In this document: in pieces, positions 1-48,888 of the stretch
Position numbering within the stretch: position 1 is the first letter of the stretch
How the letters are laid out: each line of letters starts with the position of its first letter
Assembly (NCBI GenBank): GCA_035574915.1
Contig: DATLYJ010000071.1
Location: 1-48,888, forward strand
Direction of reading: 5' to 3'
Origin: Dehalococcoidia bacterium
GTDB taxonomy: Bacteria; Chloroflexota; Dehalococcoidia; DSTF01; WHTK01
DNA: 48,888 bases
Notes under the pieces: generated by a model
Databases searched by the model: none
What the model saw: the letters and a program-made list of their open reading frames with translations, nothing else
Told to the model about the DNA's origin: nothing
Program-made: the position numbers and the translations under genes

Positions 1-466
1 CCTGCTGCGCACCGATAACGACCCCGCCGGCAAGCACGTCGTCATAGTCGGCCGCTCGAACATCGTCGGAAAGCCGCTCGCGGCCCTCCTCCTCCAGAAG
101 CAGCCGGGCGCGAACGCGACCGTCACCGTCTGCCATACGGCAACCCGGGACCTGGCGGCCCACACGCGCCAGGCCGACATCCTCGTCGTCGCCGCCGGCA
201 GTGTCAACGCCGTCACGGCCGCCATGGTCAAGCCCGGCGCAGTCGTCATCGACGTCGGAAACAACCGGGTGCCGGACTCCACACGTCGCAGCGGCTTTCG
301 CATGGTTGGCGACGTCGACTTCGAAGCCGTGAAGGAAGTCGCCTCCTGGATAACGCCCGTGCCCGGTGGCGTCGGCCCAATGACGGTGACGATGCTGCTC
401 GCGAACACCGTCGCCGCGGCCGAGCGTCTCGCCGAAGGACCAGCCAGCAGAGATCGGGGCGACTAG
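1..466 (+). CDS. folD: Methylenetetrahydrofolate dehydrogenase/cyclohydrolase, C-terminal part
   Basis: The gene enters from the left edge; 154 codons are visible in the frame starting at base 2, ending in TAG at 464-466. FolD interconverts 5,10-methylene-, 5,10-methenyl- and 10-formyl-tetrahydrofolate in the cytoplasm. The visible part holds the NADP-binding segment with the family motif [19 protein letters not shown] near its start, then [12 protein letters not shown], then the C-terminal [15 protein letters not shown] signature. The N-terminal catalytic part with the Lys and Tyr residues lies outside the window. The C-terminus is of normal length and no frameshift is seen. The next gene is on the same strand, 175 bases downstream, with its own promoter. 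The family call is near certain. Confidence 0.96.
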
Positions 467-570
467 GTAGGCACCCCTTGCCGCGCAATCGCACGCCTGC
501 CGCGCGCGTCCCTGATATACGCCCGGGCGCTCTGCCGGTAGGGTTAACCTTTAGCACTCTCGCCCTTTGA

Positions 571-599
571 TTGCTAACAGCTTGCCCCTTGGCTACACT
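571..599 (+). promoter_or_regulatory. Sigma70-type promoter of the zinc ribbon gene
   Basis: A -35-like TTGCTA (571-576) and a -10-like TACACT (594-599) are separated by 17 bases, and GGC precedes the -10. A start site near 606 would give a leader of about 36 bases carrying the AGGAGA ribosome site at 627-632. The 467-641 gap holds nothing else that I recognise. Confidence 0.55.
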
Positions 600-641
600 A
601 GGCTCGATAATCCCACGAACTACCGCAGGAGAACCCGGGAA

Positions 642-920
642 GTGCCGACCTACGAGTACCGCTGCGCAGACTGCGACAACCGCTATGAGACGCGCGAGGG
701 CTTCGACGCGCCCTCGACCCACCCCTGCCCCCGTTGTGGCGGCCGGGCCAAGCGTGTCCTGTTCGCGCCGCCAATCGTCTTCAAAGGCAGCGGCTTCTAC
801 GTCACGGACAGCCGCAAGAACGGCGATTCCGCCACCGTAGGCGGCTATGACGGCAAGGATGGTTCCTCACCCAGCAGCAGCAGCGAACCTGCGGCAGCTT
901 CAACCAGCGCCGAGGACTAG
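642..920 (+). CDS. FmdB-family zinc ribbon protein
   Basis: A 92-residue protein with the FmdB regulatory-type zinc ribbon at its very N-terminus. It begins MPTYEYRCADCDNRYE and continues with HPCPRCGG, giving two CxxC pairs that would hold one zinc ion. The middle carries VLFAPPIVFKGSGFYVTD, typical of this family. The tail, about residues 60-92, is a low-complexity Ser/Ala/Glu stretch and is probably disordered. The GTG start at 642 was chosen over an upstream start in the same frame because the conserved MPTYEY begins here and AGGAGA lies 9 bases upstream. The family was named from methylotroph amidase regulators, but the role of these stand-alone proteins is unknown. It may form an operon with the tRNA deacylase gene 36 bases downstream. 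Confidence 0.9.
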   Translation: MPTYEYRCADCDNRYETREGFDAPSTHPCPRCGGRAKRVLFAPPIVFKGSGFYVTDSRKNGDSATVGGYDGKDGSSPSSSSEPAAASTSAED

Positions 921-956
921 TCGATCGCCCGCCCTCCCAACGCACGAGGACGACTC

Positions 957-1460
957 GTGCGTCTTCGTTCGCGCCCCTGGCGCCGGGCCGTGCGGGTAGT
1001 CCTCCAGCGCGTGACGAGCGCCGCCGTCCGCGTTGGCGGCGAGACAGTCGGCGCTATCGGCCCTGGCCTCGTCGCCTTCGTCGGCGTCGCCGAAGGTGAC
1101 GCTGCCGCCGATGCCCGACGCCTGGCAACGAAGACCGCGGAGCTGCGCATCTTTTCCGACGCGGAGGGCCGCTTCAACCTGTCCTTGCTTGAGGCCGGCG
1201 GCGAGGCCCTCGTCATTTCGCAGTTCACCCTGCACGCCGACACGCGCCGCGGCCGCCGGCCGAGCTTCGCCGCGGCCGCCCGTCCCGAGATCGCCGAGCC
1301 GCTGGTCGAGGCCTACGCCAGCGCCCTCGAGGCCTGTGGCGTACGGGTCGCCCGCGGCCGCTTCGGCGCCCACATGAGCGTCGATGTCTTCAACGACGGC
1401 CCGGTGACCATCATCCTCGACAGCGAAGACCTCGATCGGCCGCGGCGCTCGAAAGCCTGA
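957..1460 (+). CDS. dtd: D-aminoacyl-tRNA deacylase
   Basis: This cytoplasmic enzyme removes D-amino acids (and glycine from mischarged tRNA-Ala) from tRNA. It has the hallmark motifs: [16 protein letters not shown] at the N-terminus, the SQFTL catalytic motif near residue 90, RPSF and a C-terminal [11 protein letters not shown] containing the Gly-Pro cis motif. At 167 residues it is slightly longer than the usual 145-155. The extra is an Arg-rich N-terminus if translation starts at the GTG at 957, which has GAGGA 6 bases upstream. The GTG at 990 would give a standard 156-residue enzyme starting MRVVLQRV, so the start is uncertain. It follows the zinc ribbon gene by 36 bases on the same strand. 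Confidence 0.94.
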
Positions 1461-1569
1461 ACGCCGCCCGCCTCGAAGGCCTGGATATCACGCGGGATGG
1501 GGCTGCCGCGGATGAGGCGGCCTTCCTCGACCGGGCCCTGGCTGTCTGAGGTGGTGCGCTTGGAGTGAG

Positions 1570-2118
1570 TCAGGCGTGCGGCGGCCAGACTATGCTCGCG
1601 CCGGAGGTTGTCGCCGCCTGCACGCTGTCCGCCGTCTCCTGCACTGACTGCTGGCTGCTGTCGATTGTGACGCCGGCGAAAGGGCCAGCGGCCTCCATCT
1701 CGCGATAGACCTTCTCGACACGGCCGGGCGGCGCCCGCCACTCCTTTCGCTGGCGGTCGCGCTCGAGGCAGACCTCCAGCGACGGCATCAGCCGCACGAA
1801 GTGCACCGGTACCCCGGCAGGCTTCAGCCCCTCGAGATAGAGTTCGAGCGCGCTCGCGTCCGGCACGATGTCATCGATGATCACGCCGAAGCGCTCCTCG
1901 ATAAAGTTGCGGGCGATGGCGCAGGCGTTGCGGATGCCGAGCCGGTACTGGTGCTCCCGTTCCGGGTGGTGAGGCTTCGCGAACCCGGTCGGCGTGATGA
2001 AGCGCCGCAGCACCTCGACCTCGACGTGCGCCACGCGGTCGTAGCGCTCCCCGAGCGCCTCGGCGACCGCGGACTTGCCGGAGCCCGGCGGGCCGGTGAG
2101 GATGAGGATGTCGGCCAT
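1570..2118 (-). CDS. P-loop kinase-like ATP-binding protein
   Basis: A 182-residue protein with a Walker A motif at residues 9-16 (GPPGSGKS) directly after a hydrophobic strand (ADILILTG), as in small-molecule and nucleoside kinases of the AAA_33/zeta-toxin-like group. A Walker-B-like strand VIIDDIVP is near residue 78, and an Arg-rich lid (CLERDRQRKEWR) lies near residue 120, as in adenylate-kinase-like phosphotransferases. No specific substrate can be named. Its ATG follows GGAG 4 bases away. It lies 146 bases downstream of nadC on the same strand, so it could be the last gene of a nadB-nadC transcript if the palindrome between them does not stop polymerase. A second kinase of similar size lies at 23553-24095. 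Confidence 0.75.
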   Translation of the reverse strand: MADILILTGPPGSGKSAVAEALGERYDRVAHVEVEVLRRFITPTGFAKPHHPEREHQYRLGIRNACAIARNFIEERFGVIIDDIVPDASALELYLEGLKPAGVPVHFVRLMPSLEVCLERDRQRKEWRAPPGRVEKVYREMEAAGPFAGVTIDSSQQSVQETADSVQAATTSGASIVWPPHA

Positions 2119-2213
2119 ACGGCTCCATCATGAGCGGCCCCGTCCGCGGCGTCGAGGGCCATCCGGAACCGGCCGGGCAACGGATGCGGCAAGCGCGGGC
2201 AGCCTGCAGGTCT

Positions 2214-2231
2214 CGCCAACAGGTGTTGGCG
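2214..2231. repeat. 18-bp palindrome between nadC and the kinase gene
   Basis: CGCCAACA and TGTTGGCG form a perfect 8-bp inverted repeat separated by GG. It lies 34 bases past the nadC stop. It could be a weak rho-independent hairpin, but no T-run follows on either strand. It could equally be an operator or processing site. Confidence 0.4.
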
Positions 2232-2264
2232 AAGCCACGCGGGCGCCTCGACCCTGAGGGCTGG

Positions 2265-3149
2265 TCAGAGCTCGGCGGTCATCACCTCGAGGCTGATGTC
2301 CAGCGCTCGCGCCGAGTGAGTAAGGGAGCCTGAGGAGACGAAGTCGACACCCGTCTCCGCGATCTCGCGGATGTTCTCCAGCGTCACGCCGCCCGAGGCC
2401 TCGAAGAGGCAGCGCCCGCGCGCCATCTCCACTATCTGCGCCATCAAGGGCGGCGGCATGTTGTCCAGGAGCACGATGTCCGCTCCGCCCTCGATCGCCT
2501 GCTGAGCCTCCTCCAGGGTCGTGACCTCGATCTCCACCCGCAGCGTATGAGGCGAGAGGTCCCGCGCCCGCTTGATCACATCGGGGATGCTCAGCCCGCG
2601 CGAGCGGCCCGCGGCGATATGGTTGTCTTTGATCAGGACCCCGTCCGCGAGGTTGAAGCGGTGGTTGAAGCCGCCGCCCATGCGTACGGCGTAACGCTCC
2701 AGCACGCGCAAGCCGGGCGTCGTCTTGCGCGTGTCGAGCACGCGCACCGGAAGTCCCGCCACCGCCTGTACGAAAGCCCGCGTGGTAGTGGCGATGCCGG
2801 AGAGGCGCTGCAAGAAGTTCAGCGCCACGCGCTCGGCCGACAGGATGGCCCCCAGAGGCCCCACCACGGACGCGAACTCCGTCCCGGCGTGCACCCAGTC
2901 TCCGTCCACCACGCGCGTCCGCAGCTCGATCTCAGGGTCGACTGCCGTAAAGGCTGTCGTCGCGACGGTCAGGCCGCAGATAACGCCGCTCTCCTTGGCC
3001 AGGAAGTTGCCCCGCCCCTGCTGGTCAGGCGGCACGATCGCGCTGGTAGTGACGTCGCGGAAAGCCCCGTCCTCGACCAGGGCCGCCCGGACGAGGTCGT
3101 ACACCTGGCCGGGGTCGGGGAATGGTATCTCGTCCAACCTGTCACGCAT
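2265..3149 (-). CDS. nadC: Nicotinate-nucleotide pyrophosphorylase (carboxylating)
   Basis: Quinolinate phosphoribosyltransferase converts quinolinate and PRPP to nicotinate mononucleotide, CO2 and pyrophosphate in de novo NAD synthesis. The 294-residue protein has the family signature [10 protein letters not shown] followed by an [16 protein letters not shown] segment and LIKDNHI, the phosphoribosyl-binding core. Further on are [18 protein letters not shown] and EASGGV, the barrel residues that contact quinolinate and PRPP. The length is typical. Its ATG (3147-3149) lies inside the end of nadB, an 8-base overlap that points to translational coupling. No nadA (quinolinate synthase) is present in the window. 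Confidence 0.97.
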
Positions 3150-4752
3150 CGCGACGGAAGATTATGTGGCGCCTCCAGGCGTCGTCCGGGTGGGGAAAGT
3201 CGACGCGATAGTGCGCGCCCCGGCTCTCCTGGCGGATGAGCGCGCCCTCAGTGACCAGCCGTCCCGCCGTGAGGAGGTTGCGCAGCTCGTGTGAAGGGCG
3301 GTCCGATGGTGGCGGCGCAGAGCGCTCCCACATTGCCAGGGTCAGGGCGGCTTCCGCGAGGCCTTCGCCGCTTCGTACGATCCCCACCTTGTCCCACATG
3401 AGCGCCTGCAGCGCCGCAAGGCTAAGCGGTGTCTCGGCGAAGGGCAAAGCGCGCGCCGGCGCGCCGATACGCGGCAGCGCCTCGCCTCCCGGGCGGTAGA
3501 TGCCGGCCTTCAGGTCCTCCGTGGAGGCGTCCGGCAGCGGCCGGGCGTCAGCGGCAGGAGGCGTTGGTGTGGCGGTCCCGCTGAGCGTGCGCTCGACCAC
3601 GCGCTTCGCGAAGACCACCGTCTCCAGGAGCGAGTTGCTGGCCAGCCGGTTCGCGCCGTGCACGCCCGTGCAGGCCACCTCGCCGCAGGCATAGAGGTTG
3701 CCCACGTTCGTCTCGCCCCAGGAATTGGTCCTCACTCCACCCATCATGTAGTGGGCCGCCGGCGAGACAGGGATCGGCTCGCGTGTTATGTCGAGGCCGT
3801 ACTGCGCGCAATAGCGGCGGATCTGGGGAAACCGCGCCGCCGTGCGCTCGGCGGGCAGGTGTGTGATGTCCAGGTACACCCGGTCCGTGCCCGTCTTCGC
3901 CATCTCGCTGACGATGGCCCGCGCCACGATGTCCCTTGGCGCGAGCTCGGCACGTTCGTCGTAGTCGGGCATGAAACGCCGGCCTTCGCTGTTGATCAGG
4001 CGGCCACCCTCGCCGCGCACTGCCTCCGAGATCAGGAAGACGGGTACGCCGGGCAGCCGCAGGGCGGTAGGGTGGAACTGGATGAACTCCATGTCCATGA
4101 CCTCGGCGCCGGCGCGGTAGGCGAGCGCCACGCCGTCGGCGGTCGCGACGGGCGGGTTGGTACTGACTTTGTACAGCTGCCCGCAGCCACCGGTCGCGAG
4201 CACCACATGGCGCGCCTCGAACTCCTCCGTGGTGTTCGCGCGCGTGTCCAGGGCCACGATGCCCCGGGCGGCGCCATCTCGTATCACGACCTCGAGGGCA
4301 AGGCTGTGCTCGAGAATAGTCACGCGCGAATGGCGCGCGACCTCGCTCAGCGTCAGCTCGATGTGCGCCCCGGTCGAGTCGCCCCCGGCGTGGAGGATGC
4401 GCGGGCGGCTGTGCGCACCTTCACGCCCCAGCGCGACCTCGCCATCGACGGTGTCGAAGGGGACGCCGAACTGCACCAGGTCGGCGATGCGGTCCGCAGC
4501 CTCCGAGGTCAGGATGCGCGCCGCCTCCTCATCCACCAGCCCCGCGCCGGCCTCGATCGTGTCCTCGAAGTGCAACTCGGCGCTGTCGTCAGGACCGACC
4601 GCCGCGGCGATGCCGCCCTGCGCGTACTTGGTGTTGCACTCGTCGATGCTGCCCTTCGTCAGCACCAACACGCTGCCGTGGTCGCGGGCCATGAGGGCGG
4701 CGTAGAGCCCGGCGATGCCAGAGCCTACGATCACGTAGTCGAAGAAGCGCAT
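3142..4752 (-). CDS. nadB: L-aspartate oxidase
   Basis: A flavoenzyme that oxidises L-aspartate to iminoaspartate, the first step of de novo NAD synthesis. The 536-residue protein starts with the FAD Rossmann motif VIVGSGIAGLYAAL. It has TKGSIDECNTKYAQGGIAAA, the HPTAL substrate-loop region and the C-terminal FAD motif GEVACTGVHGANRLASNSLL, all diagnostic for the fumarate reductase/aspartate oxidase family. The ending (DFPHPDD..WRRHI) is typical for NadB. It is the first gene of a nadB-nadC operon with an 8-base overlap. The ATG at 4752 lies 45 bases from an operator-like palindrome that covers the probable -10 box, so repression when NAD is plentiful is likely (inference). Confidence 0.97.
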   Translation of the reverse strand: MRFFDYVIVGSGIAGLYAALMARDHGSVLVLTKGSIDECNTKYAQGGIAAAVGPDDSAELHFEDTIEAGAGLVDEEAARILTSEAADRIADLVQFGVPFDTVDGEVALGREGAHSRPRILHAGGDSTGAHIELTLSEVARHSRVTILEHSLALEVVIRDGAARGIVALDTRANTTEEFEARHVVLATGGCGQLYKVSTNPPVATADGVALAYRAGAEVMDMEFIQFHPTALRLPGVPVFLISEAVRGEGGRLINSEGRRFMPDYDERAELAPRDIVARAIVSEMAKTGTDRVYLDITHLPAERTAARFPQIRRYCAQYGLDITREPIPVSPAAHYMMGGVRTNSWGETNVGNLYACGEVACTGVHGANRLASNSLLETVVFAKRVVERTLSGTATPTPPAADARPLPDASTEDLKAGIYRPGGEALPRIGAPARALPFAETPLSLAALQALMWDKVGIVRSGEGLAEAALTLAMWERSAPPPSDRPSHELRNLLTAGRLVTEGALIRQESRGAHYRVDFPHPDDAWRRHIIFRRDA

Positions 4753-4765
4753 CAGACCTCGATCC

Positions 4766-4781
4766 GGCCCGCCAGCGGGCC
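4766..4781. repeat. GC-rich hairpin in the nadB leader
   Basis: GGCCCGC and GCGGGCC form a perfect 7-bp stem with a 2-base loop, between the nadB ATG and its predicted start site. It also lies downstream of the first fabF on the same strand. It could act as a weak terminator for fabF or as a leader hairpin. No T-run is present. Confidence 0.35.
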
Positions 4782-4797
4782 CGAAGCGCGAACAGTA

Positions 4798-4831
4798 AGT
4801 GTCATTATGACACTAAGTCGGCTGCTGTCTA
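4798..4831 (-). promoter_or_regulatory. nadBC promoter with an overlapping palindromic operator
   Basis: On the minus strand a -35-like TAGACA (4826-4831) and a -10-like CATAAT (4804-4809) are 16 bases apart. AGTGTCAT, one base, then ATGACACT (4798-4814) form a perfect 8-bp inverted repeat centred on the -10. A protein bound there would block polymerase, so this is a candidate operator for an NAD-biosynthesis repressor. The repressor gene is not in the window, and I cannot say whether it is of NrtR, NiaR or another family. Confidence 0.65.
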
Positions 4832-4854
4832 GTCCGGGAGCCCTCGCGCGCCGT

Positions 4855-6093
4855 TCAGGCGTAGCGGCGGAAGGCCAGGCAGGAGTTCTGGCCCCCCAGG
4901 CCGAACGAGTTCGAGAGCGCGGCTCGCACCGTAGCCTTGCGCGCCTTGTTCGGCACGTAGTCGAGGTCACAGTCAGGGTCCGGGAACTCCTGGTTGATCG
5001 TCGGCGGGATCACCTGGTCGCGCAGGGTGAGGACGCAGACGGCCGCCTCGAGGGCGCCGGCGGCGGCGGCCAGGTGGCCGGTCATCGACTTCGTGGAGCT
5101 CATGGCGATGCCGTAGGCCTGCTCGCCGAACACTTTCTTCACGGCCGCCGTCTCCGTCTTGTCGTTGAGCTGGGTCGATGTGCCGTGGGCGTTGATGTAG
5201 TCGATCTCTTCCGCGTCCAGCCGCGAGTCCCTCAGCGCGCGCTCCATCGCCAGCGCCTGGCCGTCGACGTCCGGCGCGGCGTCATCGGTTGCGTCGAAGG
5301 ACCAGGCCGCGCCGGCAAGCTCGCAGATGATCGGCGCGCCCCTGGCCCGCGCGAACTCCTCGGTCTCGAGCACCAACACGGCGCTGCCCTCGCCCAGCAC
5401 GAAGCCGCTGCGCTTGGCGTCGAAGGGCCGCGAGCCCCGCTGGGGCTCGTCGTTCCACGTCTTGCTCAGCGCGCCGAGGTTCCCGAGGGCCGCGATAGCC
5501 ACGGGCGTGATGATCGCCTCGGAGCCTCCGGCGAGCATGCACTGCGCGTATCCGAGGCGCAGCATGTTCAGGGCCTGGCCGATGGCGTCGCCACCGGAAG
5601 CGCAGGCGCTGTTCACACTCGAGTTCGGCCCGCGGACCTCGAGCAGCCGGCCGACGCGCGCGGAGGCGCTGTACTGCCCGACCCGAGGCACCGTGAGCGG
5701 GTCGACCCTCTGGGGCCCGCGCTCCTCGATGACCCTGTCCTGCTCACCGATCGTGAACAGAGTGCCGCTGCTGGCGAGGACTACGCCTATGGCGTCGCGG
5801 TTCGAGTCGTCGATCCTTAACCCTGCCGCGGCGAGCGCCTCGTTCGCGGCGGTCACGGCCAGCTGCGTGTGGCGGCCGGAGCGGCGCGCCGTGCGGCGGT
5901 CCATGTAGTTGTCGGGGTCGAAGCCCTTCACTTCCGCGGCGATCTGGACGTCGAAGCCGGTGGGGTCGAAGTGCGTGATGCGCGTTAGGCCCGACTGCCC
6001 AGCGAGCATCGCTGCCCATGTCGACCCGGTATCCAGGCCGAGAGGGGAGACGATGCCAACGCCCGTCACTACGACCCGCGGGAAGTCCGGCAT
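4855..6093 (-). CDS. fabF: Beta-ketoacyl-ACP synthase II, first paralogue
   Basis: A condensing enzyme that extends acyl-ACP with malonyl-ACP in type II fatty acid synthesis. The 412-residue protein has the thiolase fold motifs in order: VVVTGVGIVSPLG at the start, the nucleophile Cys164 in NSACASGGDAIG, the first His in INAHGTSTQLND and the second His in STKSMTGHLAAAAG. The end NSFGLGGQNSCLAFRRY is typical. The Cys-His-His triad is intact, so it should be active. Its ATG overlaps the stop codon of the upstream hydrolase (ATGA), indicating coupling. A second KAS II lies at 12971-14221. One of the two may be dedicated to a special lipid rather than bulk synthesis (inference). Confidence 0.95.
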   Translation of the reverse strand: MPDFPRVVVTGVGIVSPLGLDTGSTWAAMLAGQSGLTRITHFDPTGFDVQIAAEVKGFDPDNYMDRRTARRSGRHTQLAVTAANEALAAAGLRIDDSNRDAIGVVLASSGTLFTIGEQDRVIEERGPQRVDPLTVPRVGQYSASARVGRLLEVRGPNSSVNSACASGGDAIGQALNMLRLGYAQCMLAGGSEAIITPVAIAALGNLGALSKTWNDEPQRGSRPFDAKRSGFVLGEGSAVLVLETEEFARARGAPIICELAGAAWSFDATDDAAPDVDGQALAMERALRDSRLDAEEIDYINAHGTSTQLNDKTETAAVKKVFGEQAYGIAMSSTKSMTGHLAAAAGALEAAVCVLTLRDQVIPPTINQEFPDPDCDLDYVPNKARKATVRAALSNSFGLGGQNSCLAFRRYA

Positions 6094-6941
6094 CAGTTCG
6101 CGTCCTTTCCAAAGAACTCCAGCGCCTCGGCTACCACGACTTCAGGCTTCTCCATCGGTATGAAGTGCGTCGTCCCGGGAATTGTACGGGCTTCACCGCC
6201 GGGTACCAGCGTACCAGTCCGCCCACCGAGCCCGACGCCTCCGGCGTGGCCGTGCTCGCCCCAGAGGACACGCACCGGTATCCGCACCGCGTCGAAGCGG
6301 GCCGACACATCGGACTCCGCCACCGCCTCGTAGAAGCGCGCCTCGAGCTCCGGCGGGCACTTCAGCACGACACCGCCCTCGGCGGGACGGGTGCCCTGTT
6401 CGCAGTACAGGCGCAGGCTCTCCTCCGTCCAGCTGTCGAAGGGAGGCCTGTCGCGGAAGGACTCGAACATCTCCTGAGGGCTGGCAAACGACGCGCGCCG
6501 CCTGCGCGTCCGGTCGGCCATGGCGTTCGGCCCCGGCATGCCGGCCGGAGCCGCGTGGCCCCCGCGCCCGGTCGGCGTCACGGGCTCGACCATTAGCAGA
6601 CGGCGGATCCGTCCCGGATGCAGGGCGGCATGGTAGGCGAGCGTAGTGGCGCCGGCGGAGTGGCCGATGGCGTAGACACCGTCCAGGCCGAGCGCTGCGA
6701 ACACCGCCTCCATGTCCGCGGCCAGGTTGTCGAAAGCAAAGCCTTCGACCTTGTCGCTGTCGCCGTGCCCGCGTTGGTCCGGCGCGTAGACGTGGAACCG
6801 GCGCGAAAGCTCGCGCGCGTGGGGCTGCCACATCCAGTGCCCGAAGCCCGTGGAGTGCAGCATGAGGAGCGGCGGTCCATCGCCGCCAAGGTCCCGTACG
6901 AAAAGCCGCACGCCGTCGCGTTCGACCCAGGTGTCACCCAT
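6093..6941 (-). CDS. Alpha/beta hydrolase
   Basis: A 282-residue alpha/beta-fold hydrolase. It shows the oxyanion segment LLMLHSTGFGHWMW, the strand YAPDQRGHGDSD, the nucleophile elbow GHSAG and a late HFIPMEKPE containing the catalytic His. A lid region (about residues 120-190) separates the core halves. The substrate cannot be read from sequence; esters or thioesters are possible given its coupling to fabF, whose ATG overlaps this stop codon by ATGA. I chose the ATG at 6941 because TACGTT lies 7 bases before it, matching the leaderless pattern seen elsewhere here. A TTG at 6977 would add 12 residues. No clear Shine-Dalgarno site precedes either start. Confidence 0.88.
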   Translation of the reverse strand: MGDTWVERDGVRLFVRDLGGDGPPLLMLHSTGFGHWMWQPHARELSRRFHVYAPDQRGHGDSDKVEGFAFDNLAADMEAVFAALGLDGVYAIGHSAGATTLAYHAALHPGRIRRLLMVEPVTPTGRGGHAAPAGMPGPNAMADRTRRRRASFASPQEMFESFRDRPPFDSWTEESLRLYCEQGTRPAEGGVVLKCPPELEARFYEAVAESDVSARFDAVRIPVRVLWGEHGHAGGVGLGGRTGTLVPGGEARTIPGTTHFIPMEKPEVVVAEALEFFGKDAN

Positions 6942-7131
6942 TTGGTCGAACGTAACGGAAGGGATGGGGTGGGTCAAACTTCATCACCGGCACCCTTCCC
7001 GCTGCCATCGCCAAGCGCACCGCGGACCATCCGGAGTGTCGAGGCTGGCGCGTCTTGCGTGCGCGGCCTTGCTTGCCCCGGAGGCGGCGGCGAATAATCT
7101 GGCCCAAGCGCGCCAACGAGGGAGGCAGGCT

Positions 7132-8337
7132 ATGGGGTTCCCGCTCGAGGGTATCCGCGTCCTCGACATGACGATCTGGCAGCAAGGCACCTACGCGACT
7201 GCGATGCTCGCAGACCTGGGCGCCGATGTAATCAAGATCGAGGGGCCGGACGCTCCTGACCCCGGCCGCGGCCTGACGGCTGACGGGCGGACGCCCCTTG
7301 GCGCCTACTTCCATGCCCATAACCGCAGTAAGCGCGCCATCTGCATCGACCTGCGGAAGCCGGAGGCTCAAAAGGTGCTGCACCGCCTGGTCGAGACGGC
7401 GGACATCTTTGTCAGCAACATGCGGCGGCGCGCCCTGCGCAAGCTCGGCGCCGACTACGAGACGCTCGCGAGGGTGAACCCGCGCCTCATCTACGGCCGC
7501 GCCTCCGGTTACGGCCCCAGGGGGCCAGACGCCGACCTCGGCTCCATGGACATCATGGCCCAGGCCCGCGGCGGCATCATGAGCGTCACCGGCGACCCTG
7601 ACGGCTGGCCAAAGCCGATCGGCGTGCCGGCAGCGGACCACGTGGGCGCCATGAGCATGGCCTTCGGGCTAATGGTCGCGCTCTACCACCGCCAGGTCAC
7701 GGGTGAAGGCCAGGAAGTCGATGCCTCGCTGCTCGGCGGGCAACTCTGCATCCAGTCCTTCAACATCACCGCCAGTCTGTTCAACGAAAACCGCGTCCCG
7801 CCTCGCCGCCCGCGCGCTGGCAACAGCCCCACATGGCAGGTCTACAAGGGCAGCGACGGCAAGTACTTCGTCATCGGCATGAACGGCCAGCGCTGGTGGC
7901 CAGGCATCTGCGCCGCGCTCGACAAGCCAGAGTGGCTCACTGACGAACGCTTCGCCACCGTCGCTGCCCGGGCTCAGAACGCCGAAGCGCTCATCGCCGA
8001 GTTCGACGCTATCTTCGCGACGAAGACCGCTGACGAGTGGGTGGCCCTCTTTTCGAGGGCAGACCTGATGGCCGCGCGCGTGAACGACTACGCGGAGGTC
8101 GCCCGAGACCCCCAGAACCTGGAGAACGGCTACATCACGACGGTGGAGCGGGAGGACGGGCCTCCCGTGCAAATGGTGGGCCTGCCCGTGATCTTCAGCA
8201 AGACGCCCGGGCGCATCCGCAGCCTGGCGCCCGAACTGGGGCAGCACACCGAGGAGGTGCTGCTCGAGGCCGGATATACCTGGGACGAGATCGCGAGTCT
8301 GCGCGAGATCGGGGCCATCGGCCTGCCACCGACCTGA
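7132..8337 (+). CDS. CaiB/BaiF-type (family III) CoA-transferase
   Basis: A 401-residue family III CoA-transferase, which moves CoA between carboxylic acids through an aspartyl-CoA thioester. The N-terminus PLEGIRVLDMT, then MLADLGADVIKIEGP and NRSKRAICIDL, is diagnostic. The catalytic Asp is Asp169 in the PAADHVGAM motif, followed by the GEGQEVDASLL segment. The C-terminus has LGQHTEEVLLEAGYTWDEI as in full-length members. The ATG at 7132 has GGGAGG 6-11 bases upstream; the open frame upstream of it is not conserved. It stands alone between a divergent hydrolase and a downstream MFS gene. The acyl substrate is unknown; this family serves carnitine, formyl/oxalyl, bile acid, mesaconyl and succinyl pathways. 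Confidence 0.93.
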   Translation: MGFPLEGIRVLDMTIWQQGTYATAMLADLGADVIKIEGPDAPDPGRGLTADGRTPLGAYFHAHNRSKRAICIDLRKPEAQKVLHRLVETADIFVSNMRRRALRKLGADYETLARVNPRLIYGRASGYGPRGPDADLGSMDIMAQARGGIMSVTGDPDGWPKPIGVPAADHVGAMSMAFGLMVALYHRQVTGEGQEVDASLLGGQLCIQSFNITASLFNENRVPPRRPRAGNSPTWQVYKGSDGKYFVIGMNGQRWWPGICAALDKPEWLTDERFATVAARAQNAEALIAEFDAIFATKTADEWVALFSRADLMAARVNDYAEVARDPQNLENGYITTVEREDGPPVQMVGLPVIFSKTPGRIRSLAPELGQHTEEVLLEAGYTWDEIASLREIGAIGLPPT

Positions 8338-8391
8338 GCGTCCGCGCCGCGGTGCGCCGCCGCCGCACCGGCAGTCTGGCGGGCGCCATGT

Positions 8392-8420
8392 TTGACCGTG
8401 TTCCGGTAGCGCCATAGCAT
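8392..8420 (+). promoter_or_regulatory. Consensus-like promoter giving a leaderless MFS mRNA
   Basis: TTGACC (8392-8397), 17 bases, then TAGCAT (8415-8420). Only six bases separate the -10 from the ATG at 8427, so transcription should start at or next to the start codon. This is the clearest leaderless promoter in the window. Confidence 0.65.
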
Positions 8421-8426
8421 CGGGGC

Positions 8427-9710
8427 ATGGCTCAAGAAGTGGCGGTAAGAGACGCCGCCGCACTCCCACCGGATACCGCTGCTCAGGCAAAGTTCAAGAC
8501 CTTCCACTCCCTTCGTTACAGGGACTATCGCTTTCTCTGGCTCGGCCAGGTCGGCGCGGCAGCCTCGCTGTGGATGGAGCAGCTTGCGCGGCCGCTGCTC
8601 ATGCTCTCCTTGACGGACTCGGCCTTCCTCGTCGGCCTGGTCACCGCGACGCGCATGGTGCCGATGCTGCTGGTCGGCATCTGGGCTGGAGTGATCGCGG
8701 ACCGCGCTGACAAACGCCAGATCCTGCTCGTGACGAAGTCGGTCACGCTTCTGACGCACCTCACCACGGCCGCGGTCATCCTGACTGGCGTCATCGAGCC
8801 CTGGATGGTATTCGTGACGACCTTCATCGGCGGCTCCGCGATGGCCTTCGACCAACCGGCCCGCCAATCGCTGATACCGCGCCTCGTGCCGCGCGAGAGC
8901 ATCGCCAACGCTGTCGCCCTGAACTCGGCGGCGATGAACGTCATGCGCATCGCCGGCGCTTCCGCCGCCGGCCTGGTCCTGGCGGTATTCGACTACGGGG
9001 AACTCTATCTGCTCCAGTCGCTGATCTACGTCGGCGTCCTGGCTTCACTCTTCCAGATCAACTTCCGGCGCAGTGAGCAGGATTCGACGCGGAGGCAGCA
9101 GACTTCCGCCCTCGCGGACCTCCGCGAGGGCTTCGCCGCGGTCAGGCGTGACAGCGTCATCCTCTACGTCCTGGGTTTGAGCCTGATCCTCTTCGTGTGG
9201 GGCTTTCCGTATCAGACGGTGTTCGTGCCGCTGATCGCAAAACGCGCGCTGGAGCTCGGCGATGCCGGCGCAGGGCTGCTCGTCGCGCTGACCGGCGCCG
9301 GCGCCCTCCTCGGCTCGCTGACTATCGCCACCGCCGGCGACACGTTGGGGCGGCGCGGCCTCGTGATGCTCGGGCAGATCGCGCTCTTCAGCCTTGGCCT
9401 GCTGCTGTTCTCGCGGGCAGAGGTCCTACTGCTCGTGGTACCGGCCCTGCTCCTGACCGGGGCCATGCAGACGTCCTTCATGTCCCTGAACAATGCCTTC
9501 GTCCTCGGAAGGACGCCGCCCGAGCTGCAGGGCAGGATCATGAGCCTCTTCAGCCTGGACCGAGGGCTCATCCCGCTCGGCGCCACGGTTGGCGGGCTGC
9601 TGGCCGAGGCGCTCGGGCCGCAGGACGCGCTCACGATCATGGCCTCGATCTGCCTCGCCTGCACCCTCCTGGTAGCAGCCTTCGTGCCGACGATCCGCCG
9701 CATACACTAG
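8427..9710 (+). CDS. MFS transporter (EntS-like MFS_3 group)
   Basis: A 427-residue inner-membrane protein with about 12 hydrophobic segments. Its N-terminal RDYRFLWLGQVGAAASLWME and the loop motif GVIADRADKRQILL between helices 2 and 3 mark the major facilitator superfamily. The spacing and the FDQPARQSLIPRLVPRE segment resemble the EntS/MFS_3 exporters of siderophores or drugs. The second half repeats the pattern (GDTLGRRGLVMLGQ). The substrate is unknown. The gene starts at the ATG at 8427, six bases after a strong -10 box and without a Shine-Dalgarno site. No dedicated regulator is adjacent, and the next gene is convergent, 12 bases away. Confidence 0.9.
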   Translation: MAQEVAVRDAAALPPDTAAQAKFKTFHSLRYRDYRFLWLGQVGAAASLWMEQLARPLLMLSLTDSAFLVGLVTATRMVPMLLVGIWAGVIADRADKRQILLVTKSVTLLTHLTTAAVILTGVIEPWMVFVTTFIGGSAMAFDQPARQSLIPRLVPRESIANAVALNSAAMNVMRIAGASAAGLVLAVFDYGELYLLQSLIYVGVLASLFQINFRRSEQDSTRRQQTSALADLREGFAAVRRDSVILYVLGLSLILFVWGFPYQTVFVPLIAKRALELGDAGAGLLVALTGAGALLGSLTIATAGDTLGRRGLVMLGQIALFSLGLLLFSRAEVLLLVVPALLLTGAMQTSFMSLNNAFVLGRTPPELQGRIMSLFSLDRGLIPLGATVGGLLAEALGPQDALTIMASICLACTLLVAAFVPTIRRIH

Positions 9711-9722
9711 CGCCAGCGGGCT

Positions 9723-10613
9723 CTAGAAGTACGGGAAGTCCTGCGGGACCTCGGCGCCGCACTGACAGACGGCGCCCCTGCCGGTGTAGTTCCGCCTGCC
9801 GCATTGCCCGCAGCGCGACCAGTGGCTGTCGAGGCGGTCAGCCGTCCAGACGCTGTTCATGCCGCCTTCGGCGAAGTTGCCGTCGAAGACCAGGCCCATG
9901 GCTTCTTTGTGGGTGCCGCCCTTGACCAGCGCCTTCGAGCTCTCGGCATCCTCCCAGGCCGTGATCGTGAACATGCGGTTGCCAATAACTGCGTTGATCG
10001 TGCTTATGAAGCCCGGGAGCGCCATCATCTCCGGCCAGATGCGGCGCGTGTAGTCGATTACCTGCTGCTTCTCGCGGTCGTCACGCACCTGGACTGCGGT
10101 TACGCTGTAGGCGCCCGGCCTGGTCTTTCTCGGGCCCTGCACGTGGACGGCATAGCCGAAGGTCGCTGGCCCCATCTTGTAAGGCAAGACGATCGCCTGA
10201 AGGCCCAGCTGCTCCACCAGGAGCCTCTGGTCGAAATAGCCCTGGACGGCGCGCACCTTCCCATCCGCCACCGTGATGAAGTCGGCGCCCGGGAGCGCGA
10301 TGGTCGCGCCCGTCGGTGGTTGCCCCATCAGCGGGCCCGTGTTGGTCCCCCGCATGACCCACTGCGCCGCGACCGTGTGCTCGCCCGTTGCCGCGGCGCT
10401 CACGATCTCGAAGCTCAAGTCCGGGAACGCCTGGATTAGCCCGCCGGCATATCCCGCCACCCCGGGCCCCGACACGCCCTGCGGCACCACCGGGTCGCAG
10501 TAGACGCCGCCCTCGGCGAAGGCCGCCGCCACGGCTTGCGGGTCCCGCGCGTTCCAGGCTGCGAAGTACCGCTCCGCCACTCCCAGCGCCGTCGTCTTTG
10601 CAGCTGTCTCCAT
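9723..10613 (-). CDS. SnoaL-like domain fused to an ABM-like domain and a C-terminal zinc ribbon
   Basis: A 296-residue protein of mixed architecture. Residues 8-130 are a SnoaL/NTF2-like domain (ERYFAAWNARDPQAVAAAFA and the INPxx-like strands), as in polyketide cyclases and ketosteroid isomerase relatives. Residues about 150-240 look like a ferredoxin-fold antibiotic-biosynthesis-monooxygenase-like unit (MMALPGFISTINAVIGNRMFTITAWED). The last 30 residues form a rubredoxin-like zinc ribbon (CGQCG, then CQCG). The ATG at 10613 has a GGGAGGGAAGG ribosome site; an upstream start would add 24 unlikely residues. The fusion suggests an oxidoreductase or isomerase on small aromatic or lipid substrates, but this is inference. 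It is downstream of the STAND regulator on the same strand. Confidence 0.75.
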   Translation of the reverse strand: METAAKTTALGVAERYFAAWNARDPQAVAAAFAEGGVYCDPVVPQGVSGPGVAGYAGGLIQAFPDLSFEIVSAAATGEHTVAAQWVMRGTNTGPLMGQPPTGATIALPGADFITVADGKVRAVQGYFDQRLLVEQLGLQAIVLPYKMGPATFGYAVHVQGPRKTRPGAYSVTAVQVRDDREKQQVIDYTRRIWPEMMALPGFISTINAVIGNRMFTITAWEDAESSKALVKGGTHKEAMGLVFDGNFAEGGMNSVWTADRLDSHWSRCGQCGRRNYTGRGAVCQCGAEVPQDFPYF

Positions 10614-10741
10614 CGTCCTTCCCTCCCGCGTCGACGTCAGCGACAAGACCGGCGCCCACCTGGCGCCCTCATCTATCGCCGCCATCCAAGGGTCAGTGGA
10701 GGCAGATGGCTTCTCCAGACCAAAAAGTGCTCAGTTGCTGC

Positions 10742-12892
10742 TTAATTTGGCCGCCTGGCGCCCGGCGGCGCCTCCGGCGCGGCGCTCCCGTGAAGCTCAC
10801 GCTCCCAGAGCCAGGCGGTAATGCGTTCGACGCCGGCGGCGAGATAGCGCCGGTAGGTACTGAAAGGCATGTCCACGCGCTCGGCCGCGGCCTCCTGAGT
10901 TGGAGCCGGCTCCAGGTAAGTGTGCAGCACGGCCTCGAACGCCTTCCGGTCCCTTGGGCTCCCCCTCAGGGACTTCGCGGCTTCGAGGATCAGTGACTGC
11001 AAGCGTTCCGCTCCGGTACTGCCACCCGCGCTCCCGAGCACCAGGCGGCAGCGCAGCAGTTTGCTCGCCGCCAACCTGTCCGGCCGCCGGAAGTCGCGAA
11101 GCGCCTGTCTGACAGCCGCGGCGAACTCGCTCTCGGACGGCACCACGAGCGGTTCCAGCGGAGCATCTCGCAGCGCTTCCAGGCTCATGTCCTCCGCCAG
11201 CTCACGCTCGGCCATCTTGTCCAACCAGGCCAGCGCTGGTTCAGCCCGCCAGTCGTGCGCGAACACCCCGAAGTGCCGTCCGCCGGCGACGAAGTCAGCG
11301 GCCTCTTCGAGCCGGTGGTTTATGTACAGGAAGTAGGCCCGCCAGTAGTCCGGGTCCTGCATCGCGATGAAGCTCCAGGCAAGCCGCCGGTCCGTTAGCC
11401 AGCGAGAGCCGTAGACGGCCGCGAGCACGTCGAATACCGGCGACAGCTCCTGGTAGCGCTCGAGGTCGACCGCGAAACGGCCGTAAATGACCTGCTCTCC
11501 CGGCCTGAGACCGCCCCGCGCCTGCACGAACCGCGACGCTGCGGCTAGCGCCGGGTCGAAGCTGGACGCGTCCAGCAGCGCGGGTTCATCGAGCACGAGG
11601 CAGAGCGTGAAGCCGATCATCCTAGCGTCCTGGTTCCGGATCGCCAGAAAGCTCTGAGGCGCGCGCTGCAGCCACTGGCGCGCGATCTCGGCCGAACCCT
11701 CTCCCTCGAAACGACGCAGCGCTTCCAGGACCCGCGGGTGCTCATCCGGAGACGCCGGCTCAGCGTAGGCGCGTCCCAGGGACTTGACGTCATAGAACGG
11801 TCGCGCGAAGGCGTTGTGGCGGTGCAGGAAAAGGAGGTCCATGAAGTGGTACTGCTGCTCGCCCGCTGACGCCTGCACGATGTTGTCCACGACGAACGCG
11901 CGCACACGCCCATGCACCTCCCGAAACCGCTCCCGGTTGCGCCAGCGCAGGTCGAGGTCCAGGACATCACGCGCCAGGTCATGTGGGTAGAGCCCCGATG
12001 GCCCGGCCTCGATGAAGGAAAGGCCCCGGAGCCACTGAAAAAGCTCAAAGGCATCCGCGCCGGGCACGGTCGCGCGCAGTAAAGCCTCGGTGGTGACCCT
12101 GGCGTGGGCGCAGACCTCGAGCGCCTCGCGGTGCGCTCCGTCCGGGACGCGCTCGATGAAGCCCCGCAGCAGCTCGCCAACGATGTCAGGTGAGCTTTCC
12201 GGCCGCGCCGTCTGTCCTTCACCGCCGAGGGCAAGGAGGTCTGCCGTGAGACACAGGGCCAGGGGGTGGCCGTGAGTGAACGCCAGCGCCTGGGCGTGGC
12301 GCGCCTCCGGTACTCCGCGCGCTCGCAGGTAGCTGCGGCACTCCTCCGGCTCCAGGTTGCGTAGCCTGATAAGGCGCGTCAGGTCTGCAAGCCCTGGTTC
12401 GCTCCTCCAGGGCCTCGACGGCGGGTTCCGTCCCGCAATCACGACCTTCGTCGAGGCCGGAAGCAAGGGGAGGACCTCGGAGCGCAGCCAGCCGTCCAGC
12501 GGCTCCAGGACCTCGTACGTGTCGATCATGACCACGCCCGGTGCATACCGGGCGAGAGCGTCGAGCGCTCTCTCCTGAGGGAATACGGGCGCCGGGACCG
12601 CCGTACGCAGCGCCGCGAGGAAGCCGTCCGGCGAAGGTTCCACGTTCCGGCCATCCACCTTCAGGCAGGAGAGCCCTTCTTCGCGCGCGATGGCCTCGAA
12701 CTGCGCGAGCAGAGATGTCTTGCCGATGCCGCCAGGGCCGTAGACGAAGATGACGGCGGTGTCAGGGTCGCCGAGGGCTTCGCGGAAGAGCCGCAGCTCC
12801 GCCTCTCGCCCGACGAAGCGCCTCCTGCCGGCCTGCGCGATCTTCTCGCCCAGGGAGAGCACCGCCTTGTCTCGCTGCCGCTCCAGCGCCAC
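10742..12892 (-). CDS. STAND-type ATPase with a C-terminal helix-turn-helix
   Basis: A 716-residue signal-transduction ATPase. After a short leader comes FVGREAELRLFREAL, the standard entry to AAA_16/NACHT-like NTPases, then Walker A GPGGIGKTSLL (about residues 51-61), a Walker-B-like VVMIDTYE and a sensor strand VVIAGRNPP. Residues 190-330 are a winged-helix-like region (LEPEECRSYLRARGV; GHPLALCL). A long alpha-helical middle may be the sensor. The last 70 residues (TQEAAAERVDMPFSTYRRYLA) look like a sigma-70 region-4-type DNA-binding helix-turn-helix, so it is probably a ligand- and ATP-controlled transcription factor. It starts with GTG and lies 78 bases downstream of the second fabF on the same strand. 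The target is not known. Confidence 0.78.
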   Translation of the reverse strand: MALERQRDKAVLSLGEKIAQAGRRRFVGREAELRLFREALGDPDTAVIFVYGPGGIGKTSLLAQFEAIAREEGLSCLKVDGRNVEPSPDGFLAALRTAVPAPVFPQERALDALARYAPGVVMIDTYEVLEPLDGWLRSEVLPLLPASTKVVIAGRNPPSRPWRSEPGLADLTRLIRLRNLEPEECRSYLRARGVPEARHAQALAFTHGHPLALCLTADLLALGGEGQTARPESSPDIVGELLRGFIERVPDGAHREALEVCAHARVTTEALLRATVPGADAFELFQWLRGLSFIEAGPSGLYPHDLARDVLDLDLRWRNRERFREVHGRVRAFVVDNIVQASAGEQQYHFMDLLFLHRHNAFARPFYDVKSLGRAYAEPASPDEHPRVLEALRRFEGEGSAEIARQWLQRAPQSFLAIRNQDARMIGFTLCLVLDEPALLDASSFDPALAAASRFVQARGGLRPGEQVIYGRFAVDLERYQELSPVFDVLAAVYGSRWLTDRRLAWSFIAMQDPDYWRAYFLYINHRLEEAADFVAGGRHFGVFAHDWRAEPALAWLDKMAERELAEDMSLEALRDAPLEPLVVPSESEFAAAVRQALRDFRRPDRLAASKLLRCRLVLGSAGGSTGAERLQSLILEAAKSLRGSPRDRKAFEAVLHTYLEPAPTQEAAAERVDMPFSTYRRYLAAGVERITAWLWERELHGSAAPEAPPGARRPN

Positions 12893-12970
12893 CTGCCCCT
12901 TCAGCCTCCTACGGCATTATGGCGCGCGGTGCCTGCGGCAGGAACGCCCGTGACTGGAGTGACCGCTTGC

Positions 12971-14221
12971 CTACAGCTTCCGGAAGACGAGACAGGCGTT
13001 CTGCCCGCCGAAGCCAAAGCTGTTCTTGAGTACGACGCGCACATCGCCCACAAGCCGGCTCTCATTTGGCACGTAGTCCAGGTCGCACTGCGGGTCCGGC
13101 TCCTCGTGGTTGATCGTGGGCGGCAGGATGCCCGTCTGGATGGCCTTCACGCAGGCAACCGACTCGATGGCGCCCGCGGCGCCCAGGGCGTGGCCGACCT
13201 GGGACTTGGTCGAGCTCACTGGTATGCGGTAGGCGTCCTCGCCGAAAACGGCCTTGATCGCGGCCGTTTCCACGACGTCGTTGAACACCGTCGACGTGCC
13301 GTGGGCGTTGATGTAGTCGACTTCCGCCGGGGCCACGCCCGCGTCGGCGAGCGCCAGCGACATCGCCGCCTGGGCGCTGGACCCGTCCGGCCTGGGCGCG
13401 ACGATGTGGAAGGCGTCCGAAGTTGCTCCGTAGCCGGCAAGCTCGGCGAAGATGCGAGCGCCCCGCGCAAGCGCGTGCTCGAGCTCCTCCAGCACGAACA
13501 TGGCCGCGCCCTCGGAGCTCACGAAGCCGTCCCGTCGCGCGTCGAAGGGCCTGCTGGCCCTGGTCGGGTCGTCGGCGCGCGTCGAGAGGGCGCGCATCGC
13601 GACGAAGCCGGCAAGCGCGATCTCGCACAGGCCCGCCTCGGTCCCGCCGGCGAGCACGATGTCCGCCCGCCCTGACCGGATTATGTCCAGGGCCGAGCCG
13701 ATGGCCTGAGTGCCGGCGGCGCAGGCCGTACAGACCGTGTTCGCGTATCCCTTCAGGCCGAAGGCCCGCGCGATGTTCGCTGTCGCCATGTGGGGCATGG
13801 CCTGCGCCACCGCGTCCTGGGAGATCGACCCGGCGTGGCCGGCGATGACCGCCCGCGTCGCGGCCTCCACCTCCGCGTAGCCACCCGCGCCGGTGCCCAC
13901 GATGACCCCGATCCTTTCCGGCCGCTCCGCGGCAACGTCCAGCCGGGCGTCTTCGATCGCCATCGACGCCGCTGCCACAGCGAACTGGCTGAACCGGGAC
14001 TGGGAGGCCGCTTCGCTCCCGTCCATGAAGTCCGTGGGGCAGAAGCCTTTGACCTCGCCGTCGATCTTGACCGGGTAGTCCTTCGGGTCCCCGACCGTGA
14101 TCCAGCCAATACCGGAGCGGCCTTCGGTGCAGCCGCGCCAGAACTCGTCCACGCTGTTACCGAGGGGCGTGATCGCGCCCATGCCCGTTATTACGACTCG
14201 GCGGGTTTCCCTTGCAGACAC
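12971..14221 (-). CDS. fabF: Beta-ketoacyl-ACP synthase II, second paralogue
   Basis: A 416-residue condensing enzyme with an intact triad: Cys167 in VCTACAAGTQAIG, His in INAHGTSTVFND and His in STKSQVGHALGAAG. The C-terminal KNSFGFGGQNACLVFRKL is typical of KAS II. It clearly resembles the first fabF but is not a recent copy, since most loop residues differ. It starts with GTG. It lies 81 bases downstream of the CNB-FHA-ABC transporter and 78 bases upstream of the STAND gene, all on the minus strand. That setting suggests a KAS serving a special membrane or surface lipid rather than housekeeping synthesis (inference). Confidence 0.93.
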   Translation of the reverse strand: MSARETRRVVITGMGAITPLGNSVDEFWRGCTEGRSGIGWITVGDPKDYPVKIDGEVKGFCPTDFMDGSEAASQSRFSQFAVAAASMAIEDARLDVAAERPERIGVIVGTGAGGYAEVEAATRAVIAGHAGSISQDAVAQAMPHMATANIARAFGLKGYANTVCTACAAGTQAIGSALDIIRSGRADIVLAGGTEAGLCEIALAGFVAMRALSTRADDPTRASRPFDARRDGFVSSEGAAMFVLEELEHALARGARIFAELAGYGATSDAFHIVAPRPDGSSAQAAMSLALADAGVAPAEVDYINAHGTSTVFNDVVETAAIKAVFGEDAYRIPVSSTKSQVGHALGAAGAIESVACVKAIQTGILPPTINHEEPDPQCDLDYVPNESRLVGDVRVVLKNSFGFGGQNACLVFRKL

Positions 14222-14302
14222 CCGATCAACCCTTTCGCCGACTCTATCGCGAGGCCGGAAAGCCTCCTAGGATGCACTTCACACAGGGGCCCGTCGGGCG
14301 GC

Positions 14303-16729
14303 TTAGCGCGCCACCACGCGGTCCTTTCGCTTCTGCATCACCAGCGTCAGCGCCAGCGGCACGACGATGAAGGCCGCGAGCACAGACCAGTGCACCACGG
14401 CGTCTATGGTGAAGGCCCTCACGTACGGCTCGGCGAAAGGCGCCGGCAGTTGGGCCGCGAAGCGGTCCGCCATGCTCGTTATACTGGCCCCCAGCTCCAG
14501 CGACCACCGGCTCAAGACCACGTTGGAGAGCATCCGCGCCGGCGCGAGCATTTTCTCCACAGGCACGAACGAGCCGTCGAAGATCAGCTGAGGGATCAGC
14601 AGCATGGGCACCAGGGCCATCGCCTGGTCCGAGTTCGCCACCGCGCCGCTAACGAGGAGCCCCATGGTCAGGCCCGCCAGCGCCGTCATGAACGTCAGCA
14701 GGACGAGCAGCGGATAGACATCCCAGCCGATCTGCCCCACGTCCACACGGAGCAGGACGATGCTCACCAGCGCGAACGCCTGGACCAGGCAGAGCACCGC
14801 CAGCACGATGACCTTCGAGCCTATGTACGGGACGACGCCGAGGTTGACCAGCCGTTCTCGGGCGTAGATCGCGGTCTCGCTGCTTATCGCTCTCGCCGCG
14901 TTGAAGGCGCCCAGCCAGATCGCCGAGAGCACAAGGCCCTTGAGCGCGGCGGTGGCCAGCAGGGCGTCGCCGCCCTCGTCCGCGGTCAGCGCGAAGATGT
15001 CTGCCTGGAAGAGCAGGAGGAGAGACAGCGCGATGGCCGGCGCCTGCAGGAGCAGCAGGCCCAGGTATTTCGGGTCCCGAGCCATGACCTCGGCGTAGCG
15101 GAGGGTGAGCCAGAAGAGCTGCCTCAGGCCAGAGGCCCCGCGGGTCCGCGGCCCGCTGACCGGCTGAGGCCTGGCGCCGGCTGCCGGCGCCGCGAGCGCC
15201 GGCCTGCGCTCGACCACATTCGCCTGGTAGACGCGCGACTGTTGAAACGAATCGACCCACTTCTCGGTGGCACCCTCCCCGTTCAGGAGGTCATAGACCT
15301 CCCCGAAGGTCGAGCAATGGAAGTGCCGGAGGCACTCAGCGGGCGAGCCGAAGAACACGAGCCTGCCCTGCGAGAGCCAAGCGATCTTGTCGCAGAGGCC
15401 CAGGCTCTGCGTGGAGTGAGTAGAGAGCACGACGGTCGCACCGTCCTCGGTCAGGCTCTGGAAGAGCGCCATCATCCGGCTCTCCAGCGCGGGGTCCAGG
15501 CCTGAAGTTGGCTCGTCCAGGAAGAAGGCGCGCGGCGTCGCCAGTAGCTCCACCGCCAGGCTCAAACGCTTGCGCTGACCGCCGCTGAGCAGGCTCACTG
15601 CCTTCCGGCGGTGCTCGGACAGGCCGACGGTCTCCAGGACCTCCTCGATGCGCTTCTCCAGCTCCGCCTTCCCCATGTCCCCTGGCAGCCGGAGGCGCGC
15701 GGCGTAGAAGAGGGTCCGTTCCACCGTCAGCTGCGTGTGGATGATGTCGTCCTGCGGCAGGTAGCCGATCGCCGTCCTGAACACGGGGAGATTCGCGTAA
15801 AGGTCGGTGCCGTCGAACTGTACGGCGCCCTCGGTGCCCGGCGAGAAGCCGTTCAGCGCATGGAGCAGCGAGGTCTTTCCGGCCCCGCTCCCGCCAACCA
15901 GGGCCACGAATTCGCCGGGGACGATCGAGAGGTTGATCCCATCCAGGATGCGCTTGCTTCCGACGGTCTTGCCAAGGTCGATGGCGTCAATCCGGACGCC
16001 GCGGCCATGGCTGAACGACTTTACTTTGAGGCCATCGAGGTAAACGCGGCTCGTGCCGACCAGCACCTCGTCTCCGTCCCGCAGCTCTGCCTCTTTGATG
16101 CGCTGGCGGTTTACGTAGGTGCCGGTGGTCGAGCCTTCGTCCGTGATGATCCAGCGGCCATCCTGCCGGCGTATGCGAGCGTGGAGGCCGTCAACGTGGG
16201 GGTCATTGATCTGCAGGTCGTTCTCCGCCCAGCGCCCGATGGTGAACTCCTCACGCTCGGGCGTGAGCGTCAGCAGGGCTACGGCCTCGTTCTGGAAGCG
16301 ATGTACATTGCCGTGCGACACACGCTGGGCCAGGACGCGGCTGATCTCCTCGTTGATCTGGGGGTACTGCGCCAGCAGGGCCTGGAAGCGCTCCCGCGTG
16401 AGGCGCCAAAGGCTTGCGTCCGTGGTTGCGATCGCGGCCGCGGAGCGGGTGTCGCCCGAGAGCAGGGCCATTTCACCGAAGAAGTCGCCGGGCGCCAGGT
16501 GAGCGAAGACCACCTTCTCGGTAGCCGCGTCTGAAACGATCCTGACCTGCCCCCGGGCGATGACGAACATCTCCTCGCCCGGCTCGCCCTCGCGGAAGAT
16601 CACGGCGTCGCGCGCGTACTCGACCAGCTCAAGGCTCGCGGCCACGGCCGCGAGCTCCTCGGGCGAGCAACGCGAAAAGATCGGGACCGCCTTCAGGCCC
16701 GGGACGCCCTCGCCCGTTACCGCGGTCAT
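14303..16729 (-). CDS. Cyclic-nucleotide-binding/FHA/ABC-2 transporter fusion
   Basis: An 808-residue fusion. Residues about 15-130 are a cyclic-nucleotide-binding (CNB) domain with the phosphate-binding cassette FGEMALLSGDTRSAA, where Glu86 and Arg95 are both present. Residues about 160-232 are an FHA phosphothreonine-binding domain (EFTIGR, GLHARI, DEGSTTGTYVN). Residues about 245-475 are an ABCG-type ATPase: Walker A GGSGAGKT at 279-286, signature LLSGGQRKRLSL and Walker B AFFLDEPTSGLDP. The last 270 residues hold about six membrane helices of ABC-2 type. FHA-ABC-TM fusions are known in mycobacteria (Rv1747), where they export cell-envelope glycolipids; the added CNB domain is unusual. Its ATG overlaps the stop of the upstream patatin gene (ATGA). 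Probably a lipid exporter gated by two signals (inference). Confidence 0.88.
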   Translation of the reverse strand: MTAVTGEGVPGLKAVPIFSRCSPEELAAVAASLELVEYARDAVIFREGEPGEEMFVIARGQVRIVSDAATEKVVFAHLAPGDFFGEMALLSGDTRSAAAIATTDASLWRLTRERFQALLAQYPQINEEISRVLAQRVSHGNVHRFQNEAVALLTLTPEREEFTIGRWAENDLQINDPHVDGLHARIRRQDGRWIITDEGSTTGTYVNRQRIKEAELRDGDEVLVGTSRVYLDGLKVKSFSHGRGVRIDAIDLGKTVGSKRILDGINLSIVPGEFVALVGGSGAGKTSLLHALNGFSPGTEGAVQFDGTDLYANLPVFRTAIGYLPQDDIIHTQLTVERTLFYAARLRLPGDMGKAELEKRIEEVLETVGLSEHRRKAVSLLSGGQRKRLSLAVELLATPRAFFLDEPTSGLDPALESRMMALFQSLTEDGATVVLSTHSTQSLGLCDKIAWLSQGRLVFFGSPAECLRHFHCSTFGEVYDLLNGEGATEKWVDSFQQSRVYQANVVERRPALAAPAAGARPQPVSGPRTRGASGLRQLFWLTLRYAEVMARDPKYLGLLLLQAPAIALSLLLLFQADIFALTADEGGDALLATAALKGLVLSAIWLGAFNAARAISSETAIYARERLVNLGVVPYIGSKVIVLAVLCLVQAFALVSIVLLRVDVGQIGWDVYPLLVLLTFMTALAGLTMGLLVSGAVANSDQAMALVPMLLIPQLIFDGSFVPVEKMLAPARMLSNVVLSRWSLELGASITSMADRFAAQLPAPFAEPYVRAFTIDAVVHWSVLAAFIVVPLALTLVMQKRKDRVVAR

Positions 16730-18696
16730 GACAGCACCTCCACCGAGGGGATGAGCGCGGCTATCTCGGGCAGCGCCGCCAACGTCGCGGTCTCTCCGGC
16801 CACCATGAAGTCCCGGCCGCGGCGGCTAAAGTCGCGGATGTGAGAGCGGCCGGTGTGCGGGCGGATGGTCACGTCGGCGCTCGCGGCGCTTCGCGCGGTT
16901 ATCTCTCCGAGCATGATTTCCATCGTCCTCCAGAGCGCTTCGATGATGTTGGGCACGCGCGCGCCCTCGCCGGGCACAGAGTCATCCCTTGCCGACGATG
17001 CGAGGTCAACGGCGACGACGACATCGGCGCCCATCTGTCTCACGGTTTTACCGGGGACGGGGTTCGTGAGTCCACCGTCCACGAGCACGCGCCCATCATG
17101 CTCGACCGCAGGGAAAACTCCCGGCATCGAGATGCTGGCGAGGACGGCCTTCCAGATGACCGCTTCATCGAGCACGACTTCGCGGCCGCTGGCGACGTCC
17201 GTCGCGACGGCCGCGAAAGGTATGAAGAGCTCGGAGAACTCGGCGTCCGGCGCGCGGGGATGGCAGGTGGTGAGTATCTTCTTCAAACCGCGGTTGCTGG
17301 ATATGGACCTGATGGGCAGCGTCAGCTTCACGAAGCGCCGGTCTGCGCCCGTCATCAGGGCTTCCAGCTGCGCCAGTTCCATGCCGCCGGCGTACGTCGA
17401 GGCCACGATCGAGCCGATGCTCGAGCCGGCCAGGTAATCGACAGGGACGCCATGTTCCATGAGCGTCCTGAGGACGCCGAGGTGAGCGAATCCCTTTGCC
17501 ATGCCGGCGCCAAGCGCTACGCCGACTTCGATGCGGCCAATTCGGCGCGCAAGCCGATCGCAAGCCTGGACAAAGGGCCCTTCGGCGTCTGCCGCCCACC
17601 CTTCGAGCCCCTGCTCCCGAACCCGCGAGAGCAGGCCGTGGTCGCCAGGCAGCAGCCGCAGCCGGCCACCGGTCGGAACCAGCTTCAGGAGGCCTTCGAT
17701 CCTGGCCCGCCTCTGAAGCACCGAGCGGTCCCAGAGGCCCCCTACCTTGTTGTCCGAGGTCACGGCCAGGTCCGTGAGGGCGGCAACTTCCAGACGCTCC
17801 TGGCGCCCGCGATGAGACTCAGCGACGGACGCCGCCTCGCCCAAGCGCCCATCCTCGGCCACCACCAGGAACTGGGCAGCCCTGGCCAGGAGAGGCCCCG
17901 CGGCTGGCTCCGGGCTGTCGCAAAGGAGCACGATCTCATGGAAGCGCTCCGCCAGTTCGTCCGCCATCGCTGCCATGCCTGCCGGGGCGGCGCCTGGCTT
18001 CGCCGCAAGGGTGGCCAGGCAGAGCGAACCGCCCGCGACCCCGACATCTCGCAGCTCGCCGAGCCCGGGCGCACTATCGTCACGGCCAGAGGACTCGTCA
18101 GCCGCAGCCCCCAGGCTCGCCACGGGGCCGCGGCGCGCATCGAGCAGAAGGACCCGCCGCCGCGTCTGCCGCGCCAGGCTGGCGCCCAGGATCAGGGCCA
18201 GAGGGGTGCTGACACCCTCCCCGGCTAGCAGGTAGAGCGCCGTGACGCGGCCCGTGCGGCTTTCGCCCAGCCGGCGGTTGGTGCGCACGAGCCGCCGGCT
18301 CAGGATGCCACTGAGGTTGCGCCAGAGCCCGGGGCAACGGTCCAGCACTTCGGGAAAGTCGTCCCTGGCAATGAACCAGGCGTCAGTGTCGACGAGGGCG
18401 CGTATCGTCGCCGAGCAGGGCTCGCCGCTTATCAGGCTCATCTCGCCGACGCACTCGCCGCGCGCGAGCGTCGCTATGTCCTCGCCGGACGCCGCGTCTT
18501 CCCGCAAGTTCACGCTGACCATGCCCGAGGCGATCAGATAGAGGCCGTCCGAAGGGGCGCCCTTCGCCAGGACTGTCTCGCCGGCCCGGAACGAGCGGCG
18601 CTGGAGGCGCGGCAAGAGGTAATCGAGCTCTTCGCTGCTCAACGCAGCGAGCAGAGGCGACTGGTCCGGCCTGAGGTCCAGTGTCTTGAGGTCCAA
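16726..18696 (-). CDS. Cyclic-nucleotide-binding patatin-like phospholipase (NTE-like)
   Basis: A 656-residue protein with NTE-like architecture. Residues about 12-135 are a CNB domain. Its cassette reads GEMSLISGEPCSATIRA: Glu85 is kept but the phosphate-binding Arg is replaced by Cys94. Residues about 150-380 resemble a MinD/ParA-type fold (ALYLLAGEGVSTPLALIL, RVLLLDARRG, EIVLLCD) with a degenerate P-loop. Residues about 388-600 are a patatin domain: oxyanion loop GAGMAKG, nucleophile Ser426 in GSSIG and catalytic Asp540 in VDGG. It should hydrolyse phospholipids or lysophospholipids at the membrane. The TTG start at 18696 has GGGGAG 10 bases upstream. Its stop overlaps the transporter start, so the two are probably made together. 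Confidence 0.88.
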   Translation of the reverse strand: MDLKTLDLRPDQSPLLAALSSEELDYLLPRLQRRSFRAGETVLAKGAPSDGLYLIASGMVSVNLREDAASGEDIATLARGECVGEMSLISGEPCSATIRALVDTDAWFIARDDFPEVLDRCPGLWRNLSGILSRRLVRTNRRLGESRTGRVTALYLLAGEGVSTPLALILGASLARQTRRRVLLLDARRGPVASLGAAADESSGRDDSAPGLGELRDVGVAGGSLCLATLAAKPGAAPAGMAAMADELAERFHEIVLLCDSPEPAAGPLLARAAQFLVVAEDGRLGEAASVAESHRGRQERLEVAALTDLAVTSDNKVGGLWDRSVLQRRARIEGLLKLVPTGGRLRLLPGDHGLLSRVREQGLEGWAADAEGPFVQACDRLARRIGRIEVGVALGAGMAKGFAHLGVLRTLMEHGVPVDYLAGSSIGSIVASTYAGGMELAQLEALMTGADRRFVKLTLPIRSISSNRGLKKILTTCHPRAPDAEFSELFIPFAAVATDVASGREVVLDEAVIWKAVLASISMPGVFPAVEHDGRVLVDGGLTNPVPGKTVRQMGADVVVAVDLASSARDDSVPGEGARVPNIIEALWRTMEIMLGEITARSAASADVTIRPHTGRSHIRDFSRRGRDFMVAGETATLAALPEIAALIPSVEVLS

Positions 18697-18764
18697 GCCC
18701 CCGTTGCTCCCCGGCTAGCCGGCTGGCCCACACGCTGGCGGGGATGTGGATAGGTTAGCGCGTT

Positions 18765-18770
18765 AGTATA
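18765..18770 (-). promoter_or_regulatory. Probable -10 box of the patatin-transporter transcript
   Basis: TATACT on the minus strand, 68 bases before the TTG start of the patatin gene. No convincing -35 is seen 16-18 bases upstream. It is the only good -10 in this 142-base divergent gap apart from the ferredoxin one. Confidence 0.35.
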
Positions 18771-18823
18771 CGACGGCCCGGCAGCCCGAGCCGTACGCGA
18801 TGGGGCTTCACCCTGGCCTGTGC

Positions 18824-18829
18824 TAGAAT
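18824..18829 (+). promoter_or_regulatory. Extended -10 of the ferredoxin pair
   Basis: TAGAAT preceded by TGTGC (extended -10 style), ending 9 bases before the ATG at 18839. No Shine-Dalgarno and no good -35 are present. The mRNA would be leaderless or nearly so. Confidence 0.45.
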
Positions 18830-18838
18830 TCCGCTCGG

Positions 18839-19162
18839 ATGGCTACCATCACCGTCCTCCCCGACGGCATCGACTTCGAAGCAGAGCCAGGCGAAACGAT
18901 GATGGGCGCTGCCCTTGCGCGCGGCCTCTACTGGCCCACGACCTGCGGTGGCCAGGGCATCTGCACCACCTGCATGGCCGAGGTCGTCTCCGGCGAGGGA
19001 AACCTGCTCGAGATGGGTCGCAGCGAGCGCAAGACCCTGACCGCCGAGCGAGGCGAGGCGGTGCTCCGCCGTCCCGTGCGGCTCGCCTGCCAGGCAGTCG
19101 TCTTGGCCGGACCCATCTCCGTCATCAAGCCCGGCGTGCGGCCCGCGGAAAGCAGCTCATGA
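18839..19162 (+). CDS. 2Fe-2S ferredoxin (plant/chloroplast type)
   Basis: A 107-residue electron carrier with a beta-grasp fold. The cluster-binding motif CGGQGICTTC supplies three cysteines, and the fourth is in RLACQAVV about 40 residues later, the usual spacing for a [2Fe-2S] cluster. The N-terminus (ITVLPDGIDFEAEPGETMM) is typical of the family. The stop codon overlaps the ATG of the next ferredoxin (ATGA), so the two are translationally coupled. The start is ATG 18839, close behind a TGC-TAGAAT element. The partner enzyme is not evident: no oxygenase, hydroxylase or reductase lies next to it. Confidence 0.92.
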   Translation: MATITVLPDGIDFEAEPGETMMGAALARGLYWPTTCGGQGICTTCMAEVVSGEGNLLEMGRSERKTLTAERGEAVLRRPVRLACQAVVLAGPISVIKPGVRPAESSS

Positions 19163-19452
19163 CCTACGTCATCACCGAACCCTGCATCGGCGTCAAGGAC
19201 ATGAGCTGCATCGACGTTTGTCCCGTCGACTGCATCTACGGGAAGGACGAGGACGAACAACTCTACATCGACGCCGAAAAGTGCATCGACTGCGCCGCCT
19301 GCGAGGTCGCCTGCCCGGTGACCGCCATTTACTTCGAAGACGACGTGCCGGAGCAGTGGCGCCATTACATCGAAAAGCAGCGCCTCTACTTCGAGAACCT
19401 CAGCGAGGAAGAACGCCAGCACGCCTTCCGGCCGCGTAGCCAGCGCGCCTGA
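19159..19452 (+). CDS. fdxA: 7Fe (3Fe-4S/4Fe-4S) ferredoxin, FdxA-type
   Basis: A 97-residue ferredoxin beginning MTYVITEPCIGVKDMSC. The first cluster motif (CIGVKDMSCIDVCPVDC) has the spacing of the [3Fe-4S] site and the second (CIDCAACEVACP) binds [4Fe-4S]. The roughly 35-residue C-terminal extension with DVPEQWRHYIEKQRLYF is typical of FdxA proteins in actinobacteria, Chloroflexota and Thermus. The ATG overlaps the stop of the 2Fe-2S ferredoxin gene, so both are read from one message. The redox partner is unknown; FdxA often serves P450s or 2-oxoacid oxidoreductases, neither of which is in the window. Confidence 0.92.
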   Translation: MTYVITEPCIGVKDMSCIDVCPVDCIYGKDEDEQLYIDAEKCIDCAACEVACPVTAIYFEDDVPEQWRHYIEKQRLYFENLSEEERQHAFRPRSQRA

Positions 19453-19479
19453 CGCATCAGCCCGGCCTATACGAAAATC

Positions 19480-19510
19480 GACGGCTTTGCTTTTGACCCT
19501 GCAAGCCGTC
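19480..19510. promoter_or_regulatory. Inverted repeat between the ferredoxin pair and the LysR gene
   Basis: GACGGCTTTGC (19480-19490) and GCAAGCCGTC (19501-19510) are complementary except for one bulged T. They enclose TTTTGACCCT. The repeat ends 46 bases before the LysR start. It could be a LysR autoregulatory site or the ferredoxin terminator; the loop is rich in T but no T-run follows the stem. TATGAT (19520-19525, extended TGC) is a possible -10 of the LysR gene. Confidence 0.4.
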
Positions 19511-19556
19511 AGTATCTGCTATGATTATCGAGGATTTGTATAGAGGGTATTTGTAG

Positions 19557-20480
19557 TTGGACCTCGGTCAGCTTGAGGCGTTCGTCCAGGTCGCGAACCA
19601 GAAGAGCTTCAGCCGCGCTGCTGAGGCGCTGTTCCTGACCCAACCTTCCGTCACTGCCCGCATCCAGGCCCTCGAGCGAGACCTCGGCGAGCGGCTGTTC
19701 GAGCGCTCGGGGCGCGGGGTACGCCTGACCGAGGTGGGCCAGTGCTTCCTCCCTCATGCGGAGCGCGTCCTTCAGGCGCTGCACGAGGGCCGGGACGCTA
19801 TTGACGCCCTGCGGAACCTCCAGTCAGGCTCTCTGATCCTGGCCTCTGCCACCACCGTGAGCACATACATCCTCCCCGGGGTGCTGAAGACGTTCCGCCA
19901 GCGGTTCCCACGGGTCGAGGTCTCCGTGCGCACCGGGCGTTCGGAGCAGGTGCTGCAAATGCTCCTCTCCGACGAGGCGCAGGTCGGCCTTGTGCGCGCC
20001 GTGTACCACCAGGACATCGAGACCAAAGGTCTCATCGAGGACGAGTTGATCCTGGTCGCGAACTCGTCCGATGAATTGGCCCAGTACGGCACGATCTCGG
20101 TCGAGCAGCTCGGCGACCACCCGTTCATCTTCTTCGACCACAACTCCAGCTACTACTCGCTGGCCCAGGGCCTCTTCCGGCAGCACGGCATCGTCCCCCG
20201 CATCCAGATGGAGCTCGACTCCATGGAGGCGACCAAGAAGATGGTGGAGGAGGGCCTCGGCGTTGCCCTGCTGCCACGCATGGCCGTCGAGCGCGAACTC
20301 CAGTCCGGCAGCCTCGTCGAGATCGAGCTTGCGGGCATGCGCACCCCGACGCGGCAGATCGCCCTCATCAGCCGACGCAGCCGCCCTCTCGGCCCCGTTG
20401 CCCACGCCTTCGTCGAGATCGTGCAGGAGATGTTCGTCTCCGGGCGTAGCCAGCCGGCAGCCGTCGGCGCATCGTCTTAG
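19557..20480 (+). CDS. LysR-family transcriptional regulator
   Basis: A 307-residue regulator. The N-terminal winged helix-turn-helix (residues 1-60: MDLGQLEAFVQVANQKSFSR, AAEALFLTQPSVTARIQ, ERSGRGVRLTEVG) is classic LysR. The remainder is a periplasmic-binding-like effector domain (GSLILASATTVSTYILPGVL; EEGLGVALLPRMAVERELQ). It starts at a TTG with GAGGG about 10 bases upstream. The effector is unknown; the sequence reads like the CbbR/CysB-like part of the family. It is on the same strand as the ferredoxins and preceded by an inverted repeat, so it may regulate them or itself. Its 3' end is convergent with the GerW-like gene, 30 bases away. Confidence 0.92.
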   Translation: MDLGQLEAFVQVANQKSFSRAAEALFLTQPSVTARIQALERDLGERLFERSGRGVRLTEVGQCFLPHAERVLQALHEGRDAIDALRNLQSGSLILASATTVSTYILPGVLKTFRQRFPRVEVSVRTGRSEQVLQMLLSDEAQVGLVRAVYHQDIETKGLIEDELILVANSSDELAQYGTISVEQLGDHPFIFFDHNSSYYSLAQGLFRQHGIVPRIQMELDSMEATKKMVEEGLGVALLPRMAVERELQSGSLVEIELAGMRTPTRQIALISRRSRPLGPVAHAFVEIVQEMFVSGRSQPAAVGASS

Positions 20481-20510
20481 CCGCCAGCAGGACACCCGGC
20501 CGCCGATCCT

Positions 20511-21023
20511 TCAGGGACTCGGAAGCATGCGCATCAAGCGGCCGCGGGCGCCGCGTCCGCTGATCATCCGCAGGCCAATCAGCGCCATCAGCCCGAGCGC
20601 GAGCATTGTCACGTCCGGCACCGGCCTCACGACGACACCGGACTCCGAGACGTCGGCGATGGCGATCACGCGCGCGGAACCGCGGCCGCCACCTCCGGCG
20701 CCGCCGCCGCTGCCTCCGCCCTGGTTCTGCTTCTCGTCCGTGCCCCCGCCGCCGCCGAAACCCATGCCGAAGCCCCCTTGCACGCTCACCGCCGCCAGCG
20801 GCACGAGCGTGTGACCACCCAGGCTCTGCGCGGGCCCGACTGCGGCCTCCGCCCGCGCGACCTCCGAGAAGTGCCCGATGAACGAGCTCATCTCCCTCCC
20901 GGTCCGCGCCACCGCGGCCGCGGCTTCCCCGCCGTAATCCGCCGGTACCGTCCTGCCGGCCGGCGACTCTGTAATCGCCCGCTCCTCTTCAGTCTGCCGT
21001 GGCGTCAGGCTGTCGTCCGCCAT
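20511..21023 (-). CDS. GerW/YtfJ-family protein
   Basis: A 170-residue protein with a Spore_YtfJ (GerW) core: GGHTLVPLAAVSVQGGFGMGFGGGGG, then a long Gly-rich loop and SARVIAIADVSESGVVVRPVPD, then a hydrophobic C-terminal helix (VTMLALGLMALIGLRMI) and a basic tail. GerW members are named for Bacillus spore germination but are widespread in non-sporulating actinobacteria and Chloroflexota, where their role is unknown. The ATG at 21023 has a strong AGGAGGGG site about 10 bases upstream. It overlaps the small membrane protein gene upstream by 35 bases, a strong hint of a two-gene unit. Confidence 0.8.
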   Translation of the reverse strand: MADDSLTPRQTEEERAITESPAGRTVPADYGGEAAAAVARTGREMSSFIGHFSEVARAEAAVGPAQSLGGHTLVPLAAVSVQGGFGMGFGGGGGTDEKQNQGGGSGGGAGGGGRGSARVIAIADVSESGVVVRPVPDVTMLALGLMALIGLRMISGRGARGRLMRMLPSP

Positions 21024-21291
21024 CTCCTCTTCCCCTCCTTTGACGGGTCGCTGCCAGCGTCAGGACCAGCAGCGCCATGACCAGCACGAGATTCAGGTCA
21101 ACGACCGGCCGCAGGCGCCTCCGGCCGCCGCGCTCGTCGACCACCGCAACGGGCGCGTGGAAGGCCCAGAGGCCGGCGCCGCGCCTCGACTGCCAGGTGA
21201 TGCGCACTCCCGCGACCCTGGCGCGCACGTCGTCCGTCTCGCCAAGCCGCACGTCCTCGATGCCAGCGTGGACCTTGATTGGGGCCTTCAA
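20989..21291 (-). CDS. Small membrane protein encoded with the GerW-like gene
   Basis: A 100-residue protein of unknown function. It begins MKAPIKVHAGIEDVRLGE, and a middle region, about residues 20-65, has a beta-strand-like pattern. One membrane helix follows (DLNLVLVMALLVLTLAA), then a very basic tail (TRQRRGRG). The TTG start is uncertain; TACCGT lies 8 bases before it, matching the leaderless pattern. It overlaps the start of the GerW-like gene by 35 bases in another frame, so the tail coding region is constrained twice. Proteins of this shape next to GerW-like genes suggest a shared membrane complex, but no function is known to me. Confidence 0.6.
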   Translation of the reverse strand: MKAPIKVHAGIEDVRLGETDDVRARVAGVRITWQSRRGAGLWAFHAPVAVVDERGGRRRLRPVVDLNLVLVMALLVLTLAATRQRRGRGDGGRQPDATAD

Positions 21292-21477
21292 GGCTTACCA
21301 CGGTAGCAGCCGCGCCGCGGCCTGAGAAGGCTCATCCGGCCTCCGGCAGGCTAGCGGCTGCGATTAGTAACGCGGCTTACAAGCGCCTGGCCCCCTTCCT
21401 AACGCGGCCGCTACGCCGGCCCCCTTAGGGTGAAGGAGGAAGGACGGCAGGGGGCTCTCCCGATAGGAGGACACGAC

Positions 21478-21702
21478 ATGGCGGTAGGGACCAGCCTTCT
21501 GCTCATAGCCTTTGGTGCGGTACTGGCCTGGGCTGTTGACTACGAGGTCTCGGGCGTTGACCTGCAGACGGTGGGCGGCATCCTCGTGGTGGTTGGCATC
21601 ATCGGGCTGATCTTCTCTTTGCTCTTCCTCGCGAGCTTCTCGCCCTTCGGCCCCCGCGAGGCCATCGACCGCGGCCACCGCGACACGCATGACCACTACT
21701 AG
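21478..21702 (+). CDS. DUF6458-type small membrane protein
   Basis: A 74-residue integral membrane protein with two helices: VGTSLLLIAFGAVLAWAV, then after VSGVDLQTVGG the helix ILVVVGIIGLIFSLLFLASF. It has a short polar tail ending RGHRDTHDHY. The pattern VSGVDLxTxGxILxxVGxxG is that of DUF6458 proteins of actinobacteria and relatives, whose function is unknown. A good ribosome site (TAGGAGGA, 21465-21472) precedes the ATG. The gene is monocistronic: it is followed 22 bases later by a strong terminator. The 186 bases upstream hold a 9-base direct repeat (TAACGCGGC at 21368 and 21400, 32 bases apart) that may be regulatory. Confidence 0.78.
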   Translation: MAVGTSLLLIAFGAVLAWAVDYEVSGVDLQTVGGILVVVGIIGLIFSLLFLASFSPFGPREAIDRGHRDTHDHY

Positions 21703-21724
21703 CCCGCAGGCTCCTCCTCATGGT

Positions 21725-21748
21725 GAAGGCCCGCTCTCGCGGGCCTTC
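21725..21748 (+). terminator. Rho-independent-type terminator after the DUF6458-type gene
   Basis: GAAGGCCCGC and GCGGGCCTTC form a perfect 10-bp stem with a TCTC loop. No T-run follows, so it may also act as a roadblock for the convergent minus-strand genes. The rest of the 21703-21904 gap shows nothing I can name. Confidence 0.7.
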
Positions 21749-21904
21749 GCCGCGCCGGCTTCGTCTGCGCCGACGTGACTCGACGGGAGCCGCAACGGCA
21801 CCTGCCCGAACCTCGGGTCTCCTTCACGCCCCCTCATGCACGCCTCACCCTTGCATAGTCCGAGAGGCGGCCTTGAATGGCGGTCTTGACGCGTATGCCA
21901 TGTA

Positions 21905-22639
21905 TCACGACCGGGTGCTGGCAGAGGGCGTCTGGGCGGCGGCGGCGCCACGCGCCCAGGCGCTTTCCGGGGCCTCCGTTGCCGTGATAGACGCGGCCGC
22001 CTGTTTTGCGGGGACGGTGGGAGCCTCCCGCACCAGCCGCCACGCTGTCAGGCCGACCACGGAGAAGATCGCTCCGAGATAGAGCGCCAGCACCCAGATT
22101 TCGCGGCTGTCGGCGCCGCTCAAGATGCCGTGATAGGTGGCGAGGACGAAGACCGCGAAGCTCGCATAGTGGACCGCCCGCCATGCTTTCTGCCCGATCC
22201 AGCGCCGGAGGTAGAAGCTCGCGTATACGGCCGCAAGCAGGTAAAGGGCCATTATCCCGAGCGCGACCGCTACGGGCCGGTACGAAGAGGTAAAGGGTAG
22301 TAAGACCTGCCTCGGAGAGAAACCCACGTACTCGTCCAGCAAGAGAGCGAGGGCGTGCAGTCCCGAAGTGCCCAGCGAAAGCAGGGCGAGGAACTGATGC
22401 GCGTCGAAGACGTCCGCGCGCGCCTGGCCACCGGGCAGGGTCCGGTTCGAAACTACCAGTCCGCCCACCACCGTGAGTGTCAGCAGCCCGTACGCCGAGA
22501 TGCCGGAGGCGCGGACGAAGTACCAGACGGTGTGACCATCGGGCGCGAGGAGCAGGACCGCCAGGACGGCGCCAAGCGCCACGCTGGCTGAGGCCCATGG
22601 CACCAGCACCTGCGGCCGCGAGGTCTCGCGTCCGGTCAC
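21905..22639 (-). CDS. Ferric-reductase-like transmembrane protein
   Basis: A 244-residue membrane protein of the ferric reductase-like transmembrane domain family, a b-type haem-binding six-helix bundle. Segments include SASVALGAVLAVLLLA, VWYFVRASGISAYGLLTLTV, a central DAHQFLALLSLGTSGLHALALL with two His residues one helix apart, and AVHYASFAVFVLATYHGIL with two more. These four His fit two haem sites. There is no flavin or NAD domain, so it is an electron-transfer membrane module rather than a whole ferric reductase. Its GTG overlaps the stop of the upstream small membrane protein (GTGA). The C-terminal 40 residues are Ala/Ser/Thr-rich and probably disordered. Confidence 0.85.
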   Translation of the reverse strand: MTGRETSRPQVLVPWASASVALGAVLAVLLLAPDGHTVWYFVRASGISAYGLLTLTVVGGLVVSNRTLPGGQARADVFDAHQFLALLSLGTSGLHALALLLDEYVGFSPRQVLLPFTSSYRPVAVALGIMALYLLAAVYASFYLRRWIGQKAWRAVHYASFAVFVLATYHGILSGADSREIWVLALYLGAIFSVVGLTAWRLVREAPTVPAKQAAASITATEAPESAWARGAAAAQTPSASTRS

Positions 22640-22980
22640 GAGGCGCGGGTCCTGGCGCGTGCCCTGACCGGCGCCACGGGCTGCGCCGGCGCTGGCGACG
22701 GCGCCGACCTCAGCGCGTGATCGTCGTCATCGTCGTCCTCTTCTTCTCGGTCTTCCCGGAAGAGGCGCTGCCCTGCGGCGCCCACGGCCGCCGGCTGGGA
22801 TGCCTCTCCGTCCGCACCCCGCGAACTGATGACGACGAACGGTGGGATGAAGGAAAGCACTCCGCCGGCGAAGAGTAGCCCGCGGATCAAGTTCCGGCGT
22901 AACGCGCGTCGAGAGGACAAGGCAGCCTCCAGGGAGTGCGACTTCCGGAAAAGTATCCGCGCGCCCTCGCGCTTGTTCAC
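22636..22980 (-). CDS. Small membrane-anchored protein with an acidic stretch, coupled to the haem membrane protein
   Basis: A 114-residue protein that I do not recognise. It starts with a basic region ending SRRALRRNLIRG, continues into one hydrophobic helix (LLFAGGVLSFIPPFVVISS) and then has a strongly acidic stretch (REDREEEDDDDDDH) and an Ala/Pro/Arg-rich tail. The front looks like a twin-arginine signal or anchor, as in Rieske or FMN-binding partners of ferric-reductase-like proteins, but no cofactor domain follows. It may be a remnant or an accessory subunit. The start is GTG and the stop is shared with the next gene as GTGA. Direct repeats upstream suggest response-regulator control. 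Confidence 0.6.
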   Translation of the reverse strand: MNKREGARILFRKSHSLEAALSSRRALRRNLIRGLLFAGGVLSFIPPFVVISSRGADGEASQPAAVGAAGQRLFREDREEEDDDDDDHALRSAPSPAPAQPVAPVRARARTRAS

Positions 22981-22999
22981 CAGTCATGCCCTAACGGAA

Positions 23000-23017
23000 T
23001 GCTAAAGCTCTGCTAAA
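23000..23017. promoter_or_regulatory. Direct repeat TGCTAAA with 11-bp period
   Basis: TGCTAAA occurs at 23000-23006 and 23011-23017, 11 bp apart, just upstream of the haem membrane operon on the minus strand. Same-face direct repeats of this period are the form used by OmpR/PhoB-type regulators. TAGCAT on the minus strand overlaps one copy and could be the -10. Confidence 0.4.
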
Positions 23018-23100
23018 CCAGGGCCCGCGGGCCAGGTACGCTCGCCGCGCGCGCCGCGGGGCGCTCCGAGGGGATCATGAGCTGCCCGGCTTCGAGGCGC

Positions 23101-23466
23101 CTAGTCGGCGAACATTATGTCGTCCTCGTCCGCGAGTACGAGGTGCGTTTCGCCGTACTGGTCCGGGTCTTCCAGGCTCCAGTCCTCGAGTGACTCGGTG
23201 GGGCGCAGACGGATGCCCCAGTCGCCGCCGTACACCAGCCAGGCGGCGCCCGCGCTCGAGTCCTCGACCTGGACCGCGTATGCGCTGACGGGCGAGCCGC
23301 CCTCCGCGCTCGACCAGCCGGTCACGTCGAATAGCCGGCCCTCCGGCTCGCCCTCGAAGAGACGCACCGCCGACACCGGGTGAGGCGTCCCGATGTTCTT
23401 GAAGACCTGCGTCGCCGCCATGGGCGTGTTGGCGTTCGGCTCCACTTCGACGCGCGTGTAGGACAT
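23101..23466 (-). CDS. Protein of unknown function, leaderless start
   Basis: A 121-residue acidic soluble protein that I do not recognise. It begins MSYTRVEVEPNANTPMAAT and reads as a beta-rich single domain with several short strands (VSAVRLFEG, RLFDVTGW, AYAVQVED, AWLVYGGDWGIRL, THLVLADED). No signal peptide, membrane helix or metal motif is seen. The ATG at 23466 is preferred over one 9 codons upstream because TACAAT ends exactly 6 bases before it, with no Shine-Dalgarno site, giving a leaderless message. It is monocistronic between the membrane pair and the kinase gene. Confidence 0.6.
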   Translation of the reverse strand: MSYTRVEVEPNANTPMAATQVFKNIGTPHPVSAVRLFEGEPEGRLFDVTGWSSAEGGSPVSAYAVQVEDSSAGAAWLVYGGDWGIRLRPTESLEDWSLEDPDQYGETHLVLADEDDIMFAD

Positions 23467-23472
23467 GCACAG

Positions 23473-23478
23473 ATTGTA
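23473..23478 (-). promoter_or_regulatory. -10 box of a leaderless gene
   Basis: TACAAT on the minus strand, preceded by CTCGC and followed by 6 bases and the ATG at 23466. No clear -35. Confidence 0.45.
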
Positions 23479-23552
23479 GCGAGCGGCGGACACATGGCGG
23501 CGCTTCGGCCGGCCTCAGGAGTCCTGCGCCGTGAGCGCCCTTGCCGACGCCG

Positions 23553-24095
23553 CTAACGCCCGGCCACGTGTCGCTCGAACAGCCCGCGCAGCGCCGCATC
23601 GACCGCGTTCGCGTCCTCGCCGTTCTCGATCCGCTCGCACTGCAGCGCTCCTTCGTCCGGCTCCCAGTGCTCGCGGACGTAGGCCTCCGCCTCCGCGACA
23701 CCGACGCGCACCGTGTTGGCGCCGCGCGCCTGCAGCCGGCGCCGCCAGAGGTCCGGCGGCGTCTCGACAAGGACGAAGACAACGCGCGCCCGCGCCCCGC
23801 CTAACTCCGAGCGCAGGCGTTCGCGCGACTCCGCGTTCGGCAGCCCATCGGCGAGGGCGACAGCCGGATGAGCGCGCAGCAGCTCACGCGCCCTGGCGCA
23901 GTAGCGGTCGATGTTGGCCAGCCGCATTGCCTGGGTGTAGCGCCCGGCCTCCACCGCCTCCCGCTCCTCCGGCGTCATGAAGAGGTCCGTGTCGAGCGCC
24001 GGTACTCCGTGCAGCTCGCCAAAGCGCAAGCACAACGTGCTCTTGCCCGCGCCGGGGTGGCCGAAAAAGGCGAAGACGACTCTCGGGTCGCTCAT
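23553..24095 (-). CDS. AAA_33-type P-loop kinase
   Basis: A 180-residue P-loop phosphotransferase. The Walker A motif is GHPGAGKST, near residue 12, directly after the strand VVFAFF. DTDLFMT about 20 residues later is the acceptor-binding DxD-like turn seen in shikimate/gluconate-type kinases. A Walker-B-like VALADGLP and an LID-like ETPPDLWRRRLQARG with Arg residues follow. The substrate is unknown. The ATG at 24095 (MSDPRVVF) was chosen because the kinase core begins immediately after it; an upstream start adds nine non-conserved residues. It is a paralogue in type, not in close sequence, of the kinase at 1570-2118. Confidence 0.75.
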   Translation of the reverse strand: MSDPRVVFAFFGHPGAGKSTLCLRFGELHGVPALDTDLFMTPEEREAVEAGRYTQAMRLANIDRYCARARELLRAHPAVALADGLPNAESRERLRSELGGARARVVFVLVETPPDLWRRRLQARGANTVRVGVAEAEAYVREHWEPDEGALQCERIENGEDANAVDAALRGLFERHVAGR

Positions 24096-24346
24096 CGGCC
24101 CAGGCGCGGCGGGCCGCTGCACATTGGATCGTTTTCAGACTTCATCTTCCGGGAAGCCCTGAAACGCGGCAGGGGCTCCGAGGCGCGGGCGCGGTTGGAG
24201 CGTGGGAGACGAATGGAGGCGCGTCATGGATGCAGGATAGTGGAGCCGGGCGTGAGCCAGCAGCGCTTCGTTGGCCCCGCCCCCCGCTGGCGACCTGCGG
24301 GCGCCACACTCATGGTTACAGCGAAGCTCAAGGCATCGAAGGCTGC

Positions 24347-24352
24347 TATAGT
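24347..24352 (+). promoter_or_regulatory. Extended -10 of typA
   Basis: TATAGT preceded by CTGC (extended form TGCTATAGT). A start near 24359 would give a leader of about 60-90 bases containing the inverted repeat at 24381-24419. The rest of the 24096-24346 gap shows no gene. Confidence 0.4.
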
Positions 24353-24380
24353 GGATCGACGCCAATACCGGGTTTCGCTC

Positions 24381-24419
24381 ATTACTCCCCCAGGCGGAGA
24401 ACACGTCTGTGGGAGTAAT
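24381..24419 (+). promoter_or_regulatory. Leader inverted repeat covering a possible typA ribosome site
   Basis: ATTACTCCC (24381-24389) and GGGAGTAAT (24411-24419) are perfectly complementary over 9 bases with a 21-base loop. GGGAG (24411-24415) is the best ribosome site in front of the GTG at 24421. Pairing would hide it, so the element could tune typA translation, or be a protein-binding operator. Confidence 0.5.
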
Positions 24420-24447
24420 TGTGTGTGTGGCCCCGAATCGAGAGGCT

Positions 24448-26286
24448 ATGCGGCGCCGGGAAGACATCCGCAACATCGCAATCATTGCCCACGTCGACCA
24501 CGGGAAGACGACGTTGGTAGACCACATGCTGCACCAGACGGGCGCGTTCCGTCAGAACCAGCAGCCGGTCGCCCGCGTGCTCGATTCGAACGACCTGGAG
24601 CGCGAGCGTGGCATCACGATCCTGGCCAAGAACACCGCGGTCCTCTACAAGGGCACGAAGATCAATATCGTCGACACGCCGGGGCACACGGACTTCGGCG
24701 GCGAGGTCGAGCGCACGCTGACCATGGTCGAAGGCGTGCTGCTCCTCGTCGACGCCGCGGAGGGCCCGCTGCCGGGCACGAAGTTCGTGCTGAAGAAGGC
24801 GCTCGACCTCAACCTGAAGCCCATCGTGGTAATCAACAAGATCGACCGGTCCGACGCGCGCCCTTACGAGGTGCTCGACGAAGTCTTCGAGCTGTTCGTC
24901 GCGCTCGGAGCCAACGACAGCCAGCTGGACTTCCCGGCCATCTACACGGTCGCCAAGGCGGGCATCGCCAGGCGCAACCTCGAGGACGCCAGCACGACGC
25001 TCGAGCCGCTGCTGGACGCGATCGTGGAGGCGGTGCCCGCTCCCATGGTGGACCCGGACGCGCCGTTTCAGATGCTGATCACGACTATCGATTACAACGA
25101 CTACCTCGGCCGCCTGGGCATCGGACGGATCGCACGGGGAGGCATCCGCCTCGGGGCGCCCATGAAGGTCGTGCACCGCGACGGCAGGACCGAGGACGCG
25201 CGTGTCACGAAAATTTACGGCTTCGACGGCCTCAAGCGGGTTGAGGTGGAGGAAGCCTCCGCGGGCGAGATCATCGCCCTGGCCGGCATGGAGGACGTCG
25301 ACATTGGCGAGACCATCGCCGACCCGGCGGACCCCTCGCCCCTTCCCTTCGTGGCGATCGAGGAGCCGACGATCTCGATGCACTTCATGGTCAACAACTC
25401 GCCGTTCGCCGGCCAGGAGGGCCGCTACGTCACGACCCGCAACCTCAGCGAGCGCCTGGCGCGCGAGCAGCGCTCGGATGTCAGCCTGCGCGTGGAGATG
25501 ACGGACTCGCCGGAGGTGTTCAAGGTGAGCGGCCGGGGCGAACTGCACCTCGCCATCCTGATCGAGACGATGCGGCGCGAAGGGTACGAGTTCCAGGTCT
25601 CCCGGCCAGAGGTCATCCTCAAGCGCTTCGGCGACGCGCTCCTGGAGCCGGTCGAGCACGTGGTCATCGACGTGCCCGAGGAGCATGTCGGCGCGGTCAT
25701 CGAGAACCTGGGCAAGCGCCGCGGTGAGATGAAGAACATGCTCTCGACCGGCGAGGACGTTCGTCTCGAGTTCCTGGTGCCCTCGCGCGGCCTTATCGGC
25801 TTCCGGAACGAGTTCATGACCGAGACGCGGGGCACGGGCATCCTGCACCACAGCCTGCACTCCTACGAGCCCTACAAGGGCGAGATCGCGGAGCGCAGCA
25901 AGGGCGCGCTCGTTGCCATGGAGGCGGGCGAGGCGGTGCCGTACGCGCTCTTCCGGCTGCAAGACCGCGGCACGTTCTTCATCAAGCCGGGCACGCGCGT
26001 TTACGCCGGCATGATCGTCGGAGAGAACGCGCGCGAAAACGACATCGCCGTGAACGTCTGCAAGACGAAGCAACTCACGAACATCCGCGCCGCCGGGTCG
26101 GACGAGGCCGTGCGGCTGGAGCCTCCGCGCATCCTCTCCCTCGAGCAGGCGATCGAGTGGCTTGCGGCGGACGAGTACCTTGAGGTGACGCCGAAGGCGC
26201 TGCGCCTGCGCAAGAAGCACCTCGACCCCAGCGCCCGCGCCCGTGCCGAGAAGTCACGCGCGGCCGTGGCCGCTGCCGCCGGCTGA
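24448..26286 (+). CDS. typA: TypA/BipA ribosome-associated GTPase
   Basis: A translational GTPase that binds ribosomes and helps large-subunit assembly under stress and low temperature. The 612-residue protein has G1 [10 protein letters not shown], switch-I/G2 [11 protein letters not shown]3 [11 protein letters not shown] and G4 NKIDR. The EF-G-like domains II, III and V and the C-terminal TypA-specific domain ([24 protein letters not shown]) follow. The ATG at 24448 ([17 protein letters not shown]) matches the usual family start. GTG codons at 24421 and 24427 are alternatives, the first with GGGAG 5 bases upstream. It is monocistronic and convergent with the adenosine deaminase gene. Confidence 0.96.
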
Positions 26287-26303
26287 GCGGGCCCGCCGCC
26301 AGG

Positions 26304-27269
26304 TCAGTCCGGCAAGTACTTCAGTTTCGACGCAAACCGCGCGGCGAGCGAGGCCTCGAAGATGTGGGCGAACTCCGCCTCGCCGAAGCCGAAGGTCTCG
26401 TGCAGGAGCCGGAACTCGCCGTCCATCGTGCTTCCGAACGCTCCCGGGTCGTCGGTGTTCACGCTGATGCTGACGCCGGCCGCGAGCGCCCGCGCGATCG
26501 GGTGCTCTCCCAGGCGGGCGACAGCTCCGGTTACGACGTTGCTTGTGGGACACATCTCCACGTGAATCCCTTCGTCGCGCACGCGCTTCACGAGCTCCGG
26601 GTCGTCGAAGATGCTGACGCCATGGCCGATGCGGCGCGGGAAGGCGTTGTCGAGGGCGTCGCGCACTGACTCCGGGCCCGCCCACTCGCCGGCGTGCACT
26701 TCGACGGGCACGCCGGCATCGCGCAGGCGCTCGAAGGACGAGCGGAAGCGCGACATCGGGAATCCCGCTTCCGGCCAGCCGGCGACCACGAAGCCACGGA
26801 TCAGGCCTCGCTCGTACGCCCAGATCGTCCTCTCGACCCGCTCCGCCAGCACCTCCGGGGGCTTCGTCCGGTTGAACTGCGCCAGGAGTTCCACCTGGAT
26901 GCTCCCACCCTCGAGGGAGTCGACGTAGGCGCGAAAGTCGCGCAGCTTGACAGCCTCATCGTCGCGGCTTGCAGGCAGCTCGCTCTGCCCGATGAACACC
27001 TCGGCGTAGACGACGTTCTGCGCCTTCAGCCGCTGGATGTGGGCCGCGATCACGGGCCGGTAGTTGTCGATGTCGCCTTCCAGCGCGGCGGCGACATCGA
27101 ACCAGCGCAGGAAGGTCTCGAAGTCGCGGGCCGGGGTCACGGCCTCGAGCGCCTCGGGCGCAACCGGCGCCCGCAATCCGGCGCCGGGCATTCCGCGCAG
27201 CATCGCGGCGTCGACCACGCCGTCGAGGTGGCAGTGCAGCTCGACCTTAGGGACGGCGCCGGCGTCCAC
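26304..27269 (-). CDS. add: Adenosine deaminase
   Basis: A 321-residue zinc-dependent (adenosine/adenine-type) deaminase of purine salvage. Zinc ligands and catalytic residues are in the expected order: VELHCHLDG near the N-terminus (the HxH pair), EVHAGEW (His and catalytic Glu), RIGHGVSI (His) and NTDDPGAFG (Asp pair). The length fits bacterial adenosine/adenine deaminases of about 330 residues. It starts at GTG 27269, exactly 6 bases after TAGAAT on the minus strand and without a Shine-Dalgarno site, so it is probably leaderless. Its 3' end is 17 bases from typA, convergent. Adenosine rather than adenine is the likelier substrate, but the sequence does not settle this. Confidence 0.94.
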   Translation of the reverse strand: MDAGAVPKVELHCHLDGVVDAAMLRGMPGAGLRAPVAPEALEAVTPARDFETFLRWFDVAAALEGDIDNYRPVIAAHIQRLKAQNVVYAEVFIGQSELPASRDDEAVKLRDFRAYVDSLEGGSIQVELLAQFNRTKPPEVLAERVERTIWAYERGLIRGFVVAGWPEAGFPMSRFRSSFERLRDAGVPVEVHAGEWAGPESVRDALDNAFPRRIGHGVSIFDDPELVKRVRDEGIHVEMCPTSNVVTGAVARLGEHPIARALAAGVSISVNTDDPGAFGSTMDGEFRLLHETFGFGEAEFAHIFEASLAARFASKLKYLPD

Positions 27270-27275
27270 CGCCGG

Positions 27276-27281
27276 ATTCTA
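27276..27281 (-). promoter_or_regulatory. -10 box of leaderless adenosine deaminase mRNA
   Basis: TAGAAT on the minus strand, preceded by GTGCG. Six bases lie between it and the GTG at 27269. The -35 is weak. Confidence 0.45.
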
Positions 27282-27350
27282 CGCACTCGCCGCTGGGATG
27301 TGTCGACCGCCGCCCTGTACGGCGACTTACGAAACGGCAGATGGCAGTCG

Positions 27351-27375
27351 AAGCGAGCCCACGGCGGCCGGCGCC
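27351..27375 (+). repeat. 25-bp direct repeat, left copy
   Basis: This copy and 28558-28582 match at 22 of 25 positions in the same orientation (AAGCG, two variable bases, then CCCACGGCGGCC, one variable base, GCGCC). They flank the DUF7309-like gene. Confidence 0.6.
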
Positions 27376-27470
27376 CGTCGATCGCCGGAGTGAAGCGCAG
27401 CATTTCCGCTGGCATTTGCGCCCCCAGCACTCTTATCATCAGCGGGCAAAGCATCACTCTCGACAGGCAC

Positions 27471-28526
27471 ATGCCGAAAGCCTCAGGCACCTCGAAGCCG
27501 AACACCCGGGCGTCAACCATCGACGGAGAGCCGGTGCCCACCGCGGAAGAGTGGGCCAGGCTCTTCAGGGCGGCTTTGGAGTACAAGGAGTTGGCGCCCT
27601 GGCGTTGGATGAGCGATATCGATCTCGTCGCTGTCCACGATCCTGAGAGCCAGTCGGTTGCCTATTGCAGCGTCTTCGGTGACGCCGGAGAGGTATTCGG
27701 CCTCGGAGTCTACCCGGGCAGCGAGGGTCTCGAGTGCTACCTCAGGCAGGCCTCGGGGGAGCCGGTGGACCTGGCGCGACAGCTGGCAATCCTTGCCTCC
27801 TTCGAGGACCGGGAAGCGCTCGACGCCTCGGACCGCCAGACCATAGCGAGCCTTGGCCTCAAGCTAAGGGGTCGCAAGGCCTGGCCACAGTTCCGGAGCT
27901 TCAGGCCGGGGTACTACCCGTGGCACCTTGTGGGCTGGGAGGCGCGGATGGTTGCGACTGCGCTGGAGCAGGTGGCCGTTGCAGCGACCTTACTGCGTCA
28001 CCGACGGGCCGAGGACGGCCAGGCTGCTGGCGAGCTCTTGCTGACCCGTCGCCCAGACAGAGCCGGGTCATGGAATACGTTCTGGGAGGACTTTCCGGAT
28101 CCTCCCCAGTCGCCGCGCAAGCCCCCTAAGCCAGATCCCGTGCGGATCGCCGCAGTGAGTCAAATCGCTCGGCGGACACAGCTGACGTGGGAGGTTGGCT
28201 TGTTCGAGATCCCCGCGCCCGTACGCCAGGCGGGAAGACGCCCTTACCTCCCCGTCATCTGGATTTGCACGGACGCTGACTCAGGCTTCGTGTTCCATGC
28301 GGAGATTGTCGAGAGTTGGAGAACGGACCCGGAACTCCAGGAAGGGCTCCTACGAGTGATGCTTGCTAGCCGAATCCGGCCTCGTCGCATTCTGGTCGCC
28401 GATGACCGGTCCTGGGCCCTGGCAGGGCCGGTGGCACTGGCGCTCGGGACGCACATCCAGCGGGTCCGGCGACTACCTCGATACAGCCAGGCAGCGAGGT
28501 CGCTGACCGCTGCCCTCATACGTTAG
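27471..28526 (+). CDS. DUF7309/DUF6930-like protein
   Basis: A 351-residue soluble protein of unknown function. Residues about 20-100 (EEWARLFRAALEYKELAPWR, then WMSDIDLVAVHDPESQSVAYCSVFGDAGEVFGLGVY, then GSEGLECYL) match my memory of the DUF7309/DUF6930 pattern, and the C-terminal part (RPYLPVIWICTDADSGFVF, LVADDRSWALAG) also looks like a DUF6930 domain. No catalytic motif is recognisable. ATG 27471 has only a weak AGG upstream; TTATCAT at 27432-27438 could be its -10. The gene sits between adenosine deaminase and ileS in opposite orientation to both. It is bracketed by a 25-bp imperfect direct repeat and by eye has less GC-biased codon use than its neighbours, which may indicate transfer. 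Confidence 0.65.
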   Translation: MPKASGTSKPNTRASTIDGEPVPTAEEWARLFRAALEYKELAPWRWMSDIDLVAVHDPESQSVAYCSVFGDAGEVFGLGVYPGSEGLECYLRQASGEPVDLARQLAILASFEDREALDASDRQTIASLGLKLRGRKAWPQFRSFRPGYYPWHLVGWEARMVATALEQVAVAATLLRHRRAEDGQAAGELLLTRRPDRAGSWNTFWEDFPDPPQSPRKPPKPDPVRIAAVSQIARRTQLTWEVGLFEIPAPVRQAGRRPYLPVIWICTDADSGFVFHAEIVESWRTDPELQEGLLRVMLASRIRPRRILVADDRSWALAGPVALALGTHIQRVRRLPRYSQAARSLTAALIR

Positions 28527-28557
28527 GGCTGGCAAGAGCCGCGGCGCTATGGCGCCC

Positions 28558-28582
28558 AAGCGGACCCACGGCGGCCAGCGCC
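28558..28582 (+). repeat. 25-bp direct repeat, right copy
   Basis: Second copy of the repeat at 27351-27375, ending 7 bases before the ileS stop codon (28590-28592). Confidence 0.6.
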
Positions 28583-28589
28583 GCCGCGC

Positions 28590-31886
<3,297 letters not shown>

Positions 31887-32140
31887 CGCGGCACCTCCTC
31901 GCGGCCGGAGTCAAGGCAAGGAGGGCCTGCCTTCCGCCTCTCCACCGGGGCAAAGACGAGCGGGCGAGGTGCAACGCCTCCATCAATACAACCGGGCTCA
32001 CGTCCATGAGAATCGACCTCCGGAGTGCTCGGCGCGGCGGGCGCCGGCGAAATTCGCGGGTGCGAACCTAGGCGCTAATCACCAGCCCCGGTGATGAGCC
32101 GGGGCTTCGCCTTTTCTCCGAAGGTATGGTGCGCTGCATC
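31887..32140 (-). promoter_or_regulatory. Structured leader of ileS, candidate riboswitch
   Basis: About 255 bases lie between the predicted start site and the GTG. On the minus strand a strong hairpin (AGCCCCGG/CCGGGGCT, 32084-32106) is enclosed by GGCG/CGCC with an asymmetric loop GGTGATTAG that contains the Ile codon ATT (32077-32079). TTCGC-ACCC-GCGAA follows. Near the start, CCTCCTT (31918-31924) can pair with the GAGGAGG ribosome site (31894-31900), and CCGCG/CGCGG (31886-31904) can also fold around it. AGGTGCCGCG just before the start resembles the T-box TGGNACCGCG at 8 of 10 positions. This suggests translational control by tRNA-Ile, but canonical T-box parts are incomplete. Confidence 0.35.
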
Positions 32141-32146
32141 AGGACA

Positions 32147-32176
32147 AGCATAGCAGTGGAAACGAGATGCGGTGAA
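32147..32176 (-). promoter_or_regulatory. ileS promoter
   Basis: On the minus strand TTCACC (32171-32176), 18 bases, then TATGCT (32147-32152) with an extended TGC. It lies back to back with the plus-strand promoter at 32185-32190. Confidence 0.5.
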
Positions 32177-32184
32177 GCCGGTGC

Positions 32185-32190
32185 TAGAAT
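32185..32190 (+). promoter_or_regulatory. -10 box for the epoxide-hydrolase-like gene
   Basis: TAGAAT preceded by GTGC. It lies about 110 bases upstream of the ATG at 32299. The intervening leader shows no recognisable element. Confidence 0.4.
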
Positions 32191-32298
32191 CCCCGCACCG
32201 ATGAAGGGCTTCGAGGGGCCGTGCGCATGTACGGGGTGGAGTGGCGGGAGGGCGAGACATAGCGCCCGCGCCCGGGCGCCGACTCCGAGGGAGGGACC

Positions 32299-32682
32299 AT
32301 GTCTGATGCTGAGATCGAGACCATACGCAGGTTCTGCGATGCCTTCGCCCGGCGCGACCCAGACGAGCTTCTGACGTACTTCACCGAGGACGCCGTCTAC
32401 CACAACATGCCGGGGCCTCCAGTCCAGGGCAAAGCGGCGATCCGGGCCGTGCTGCAGCGCTTTCTCGGGCCGGCGCAGTCGGTGGAGTTCGTGATGCTCG
32501 GGATTGCGGCCGATGGGAACAGGGTCTTCACCGAGCGCCTCGACCGCTTCGTCATGGGCGAGCGCACGGTGGAGCTACCCGTCGCGGGAGTCTTCGAGCT
32601 CGACGGCGCCCTGATCTCGGCCTGGCGTGACTACTTCGACATGGCGACCTGGACGCGCCAGATGGCGGCGGCCTCGGGTTGA
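32299..32682 (+). CDS. Limonene-1,2-epoxide hydrolase-like (NTF2 fold) protein
   Basis: A 127-residue NTF2-like protein. The motif AVYHNMPGPPVQGKAAI, then FTERLDRF (Arg80, Asp82), then SAWRDYFDM (Asp111) reproduces the Asp-Arg-Asp catalytic set and the Tyr-x-Asn water-binding pair (Tyr34, Asn36) of limonene-epoxide hydrolases. It may therefore open an epoxide by direct water attack. Most close family members of this size are annotated simply as SnoaL-like or LEH-family proteins, and the substrate is open. GAGGGA ends 4 bases before the ATG at 32299. It is monocistronic and divergent from ileS, followed 100 bases later by the dioxygenase gene. Confidence 0.82.
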   Translation: MSDAEIETIRRFCDAFARRDPDELLTYFTEDAVYHNMPGPPVQGKAAIRAVLQRFLGPAQSVEFVMLGIAADGNRVFTERLDRFVMGERTVELPVAGVFELDGALISAWRDYFDMATWTRQMAAASG

Positions 32683-32783
32683 CCGAGGCGCGAGTCCCTT
32701 AACAATTCTGTCGCCGTCCTTTAATCCCGGTCCCGTCCCGGTGTGGCCATAATGTCAGGGATACCTCTCTGGGAGCATCCGAC

Positions 32784-33479
32784 ATGAGCCTCACACCGCG
32801 CCTCAGGCTGTCGCGCCGCAAATTCGTGCTTCTCGGCCTCGCGTTACCGCTTCCACTCTTCGTCGCCTGCTCGGACGACCAGCCCGGCAGCGGAGCGGGA
32901 GGGACGGACCGCACGGGGAGCGGCGGACAGACCGCCGTTTCGACCATTCCGGCCCTCACCGCCACCTCACAGCCTCAGGCCGTCGCCACGCCCGCCTGCG
33001 GCGACGACGATGACGACCCGACCGTCGCCCAGACCGAGGGCCCGTACTTCACGCCGAACTCGCCCGAGCGCGCGTCTCTCCTCGAGCCCGGCATCACGGG
33101 CACGCGGCTCGTCGTAAGCGGCCTGGTCATGAACACCAACTGCCAGCCCATCGCCCGCGCCCTGGTCGACTTCTGGCAGTGCGACAGCGCCGGCGTTTAC
33201 GACAACGCCGGCTACAGGTTGCGCGGCCATCAGTTCACGGACGCCCAGGGCCGCTACCAGCTCACGACCATAGTGCCCGGCATCTACACCGGCCGCACCC
33301 GCCACATCCATGTGAAGGTGCAGGCGCCCAACCGGCCCGTGCTGACAACCCAGCTCTACTTCCCGAATGAGCCTGCGAACGCCCGCGACGGCATCTTCAA
33401 CGCCAGGCTGATCATCGAGGACTACCGGGACGAGGCCGGCGGCAAGGCGGGGCGCTTCGACTTCGTCCTGAACGTGTAA
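32784..33479 (+). CDS. Exported intradiol ring-cleavage dioxygenase-like lipoprotein
   Basis: A 231-residue protein with a Tat-type signal (SRRKFVLLGLALPLPL) ending in a lipobox LFVAC, so it is probably exported folded and lipid-anchored through Cys29. Residues 30-75 are a Gly/Ser/Thr linker. The rest is an intradiol dioxygenase fold: TEGPYFTP, then WQCDSAGVYDNAGYRLRG, then PGIYTGRTRHIHVKV. The Fe(III) ligands read as Tyr139, Tyr168, His174 and His176. The ring-cleaving family is usually cytoplasmic, so an extracytoplasmic lipoprotein version is notable; fungal and some bacterial secreted relatives exist. A natural substrate cannot be named. The ATG at 32784 has TGGGAG about 8 bases upstream. 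Confidence 0.88.
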   Translation: MSLTPRLRLSRRKFVLLGLALPLPLFVACSDDQPGSGAGGTDRTGSGGQTAVSTIPALTATSQPQAVATPACGDDDDDPTVAQTEGPYFTPNSPERASLLEPGITGTRLVVSGLVMNTNCQPIARALVDFWQCDSAGVYDNAGYRLRGHQFTDAQGRYQLTTIVPGIYTGRTRHIHVKVQAPNRPVLTTQLYFPNEPANARDGIFNARLIIEDYRDEAGGKAGRFDFVLNV

Positions 33480-33529
33480 GCGGCTCTTGCCGGCCGCCCC
33501 CTGCGCTGGGGTGTTCGTGGCGGCGTTGC

Positions 33530-33535
33530 TATCAT
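33530..33535 (+). promoter_or_regulatory. -10 box of the lipoprotein gene at 33545
   Basis: TATCAT preceded by GTTGC, 9 bases before the TTG at 33545, with no Shine-Dalgarno site. Confidence 0.4.
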
Positions 33536-33544
33536 CGACGCGGT

Positions 33545-34066
33545 TTGGGAGCGAAGCTTGCCAGCCACGTTGTCCTGCTCGTGTTAGCGCCGCTCCTCCT
33601 GGGGGCATGCGGCGTCCGGTTCAACGGAAGCTTCGAAGGCACCGAGCTGTTCAAGTCGCTCTGGTTGACCCGCCAGGCGGGGATCGAGGAGCAGCGCTGC
33701 GACCGCCAGGGGGCAACCTGGGTCTGCCCAGCCGGGTCGCGGCTGGCGGTGAACGTGGGCATCACAAACGGCTATCCCGTGCCGGTCAGGGTGGCCTGCT
33801 ACTACGAGGACCCGGACGCCCTGACGGAGGACCAGAAGAACCTCGCCTTCGTCGAACGCGCGACGCTGATCGGCGAGACGGTGCTGGCGCCGCGGCCGGG
33901 TTTGCGGCCGGACATGTACGCGCCGGACAAGAAGGACGACCCCGCGAAGCGAGAGACCCTGACTTTTCCCTTCCAGGCGCCGCCCGCGGGCAGCTACTTC
34001 CTCGCTTGCCTGACTCCGGCCGCCGCCGATAACGGGGTCGGCGTAACGCTTAGGATATCGCCGTGA
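33545..34066 (+). CDS. Lipoprotein of unknown function
   Basis: A 173-residue exported protein. The N-terminal hydrophobic segment VVLLVLAPLLLGAC ends in a lipobox with Cys22, so it should be a membrane-anchored lipoprotein. The mature part has two Cys pairs (RCDRQGATWVC, and Cys in RVACYYED and FLACLTP) and beta-strand-like stretches, suggesting an immunoglobulin-like or small beta domain with disulfides. I do not recognise a family. The TTG start lies 9 bases after TATCAT. It may be cotranscribed with the next gene, 25 bases downstream on the same strand. Confidence 0.6.
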   Translation: MGAKLASHVVLLVLAPLLLGACGVRFNGSFEGTELFKSLWLTRQAGIEEQRCDRQGATWVCPAGSRLAVNVGITNGYPVPVRVACYYEDPDALTEDQKNLAFVERATLIGETVLAPRPGLRPDMYAPDKKDDPAKRETLTFPFQAPPAGSYFLACLTPAAADNGVGVTLRISP

Positions 34067-34091
34067 CCTCAGCGCGCTGGCCCGCACGACC

Positions 34092-34667
34092 GTGGGCCTG
34101 ATCTTCCGCCTTCTTGGACTGGCGACACTCCTGTTCACGCTCGCCTTTCTCGCCCTTGTCGGGACGGCGGGATACCTCTTCTTTGCCGGCGGCGCGAGCC
34201 GCCCGGACTGCGCCCCGCCCGCGGCCGCTACGCTGGAGCGGGCCGTGGCCGCGGTCGCCTTCGACGCGAAGCTGGCGGCCTTCGTTGCCGTGGCGGGCAG
34301 GCTTGCGGAGATGGGGTTCAGCGAAGAGGAGGCCACGGCCCGCGCCGAGCGCTTCTTCGAGGGCAGGACAGGGCGCATCTCCGGCATCGCGCTCTGCTTC
34401 GAGGACGGCAAGGCGACGGGCTTCCTGCGTGTAGAGACGGCCCTGGGGCGCAAGATTGGCGTCCGCGCGGAGGGGACGCTGGACCTCTCGGGAGAGCACC
34501 CGGTACTGCACCTGTCCCACACCAGCGCGGCCGGCATCCCGGTGCCGGGCCTCCTCCGGCGCGAGGTCGAAGACATCGTGAACCGCGAGCTTCAGGAGGT
34601 CCGGCTCGCGTTTCCCATGCGGCTCACCTTCGCCGACGGGGAAGCGGAGTTGTCGCGCGGGCCCTGA
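34092..34667 (+). CDS. Membrane-anchored protein of unknown function
   Basis: A 191-residue protein with one N-terminal membrane helix or signal (LLGLATLLFTLAFLALVGTA GYLFFAGG) followed by a helix-rich domain (ERAVAAVAFDAKLAAFVAVA, SEEEATARAERFFE) and a beta-rich end (GFLRVETALGRKIGVRAEGT, HPVLHLSHTSAAG). The exported part has one Cys pair (DCAPP and ALCFED). No family is recognised. It starts with GTG 25 bases after the lipoprotein stop and could form an operon with it. A promoter for the FtsB-like gene lies just downstream, so it probably ends the unit. Confidence 0.6.
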   Translation: MGLIFRLLGLATLLFTLAFLALVGTAGYLFFAGGASRPDCAPPAAATLERAVAAVAFDAKLAAFVAVAGRLAEMGFSEEEATARAERFFEGRTGRISGIALCFEDGKATGFLRVETALGRKIGVRAEGTLDLSGEHPVLHLSHTSAAGIPVPGLLRREVEDIVNRELQEVRLAFPMRLTFADGEAELSRGP

Positions 34668-34684
34668 AGCGCCAGGGCGAGCCG

Positions 34685-34714
34685 TTGTCGGTGGTTTACC
34701 CGTTATGCTAGACT
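34685..34714 (+). promoter_or_regulatory. Promoter of the FtsB-like gene
   Basis: TTGTCG (34685-34690), 18 bases, then TAGACT (34709-34714) with an extended ATGC. A start near 34721 gives a leader of about 25 bases containing GAGGGCGG before the TTG at 34746. Confidence 0.55.
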
Positions 34715-34745
34715 CGCGCGCGGCGGGTACGAGGGCGGTTCCACG

Positions 34746-35102
34746 TTGCTCCGGAGGCTTATCCTCCTCTTCTCACCCGGCCGCATCATCCTCGCGCTAT
34801 CGCTGGTCGTCATCGCCTACCTCCTCGTGCACGCTGGCGGCCGGGCAGTCGACTACTACAGGCTCACCGACGACGAGGACCGCCTGCGTCGCGAGGTGCA
34901 GGAGCTGATGGCGCAGGAGAAGCAACTGGAGCAGATCCGCGAGTACCTGCGCAGCGACGAATACGTCGAGTTCATGGCGAGGCGCGTATTCGGGCTGGTC
35001 AAGCCCGGCGAAACGCTGGTCATCGTCAAAGCTCCGCCCCCAGCGGAGGCCACCCCGGACGAGCCCGGCCGCCGCTGGTGGCAGGACCTCTTCGGCCGCT
35101 GA
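34746..35102 (+). CDS. FtsB/DivIC-type septum formation initiator
   Basis: A 118-residue single-pass membrane protein. A short cytoplasmic start is followed by the helix IILALSLVVIAYLLVHAGG and a coiled coil (YRLTDDEDRLRREVQELMAQ, EKQLEQIREYL), then the DivIC core RSDEYVEFMARRVFGLVKPG with the characteristic ending ETLVIV. The last 25 residues are Pro/Glu-rich. In other bacteria FtsB/DivIC joins FtsL and FtsQ in the divisome. No other cell-division gene is nearby, so the assignment rests on the fold and motif. The start is TTG 34746, with GAGGGCGG upstream; a strong promoter lies 31 bases before it. Confidence 0.85.
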   Translation: MLRRLILLFSPGRIILALSLVVIAYLLVHAGGRAVDYYRLTDDEDRLRREVQELMAQEKQLEQIREYLRSDEYVEFMARRVFGLVKPGETLVIVKAPPPAEATPDEPGRRWWQDLFGR

Positions 35103-35159
35103 CCGCGCCGGGCGTCCGGCGCCAGCACCGCCGCTCGACGTACAACCCTCGCCTTGCGG

Positions 35160-36947
35160 CTACCAGCTGCCGCCACCCCCGCCGCCGCCCCCGCCGCCGG
35201 CGCCGCCGCCAATACTGAAGCCGCTGCTTCCGGAGCTCGACGGCGTCGAAGCCATGACGCTGGCGATGCTCGAAGAGAAGCTGCCGATATCCCGGGCGAA
35301 GTTCGAGACCACGAACGGCCGCGTCCCCGTGTACCAGGACATCATGGCCTGCTGCGCGCCGAGGCCTTCGAACGCCTTCGCCCACTTCTCCGTCACCTTG
35401 AAGACGATCGCGTAAGGCAGGTACTTCTCGAAAAGGCCGATTTCCTCGGCAAATCGCGCGCGGTCGGTCTCGGCGGTGACCATGTACTCGTGGAACCCGC
35501 GCGCGCGGCGGTAGAGCTCGCGGCCGGCGGCGGTGCGGCGCGGCATCGCCGGACTGGCGGCGAGAAGCGCCAGTCCGGCTAGGCCGATCGGCACGCCGAC
35601 AATGCCGGCGCCGACGGCCCCGAGGACGAAGACCAGCACGCCTCCCACCATCATCACCAGCACCGAGGCCACGGCATACAGTACCCGCACCGATTGCGGG
35701 CTCGCCGGGAACATCCGGTCCTGCTTGACGGCCTGGGTGTAGAGCATCTCCTTCACGCGGGCAAGGTCGTCGTAGAAGTTGTCCTTCAGGTCATCCAGTC
35801 TGACCGTGCCGTGAGTGCCCTTGAATAGCGCGCTGAGGAGCGACGCCTCGTAGGGGAGGAGGGCCTCGTCCGGCTCCTTGATGCGAGTAAGGCTGTACTT
35901 GCGGTCTCCCTCCTCGGTGATGCGGAGATAGCCGCGGACGGCGAGGTCTACGATGGTCGCGCTGACGTCGAGGGTGTCGGCGGCCTCGTCCATCAGCAAG
36001 CCGACTTCGGCCGGACGCAGTGGCCGCGGCGGCTTACCCACCTCCGGCGGCGCGTACTCGACAACTATGGTCTCCCTGGCGCCCAGGGGCTTCGGCTCTT
36101 CGGCCGTCGCGCCGGACAGGTACTGGACGTCGCCGTACCAGCGGTCCCGGCCCTGGAGCCACCAGAGGCGGATGACCGCGCCGAAGGCGATCGCGCCTAC
36201 AGCCGCGGCCGCGGCAATCGGAAGAGGCTTCAGGCCAAGGAAGTCCCGGATCACTTCGCCGGGCGTCTTCCTCTCGCGCAGGATCGGCTGGGGCTCCGCC
36301 ACGGACCCCTTAGCCAGCCCGACAACGATCGTGAGCTGCTCCCCCGGGCTCAGCGCGCGCCCGGTCACGAAGTCTGCCCGCGAGGGGCTGATCCCCGTCT
36401 GGCAGCGCTCGCGCGAGCCCTCGAAGCCCTGGAAGCATTCGACGGCCGTGATGGAAGGCGCGGTAACCGCGGCGCTGGCGCGCTCTATGGGGACGCCCCA
36501 CACGCCGGTTATGTTCCAGTACAGCTCCTCGTGGTCTGGGAACGAGTTGAGCGCGCCGCTCAGCCTGTAGCTGATCACGTAGCGTTGCGGGCCGGTCACG
36601 AAGCGGTCCGGGTCGCCGATCTTGATGCGCACGATCGCGCCCTCGCGGCTCACCTCGTAGCGCCAGGCACGCTGGCCGTCGGTGACGCTGCGCACGTCGA
36701 CCTTGTACTCGCGGTCGTGCCTGGCGTCGTACGCGAACAGCACCGGGATATCGCGAAAGATGCCGTGCTTGCGGGCCGTGAACTCCACCAGAAGGTCCTC
36801 GATCACATCGATGGACCCGTCCTCCCGGACCGCGTAGCTGGTGCCGAAGGACTTGATGACGAACCCTTCGTCTGCGCTCGCCACGAAGGGCAGCGCGGCG
36901 AAGCCGGCCAGGACGGCGACAAGGAGGGCGACAATGACCCGAGGCAC
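35160..36947 (-). CDS. DUF2207 (YciQ-like) membrane protein
   Basis: A 595-residue membrane protein. After a signal sequence (VIVALLVAVLAGFAALPFVASA) comes an extracytoplasmic DUF2207 domain (SYAVREDGSIDVIEDLLVEF, HGIFRDIP, WRYEVSREGAIVRIKIGDPD, YWNITGVWGVPIERA). A membrane helix, a cytoplasmic part (RPAEVGLLMDEAADTLDVSA), a further hydrophobic block and a Gly-rich tail ending GGGSW, usual for this family, follow. The function of YciQ-like proteins is unknown. The GTG at 36947 was chosen over an ATG 20 codons upstream because TACAAT ends 7 bases before it. A tRNA-Arg gene lies just upstream on the same strand with its own terminator. Confidence 0.85.
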   Translation of the reverse strand: MPRVIVALLVAVLAGFAALPFVASADEGFVIKSFGTSYAVREDGSIDVIEDLLVEFTARKHGIFRDIPVLFAYDARHDREYKVDVRSVTDGQRAWRYEVSREGAIVRIKIGDPDRFVTGPQRYVISYRLSGALNSFPDHEELYWNITGVWGVPIERASAAVTAPSITAVECFQGFEGSRERCQTGISPSRADFVTGRALSPGEQLTIVVGLAKGSVAEPQPILRERKTPGEVIRDFLGLKPLPIAAAAAVGAIAFGAVIRLWWLQGRDRWYGDVQYLSGATAEEPKPLGARETIVVEYAPPEVGKPPRPLRPAEVGLLMDEAADTLDVSATIVDLAVRGYLRITEEGDRKYSLTRIKEPDEALLPYEASLLSALFKGTHGTVRLDDLKDNFYDDLARVKEMLYTQAVKQDRMFPASPQSVRVLYAVASVLVMMVGGVLVFVLGAVGAGIVGVPIGLAGLALLAASPAMPRRTAAGRELYRRARGFHEYMVTAETDRARFAEEIGLFEKYLPYAIVFKVTEKWAKAFEGLGAQQAMMSWYTGTRPFVVSNFARDIGSFSSSIASVMASTPSSSGSSGFSIGGGAGGGGGGGGGGSW

Positions 36948-36954
36948 CGCAGCG

Positions 36955-36960
36955 ATTGTA
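36955..36960 (-). promoter_or_regulatory. -10 box of the DUF2207 gene
   Basis: TACAAT on the minus strand, 7 bases before the GTG at 36947. No Shine-Dalgarno site is present, so this is a leaderless-type start. Confidence 0.45.
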
Positions 36961-37021
36961 ACCGCATGCCTCCATCCGGCGGTTGGTGGCCACTCGGGGC
37001 CAACCAAGGCCTGCTAACGGA

Positions 37022-37045
37022 AAAGGGCCACGCCCGCGGCCCTTT
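37022..37045 (-). terminator. Terminator of tRNA-Arg
   Basis: AAAGGGCC and GGCCCTTT form an 8-bp stem around GCGGGCGT; on the minus strand the stem ends in GGCCCTTTTCC. It lies 10 bases past the encoded CCA. Confidence 0.75.
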
Positions 37046-37055
37046 CAGGTCTGAC

Positions 37056-37132
37056 TGGCACCCCCGGCAGGACTCGAACCCGCAACCTTCTGATCCGAAG
37101 TCAGACGCTCTGTCCAATTGAGCTACGGGGGC
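37056..37132 (-). tRNA. tRNA-Arg, anticodon TCG
   Basis: A 77-base cloverleaf with CCA encoded. The acceptor stem is GCCCCCG/CGGGGGT (first pair G-U), the D arm has GCTC...GAGC, and the anticodon stem TCTGA/TCAGA encloses CTTCGGA, giving TCG. The T arm is GCGGG-TTCGAGT-CCTGC and the discriminator base is G. It reads CGA and, by wobble, related Arg codons. Confidence 0.93.
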
Positions 37133-37146
37133 TCAGGCGCCAATCA

Positions 37147-37152
37147 ATCCTA
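37147..37152 (-). promoter_or_regulatory. -10 box of tRNA-Arg
   Basis: TAGGAT with an extended TGC on the minus strand, 14 bases upstream of the tRNA 5' end. No clear -35 (GAACCC at 17 bases). Confidence 0.4.
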
Positions 37153-37293
37153 GCACGCGAAGCGGACCCGGGTTCGTGAGGAAGCGGGAGGGTTCAGGCC
37201 GACACTGAGGGACGGCCGCCGCTGACGCATTTGCTGCCCGAGGGTGCAGACCGGGGAATCGGCTCTTCGCCCGGGGCGACAGACTCCGGGGCG

Positions 37294-38331
37294 TCAGTTG
37301 CCGCGGCCGCGAGAGGCGCTTACGTCCACCGAGAGGACGACGAGCGTGTAGGCGCCGTCGTCGGGGTGGGCGTCGGCCCGTATGTTGCCCTGCAGCAACT
37401 GCCGCGGACCGTCGCGGAAGTCGATGCTGATCGAGAAGTCGCGGGTGCTGAGCGGCTGCCCGTCCGTCACGATCCAGCCGCGCTTCTGGAACTCGCTACG
37501 GTAGAAGTTGATGACGTCCACGTCGCTGTTCTTGGTAACGAAGGCGATCTGATAGCTGGTGGTGCCACCGCCCCGCTGAAACCTGGTCGAGGTGACCGTG
37601 GACTTCTCCTTCCCGGAGTAGATCGGCACGTCGCTGGGGAAGCCCGGCGGCAGGGCGAGGGTCGGGCGCAGGACGAAGGGCTTCGGCTCGATGGGCCGCA
37701 GGCCTGTTGGCGTAACGTCCTGGAAGGAGACATAGATGGCGGCCTTGTCGCCGAGTTCCGAGCTCGCGACCGTGACGTTGCCCTCCACGTCGGCGTCGTC
37801 CGGGCGCGAGAAGGCCACCGCCCTGATCTGCTCGCTGGAGATCGCTCCTTCGACCTGCCAGGGCTCCTCGTCCAGCTTTTGCTGGTAGAAGGAAAGTATC
37901 TCGTCGACATCAGCGCTGCTCTCGTAGATGACGAAGTAGTTCGCGCCTTCGGACGAGCGGACGAGGAATGAGACGAGGACCTTCGCGCCAGGATAGCGCG
38001 GCAGGTCAGCGGGGAAGCCCGGCGGCAATTCTCCCCTGAACGACTGGATGTCGTCGTCTGAACCGCCGGAGCGGAAGAGGCCGTCGACTATCGCCGCTGC
38101 GTCGGAGCCGCCGCCCCCTCCGCCTCCGCCCGCGGCGTAGACCACGAGCCCGGTGATGACCGCGGGCACCACTGCCAGCAGGAAGTACGGCAGCCAGGAC
38201 GGCAGGCCGCGGCCGGCCGGGGCCGCCTGGACAGGCGGGCTGGAGGCTGGCTCCGCCTCGGACGCGGGCGGCGGGGGTTCACTCGATGCGGGGGGTGGAG
38301 GGTCCGCCTGCGCGGGCGAGAACTCACTCAT
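37294..38331 (-). CDS. Membrane-anchored protein with two copies of an unknown domain
   Basis: A 345-residue protein with a Pro-rich cytoplasmic N-terminus (SEPPPPASEAEPASSPP), one membrane helix (LPYFLLAVVPAVITGLVVYA) and an eight-Gly run. Two homologous extracytoplasmic units of about 100 residues follow. Each begins LPPGFPxDxPxYxG (about residues 101 and 227), contains a DVDxIxxFYxxxxxxxxWxV core and ends in a short strand. The unit looks like a small alpha/beta sensor or binding domain; I do not know a family name for it. The ATG at 38331 lacks a clear Shine-Dalgarno site. The gene is 35 bases from the encoded CCA end of tRNA-His, on the same strand. Confidence 0.7.
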   Translation of the reverse strand: MSEFSPAQADPPPPASSEPPPPASEAEPASSPPVQAAPAGRGLPSWLPYFLLAVVPAVITGLVVYAAGGGGGGGGSDAAAIVDGLFRSGGSDDDIQSFRGELPPGFPADLPRYPGAKVLVSFLVRSSEGANYFVIYESSADVDEILSFYQQKLDEEPWQVEGAISSEQIRAVAFSRPDDADVEGNVTVASSELGDKAAIYVSFQDVTPTGLRPIEPKPFVLRPTLALPPGFPSDVPIYSGKEKSTVTSTRFQRGGGTTSYQIAFVTKNSDVDVINFYRSEFQKRGWIVTDGQPLSTRDFSISIDFRDGPRQLLQGNIRADAHPDDGAYTLVVLSVDVSASRGRGN

Positions 38332-38366
38332 TGTCTAACCGCCGCCCTGAGGAGGGACTTGAGATT

Positions 38367-38443
38367 TGGGGTGAGCGGAGGGATTTGAACCCTCGATCTC
38401 CTGGGCCACAACCAGGCGCGTTAACCGCTACGCTACGCCCACC
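38367..38443 (-). tRNA. tRNA-His, anticodon GTG
   Basis: A complete cloverleaf with CCA encoded and a G at position -1 (38443) that pairs with the C discriminator, the identity feature of tRNA-His. The acceptor stem is GTGGGCG/CGCTCAC, the D arm contains GCGTAGCGGTTAACGC, the anticodon stem CCTGG/CCAGG encloses TTGTGGC and the T arm is GAGGG-TTCAAAT-CCCTC. Confidence 0.93.
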
Positions 38444-38450
38444 ATGCCAC

Positions 38451-38479
38451 AAACAAAAAACACCCCGGGGCTTTCGGGG
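38451..38479 (-). terminator. Terminator-like hairpin upstream of tRNA-His
   Basis: On the minus strand CCCCG (38475-38479), AAAGCCC, CGGGG (38463-38467), then TG and a run of six T, then GTTT. It lies between the predicted promoter and the tRNA 5' end, so it would act on the tRNA transcript itself unless a second promoter exists. Confidence 0.55.
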
Positions 38480-38501
38480 AGCTTCCGATGCAGCCCAATG
38501 C

Positions 38502-38530
38502 ACGATAGCACGCGCCCCAGAGGCGGTCAA
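38502..38530 (-). promoter_or_regulatory. Promoter of tRNA-His
   Basis: TTGACC (38525-38530), 17 bases, then TATCGT (38502-38507) with extended TGC on the minus strand. The match to sigma70 consensus is good. Confidence 0.6.
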
Positions 38531-38629
38531 AACCGCCGTGTGCGGGGACCAGGACATCCTATACACGCGGGAGCTGAGCGCCCCGGACGGCGGGCGCGGG
38601 ACCGTCCCCGGAGACCCGGAGCGGCGGGC

Positions 38630-39115
38630 TCACGGAGCCAGACGCCGGTAAGCGCTGCGGAAGTACATCAGCGGCGGCACGTCCCGGGCCACCTCGGCGC
38701 TATCGACCTCGCCGACGAACAGCGTGTGGTCGAAGCCGTCGTAGGTCTTGATCGTGTGGCACTCGATGTAGGCGAGACAGCCGGCGAGCTTCGGCACTCC
38801 GTTCCGGCCGATGGTGAATTCGGCGTCCTTCAGGGTGTGGCGGTCCTGCATGGCCTTGCTGGCGTAGGTGCGGGACACCTCCTCCTGGTCCTCCGCGAGG
38901 ATGTTCACGGTGAAGACGCCGGCGGCCAGGATAATGGGGTAGGTATTGGCTGTCTTCTCGATCGAGACGAGGACGGTAATCGGCTCCAGGGAGAGCGACA
39001 TGAAGGCGTTGGCGGTCATCGCGTGGTAGTTCCCATCTCGCCCGGTGGTTATGACGGTCACGCCCGTCCCGAAGGTGCTCACCGCATGCCGAAACACAAC
39101 GCTGTCGACGCTCAC
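38630..39115 (-). CDS. Flavin reductase-like FMN-binding protein
   Basis: A 161-residue split-barrel FMN protein. The N-terminal FRHAVSTFGTGVTVITT, then YHAMTANAFMSLSLEPITVL and SIEKTANTYPIILAAGVFTV, are the motif run of the flavin reductase-like family, which includes small NAD(P)H:FMN reductases and enzymes that use bound FMN. The C-terminal HTLFVGEVDSAE is also typical. The GTG at 39115 has AGGAG 7 bases upstream; an earlier start would add 13 residues that do not align. A cognate monooxygenase is not visible. The gene is divergent from the aminotransferase gene. Confidence 0.9.
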   Translation of the reverse strand: MSVDSVVFRHAVSTFGTGVTVITTGRDGNYHAMTANAFMSLSLEPITVLVSIEKTANTYPIILAAGVFTVNILAEDQEEVSRTYASKAMQDRHTLKDAEFTIGRNGVPKLAGCLAYIECHTIKTYDGFDHTLFVGEVDSAEVARDVPPLMYFRSAYRRLAP

Positions 39116-39336
39116 CCGCTCGCTCCTGCAACCGGCCCGTATCTGGTGCCCCATTGTACATGCGGCTTTGCACGGATCAGCGCGCCCGGGCCCCTCACGG
39201 CCGCGGCGGATGCGCGTCGGGACGCTGGGCTCTCATGCCTGGACCGTTCGCCGCCGCCCATCGCAGGACGGAGTGGGCCAAGGGCGCCGCTAATCCGGCG
39301 CCGGTGGCCGCGCACTTTCGCTGGAAAGCGGGGTTG

Positions 39337-39342
39337 TACAAT
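39337..39342 (+). promoter_or_regulatory. -10 box of the aminotransferase gene
   Basis: TACAAT preceded by GGTTG, 30 bases before the ATG at 39373, leaving room for the AGGGGG ribosome site at 39361-39366. No clear -35. Confidence 0.4.
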
Positions 39343-39372
39343 ACCTGCCATCATCCAGACAGGGGGCACCCG

Positions 39373-40650
39373 ATGACGATCGCCCGAGCCGCCAACTGGG
39401 AAGAGGAACTGCTGACTAACGGCCTCTCCGAGAGGGCGAAGCGCGCGGGCGTTGCCTACACCGGCCCCGGCTCTGGCAACGACGTCCCCCAGGTGGCGCG
39501 GCCACCCATCGCCTTTACCGGCGGCATCCCGGACCCCGCTTACCTGCCCATCGAGGACCTGGTCACCGCCTCCGAGCGCGTGCTGCGCGAGGAGGGCACC
39601 GTGGCGCTCCAGTACGGCGGCGCCCAGGGATTCCAGGGCCTGCGCGACTGGCTGGCGGACCACTGGACGAGGATTGACGGGCTGCCCCTGACCGCTGCGA
39701 ACTACACCCTGACCAACGGCAGCGCGCACGCCCTCGAGAACGTCTGCAACACCTTCCTGCGCGAGGGCGAGATCGTGATCGTGGAGGCGCCGAGCTTCCC
39801 CGGCTCGATCCGCGCCATACGCGCCATGGGAGTCGATATCGAGTCCGTGCCGGTCGACGGCGACGGGCTGATCGTGGAAGCGCTCGAGGAGCTCGTTCGA
39901 GACCTGGACCGCCGCGGCCGCCGCGCCAAGATGCTGTACACCATCCCGAATTACCACAACCCGACGGGCTCCACCCTGTCGGTCGAGCGGCGCCACAGGC
40001 TCCTCGACCTTTGCGAGCGGCACGACATCCTGATCGTCGAGGACGACGCTTACGGCGAGATCGGGTTCGAAGAGCGGCTTCCCCAGTCCCTCTACTCGAT
40101 GTCGCAGGGCCGCGGGGTGATCAAGATCGGCACCTTCAGCAAGATCCTCGCCACAGGGCTTAGGGTTGGCTGGTGCCAGGCGACGCAGCCCGTGATCGAC
40201 GCCCTCATCGCCACGCGATTCGACATGGGCATCAGCCCTTTCGTCATCCGCACCATCAACCGCTACGCTGCCGATGGCCGCCTGGACGACCACATAGCCC
40301 AGATGCGCGCCCTCTACGAGCGCAAGCGGGACGTGATGCTGAACGAACTGCGGGAGCGCTGTTCGAGCTTCGCCCGCTGGACGGACCCGCGGGGCGGCTT
40401 CTTCCTCTGGATGAAGCTCTCGGAGCAGATCGACCCGGTCGCGCTGGCGGCGTATGCCCGCGAAGAAGGCGTCGCCTTTGTCGGCGGGCGCGGCTTCTTC
40501 GCCGACCTCACGGCCGGTGAGGCCCCCACCCGCTTCTGGAGCCAGGGGCACTCGGACCATATCCGCCTGGCCTACAGCTACACGGCGGAGCAGGACATCC
40601 CGGAGGGTATCCGCCGCCTTGCCAGGGCCATGGAGCGCGCCCGCCGCTGA
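39373..40650 (+). CDS. PLP-dependent aminotransferase (class I/II)
   Basis: A 425-residue fold-type I PLP enzyme. Motifs in order: GGIPDPAYLPIEDL and ALQYGGAQGFQGLRDWL at the N-terminus, NGSAHALENVCNTF (cofactor phosphate region), EAPSFPGSIRAIR, TIPNYHNPTGSTL, EDDAYGEIGF (the Asp that contacts the pyridine nitrogen) and KIGTFSKILATGLRVGW with the Schiff-base Lys. This run matches the 2-aminoadipate/valine-pyruvate/MocR-like aminotransferase subgroup. The donor and acceptor are not readable. ATG 39373 has AGGGGG 7-12 bases upstream. It precedes the LacI gene on the same strand with a 134-base gap. Confidence 0.9.
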   Translation: MTIARAANWEEELLTNGLSERAKRAGVAYTGPGSGNDVPQVARPPIAFTGGIPDPAYLPIEDLVTASERVLREEGTVALQYGGAQGFQGLRDWLADHWTRIDGLPLTAANYTLTNGSAHALENVCNTFLREGEIVIVEAPSFPGSIRAIRAMGVDIESVPVDGDGLIVEALEELVRDLDRRGRRAKMLYTIPNYHNPTGSTLSVERRHRLLDLCERHDILIVEDDAYGEIGFEERLPQSLYSMSQGRGVIKIGTFSKILATGLRVGWCQATQPVIDALIATRFDMGISPFVIRTINRYAADGRLDDHIAQMRALYERKRDVMLNELRERCSSFARWTDPRGGFFLWMKLSEQIDPVALAAYAREEGVAFVGGRGFFADLTAGEAPTRFWSQGHSDHIRLAYSYTAEQDIPEGIRRLARAMERARR

Positions 40651-40733
40651 GCCTCGCTCGCCCCGGGAGCCCCCTGCCGCACACCTTTTCGGCCAAGCTC
40701 ATCCCTGGCCATCCGGGGCCAGACCGATTTGCT

Positions 40734-40742
40734 GAAACATTC
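40734..40742 (+). promoter_or_regulatory. Possible LacI-type half site upstream of the regulator
   Basis: GAAACATTC is one base short of GAAACGATTC in the operator at 41872-41883. It lies just upstream of TTGAAC (40749-40754) and TAATGC (40771-40776), the probable promoter of the regulator gene. Autoregulation is conceivable. Confidence 0.25.
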
Positions 40743-40784
40743 GGGGTCTTGAACACTTCGTCTTGGACGTTAATGCTTGTGCCG

Positions 40785-41828
40785 ATGCAAGAAGGACGCC
40801 CGCTGGACAACCGGACGAACAGACGCAGCGGCCGCGTCACGATCCAGGACGTGGCCCGGGCCGCCGGAGTCGCCGTCTCGACGGTCTCGCGCGTCCTCAA
40901 TGGCTCCGACTACACCAGCGAGGCGACGCGCGAGAAGGTGCTGGCCGCGGCGCAGCGCCTGAACTTCAAGGCCAATCCCAGCGCCCGGGGCCTGCGGAGC
41001 TCGCGCACACATACCATCGGCGTCCTCCTCAGCGACCTGGCGAACCCGATCTACACCGACTTCCTGCGCGGCGCCGAGCACGCCGCCGAGGCCCGGGGCT
41101 ACGAACTGCTCATCGCCGACGGCCAGAACTCGCGCGAGGTGCAGGCCCGCATGCTCCAGAATCTCTACGAGCGCCGCATCGACGCGCTCATCCTCCGCGG
41201 GCCAATAATGGCGACAGACTCGCTGGGCGGCTTCATCGACGAAGGCGTCCCGATCTACCCGCCGCTGGGCGAGGACTGGGCCCAGCGCAACCTCGAAGAC
41301 CCGCGCGACGAGACCGCGGCGAACAGGGCTGCCTTCGGGCACCTCGTGAGTCTGGGCCACCGGCGCATCTGCTTCGTCTCGCGCGGGCGAAACCCCCAGA
41401 TGTCCGAACGGTTCGGCGCGCTCCAGTCCGCGCTGCGTGAGGCCGGCGCGGACCCGTCCACGGCTGTCCTGAGTATCGTCCGGGACGGTGACCAGTGCAG
41501 CGGCCTCGTCGAGCGCCTCTGTCACGGCCCGGAGGCGCCAACGGCATACATCGCCGGCGTGCACTTGATGGCGCCCTATCTTCTCGCGGCCATCCGCGAC
41601 TGCGGCCTGCGCATACCAGGGGACGTGTCGTTCATCTGCTTCGGCGACTCGCCCTGGGCTTTCGCCTACAACCCTCCCATATCCGTCGTCCGCTTCGATT
41701 ACTACGAGGCCGGGGCCACGGCCGTAAACGCAGTGCTCGACACGCTGTGCGGCATGCCGGCGGCCGCCTTGCGCCGCCTGCCGGCGGAATTCATCGACCG
41801 CGGGTCGTGCGGGCCGGCGCCGCGTTAA
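40785..41828 (+). CDS. LacI-family transcriptional regulator
   Basis: A 347-residue repressor. Residues about 18-62 are the LacI helix-turn-helix (VTIQDVARAAGVAVSTVSRV, LNGSDYTSEATREKVLAAA) with hinge NPSARGLRS. The rest is the periplasmic-binding-like core (HTIGVLLSDLANPIYTDFLR, GHLVSLGHRRICFVSRGRN, DVSFICFGDSPWAFAYNPP). The ligand, probably a sugar or related small molecule, is not readable. I chose ATG 40785; TAATGC lies 8 bases before it with a possible -35 TTGAAC 16 bases further, which would give a leaderless start. ATG 40773 or TTG 40749 are alternatives. An operator-like site lies in the promoter of the solute-binding gene downstream, its likely target. Confidence 0.93.
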   Translation: MQEGRPLDNRTNRRSGRVTIQDVARAAGVAVSTVSRVLNGSDYTSEATREKVLAAAQRLNFKANPSARGLRSSRTHTIGVLLSDLANPIYTDFLRGAEHAAEARGYELLIADGQNSREVQARMLQNLYERRIDALILRGPIMATDSLGGFIDEGVPIYPPLGEDWAQRNLEDPRDETAANRAAFGHLVSLGHRRICFVSRGRNPQMSERFGALQSALREAGADPSTAVLSIVRDGDQCSGLVERLCHGPEAPTAYIAGVHLMAPYLLAAIRDCGLRIPGDVSFICFGDSPWAFAYNPPISVVRFDYYEAGATAVNAVLDTLCGMPAAALRRLPAEFIDRGSCGPAPR

Positions 41829-41839
41829 CCTGATCGTCG

Positions 41840-41883
41840 TTGACGCGGCGAGTAGCTACGCCTAGAATCCGGGAAACGATTCC
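41840..41883 (+). promoter_or_regulatory. Solute-binding gene promoter with LacI-type operator
   Basis: TTGACG (41840-41845), 17 bases, TAGAAT (41863-41868). GGAAACGATTCC (41872-41883) has a central CG and matches its own reverse complement at 10 of 12 positions, the general form of LacI-family operators. It covers the predicted start site, so bound repressor would block initiation. Confidence 0.65.
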
Positions 41884-41928
41884 AGCGGTGGACTCCAGGA
41901 GCGCCGCCGCGTCGAAGGGAGCGAAGAT

Positions 41929-43740
41929 ATGTCTTCAGGACAGGGTTACTGGACGCAGACTCTCGCGCGCCGCTTGAGCCGCCGGCGGGCGCTGGCGGCC
42001 GGGGCAGGCCTCAGTGCTGGCGCCGCGCTGGCGCTCGCCGGCTGCGGCGGCGGCAGCGACGGCGGCGCAAGCACTCAAGGCGAGTCCGGCCTCCTGGCGA
42101 AGGTTGAGGACTCCTCCAGCCGGGCGGTGCCGGGCGGCGTCTACCAGTCCTTCGAGGCGAACGACATCCAGGGCATGGACCCTTACGGAGGAAGCTCCGC
42201 CCGGGCCCAGTTCGTCTCCTACTTCTGCTACCCGCGGCTCGTGAAGACCAAGACCAGCTTCACGGGCACCCGGACGGAAGAGAAAGAGGGCGACCTGGCC
42301 GAAGGCTGGGAGTTCTCCGGGGACGGGCTCACCCTCACTTTCAAGCTCCGCCAGGGTGCGATCTGGGACCGGCGCGCGCCGACAAACGGCCGGGCCGTGG
42401 ATGCCGAGGACGTGCTCTTCAGCGCCGACCGCTTCCTGCGCCTGAGCCCGAACGCGAACAACTTCTTCAACTCCAAGAGCGAAGCTGCGCCTATCCTCTC
42501 GCTCTCGGCGCCGGACAGCCGCACGGTCGTCATGAAGCTGAAGTTCCCCTACGTGCCGCTCATAGCTACCCTGTCGCGCGCCCTGAACATCCAGATCATG
42601 CCCCGAGAGTCGGACGGCAAGTTTGACCCGAAGAACGAAGTGCGCGGCGCCGGCCCTTGGATGGTGTCCAACTACCAGGCCTCCACCATCATCGAGTTCC
42701 GGCGAAACCCCGACTGGTACGTGAAGGGCCGGCCTTTCCTCGAAGGGTGGAGCGCGCCCATCGTCCCCGAGTACCCCACACAGCTGGCGCAGTTCCGCGC
42801 CGGCAACATCTGGGGCGGCGTTGTCCGGCAGGAGGACATCCTCTCCGTAAAGCAGGACATCCCGGCCCTGAACCTCTTCAAAGGCGACTACGGTATCGGT
42901 ACGCCCGCCGTCTTCTTCGGCTTCCAGGGGCCCTTCAAGGACGCGCGCGTGCGCCAGGCGCTTTCCATGGCGATCGACCGCCAACTGCTCGCCGACACGC
43001 AATCGGACTCGGCGAAATTCCAGGCCGCCGGCCTCCCCAGCACCATCCGCCTCAACAACTTCATCGGCGCCGGCTGGGAAGGCTACTGGCTTGACCCGAC
43101 GGGCAAGGAAATGGGCGACGCCGCGAAGTACTTCCGGCTCGACCTCGCCGAGGCCCGCAAGCTCCTGAACGCCGCGGGCATAACGGGCAAGCTCAGCACG
43201 AAGCTCTTCTACCCGCACAACGGTTACGGCACGGTCTATCAGCAGTACGTCCAACTGCTCCATGGGATCATCCAGGAGAGCAACCTCTTCGACGTCCGCC
43301 TGAACCCCCTGGACTACCAGAGCGACTACATCCCGAACATCCACTTCGGCGGCCAGGCCATCGGGGCCTGGGATGGCATGGCGGTGACGCCCGCCGCCCA
43401 GGGCGACGAGGCCGGGCACCAACTGCTGGCCCAGTACCACTCCGGCGGCAACGCCTCACGCCAGCCCAAGGGCGAAGACCCCAGGCTGGACCAGATGATC
43501 GACGCCCAGATCCGGGAGACGGACGTAAACAAGCGAATCGCGATGATCAAGGACATTCAGCGCTACATGGTGACGACGATGATCGCGGTGCCCTTCCACT
43601 ACCAGGCGGCCGGGTTTGGCCTGAGCTGGCCCTGGGTGGGCAACGCCGGCGCCGTGCGCGGCGGCAACGTCCCGCCGACCGAGACCTACCCCTACCTCTG
43701 GTTCGACAAGGTGACGTATGACAAGGTAAAAGGCGCCTGA
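41929..43740 (+). CDS. ABC transporter solute-binding lipoprotein (SBP_bac_5 family)
   Basis: A 603-residue extracytoplasmic receptor. The N-terminus has a Tat motif (RRRALAAGAGL) and a lipobox ending in Cys39, so it is a Tat-exported lipoprotein. The mature protein has the family 5 peptide/nickel/oligosaccharide-binding motifs: LAEGWEFSGDGLTLTFKLRQ, GAIWDRRAPTNGRAVDAEDV, then GAGPWMVSNYQASTIIEFRR, VRQALSMAIDRQ and the late RIAMIKDIQRYM. The ligand may be a peptide or sugar chain; the LacI neighbour hints at a sugar. No permease or ATPase gene is present in the window, so it is an orphan receptor here. A strong hairpin terminator follows. Confidence 0.92.
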   Translation: MSSGQGYWTQTLARRLSRRRALAAGAGLSAGAALALAGCGGGSDGGASTQGESGLLAKVEDSSSRAVPGGVYQSFEANDIQGMDPYGGSSARAQFVSYFCYPRLVKTKTSFTGTRTEEKEGDLAEGWEFSGDGLTLTFKLRQGAIWDRRAPTNGRAVDAEDVLFSADRFLRLSPNANNFFNSKSEAAPILSLSAPDSRTVVMKLKFPYVPLIATLSRALNIQIMPRESDGKFDPKNEVRGAGPWMVSNYQASTIIEFRRNPDWYVKGRPFLEGWSAPIVPEYPTQLAQFRAGNIWGGVVRQEDILSVKQDIPALNLFKGDYGIGTPAVFFGFQGPFKDARVRQALSMAIDRQLLADTQSDSAKFQAAGLPSTIRLNNFIGAGWEGYWLDPTGKEMGDAAKYFRLDLAEARKLLNAAGITGKLSTKLFYPHNGYGTVYQQYVQLLHGIIQESNLFDVRLNPLDYQSDYIPNIHFGGQAIGAWDGMAVTPAAQGDEAGHQLLAQYHSGGNASRQPKGEDPRLDQMIDAQIRETDVNKRIAMIKDIQRYMVTTMIAVPFHYQAAGFGLSWPWVGNAGAVRGGNVPPTETYPYLWFDKVTYDKVKGA

Positions 43741-43761
43741 GGGCGGCCAGCGGTACGGCCC

Positions 43762-43792
43762 GGGCCCGGGCGGAGACATCCCGCCCGGGCCC
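43762..43792 (+). terminator. Strong hairpin after the solute-binding gene
   Basis: GGGCCCGGGCGG and CCGCCCGGGCCC form a perfect 12-bp stem with loop AGACATC, 21 bases past the stop. The downstream tract is C/T-rich without a long T-run. It also lies in front of the DinB-like gene. Confidence 0.75.
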
Positions 43793-43820
43793 CATTCTGC
43801 GCTTGTGAGGGCAGAGCGAT

Positions 43821-44351
43821 ATGGCGGAGCCAACCCACGCCGGACAGCTTTCTAACCTTCTCGCGCGCTTGCTCGCCACCTGCGGGCGGGCCATCGCGGA
43901 CTTGACGGTGGAGGAGATGCACGACACGCACGGCGGGCGGGCCAACTGCATCGCCTTCGACGTCTGGCACGTTGTCCGCACGGCGGACAACGTCATTCAC
44001 TTCGTGTTCGAGCGCGAGCAGCCGGTCTGGCTGAGCGCCGGCTTCCAGGAGAAATGGGGCCTGCCCAGGGTCTCTCAGGGCACGGGCATGGAGCCGCAGG
44101 AAGCTTTCGCGCTGCGCTTTCCCGAGCCGTCAGAGTTTCAGCGCTACATACAGGCAGTCTCAGAGGCCGTCGTGCCGAAGGTGGCGGCGATGAGCGATGC
44201 GTACCTCTCCTCCCTCGTGCGCATCGCGCCCTGGGGCGAGATCCCGCGCATGGAGGCGATTTCGCAGGTGTTGATCGCCCACGGCAACGGCCACCTCGGG
44301 CGCTGCGACCTGGCTCGCGCCCTCATAGGCAAGCCCGGGCTCGGTTACTAG
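43821..44351 (+). CDS. DinB-family protein
   Basis: A 176-residue four-helix-bundle protein of the DinB/YfiT-like group. The first helix pair (GQLSNLLARLLATCGRAIAD) is followed by AFDVWHVVRTADNVIHFVFE and later AHGNGHLGRCDLARALIGKP, with three His spaced as in the metal site of DinB members. These proteins include thiol S-transferases and many of unknown function; the reaction cannot be named. The ATG at 43821 follows GGGCAGAGCG. The gene is convergent with the sensor kinase, 8 bases apart, and separated from the upstream gene by a strong hairpin. Confidence 0.82.
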   Translation: MAEPTHAGQLSNLLARLLATCGRAIADLTVEEMHDTHGGRANCIAFDVWHVVRTADNVIHFVFEREQPVWLSAGFQEKWGLPRVSQGTGMEPQEAFALRFPEPSEFQRYIQAVSEAVVPKVAAMSDAYLSSLVRIAPWGEIPRMEAISQVLIAHGNGHLGRCDLARALIGKPGLGY

Positions 44352-44359
44352 CCGCCCCC

Positions 44360-45511
44360 TCAGCACGCCGCACGCGGGGCGGCGCCGTCCAGCGGCAGCT
44401 CGATCCTTACCAGGAGGCCGCCGCCAGGGCGGAGCAGGGCGCTGACCGAGCCGCCCTGCGCCTCCACCAGCCGCCGGGACACGGCGAGGCCCAGGCCGCT
44501 GCCCTTGGCGCCGCGCGCGCTCTCCGGCGAGCGGAAGAAGGGCTCGAAGATGCGGTCGAGGTCCTCCGCGGGCACGCCGGGTCCGCGGTCGCCTACCTCT
44601 ACGACGTAAGCCCCTTGCCTCCGCGCCACGCTGACGTCGATCGGCGACTCGGGGGGACTGTACTTGTGCGCGTTCGAGATCAGGTTCGCGAGCACCTGGC
44701 GCAGCATCACGGGTTCGGCGAGCACGGTGCTCTCGTCGCAGTCCAGGTCGATCCTCCGCCCGCTCAGCTTCAGGTCATCCGCCAGCGACTGGACGACATC
44801 GCGGACGTCGACGGCGGTCTTTTCGATCTCGCCACTGAGCTCGGTCCGGGCGATTGTAAGCAGTTCCTCGATGATCTCCTTCAGCCGCTCGGACTCATCG
44901 ACGACTGTCGCGAGGAGCTCCTGCTTCTCGTGGTCGTTCAGCCGGTCCGCGCGCGCCTGGAGGAGGCGGGCGCTGCCGTAGATCGAGGTGAGAGGCGAGC
45001 GCAGCTCGTGTGACACGAAGCCCACGAACTCGTCCTTCATCTGGTTGGAGCGACGGAGGTCGTCCTCCATCACCCGGCGCTCGTGGATGTCAGTCGTCGT
45101 GCCCACCCACTCGACGACCTCGCCCGCCTGGTTTCGCACCGGCACAGCGCGGTTAAGGTGCCAGCGATACTCCCCTGTCCGGCTGCGGAGGCGTATCTCA
45201 GCCTCGAAGGGCACGCCCTGCTTGACCGCCTGCAGCTGAGGCCCTCCAATCCGGCTCACGTCGTCAGGGTGCACCACCAGTTCGGCCACCTTGCGCCAGT
45301 TCGTCAGAGTGTCAGGGGTGATGCCGGTGTACTCGTAGAAGCTGCTACTGAACCAGGTCGGGACGCCACTTGGGTTAGCGTGGTAGACCATGGTAGGCAC
45401 GGCCGCGATGAGCGAGTCGTAGCGCTGGACGGCCTGGCGGAGGTCGTCCAGGGATGCGGTGTCAGGCGTCGATCTGCCGGGCGGCAGCACCCCGGGGCCC
45501 TGTGAACTCAT
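44360..45511 (-). CDS. PAS-domain sensor histidine kinase
   Basis: A 383-residue soluble kinase with no membrane helix. Residues about 22-140 are a PAS/PAC unit (YDSLIAAVPTMVYHANPSGV, then RSRTGEYRWHLNRAVPVRNQ and WVGTTTDIHERR). HisKA follows with the phospho-acceptor in FVGFVSHELRSPLTSIYGS. The HATPase domain has N box NLISNAHKYSP, G1 GDRGPGVP, F FEPFFR and G2 GSGLGLAVSRRLV. The signal is sensed in the cytoplasm. No response regulator is adjacent, so it is an orphan kinase. The ATG at 45511 was chosen because the PAS-linked region starts after it; a GTG 15 codons upstream is an alternative. Confidence 0.92.
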   Translation of the reverse strand: MSSQGPGVLPPGRSTPDTASLDDLRQAVQRYDSLIAAVPTMVYHANPSGVPTWFSSSFYEYTGITPDTLTNWRKVAELVVHPDDVSRIGGPQLQAVKQGVPFEAEIRLRSRTGEYRWHLNRAVPVRNQAGEVVEWVGTTTDIHERRVMEDDLRRSNQMKDEFVGFVSHELRSPLTSIYGSARLLQARADRLNDHEKQELLATVVDESERLKEIIEELLTIARTELSGEIEKTAVDVRDVVQSLADDLKLSGRRIDLDCDESTVLAEPVMLRQVLANLISNAHKYSPPESPIDVSVARRQGAYVVEVGDRGPGVPAEDLDRIFEPFFRSPESARGAKGSGLGLAVSRRLVEAQGGSVSALLRPGGGLLVRIELPLDGAAPRAAC

Positions 45512-45745
45512 GTGGGTCAGGTCATCCCTTCGAATGGGACCGGCTCTCACTCGCAAGCTTACGGCTTAATTTCAAAATCGCACGTGACGGCGCCTCTCAG
45601 ATCCATAACAACGCTCGCCCGCCCCAGACCGCGGGAAGAGCGGGCCAATTCGCAATGGTCTTGTAAAAGAGGGCGCCATGTGCCGTCCGAGGAATTGAGG
45701 CCCGGGGGTCTAGGTTAGTCCTGGACTCAGCGTCAGGAGGTACAG

Positions 45746-46447
45746 ATGGCAAAGATCGAAAAGAGCATCGAGGTCGAAGTCCCGCTGGAGACGGCGTACA
45801 ACCAGTGGACGCAGTTCGAGGAGTTCCCACGGTTCATGGAGGGCGTGCGTGAAGTCCGCCAGCTGGACGACGAACGCCTGGCCTGGGTAGCCGAAGTGGG
45901 CGGTGAGAGGAAGGAGTGGCTTGCCCGCATTACACGCCAGGTGCCCGACCAGGTCGTCGCCTGGGAGAGCGAAGGCGGCGTGCCCAACGCCGGCGTCGTG
46001 ACCTTCCACCGGCTGGGCGGATCGCGGACGGAAGTCAGCGTCCAGATGGACTACGAACCCGAGGACCTCAAGGAGGAAGTCGGCGACAAGCTCGGCTTCG
46101 CCGCCCGCCGGGTCGAGGGAGACCTCAAGCGGTTCAAGGAGTTCATCGAAGAACGGGGCGTCGAGACCGGCGCCTGGCGCGGGCGGATCGGGCCCGAGGG
46201 CGTTTCCGGCCGCGAGCCGTACGAGAAGAAGGACTACAGCGCCGAGGGTACATTCACCCCCGGCGAGGCCCGCACCGGGCCGGCAGAGGGCCGCGGCCCG
46301 GGCGAGGAAAGCCCGCGCGCCGGCAGCATCGAGCGCCGCGACGTGGGGACCGGCCCCGAGACCGCGGACACGCCGCTTGGCGACACGCGAGAGATCGGAC
46401 GGCGGGACGACTACGGCAGCGAGGGCTCGGGCGGCACGCACCACTGA
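45746..46447 (+). CDS. SRPBCC-family protein with disordered tail
   Basis: A 233-residue protein. Residues 1-140 form a START/SRPBCC (cyclase/dehydrase-like) ligand-binding fold (KIEKSIEVEVPLETAYNQWT, EEFPRFMEGVREVRQLDDER, EGGVPNAGVVTFHRLGGSRT, AARRVEGDLKRFKEFIEER). Residues about 145-233 are a polar, Gly/Glu/Arg-rich tail with no hydrophobic core, probably disordered. Proteins of this class are called cyclase/dehydrase or COQ10-like; the ligand is unknown. The ATG has AGGAGG about 6 bases upstream, and TAGGTT (45711-45716) may be the -10. It converges on the hemerythrin gene with a shared terminator. Confidence 0.85.
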   Translation: MAKIEKSIEVEVPLETAYNQWTQFEEFPRFMEGVREVRQLDDERLAWVAEVGGERKEWLARITRQVPDQVVAWESEGGVPNAGVVTFHRLGGSRTEVSVQMDYEPEDLKEEVGDKLGFAARRVEGDLKRFKEFIEERGVETGAWRGRIGPEGVSGREPYEKKDYSAEGTFTPGEARTGPAEGRGPGEESPRAGSIERRDVGTGPETADTPLGDTREIGRRDDYGSEGSGGTHH

Positions 46448-46489
46448 GGCTCGAGTGAGGCGCGCTTAAACCGGCCCGAACCGAGAACA

Positions 46490-46521
46490 GGAAGGAGGGC
46501 GGCCGTGGCCGCCCTCCTTCC
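46490..46521. terminator. Bidirectional terminator between SRPBCC and hemerythrin genes
   Basis: GGAAGGAGGGCGGCC and GGCCGCCCTCCTTCC form a perfect 15-bp stem with a 2-base loop. On the plus strand TTCCTTTG follows; on the minus strand TGTTC follows. It separates two convergent genes. Confidence 0.85.
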
Positions 46522-46539
46522 TTCCTTTGTCCCGAGAGT

Positions 46540-47184
46540 CTATCGCGACCGGCTTCGGGACGAGCTCGACGAGCGGGTGCGGGAGCGCGCGCTCGTTGCC
46601 CGGCTCGAGCGGCCGCCAGTCGACGCCTTCGACCGCGAGCGTGAGCCATTGGTCGCCCGCGGCCGGCCGTCGAACTGCCCGAGGAGCTTCTGCTTGCGCT
46701 CCATCATCTGATCGCCCAGTTCCTCGTAGCGCGCGCCGAGGTACTGCCTGGCCTTAGGCAGCATTTCGCCTTCCTCTTCGCGGATGTGGTGTTTCACGTT
46801 TTCGGCCAACACCGTGAACTTCGCCGGGTAGTGCGGGTCCTGGGGTCTCATCTTGAGGATCTCGTCGATGAGCAGGTCGACGACGTGGTGCTCTTCCTCG
46901 GCCTCGTTGAGGATCTCCTCCGTCTCCTGGCCGCGGCGCATGGCCGGGTAGAACAACTCCTCTTCCAGCATTGTGTGGATCTGGAGCTCCATGATCGCCG
47001 CGTCGGAGATGGCCTTCATGCGCTCAGGGCTGTCCTTCGCTTCCTCGAACTGCTGGAACAACGCCTGCACCTTCTGGTGGTCTTCCTTCAGCATCTGGAC
47101 TGGGTCCAACCTATCGCCTCCTTCTCTGGACTCCTGGATGGCCTGCACCGCGAGACCCCTGAGCTCGCCAGGGCGCGGCGGCAT
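46540..47184 (-). CDS. Hemerythrin-domain protein with Ser/Arg-rich tail
   Basis: A 214-residue protein. Residues about 25-150 are a hemerythrin-like di-iron four-helix bundle: His36 in KEDHQKV, the His70/Glu74 pair in QIHTMLEEELF, His99-100 in EEHHVVD and the His132-133/Glu137 set in VKHHIREEEGEM. It could bind oxygen or iron, or handle nitrosative stress. Residues about 175-214 are an unusually basic, Ser/Arg-rich low-complexity tail with no fold, possibly DNA-, RNA- or phosphate-binding. The ATG at 47184 was chosen; the frame continues upstream without conservation. It is convergent with the SRPBCC gene. Confidence 0.85.
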   Translation of the reverse strand: MPPRPGELRGLAVQAIQESREGGDRLDPVQMLKEDHQKVQALFQQFEEAKDSPERMKAISDAAIMELQIHTMLEEELFYPAMRRGQETEEILNEAEEEHHVVDLLIDEILKMRPQDPHYPAKFTVLAENVKHHIREEEGEMLPKARQYLGARYEELGDQMMERKQKLLGQFDGRPRATNGSRSRSKASTGGRSSRATSARSRTRSSSSSRSRSR

Positions 47185-47369
47185 GGCTCCAGAGTGACCC
47201 GCGCCCTCTGCCAAACACATAAAGGCCAGGGCGAAGGCGCTTACGTTGCTGGAAGGAGAGGGCAGCCGGGCGAAATTGCGCGCCCGTCCGCGATGCAGGA
47301 ACATGCCGGAAGGCGCCCGCCGGCCGCGGCGGTCCGGCTGGATCAGGGGCGCCGAAAGGGAGGACAAGG

Positions 47370-48152
47370 GTGAGAATCGCGCGCTTCGAACATCAGGGCT
47401 CCGTCTCCTACGGGCTCGTCGAGGGGGACAGCATCACGCCGATCGAGGGCGACCTCTTCGGCGAACGGCGGCCCTCCGGCGCCCCGTTGCCCCTCCGGGC
47501 CGTGAAGCTGCTGGCGCCCGTTGTGCCGCGTCAGATGCTGGCGGTGGCGCGCAACTACGCGAGCCACCTTGGCGAGCAGCCCGCCTCTCCCCGGCCGGAG
47601 ATCTTCGTGAAGGCCAACTCCTGCCTTGCCGACCCGGAGCAGCCGATCATCCTGCCCGGCGGCGCCGAGCGCGTCGACTACGAGGGGGAGCTGGTGGTCG
47701 TGATCGGCCGGACATGCAAGAAGGTCAGGGTCGAGGAGGCGCTCGACTACGTCTTCGGCTACACCTGCGGCAATGACGTCAGCGCCCGCGATTGGCAGCG
47801 CGGCGACACGCAGTGGTTCCGTGGCAAATCCTGCGACACCTTCGGGCCCATCGGCCCCTGGATCGTCGACGGCCTCGACCCGACGGACCTGCACCTTTCC
47901 ACCCGGCTCAACGGCGAGGAGGTGCAGCGCTGCAACACCGGCGAGATGATCAACAGCGTGGCGGAGACCATCAGCTTCATCAGCCAGGTGTGCACTCTGC
48001 ATCCGGGCGACGTGATCTTCACCGGCACCTCGGGCCAGCCGCGGCCCATGAAGCCCGGGGACGTTGTCGAAGTGGAGGTGGAGGAGATCGGCGTGCTGCG
48101 TAACCCGGTGGCCGCAGACCCCATAGCGCCGACGTGGCAGGACCGGCGCTGA
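47370..48152 (+). CDS. Fumarylacetoacetate hydrolase-family protein
   Basis: A 260-residue enzyme of the FAH superfamily, which cleaves or decarboxylates 2-keto-4-acyl acids with a Mg ion. The core motifs are VARNYASHLGE, EIFVKANSCL, the metal-site EGELVVVIGR with Glu residues, NDVSARDWQ with Asp, KSCDTFGPIGPWIV and TISFISQVCTLHPGDVIFTGT. It looks complete and close to the 2-hydroxyhepta-2,4-diene-1,7-dioate isomerase/acylpyruvase group, but its substrate is uncertain. GTG 47370 has GGGAGGA about 6 bases upstream. The stop at 48150-48152 lies just beyond the 3' end of the truncated CoA-transferase remnant on the other strand. Confidence 0.92.
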   Translation: MRIARFEHQGSVSYGLVEGDSITPIEGDLFGERRPSGAPLPLRAVKLLAPVVPRQMLAVARNYASHLGEQPASPRPEIFVKANSCLADPEQPIILPGGAERVDYEGELVVVIGRTCKKVRVEEALDYVFGYTCGNDVSARDWQRGDTQWFRGKSCDTFGPIGPWIVDGLDPTDLHLSTRLNGEEVQRCNTGEMINSVAETISFISQVCTLHPGDVIFTGTSGQPRPMKPGDVVEVEVEEIGVLRNPVAADPIAPTWQDRR

Positions 48153-48173
48153 GGCCCCGCGGCGGTTGAAGCC

Positions 48174-48435
48174 ATAAATCACGCCCCCTTGGGCGAGCGC
48201 GAGCAGGTCCGCCGCCGGCAGGCCAAGCTCCTCGACGTAGACCTCGAAGTTGTGCTCGCCGAGCAGGGGTGCGCGGCACCGGAACTCGAGCGGCGTGTCG
48301 CTGAAGATGTACGGGGCGCCGGATACAGTACCTTCCGCCCTCCGGGGCGAGGATGCGGGTCGCCTGCGGCCCCGCGACGATCCAGGAGAAGTCGACCACC
48401 CTCACGCCGTCGAGCGGCAGCGGCAGCCCGCTCAT
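48174..48435 (-). pseudogene. CaiB/BaiF CoA-transferase with its middle deleted
   Basis: The minus strand starts with a clean N-terminus (MSGLPLPLDGVRVVDFSWIV, then AGPQATRILA). After about 31 codons it jumps, with a frame change, to the C-terminal end of the same family (SGAPYIFSDTPLEFRCRAPL, then GEHNFEVYVEELGLPAADLL and LALAQGGVI). Roughly 300-350 central residues, including the catalytic Asp, are missing. No stop codon in the C-terminal frame lies in the expected place; it runs into the antisense of the FAH gene. The remnant cannot be a working enzyme. Either a real deletion or an assembly join could cause this. It follows the SDR gene on the same strand, 74 bases away. Confidence 0.75.
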
Positions 48436-48509
48436 GGGTGGCGCGGTTCGCCCCGTCTGGGGCCGGCGGCTTGCCCGGGCCGGGGATAGCGTTGACGCCG
48501 GCTGGCGCC

Positions 48510-48888
48510 TCAGGCCGTGGCGGCCGCCGGCCGGCCCGGGACCTCGATGTCGGGCGCCGGCGGCGCCGGGTTCGTTGTGCCCTGGAGCAGATAGCGCGGC
48601 ACCATCTCGTCCAACTCTTCCAGGGTCCACATACCGGGCTTGTAGATGGTCCTGAAGGCGACTGGATGGTTCAGGATCGAGACCTGACCGCCCTGAACGC
48701 CGAATATCTGGCCGTTGATGTTCCAGGCGTAGTCCGTGCAGAGAAAGCAAACCATCGGCGCGATCATGTCCGGCGACATCATCTGCATGCCGGGCAGCTG
48801 GGCCAGAGCGGGGGCCGCTGGGGCCGCTGGGGCTACTGGCGCCGCTGGCGCCTGTTGCGCTGCTGGCGCTCCCCCGGGCGCCGGCCCT
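48510..48888 (-). CDS. Short-chain dehydrogenase C-terminal part, cut by the window edge
   Basis: About 126 codons are visible, reading from the right edge with no start in the window. A Pro/Ala-rich linker (residues coded at 48789-48887) leads into AQLPGMQMMSPDMIAPMVCF, then LCTDYAWNINGQIFGVQGGQ and VSILNHP. This is the C-terminal third of an SDR (Rossmann-fold oxidoreductase), where the DxxWNINGQ segment is the substrate-loop region. The rest (KPGMWTLEELDEMVPRYLLQ) is also seen in SDRs from this lineage. The catalytic Ser-Tyr-Lys part lies outside. It was probably the first gene of an operon with the truncated CoA-transferase, a pairing typical of acyl-CoA metabolism (inference). Confidence 0.8.
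   Translation of the reverse strand, partial: GPAPGGAPAAQQAPAAPVAPAAPAAPALAQLPGMQMMSPDMIAPMVCFLCTDYAWNINGQIFGVQGGQVSILNHPVAFRTIYKPGMWTLEELDEMVPRYLLQGTTNPAPPAPDIEVPGRPAAATA
48811..48880. repeat. Imperfect tandem repeat coding a Pro/Ala linker
   Basis: Units of the form GCTGGGGCC and variants (GCTGGCGCC, GCTACTGGC) repeat through this stretch at the edge. On the minus strand they encode Ala-Pro-rich residues. It is probably a codon-repetition effect, not a mobile repeat. Confidence 0.45.

Follow-up and report, generated by a model that had tools for sequence, protein, structure and literature searches.

The window, a 48,888-nucleotide stretch of DNA analysed as a whole, carries nadB for L-aspartate oxidase (3142-4752, minus strand; TIGR00551, 549 bits) and nadC for nicotinate-nucleotide diphosphorylase (2265-3149, minus strand; TIGR00078, 317 bits), with both matches above the respective cut-offs. 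The two genes overlap by 8 bp, and nadB is the first gene of the operon. About 150 bp downstream of nadC, at 1570-2118 on the same (minus) strand, is a gene of the P-loop kinase-like type (AAA_33, with a weak resemblance to chloramphenicol phosphotransferase). A gap of 102 bp separates nadB from fabF (4855-6093, minus strand), and within it lies an exact 17-bp palindrome, AGTGTCAT-T-ATGACACT, at 4798-4814 (centre 4806), the end of which is 45 bp from the nadB ATG (4752). The minus strand from 4818 to 4794 reads ACTTAGTGTCATAATGACACTTACT, and the real element is hence 25 bp long, extending beyond the 17-bp core. This full element (4794-4818, minus strand) was assigned as a putative NrtR operator from its PWM score and its recurrence in the same genome.

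A predicted nadBC promoter overlaps the palindrome. Its -35 box, TAGACA (4826-4831, minus strand), is separated by a 16-bp spacer from the -10 box, CATAAT (4804-4809, minus strand), which is preceded by TG and lies at the operator centre. TAGACA-16-CATAAT has 10 of 12 consensus matches, is directed toward nadB, and was the sole promoter-like site found on either strand between 4600 and 5000 (0.0 +/- 0.2 in shuffles). No terminator was found near the palindrome in this interval. The palindrome, the promoter across it and the 45-bp distance are as given in the preliminary description. The significance of the palindrome is due to its recurrence at nad genes, and the palindrome is not unusual in itself: two single-base-centred palindromes with 8-bp arms are present in the window, the other being centred at 15182, and ~1.9 are expected from composition, so that palindromy alone is little proof. 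A second copy of the 17-mer was not found in the window at up to 3 mismatches (0.03 expected, dinucleotide shuffles).

The genome (3.25 Mb in 183 contigs, 96% complete) was searched by patterns and loci. The scan for the 17-bp motif that the preliminary description had proposed gave a second exact copy, which lies on contig C142, ~45 bp before nadA, where the 25-bp element is a perfect palindrome. The 21-mer pattern TTAGTGTC-N5-GACACTAA, with at most 1 mismatch allowed outside the centre, has four sites in the genome, at nadB, nadA, nadE and ribE, and a reversed-pattern control gave none. The sites outside the window are at C142:3452 before nadA, at C118:12693-12713 (L003:1499-1519), where the site covers the nadE start codon, and at C114:2271-2291 (L004:1499-1519), ~21 bp ahead of the start of the riboflavin synthase gene ribE, which is followed by ribBA. 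Here, in genome G001 and in the genomes of family f4, the nadE operator lies over the start codon or immediately beside it. The window nadB site has a PWM score of 41.1, whereas nothing in 400 kb of random sequence scored above 4.1; the site is among the 27 on which the PWM was trained.

A single protein with an NrtR winged helix is encoded in the genome (C142:1236-1862, 208 aa; NrtR_WHD, 5.9e-25). Its gene shares the contig with nadA, 1.7 kb upstream of it, and a regulator beside another nad gene, as had been anticipated, is thus present. The protein consists of NUDIX and NrtR_WHD domains (PF00293, 65.5 bits, and PF21906, 86.7 bits, both above cut-off), and its Nudix box is broken (GX5EX7-RKLVDETGV), with two conserved glutamates replaced by K and D; the catalytic signature, GX5EX7REUXEEXGU, and its loss in NrtR-type regulators have been described (PMC4666351). 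Of the named NrtR loci, those most similar come from MAGs assigned to Dehalococcoidia (62%) and Chloroflexi (57%). Among PDB sequences, the best matches are NrtR-family regulators: AraR is the closest (3.4e-37), the Shewanella protein 3gz5/3gz6 also matches (4.8e-26), and residues 116-201 match NadQ (7q91). The NCBIfam equivalog for an ADP-ribose-responsive repressor, NF050029, scored only 157 bits against a cut-off of 400. Since NrtR_WHD passes its own cut-off, this model is taken here to cover less than the whole family. The low NF050029 score therefore weakens mainly the assignment of ADP-ribose as the effector, and the effector may differ from ADP-ribose given that the closest PDB sequence, AraR, is an arabinose-responsive NrtR relative.

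The extended motif and NrtR_WHD were compared across 148 relatives. NrtR was found in 21 of 22 motif-positive genomes vs 31 of 126 motif-negative ones (Fisher test, p = 2e-10, with the genomes being related and not independent samples), and the only motif-positive genome without NrtR is 72% complete. When the pattern TTAGTGT-N7-ACACTAA was included as a union, the co-occurrence gave p = 2e-16. Absence of the motif from the nad promoters of relatives would have spoken against a repressor site, and within the order PWM sites were found at nadA in 17/17, at nadB in 11/15 and at nadE in 12/17 of the genomes where each gene was found; the order-wide PWM was built from nadA, nadB and nadE sites, and many of the counted sites belong to its training set, while the f2 sites, the f4 sites and all ribE sites lie outside it. 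In G002, one of the four genomes without a nadB site, nadB directly follows nadA and shares its strand. Paired operators 38 or 51-52 bp apart precede nadA in several relatives (L016:1463 and 1501; L021:164 and 202; L028:1501 and 1553; L029:1450 and 1501).

The exact pattern TTAGTGT-N7-ACACTAA is present in 64 of 393 genomes of the class, and 46 of the 48 distinct sites examined with the half-sites TTAGTGT...ACACTAA lie just before nadA, nadB or nadE. Some NrtR-bearing relatives of other families do not have the exact motif. The inner bases vary by family, being GTGTC...GACAC in f1 and f3 and GTGTAC...GTACAC in f4. The NrtR family is known for lineage-specific motifs, and these differences are as would be expected of a drifting NrtR motif.

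Promoters, predicted here from the consensus, accompany nearly all of the operators. Of 30 sites, 28 have a suitably spaced TTGAC-type -35 box upstream, which puts the operator over the -10 box or directly against it. The preliminary description had placed the operator centre on the -10 box, and this is correct for the window nadB promoter but particular to it. At nadA, nadE and ribE in this genome the operator starts just after the predicted -10 box, and in the sister family the left arm of the nadB operator itself provides the -10 box (TTGAC[CG]-17-TAGTGT, five genomes). All of these arrangements would fit a repressor that blocks polymerase, with the centred -10 box as a local variant.

The regulator resembles SoNrtR of Shewanella oneidensis (3gz5/3gz6) and MsNrtR of Mycobacterium smegmatis (PMC6800001) in having an N-terminal Nudix domain with an impaired signature and a C-terminal winged helix, and the ~23-bp palindromic operators ahead of NAD synthesis genes are likewise shared. 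The MsNrtR motif is GTTTTCGA-N7-TCGAAAAC (PMC6800001), as compared with TTAGTGTC-N5-GACACTAA here. The regulon here differs in taking in nadE and ribE, and there is no sign of autoregulation, whereas MsNrtR is an auto-repressor (PMC6800001). No operator was found before nrtR in this genome and the order genomes checked (nine order genomes), and autoregulation by this motif was rejected. This difference from MsNrtR, like the relatives of other families without the exact motif, counts against the assignment to NrtR. In its favour, distant NrtR loci of other phyla (Kapaibacterium, Ignavibacteria) have related, TTAGTGTAAAATTAACACGAA-like palindromes ~120 bp before nrtR itself. Bacteroides AraR/XylR (5bs6, PMC4666351), which include the best PDB sequence match, have the same domain order but govern pentose genes, with AraR answering to L-arabinose, whereas the targets here are NAD genes.

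An operator for a different NAD regulator (NiaR, NadQ or NadR), or for an unrelated repressor with the same targets, is an unlikely reading of the palindrome. The known NAD repressors all use palindromes near nad genes, and NiaR, too, represses NAD genes. However, NiaR has a 3H domain, and no 3H-domain protein was found in the genome by a search that recovered the controls from Bacillus subtilis and Thermotoga maritima; hence, no NiaR is present and this candidate was rejected. NadQ (COG4111; 7q91) has a C-terminal winged helix homologous to that of the regulator, and its targets are also shared, with nadABC as the core and nadE/nadD added in some lineages. Nevertheless, only the C-terminal part of the regulator (116-201) matches NadQ, full-length similarity being absent, and the published NadQ consensus, ttATRCTCannntGAGYATaa (PMC5343134), is unlike the operators found here. 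Moreover, the only NrtR_WHD protein of the genome carries a NUDIX domain, and the strong co-occurrence of motif and NrtR_WHD also argues against any other NAD regulator.

Still less probable is an RNA-level element, in which a hairpin in the 5' leader would act as an attenuator, terminator or block to translation. The nadE palindrome covers the start codon here and in G001 and could hide it in such a hairpin, but the predicted -10 box lies inside the palindrome at nadBC and in several relatives, so that the palindrome would be largely untranscribed. A terminator or attenuator was rejected, as no terminator-like site was found near the nadBC palindrome, and a riboswitch was rejected, as none of the four loci of this genome had an Rfam match at gathering thresholds, including one to the FMN riboswitch before ribE. 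That a palindrome simply fell on a promoter by chance, given the ~2 expected per window from composition, is least credible of all and is refuted by recurrence: the 17-mer is identical at nadA, related sites occur at nadE and ribE, and the sites are conserved across families.

An encoded regulator with an impaired Nudix signature, a palindrome of ~21-25 bp placed before NAD genes and conserved in relatives, the overlap with predicted promoters and the co-occurrence of motif and regulator are all observed directly. The repressor of NAD genes suggested in the preliminary description can thus be narrowed to one family, and the palindrome is very probably (roughly 0.92) an operator of the Nudix-related repressor NrtR controlling de novo NAD synthesis. 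An NrtR dimer would bind both TTAGTGT half-sites. Once bound at nadBC, the repressor would mask the -10 box and stop RNA polymerase there, and at nadA, nadE and ribE the block would fall immediately downstream of the -10 box. A signal of need derived from NAD turnover, most likely ADP-ribose as in other NrtR proteins, would then release NrtR and permit transcription of nadBC, nadA, nadE and the ribE-ribBA operon. ADP-ribose releases NrtR in Shewanella and Synechocystis, and a Corynebacterium homologue responds to NAD (PMC4666351).

The operator itself is of a known kind, but the regulon including ribE may be new. Literature searches for NrtR together with riboflavin or with Chloroflexi, with the founding NrtR paper (PMC2330246) outside the comparison, gave no description of a link between NrtR and riboflavin genes. 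The PWM, never trained on ribE sites, gave the ribE site of this genome a score of 41.8, and scores of 12.3-31.4 were obtained in all 7 genomes of the sister family f3 with ribE (L077, L078 and L080-L084), against the random 400-kb maximum of 4.1. The f3 sites are asymmetric, ACTTAKYGTTA...TGACACTAACT, with a weaker, degenerate left half. In G001, f2 and f4, and likewise in the genomes examined from beyond the order, ribE has no such site. NadB is a flavin enzyme, and co-control of NAD and flavin would therefore make metabolic sense.

In family f23, the motif was also found near genes for ADP-ribose handling. In G160 it lies before an ADP-ribosylglycohydrolase gene and also between VWA and dienelactone hydrolase genes (L235:1983-2003 on C3; L214:1501-1521 on C1), and in G069 a tandem pair lies between ARPP-1 and dienelactone hydrolase genes (L073:1405-1425 and 1439-1459 on C13). 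ARPP-1 was absent from the six other genomes searched in the genus. These few genomes are suggestive of NrtR control of ADP-ribose handling in f23. On balance, we lean slightly towards NrtR as a joint cofactor regulator in this lineage, with one repressor answering to NAD status and governing the synthesis of both NAD (nadBC, nadA, nadE) and flavin (ribE-ribBA). In a related family, its targets would further include enzymes of ADP-ribose processing, and as ADP-ribose is the likely effector of NrtR, this would close a feedback loop.

For a class that is largely uncultured and is probably Dehalococcoidia, the sites described here point to a concrete NrtR regulon under conservation, and their motif offers a search pattern for any genome of this class. 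If the conserved ribE site is functional, a repressor of NAD synthesis would also set the supply of flavin.

Follow-up and report, generated by a model that had tools for sequence, protein, structure and literature searches.

The window, that is, the whole 48,888-nt stretch of DNA that was analysed, is an entire contig of a 3.25-Mb genome in 183 contigs (96% complete) with a GC content of 0.68. The IleRS of this genome has its nearest matches in Chloroflexota labelled Dehalococcoidia. A sequence-only reading had placed TTGACC-17-TAGCAT 6 nt ahead of the ATG of an MFS gene, TACAAT or TAGAAT 6–9 nt before the starts at 18839, 23466, 27269 and 36947 with no Shine-Dalgarno (SD) site, and TANNNT-like boxes ahead of 6941 and 33545. 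All these elements were located as described, and each of the seven starts carries a TANNNT 6–9 nt 5′ of the start codon, with no SD core at the normal spacing. The features are listed below, with the leaderless posterior of the mixture model described further down.

8392–8397 (+), TTGACC, −35-like hexamer 17 nt upstream of the −10 box of the MFS gene
8415–8420 (+), TAGCAT, −10 box, followed by CGGGGC and ATG 8427 (gap 6 nt; posterior 0.89–0.98)
8427–9710 (+), predicted leaderless MFS transporter gene (Pfam MFS_3 / MFS_1)
6949–6954 (−), TACGTT, −10 box 7 nt 5′ of ATG 6941, alpha/beta-hydrolase gene (posterior 0.90–0.92)
18824–18829 (+), TAGAAT (in TGC-TAGAAT), −10 box 9 nt 5′ of ATG 18839, 2Fe-2S ferredoxin-domain gene (posterior 1.0)
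23473–23478 (−), TACAAT, −10 box 6 nt 5′ of ATG 23466, gene without a Pfam match (posterior 1.0)
27276–27281 (−), TAGAAT, −10 box 6 nt 5′ of GTG 27269, adenosine-deaminase-family gene (posterior 1.0)
33530–33535 (+), TATCAT (in TGC-TATCAT), −10 box 9 nt 5′ of TTG 33545, small gene with a lipoprotein-like N terminus and no Pfam match (posterior 0.93–0.97)
36955–36960 (−), TACAAT, −10 box 7 nt 5′ of GTG 36947, DUF2207 membrane protein gene (posterior 1.0)

The posterior was thus at least 0.89 for all seven starts, and at the two stronger coding weights only one further gene of the window, at 2118 (−), exceeded 0.5 (0.64–0.65). TTGACC-17-TAGCAT is one of three promoter-like matches in the first 20 kb of the window.

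Raw motif counts in the window were at chance level, with 28 copies of GCTANNNT against 32.7 expected and 6 copies of TANNNT-N6-RTG against 6.0 expected, so the claim rests on the position of the box at real gene starts. This position was assayed in a 651-kb sample (~20% of the genome), in which 576 genes were called and their starts set by a home-made codon-usage caller blind to the upstream sequence. When 64 XYNNNZ patterns were scanned at 12 offsets, TANNNT at −12, which leaves a 6-nt gap to the start codon, ranked top of the 768 combinations (29 vs. 3.1 expected, z 13.6), and SD-like patterns ranked next. The motif search against shuffled controls, which the sequence-only reading had proposed as a check, likewise revealed enrichment at real starts: TANNNT occupied −15 to −12 at 64 of 521 starts vs. 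8.9 ± 3.0 in dinucleotide shuffles, or 12.3% of starts vs. 0.46% of internal in-frame ATG/GTG codons. Between −11 and −5 it was nearly absent, in keeping with the need for promoter and start site to stay clear of each other. Further, the adjacent box was confined almost entirely to the first genes of transcription units, occurring in 61 of 389 leading (promoter-proximal) genes vs. 3 of 132 operon-internal genes (p 1e-5).

A three-class EM mixture (leaderless, SD, none) was then trained on the 651-kb sample. It converged on TAnAAT with a peak at −12 whether the start search was wide or narrow, and assigned to the leaderless class 26–29% of leading genes, 3% of genes inside operons and 21–23% overall, fractions that are model-based; the model-free excess over shuffles was ~15% of leading genes. 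A posterior >0.9 was reached by 81 genes vs. 10.8 with shuffled upstreams, counted with the EM parameters fixed, as re-learning on shuffled upstreams fits noise. The large leaderless fraction that had been proposed therefore holds insofar as ~22% of genes belong to this class by the mixture model, but these are still a minority, and SD motifs are the main mode, with ~60% of leading genes SD-led in the model. The two modes were well separated, as an SD core was found in 5 of 86 leaderless calls vs. 245 of 392 other genes. The only 16S rRNA found, a single one, ends in CACCTCCTTTC with an intact anti-SD. Among the leaderless calls with boxes at −12, GTG was about as frequent as ATG (20 vs. 17). 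In a post hoc observation on boxes at −15, a G stood seven nt past the box in 11 of 15 cases and the start codon was ATG in 13 of 15, which suggests a 3-nt leader beginning with G at these genes.

The bases of the box follow the preference TAnRMT, with the fourth position purine-rich and the fifth A or C. To the 5′ side, leaderless genes carried C at −1 of the box in 26 of 72 cases (p 0.37), which is background, G at −2 in 34 of 72 (p 0.008), a modest enrichment, and T at −3 in 15 of 72, so that a TGn extension is weak and not a rule there. At tRNA genes, T, G and C at −3, −2 and −1 were found before 12, 18 and 16 of 23 boxes, respectively (p 8e-5, 1e-5 and 5e-4). A TTGACA-like −35 hexamer, sought at 16–18 bp (at least 4 of 6 matches), was enriched but weak in both sets, being present in 16 of 86 leaderless promoters vs. 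5.5% expected and at 6 of 23 tRNAs vs. 5.7% expected.

Which extension marks a promoter was evident from the placement of its copies. A same-strand start followed no more than 150 nt downstream for 43% of TGCTANNNT copies (vs. 14% in reverse orientation) and for 36% of TGNTANNNT copies, while the proportions were 14, 11 and 8% for CGCTA, GGCTA and AGCTA and 13% for bare TANNNT. TGCTANNNT sites were intergenic in 74% overall and in 10 of 10 in the window, where their number was mildly above chance (10 vs. 5.1 expected). A TG one base before the box is found at tRNA promoters and promoter-like sites, and the promoter-marking extension is TGn (TGn-TAnnnT), better than GCTANNNT. The notion of GCTANNNT as the −10 rule of the genome is thus retained for TANNNT as the −10 element, which 23 of 29 leading tRNAs share, but not for GC, which adds little, with C at background.

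Boxes also occur further upstream, at both tRNAs of the window and at other genes, as follows.

37147–37155 (−), TGCTAGGAT, extended −10 whose box lies at −20 relative to the 5′ end of tRNA-Arg
38502–38530 (−), TTGACC-17-TATCGT upstream of tRNA-His, with TGC preceding the box, which lies at −65
34706–34714 (+), TGCTAGACT, candidate extended −10 ~31 nt before TTG 34746 (modelled as SD-led)
32182–32190 (+), TGCTAGAAT, candidate extended −10 upstream of the SD-led start 32299
24344–24352 (+), TGCTATAGT, candidate extended −10 upstream of a TypA-like GTPase gene (start ~24448)
19517–19525 (+), TGCTATGAT, candidate extended −10 upstream of a LysR-like gene at 19557

Both tRNAs thus have TGCTANNNT upstream, as had been noted. 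TANNNT was present at −28 to −10 in 23 of the 29 leading tRNAs vs. 11.6% in shuffles. The assertion that other genes carry the box further upstream was borne out as well, since SD-led leading genes carry TANNNT mostly at about −25 to −50: it was enriched at −48 to −25 (62 vs. 18.5 expected) and missing at −18 to −7, the reverse of leaderless genes. Within 38451–38530 (−), a terminator-like hairpin, CCCCG-AAAGCCC-CGGGG followed by TGTTTTTT, lies between the TTGACC-17-TATCGT site and tRNA-His, so attenuator read-through or another promoter may operate there.

To evaluate conservation, relatives were sampled at 70–210 kb each. As the EM learns noise motifs on small relative samples and on Escherichia coli, a fixed TANNNT count was used for these. 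The TANNNT peak was found in the same family (16 vs. 4.0 expected), the same order (17 vs. 5.9) and the same class (27 vs. 9.5), while being doubtful or absent in other classes. No adjacent-box signal was obtained from the named Thermomicrobia pool (0 of 62) or the other Chloroflexota pool (4 of 131), and in mixed low-GC SAR202 loci the adjacent box was not above background; therefore, the trait is not phylum-wide. One sample from the same order (G002, family f2, 160 kb) had the adjacent box in only 4 of 81 leading genes and never at −12, which sets it apart from the other members of its order; leaderless use may have fallen in this family. In the same pipeline, Deinococcus deserti plasmid 1 gave 10 of 81 (12%; local background 1.7) and E. 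coli K-12 gave 2 of 95 (2%), below its background of 8.3. The 15.7% of leading genes in the window genome did not differ from the D. deserti plasmid (p 0.5).

A first ortholog comparison on the sampled loci yielded too few overlapping genes. An orotidine-5′-phosphate-decarboxylase-like gene was among the few cases of wide conservation, with an adjacent TANNNT in the genome's own sample (L041), in L165 of the same family and in L204 of the same class. For the adenosine deaminase of the window, relatives offered only distant homologs (28–35% identity), which were uninformative. Three apparently leaderless conserved genes, those for PurQ, an NTP-transferase and a NifU-like protein, were then traced in up to 28 relatives. 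TANNNT was present at −18 to −12 in 26 of 61 orthologs vs. 5.4 expected, and box and SD excluded each other: 26 orthologs had only the box, 23 only the SD, none both and 12 neither (p 2e-8, which is overstated because the relatives are not independent, although the orthologs agree in their pattern). The 23 SD-led orthologs carried TANNNT at −60 to −19 in 21 cases, vs. 5 of 26 of the others.

The distribution was then read by order-level family. For PurQ, the box stands at −12 or −13 in f1 and in most of f3, while f4 carries GGAGG and lacks an adjacent box. The NTP-transferase gene has the box in most of f3 and is mostly SD-led in f4. The NifU-like gene is boxed in f1 and almost throughout f3 and f4; in f2 its box is found near −30, and an SD-like site separates it from the start in L319, a weaker one in L320. 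Together with two PurQ loci (L280 and L284), these two have TANNNT at −28 to −33, and GAGG or GGAGG intervenes in three of the four; judged by this arrangement, they appear to have gone with a leader where other relatives have none. That genes of this Chloroflexota order switch clade-wise between leaderless and SD-led states, the same −10 box shifting by ~20–30 nt, as in these three genes, is a proposal to which we give even odds. If true, leader gain and loss would be a common evolutionary event in this order, traceable gene by gene.

Taken together, these data point to TANNNT as a sigma-70-type −10 box that serves ~22% of genes as a leaderless promoter and SD-led genes from further upstream, an explanation to which we assign a probability of about 0.93. 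Box position, base preferences, SD exclusion, the lack of the box inside operons, its identity with the tRNA box and its conservation in relatives are direct results. From these we infer that TANNNT (TAnRMT) would be the −10 box of the main sigma-70-type RNA polymerase, and that in ~22% of genes (~28% of those with their own promoter), where it ends 6–9 nt before the start codon, transcription would begin at the start codon or up to ~3 nt before it. Since the box adjoins the start codon, no room is left for a ribosome-binding leader, and the resulting mRNA would have neither leader nor SD. The ribosome would start on the 5′-terminal start codon, probably as a 70S or as a 30S preloaded with initiator tRNA, a translation route of leaderless mRNAs that is established in bacteria. 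At the other genes, the identical box further up, mostly at −25 to −50, would leave an SD-bearing leader.

That TANNNT lies near starts by chance, merely from the base composition of AT-richer intergenic DNA, would agree with the window-wide counts of GCTANNNT and TANNNT-N6-RTG. It is already refuted by the positional tests, in which the peak stood out against shuffles, neighbouring offsets, internal start codons and operon-internal genes, and both the tRNA set (23 of 29) and the box conserved in orthologs leave it a negligible probability. The AT-rich box might instead be a translation signal and no promoter, such as an unstructured entry site for the ribosome or bS1; it occupies the usual place of the SD, and AT-rich upstream stretches are known at SD-less genes in some phyla (PMC5397173). 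Such a role is very improbable, however, given that untranslated tRNA genes are preceded by the identical hexamer, which also stands 25–50 nt upstream at SD-led genes and is missing from operon-internal ones, and that its specific bases and fixed register are unlike general AT-richness.

A different reading accepts the promoters as real but lets translation begin further downstream, so that the chosen starts would be wrong and the leaders short. Start choice is indeed ambiguous in GC-rich genomes, the coding-only caller initially set the MFS start at 8574, and some boxes at −16 to −18 imply a leader of several nt. However, Pfam MFS_3 starts at residue 25 of the 8427 frame, and 8574 is therefore too far downstream. 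The peak falls exactly at −12 though start codons were chosen without using the box, several proteins, PurQ and the NTP-transferase among them, have N termini that are fixed across relatives with the box at −12 to −15, and SD cores are absent (5 of 86); together these make misplaced starts a very unlikely explanation.

With the sigma-70-type −10 box as the preferred reading, a Chloroflexota lineage would join the heavy users of leaderless mRNAs, with a frequency similar to that of the Deinococcus plasmid in the same test. In genomes of this kind, many starts will be wrongly placed by SD-seeking gene callers. Related families, in which both states occur with one box at two distances, form a natural series in which the gain and loss of leaders can be studied.

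The alphaproteobacterial (Caulobacter) −10 element is GCTANAWC, which GCTANNNT resembles, whereas here GC is no requirement and the sixth base is T. The sigma-70 extended −10 (TGn-TATAAT) has its counterpart in the TGn before the box at tRNA and other promoters here, but at leaderless genes TGn is weak. Leaderless use is cited in 21.6% of bacterial species in StartLink (PMC9581028). In the part of the literature that was covered, which gives no proof of absence, no paper was found that treats leaderless genes or the mapping of start sites in Dehalococcoidia or Chloroflexus. A close match is the TA-led genes, with TANNNT ~12 bp upstream, that are frequent in Actinobacteria and Deinococcus-Thermus (Zheng et al., 2011; PMC3160421). 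The present genes are similar in the distance of TANNNT, in weak middle positions at high GC, in lacking an SD and in coexisting with SD-led genes, and differ in lineage and in the share, ~22% here by a different method vs. an average of 4.7% reported for 4 of 12 Chloroflexi genomes. Changes of initiation mode between orthologs were already described in that study. In D. radiodurans, where about one third of genes are leaderless, mutation and reporter assays demonstrated that the ORF-adjacent TANNNT is the −10 region, with an optional −35 that works at 17 bp (Zhong et al.; PMC12340547); the TANNNT a few bp before the ORF is shared with the present genome, which belongs to another phylum and in which the −10 role of the box is predicted from sequence. 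Thus, the mechanism is known from the work of Zheng et al. (2011) and from Deinococcus, while the lineage, the predicted high fraction in a phylum listed at ~5% and the putative clade-wise switching between leaderless and SD-led genes are new.
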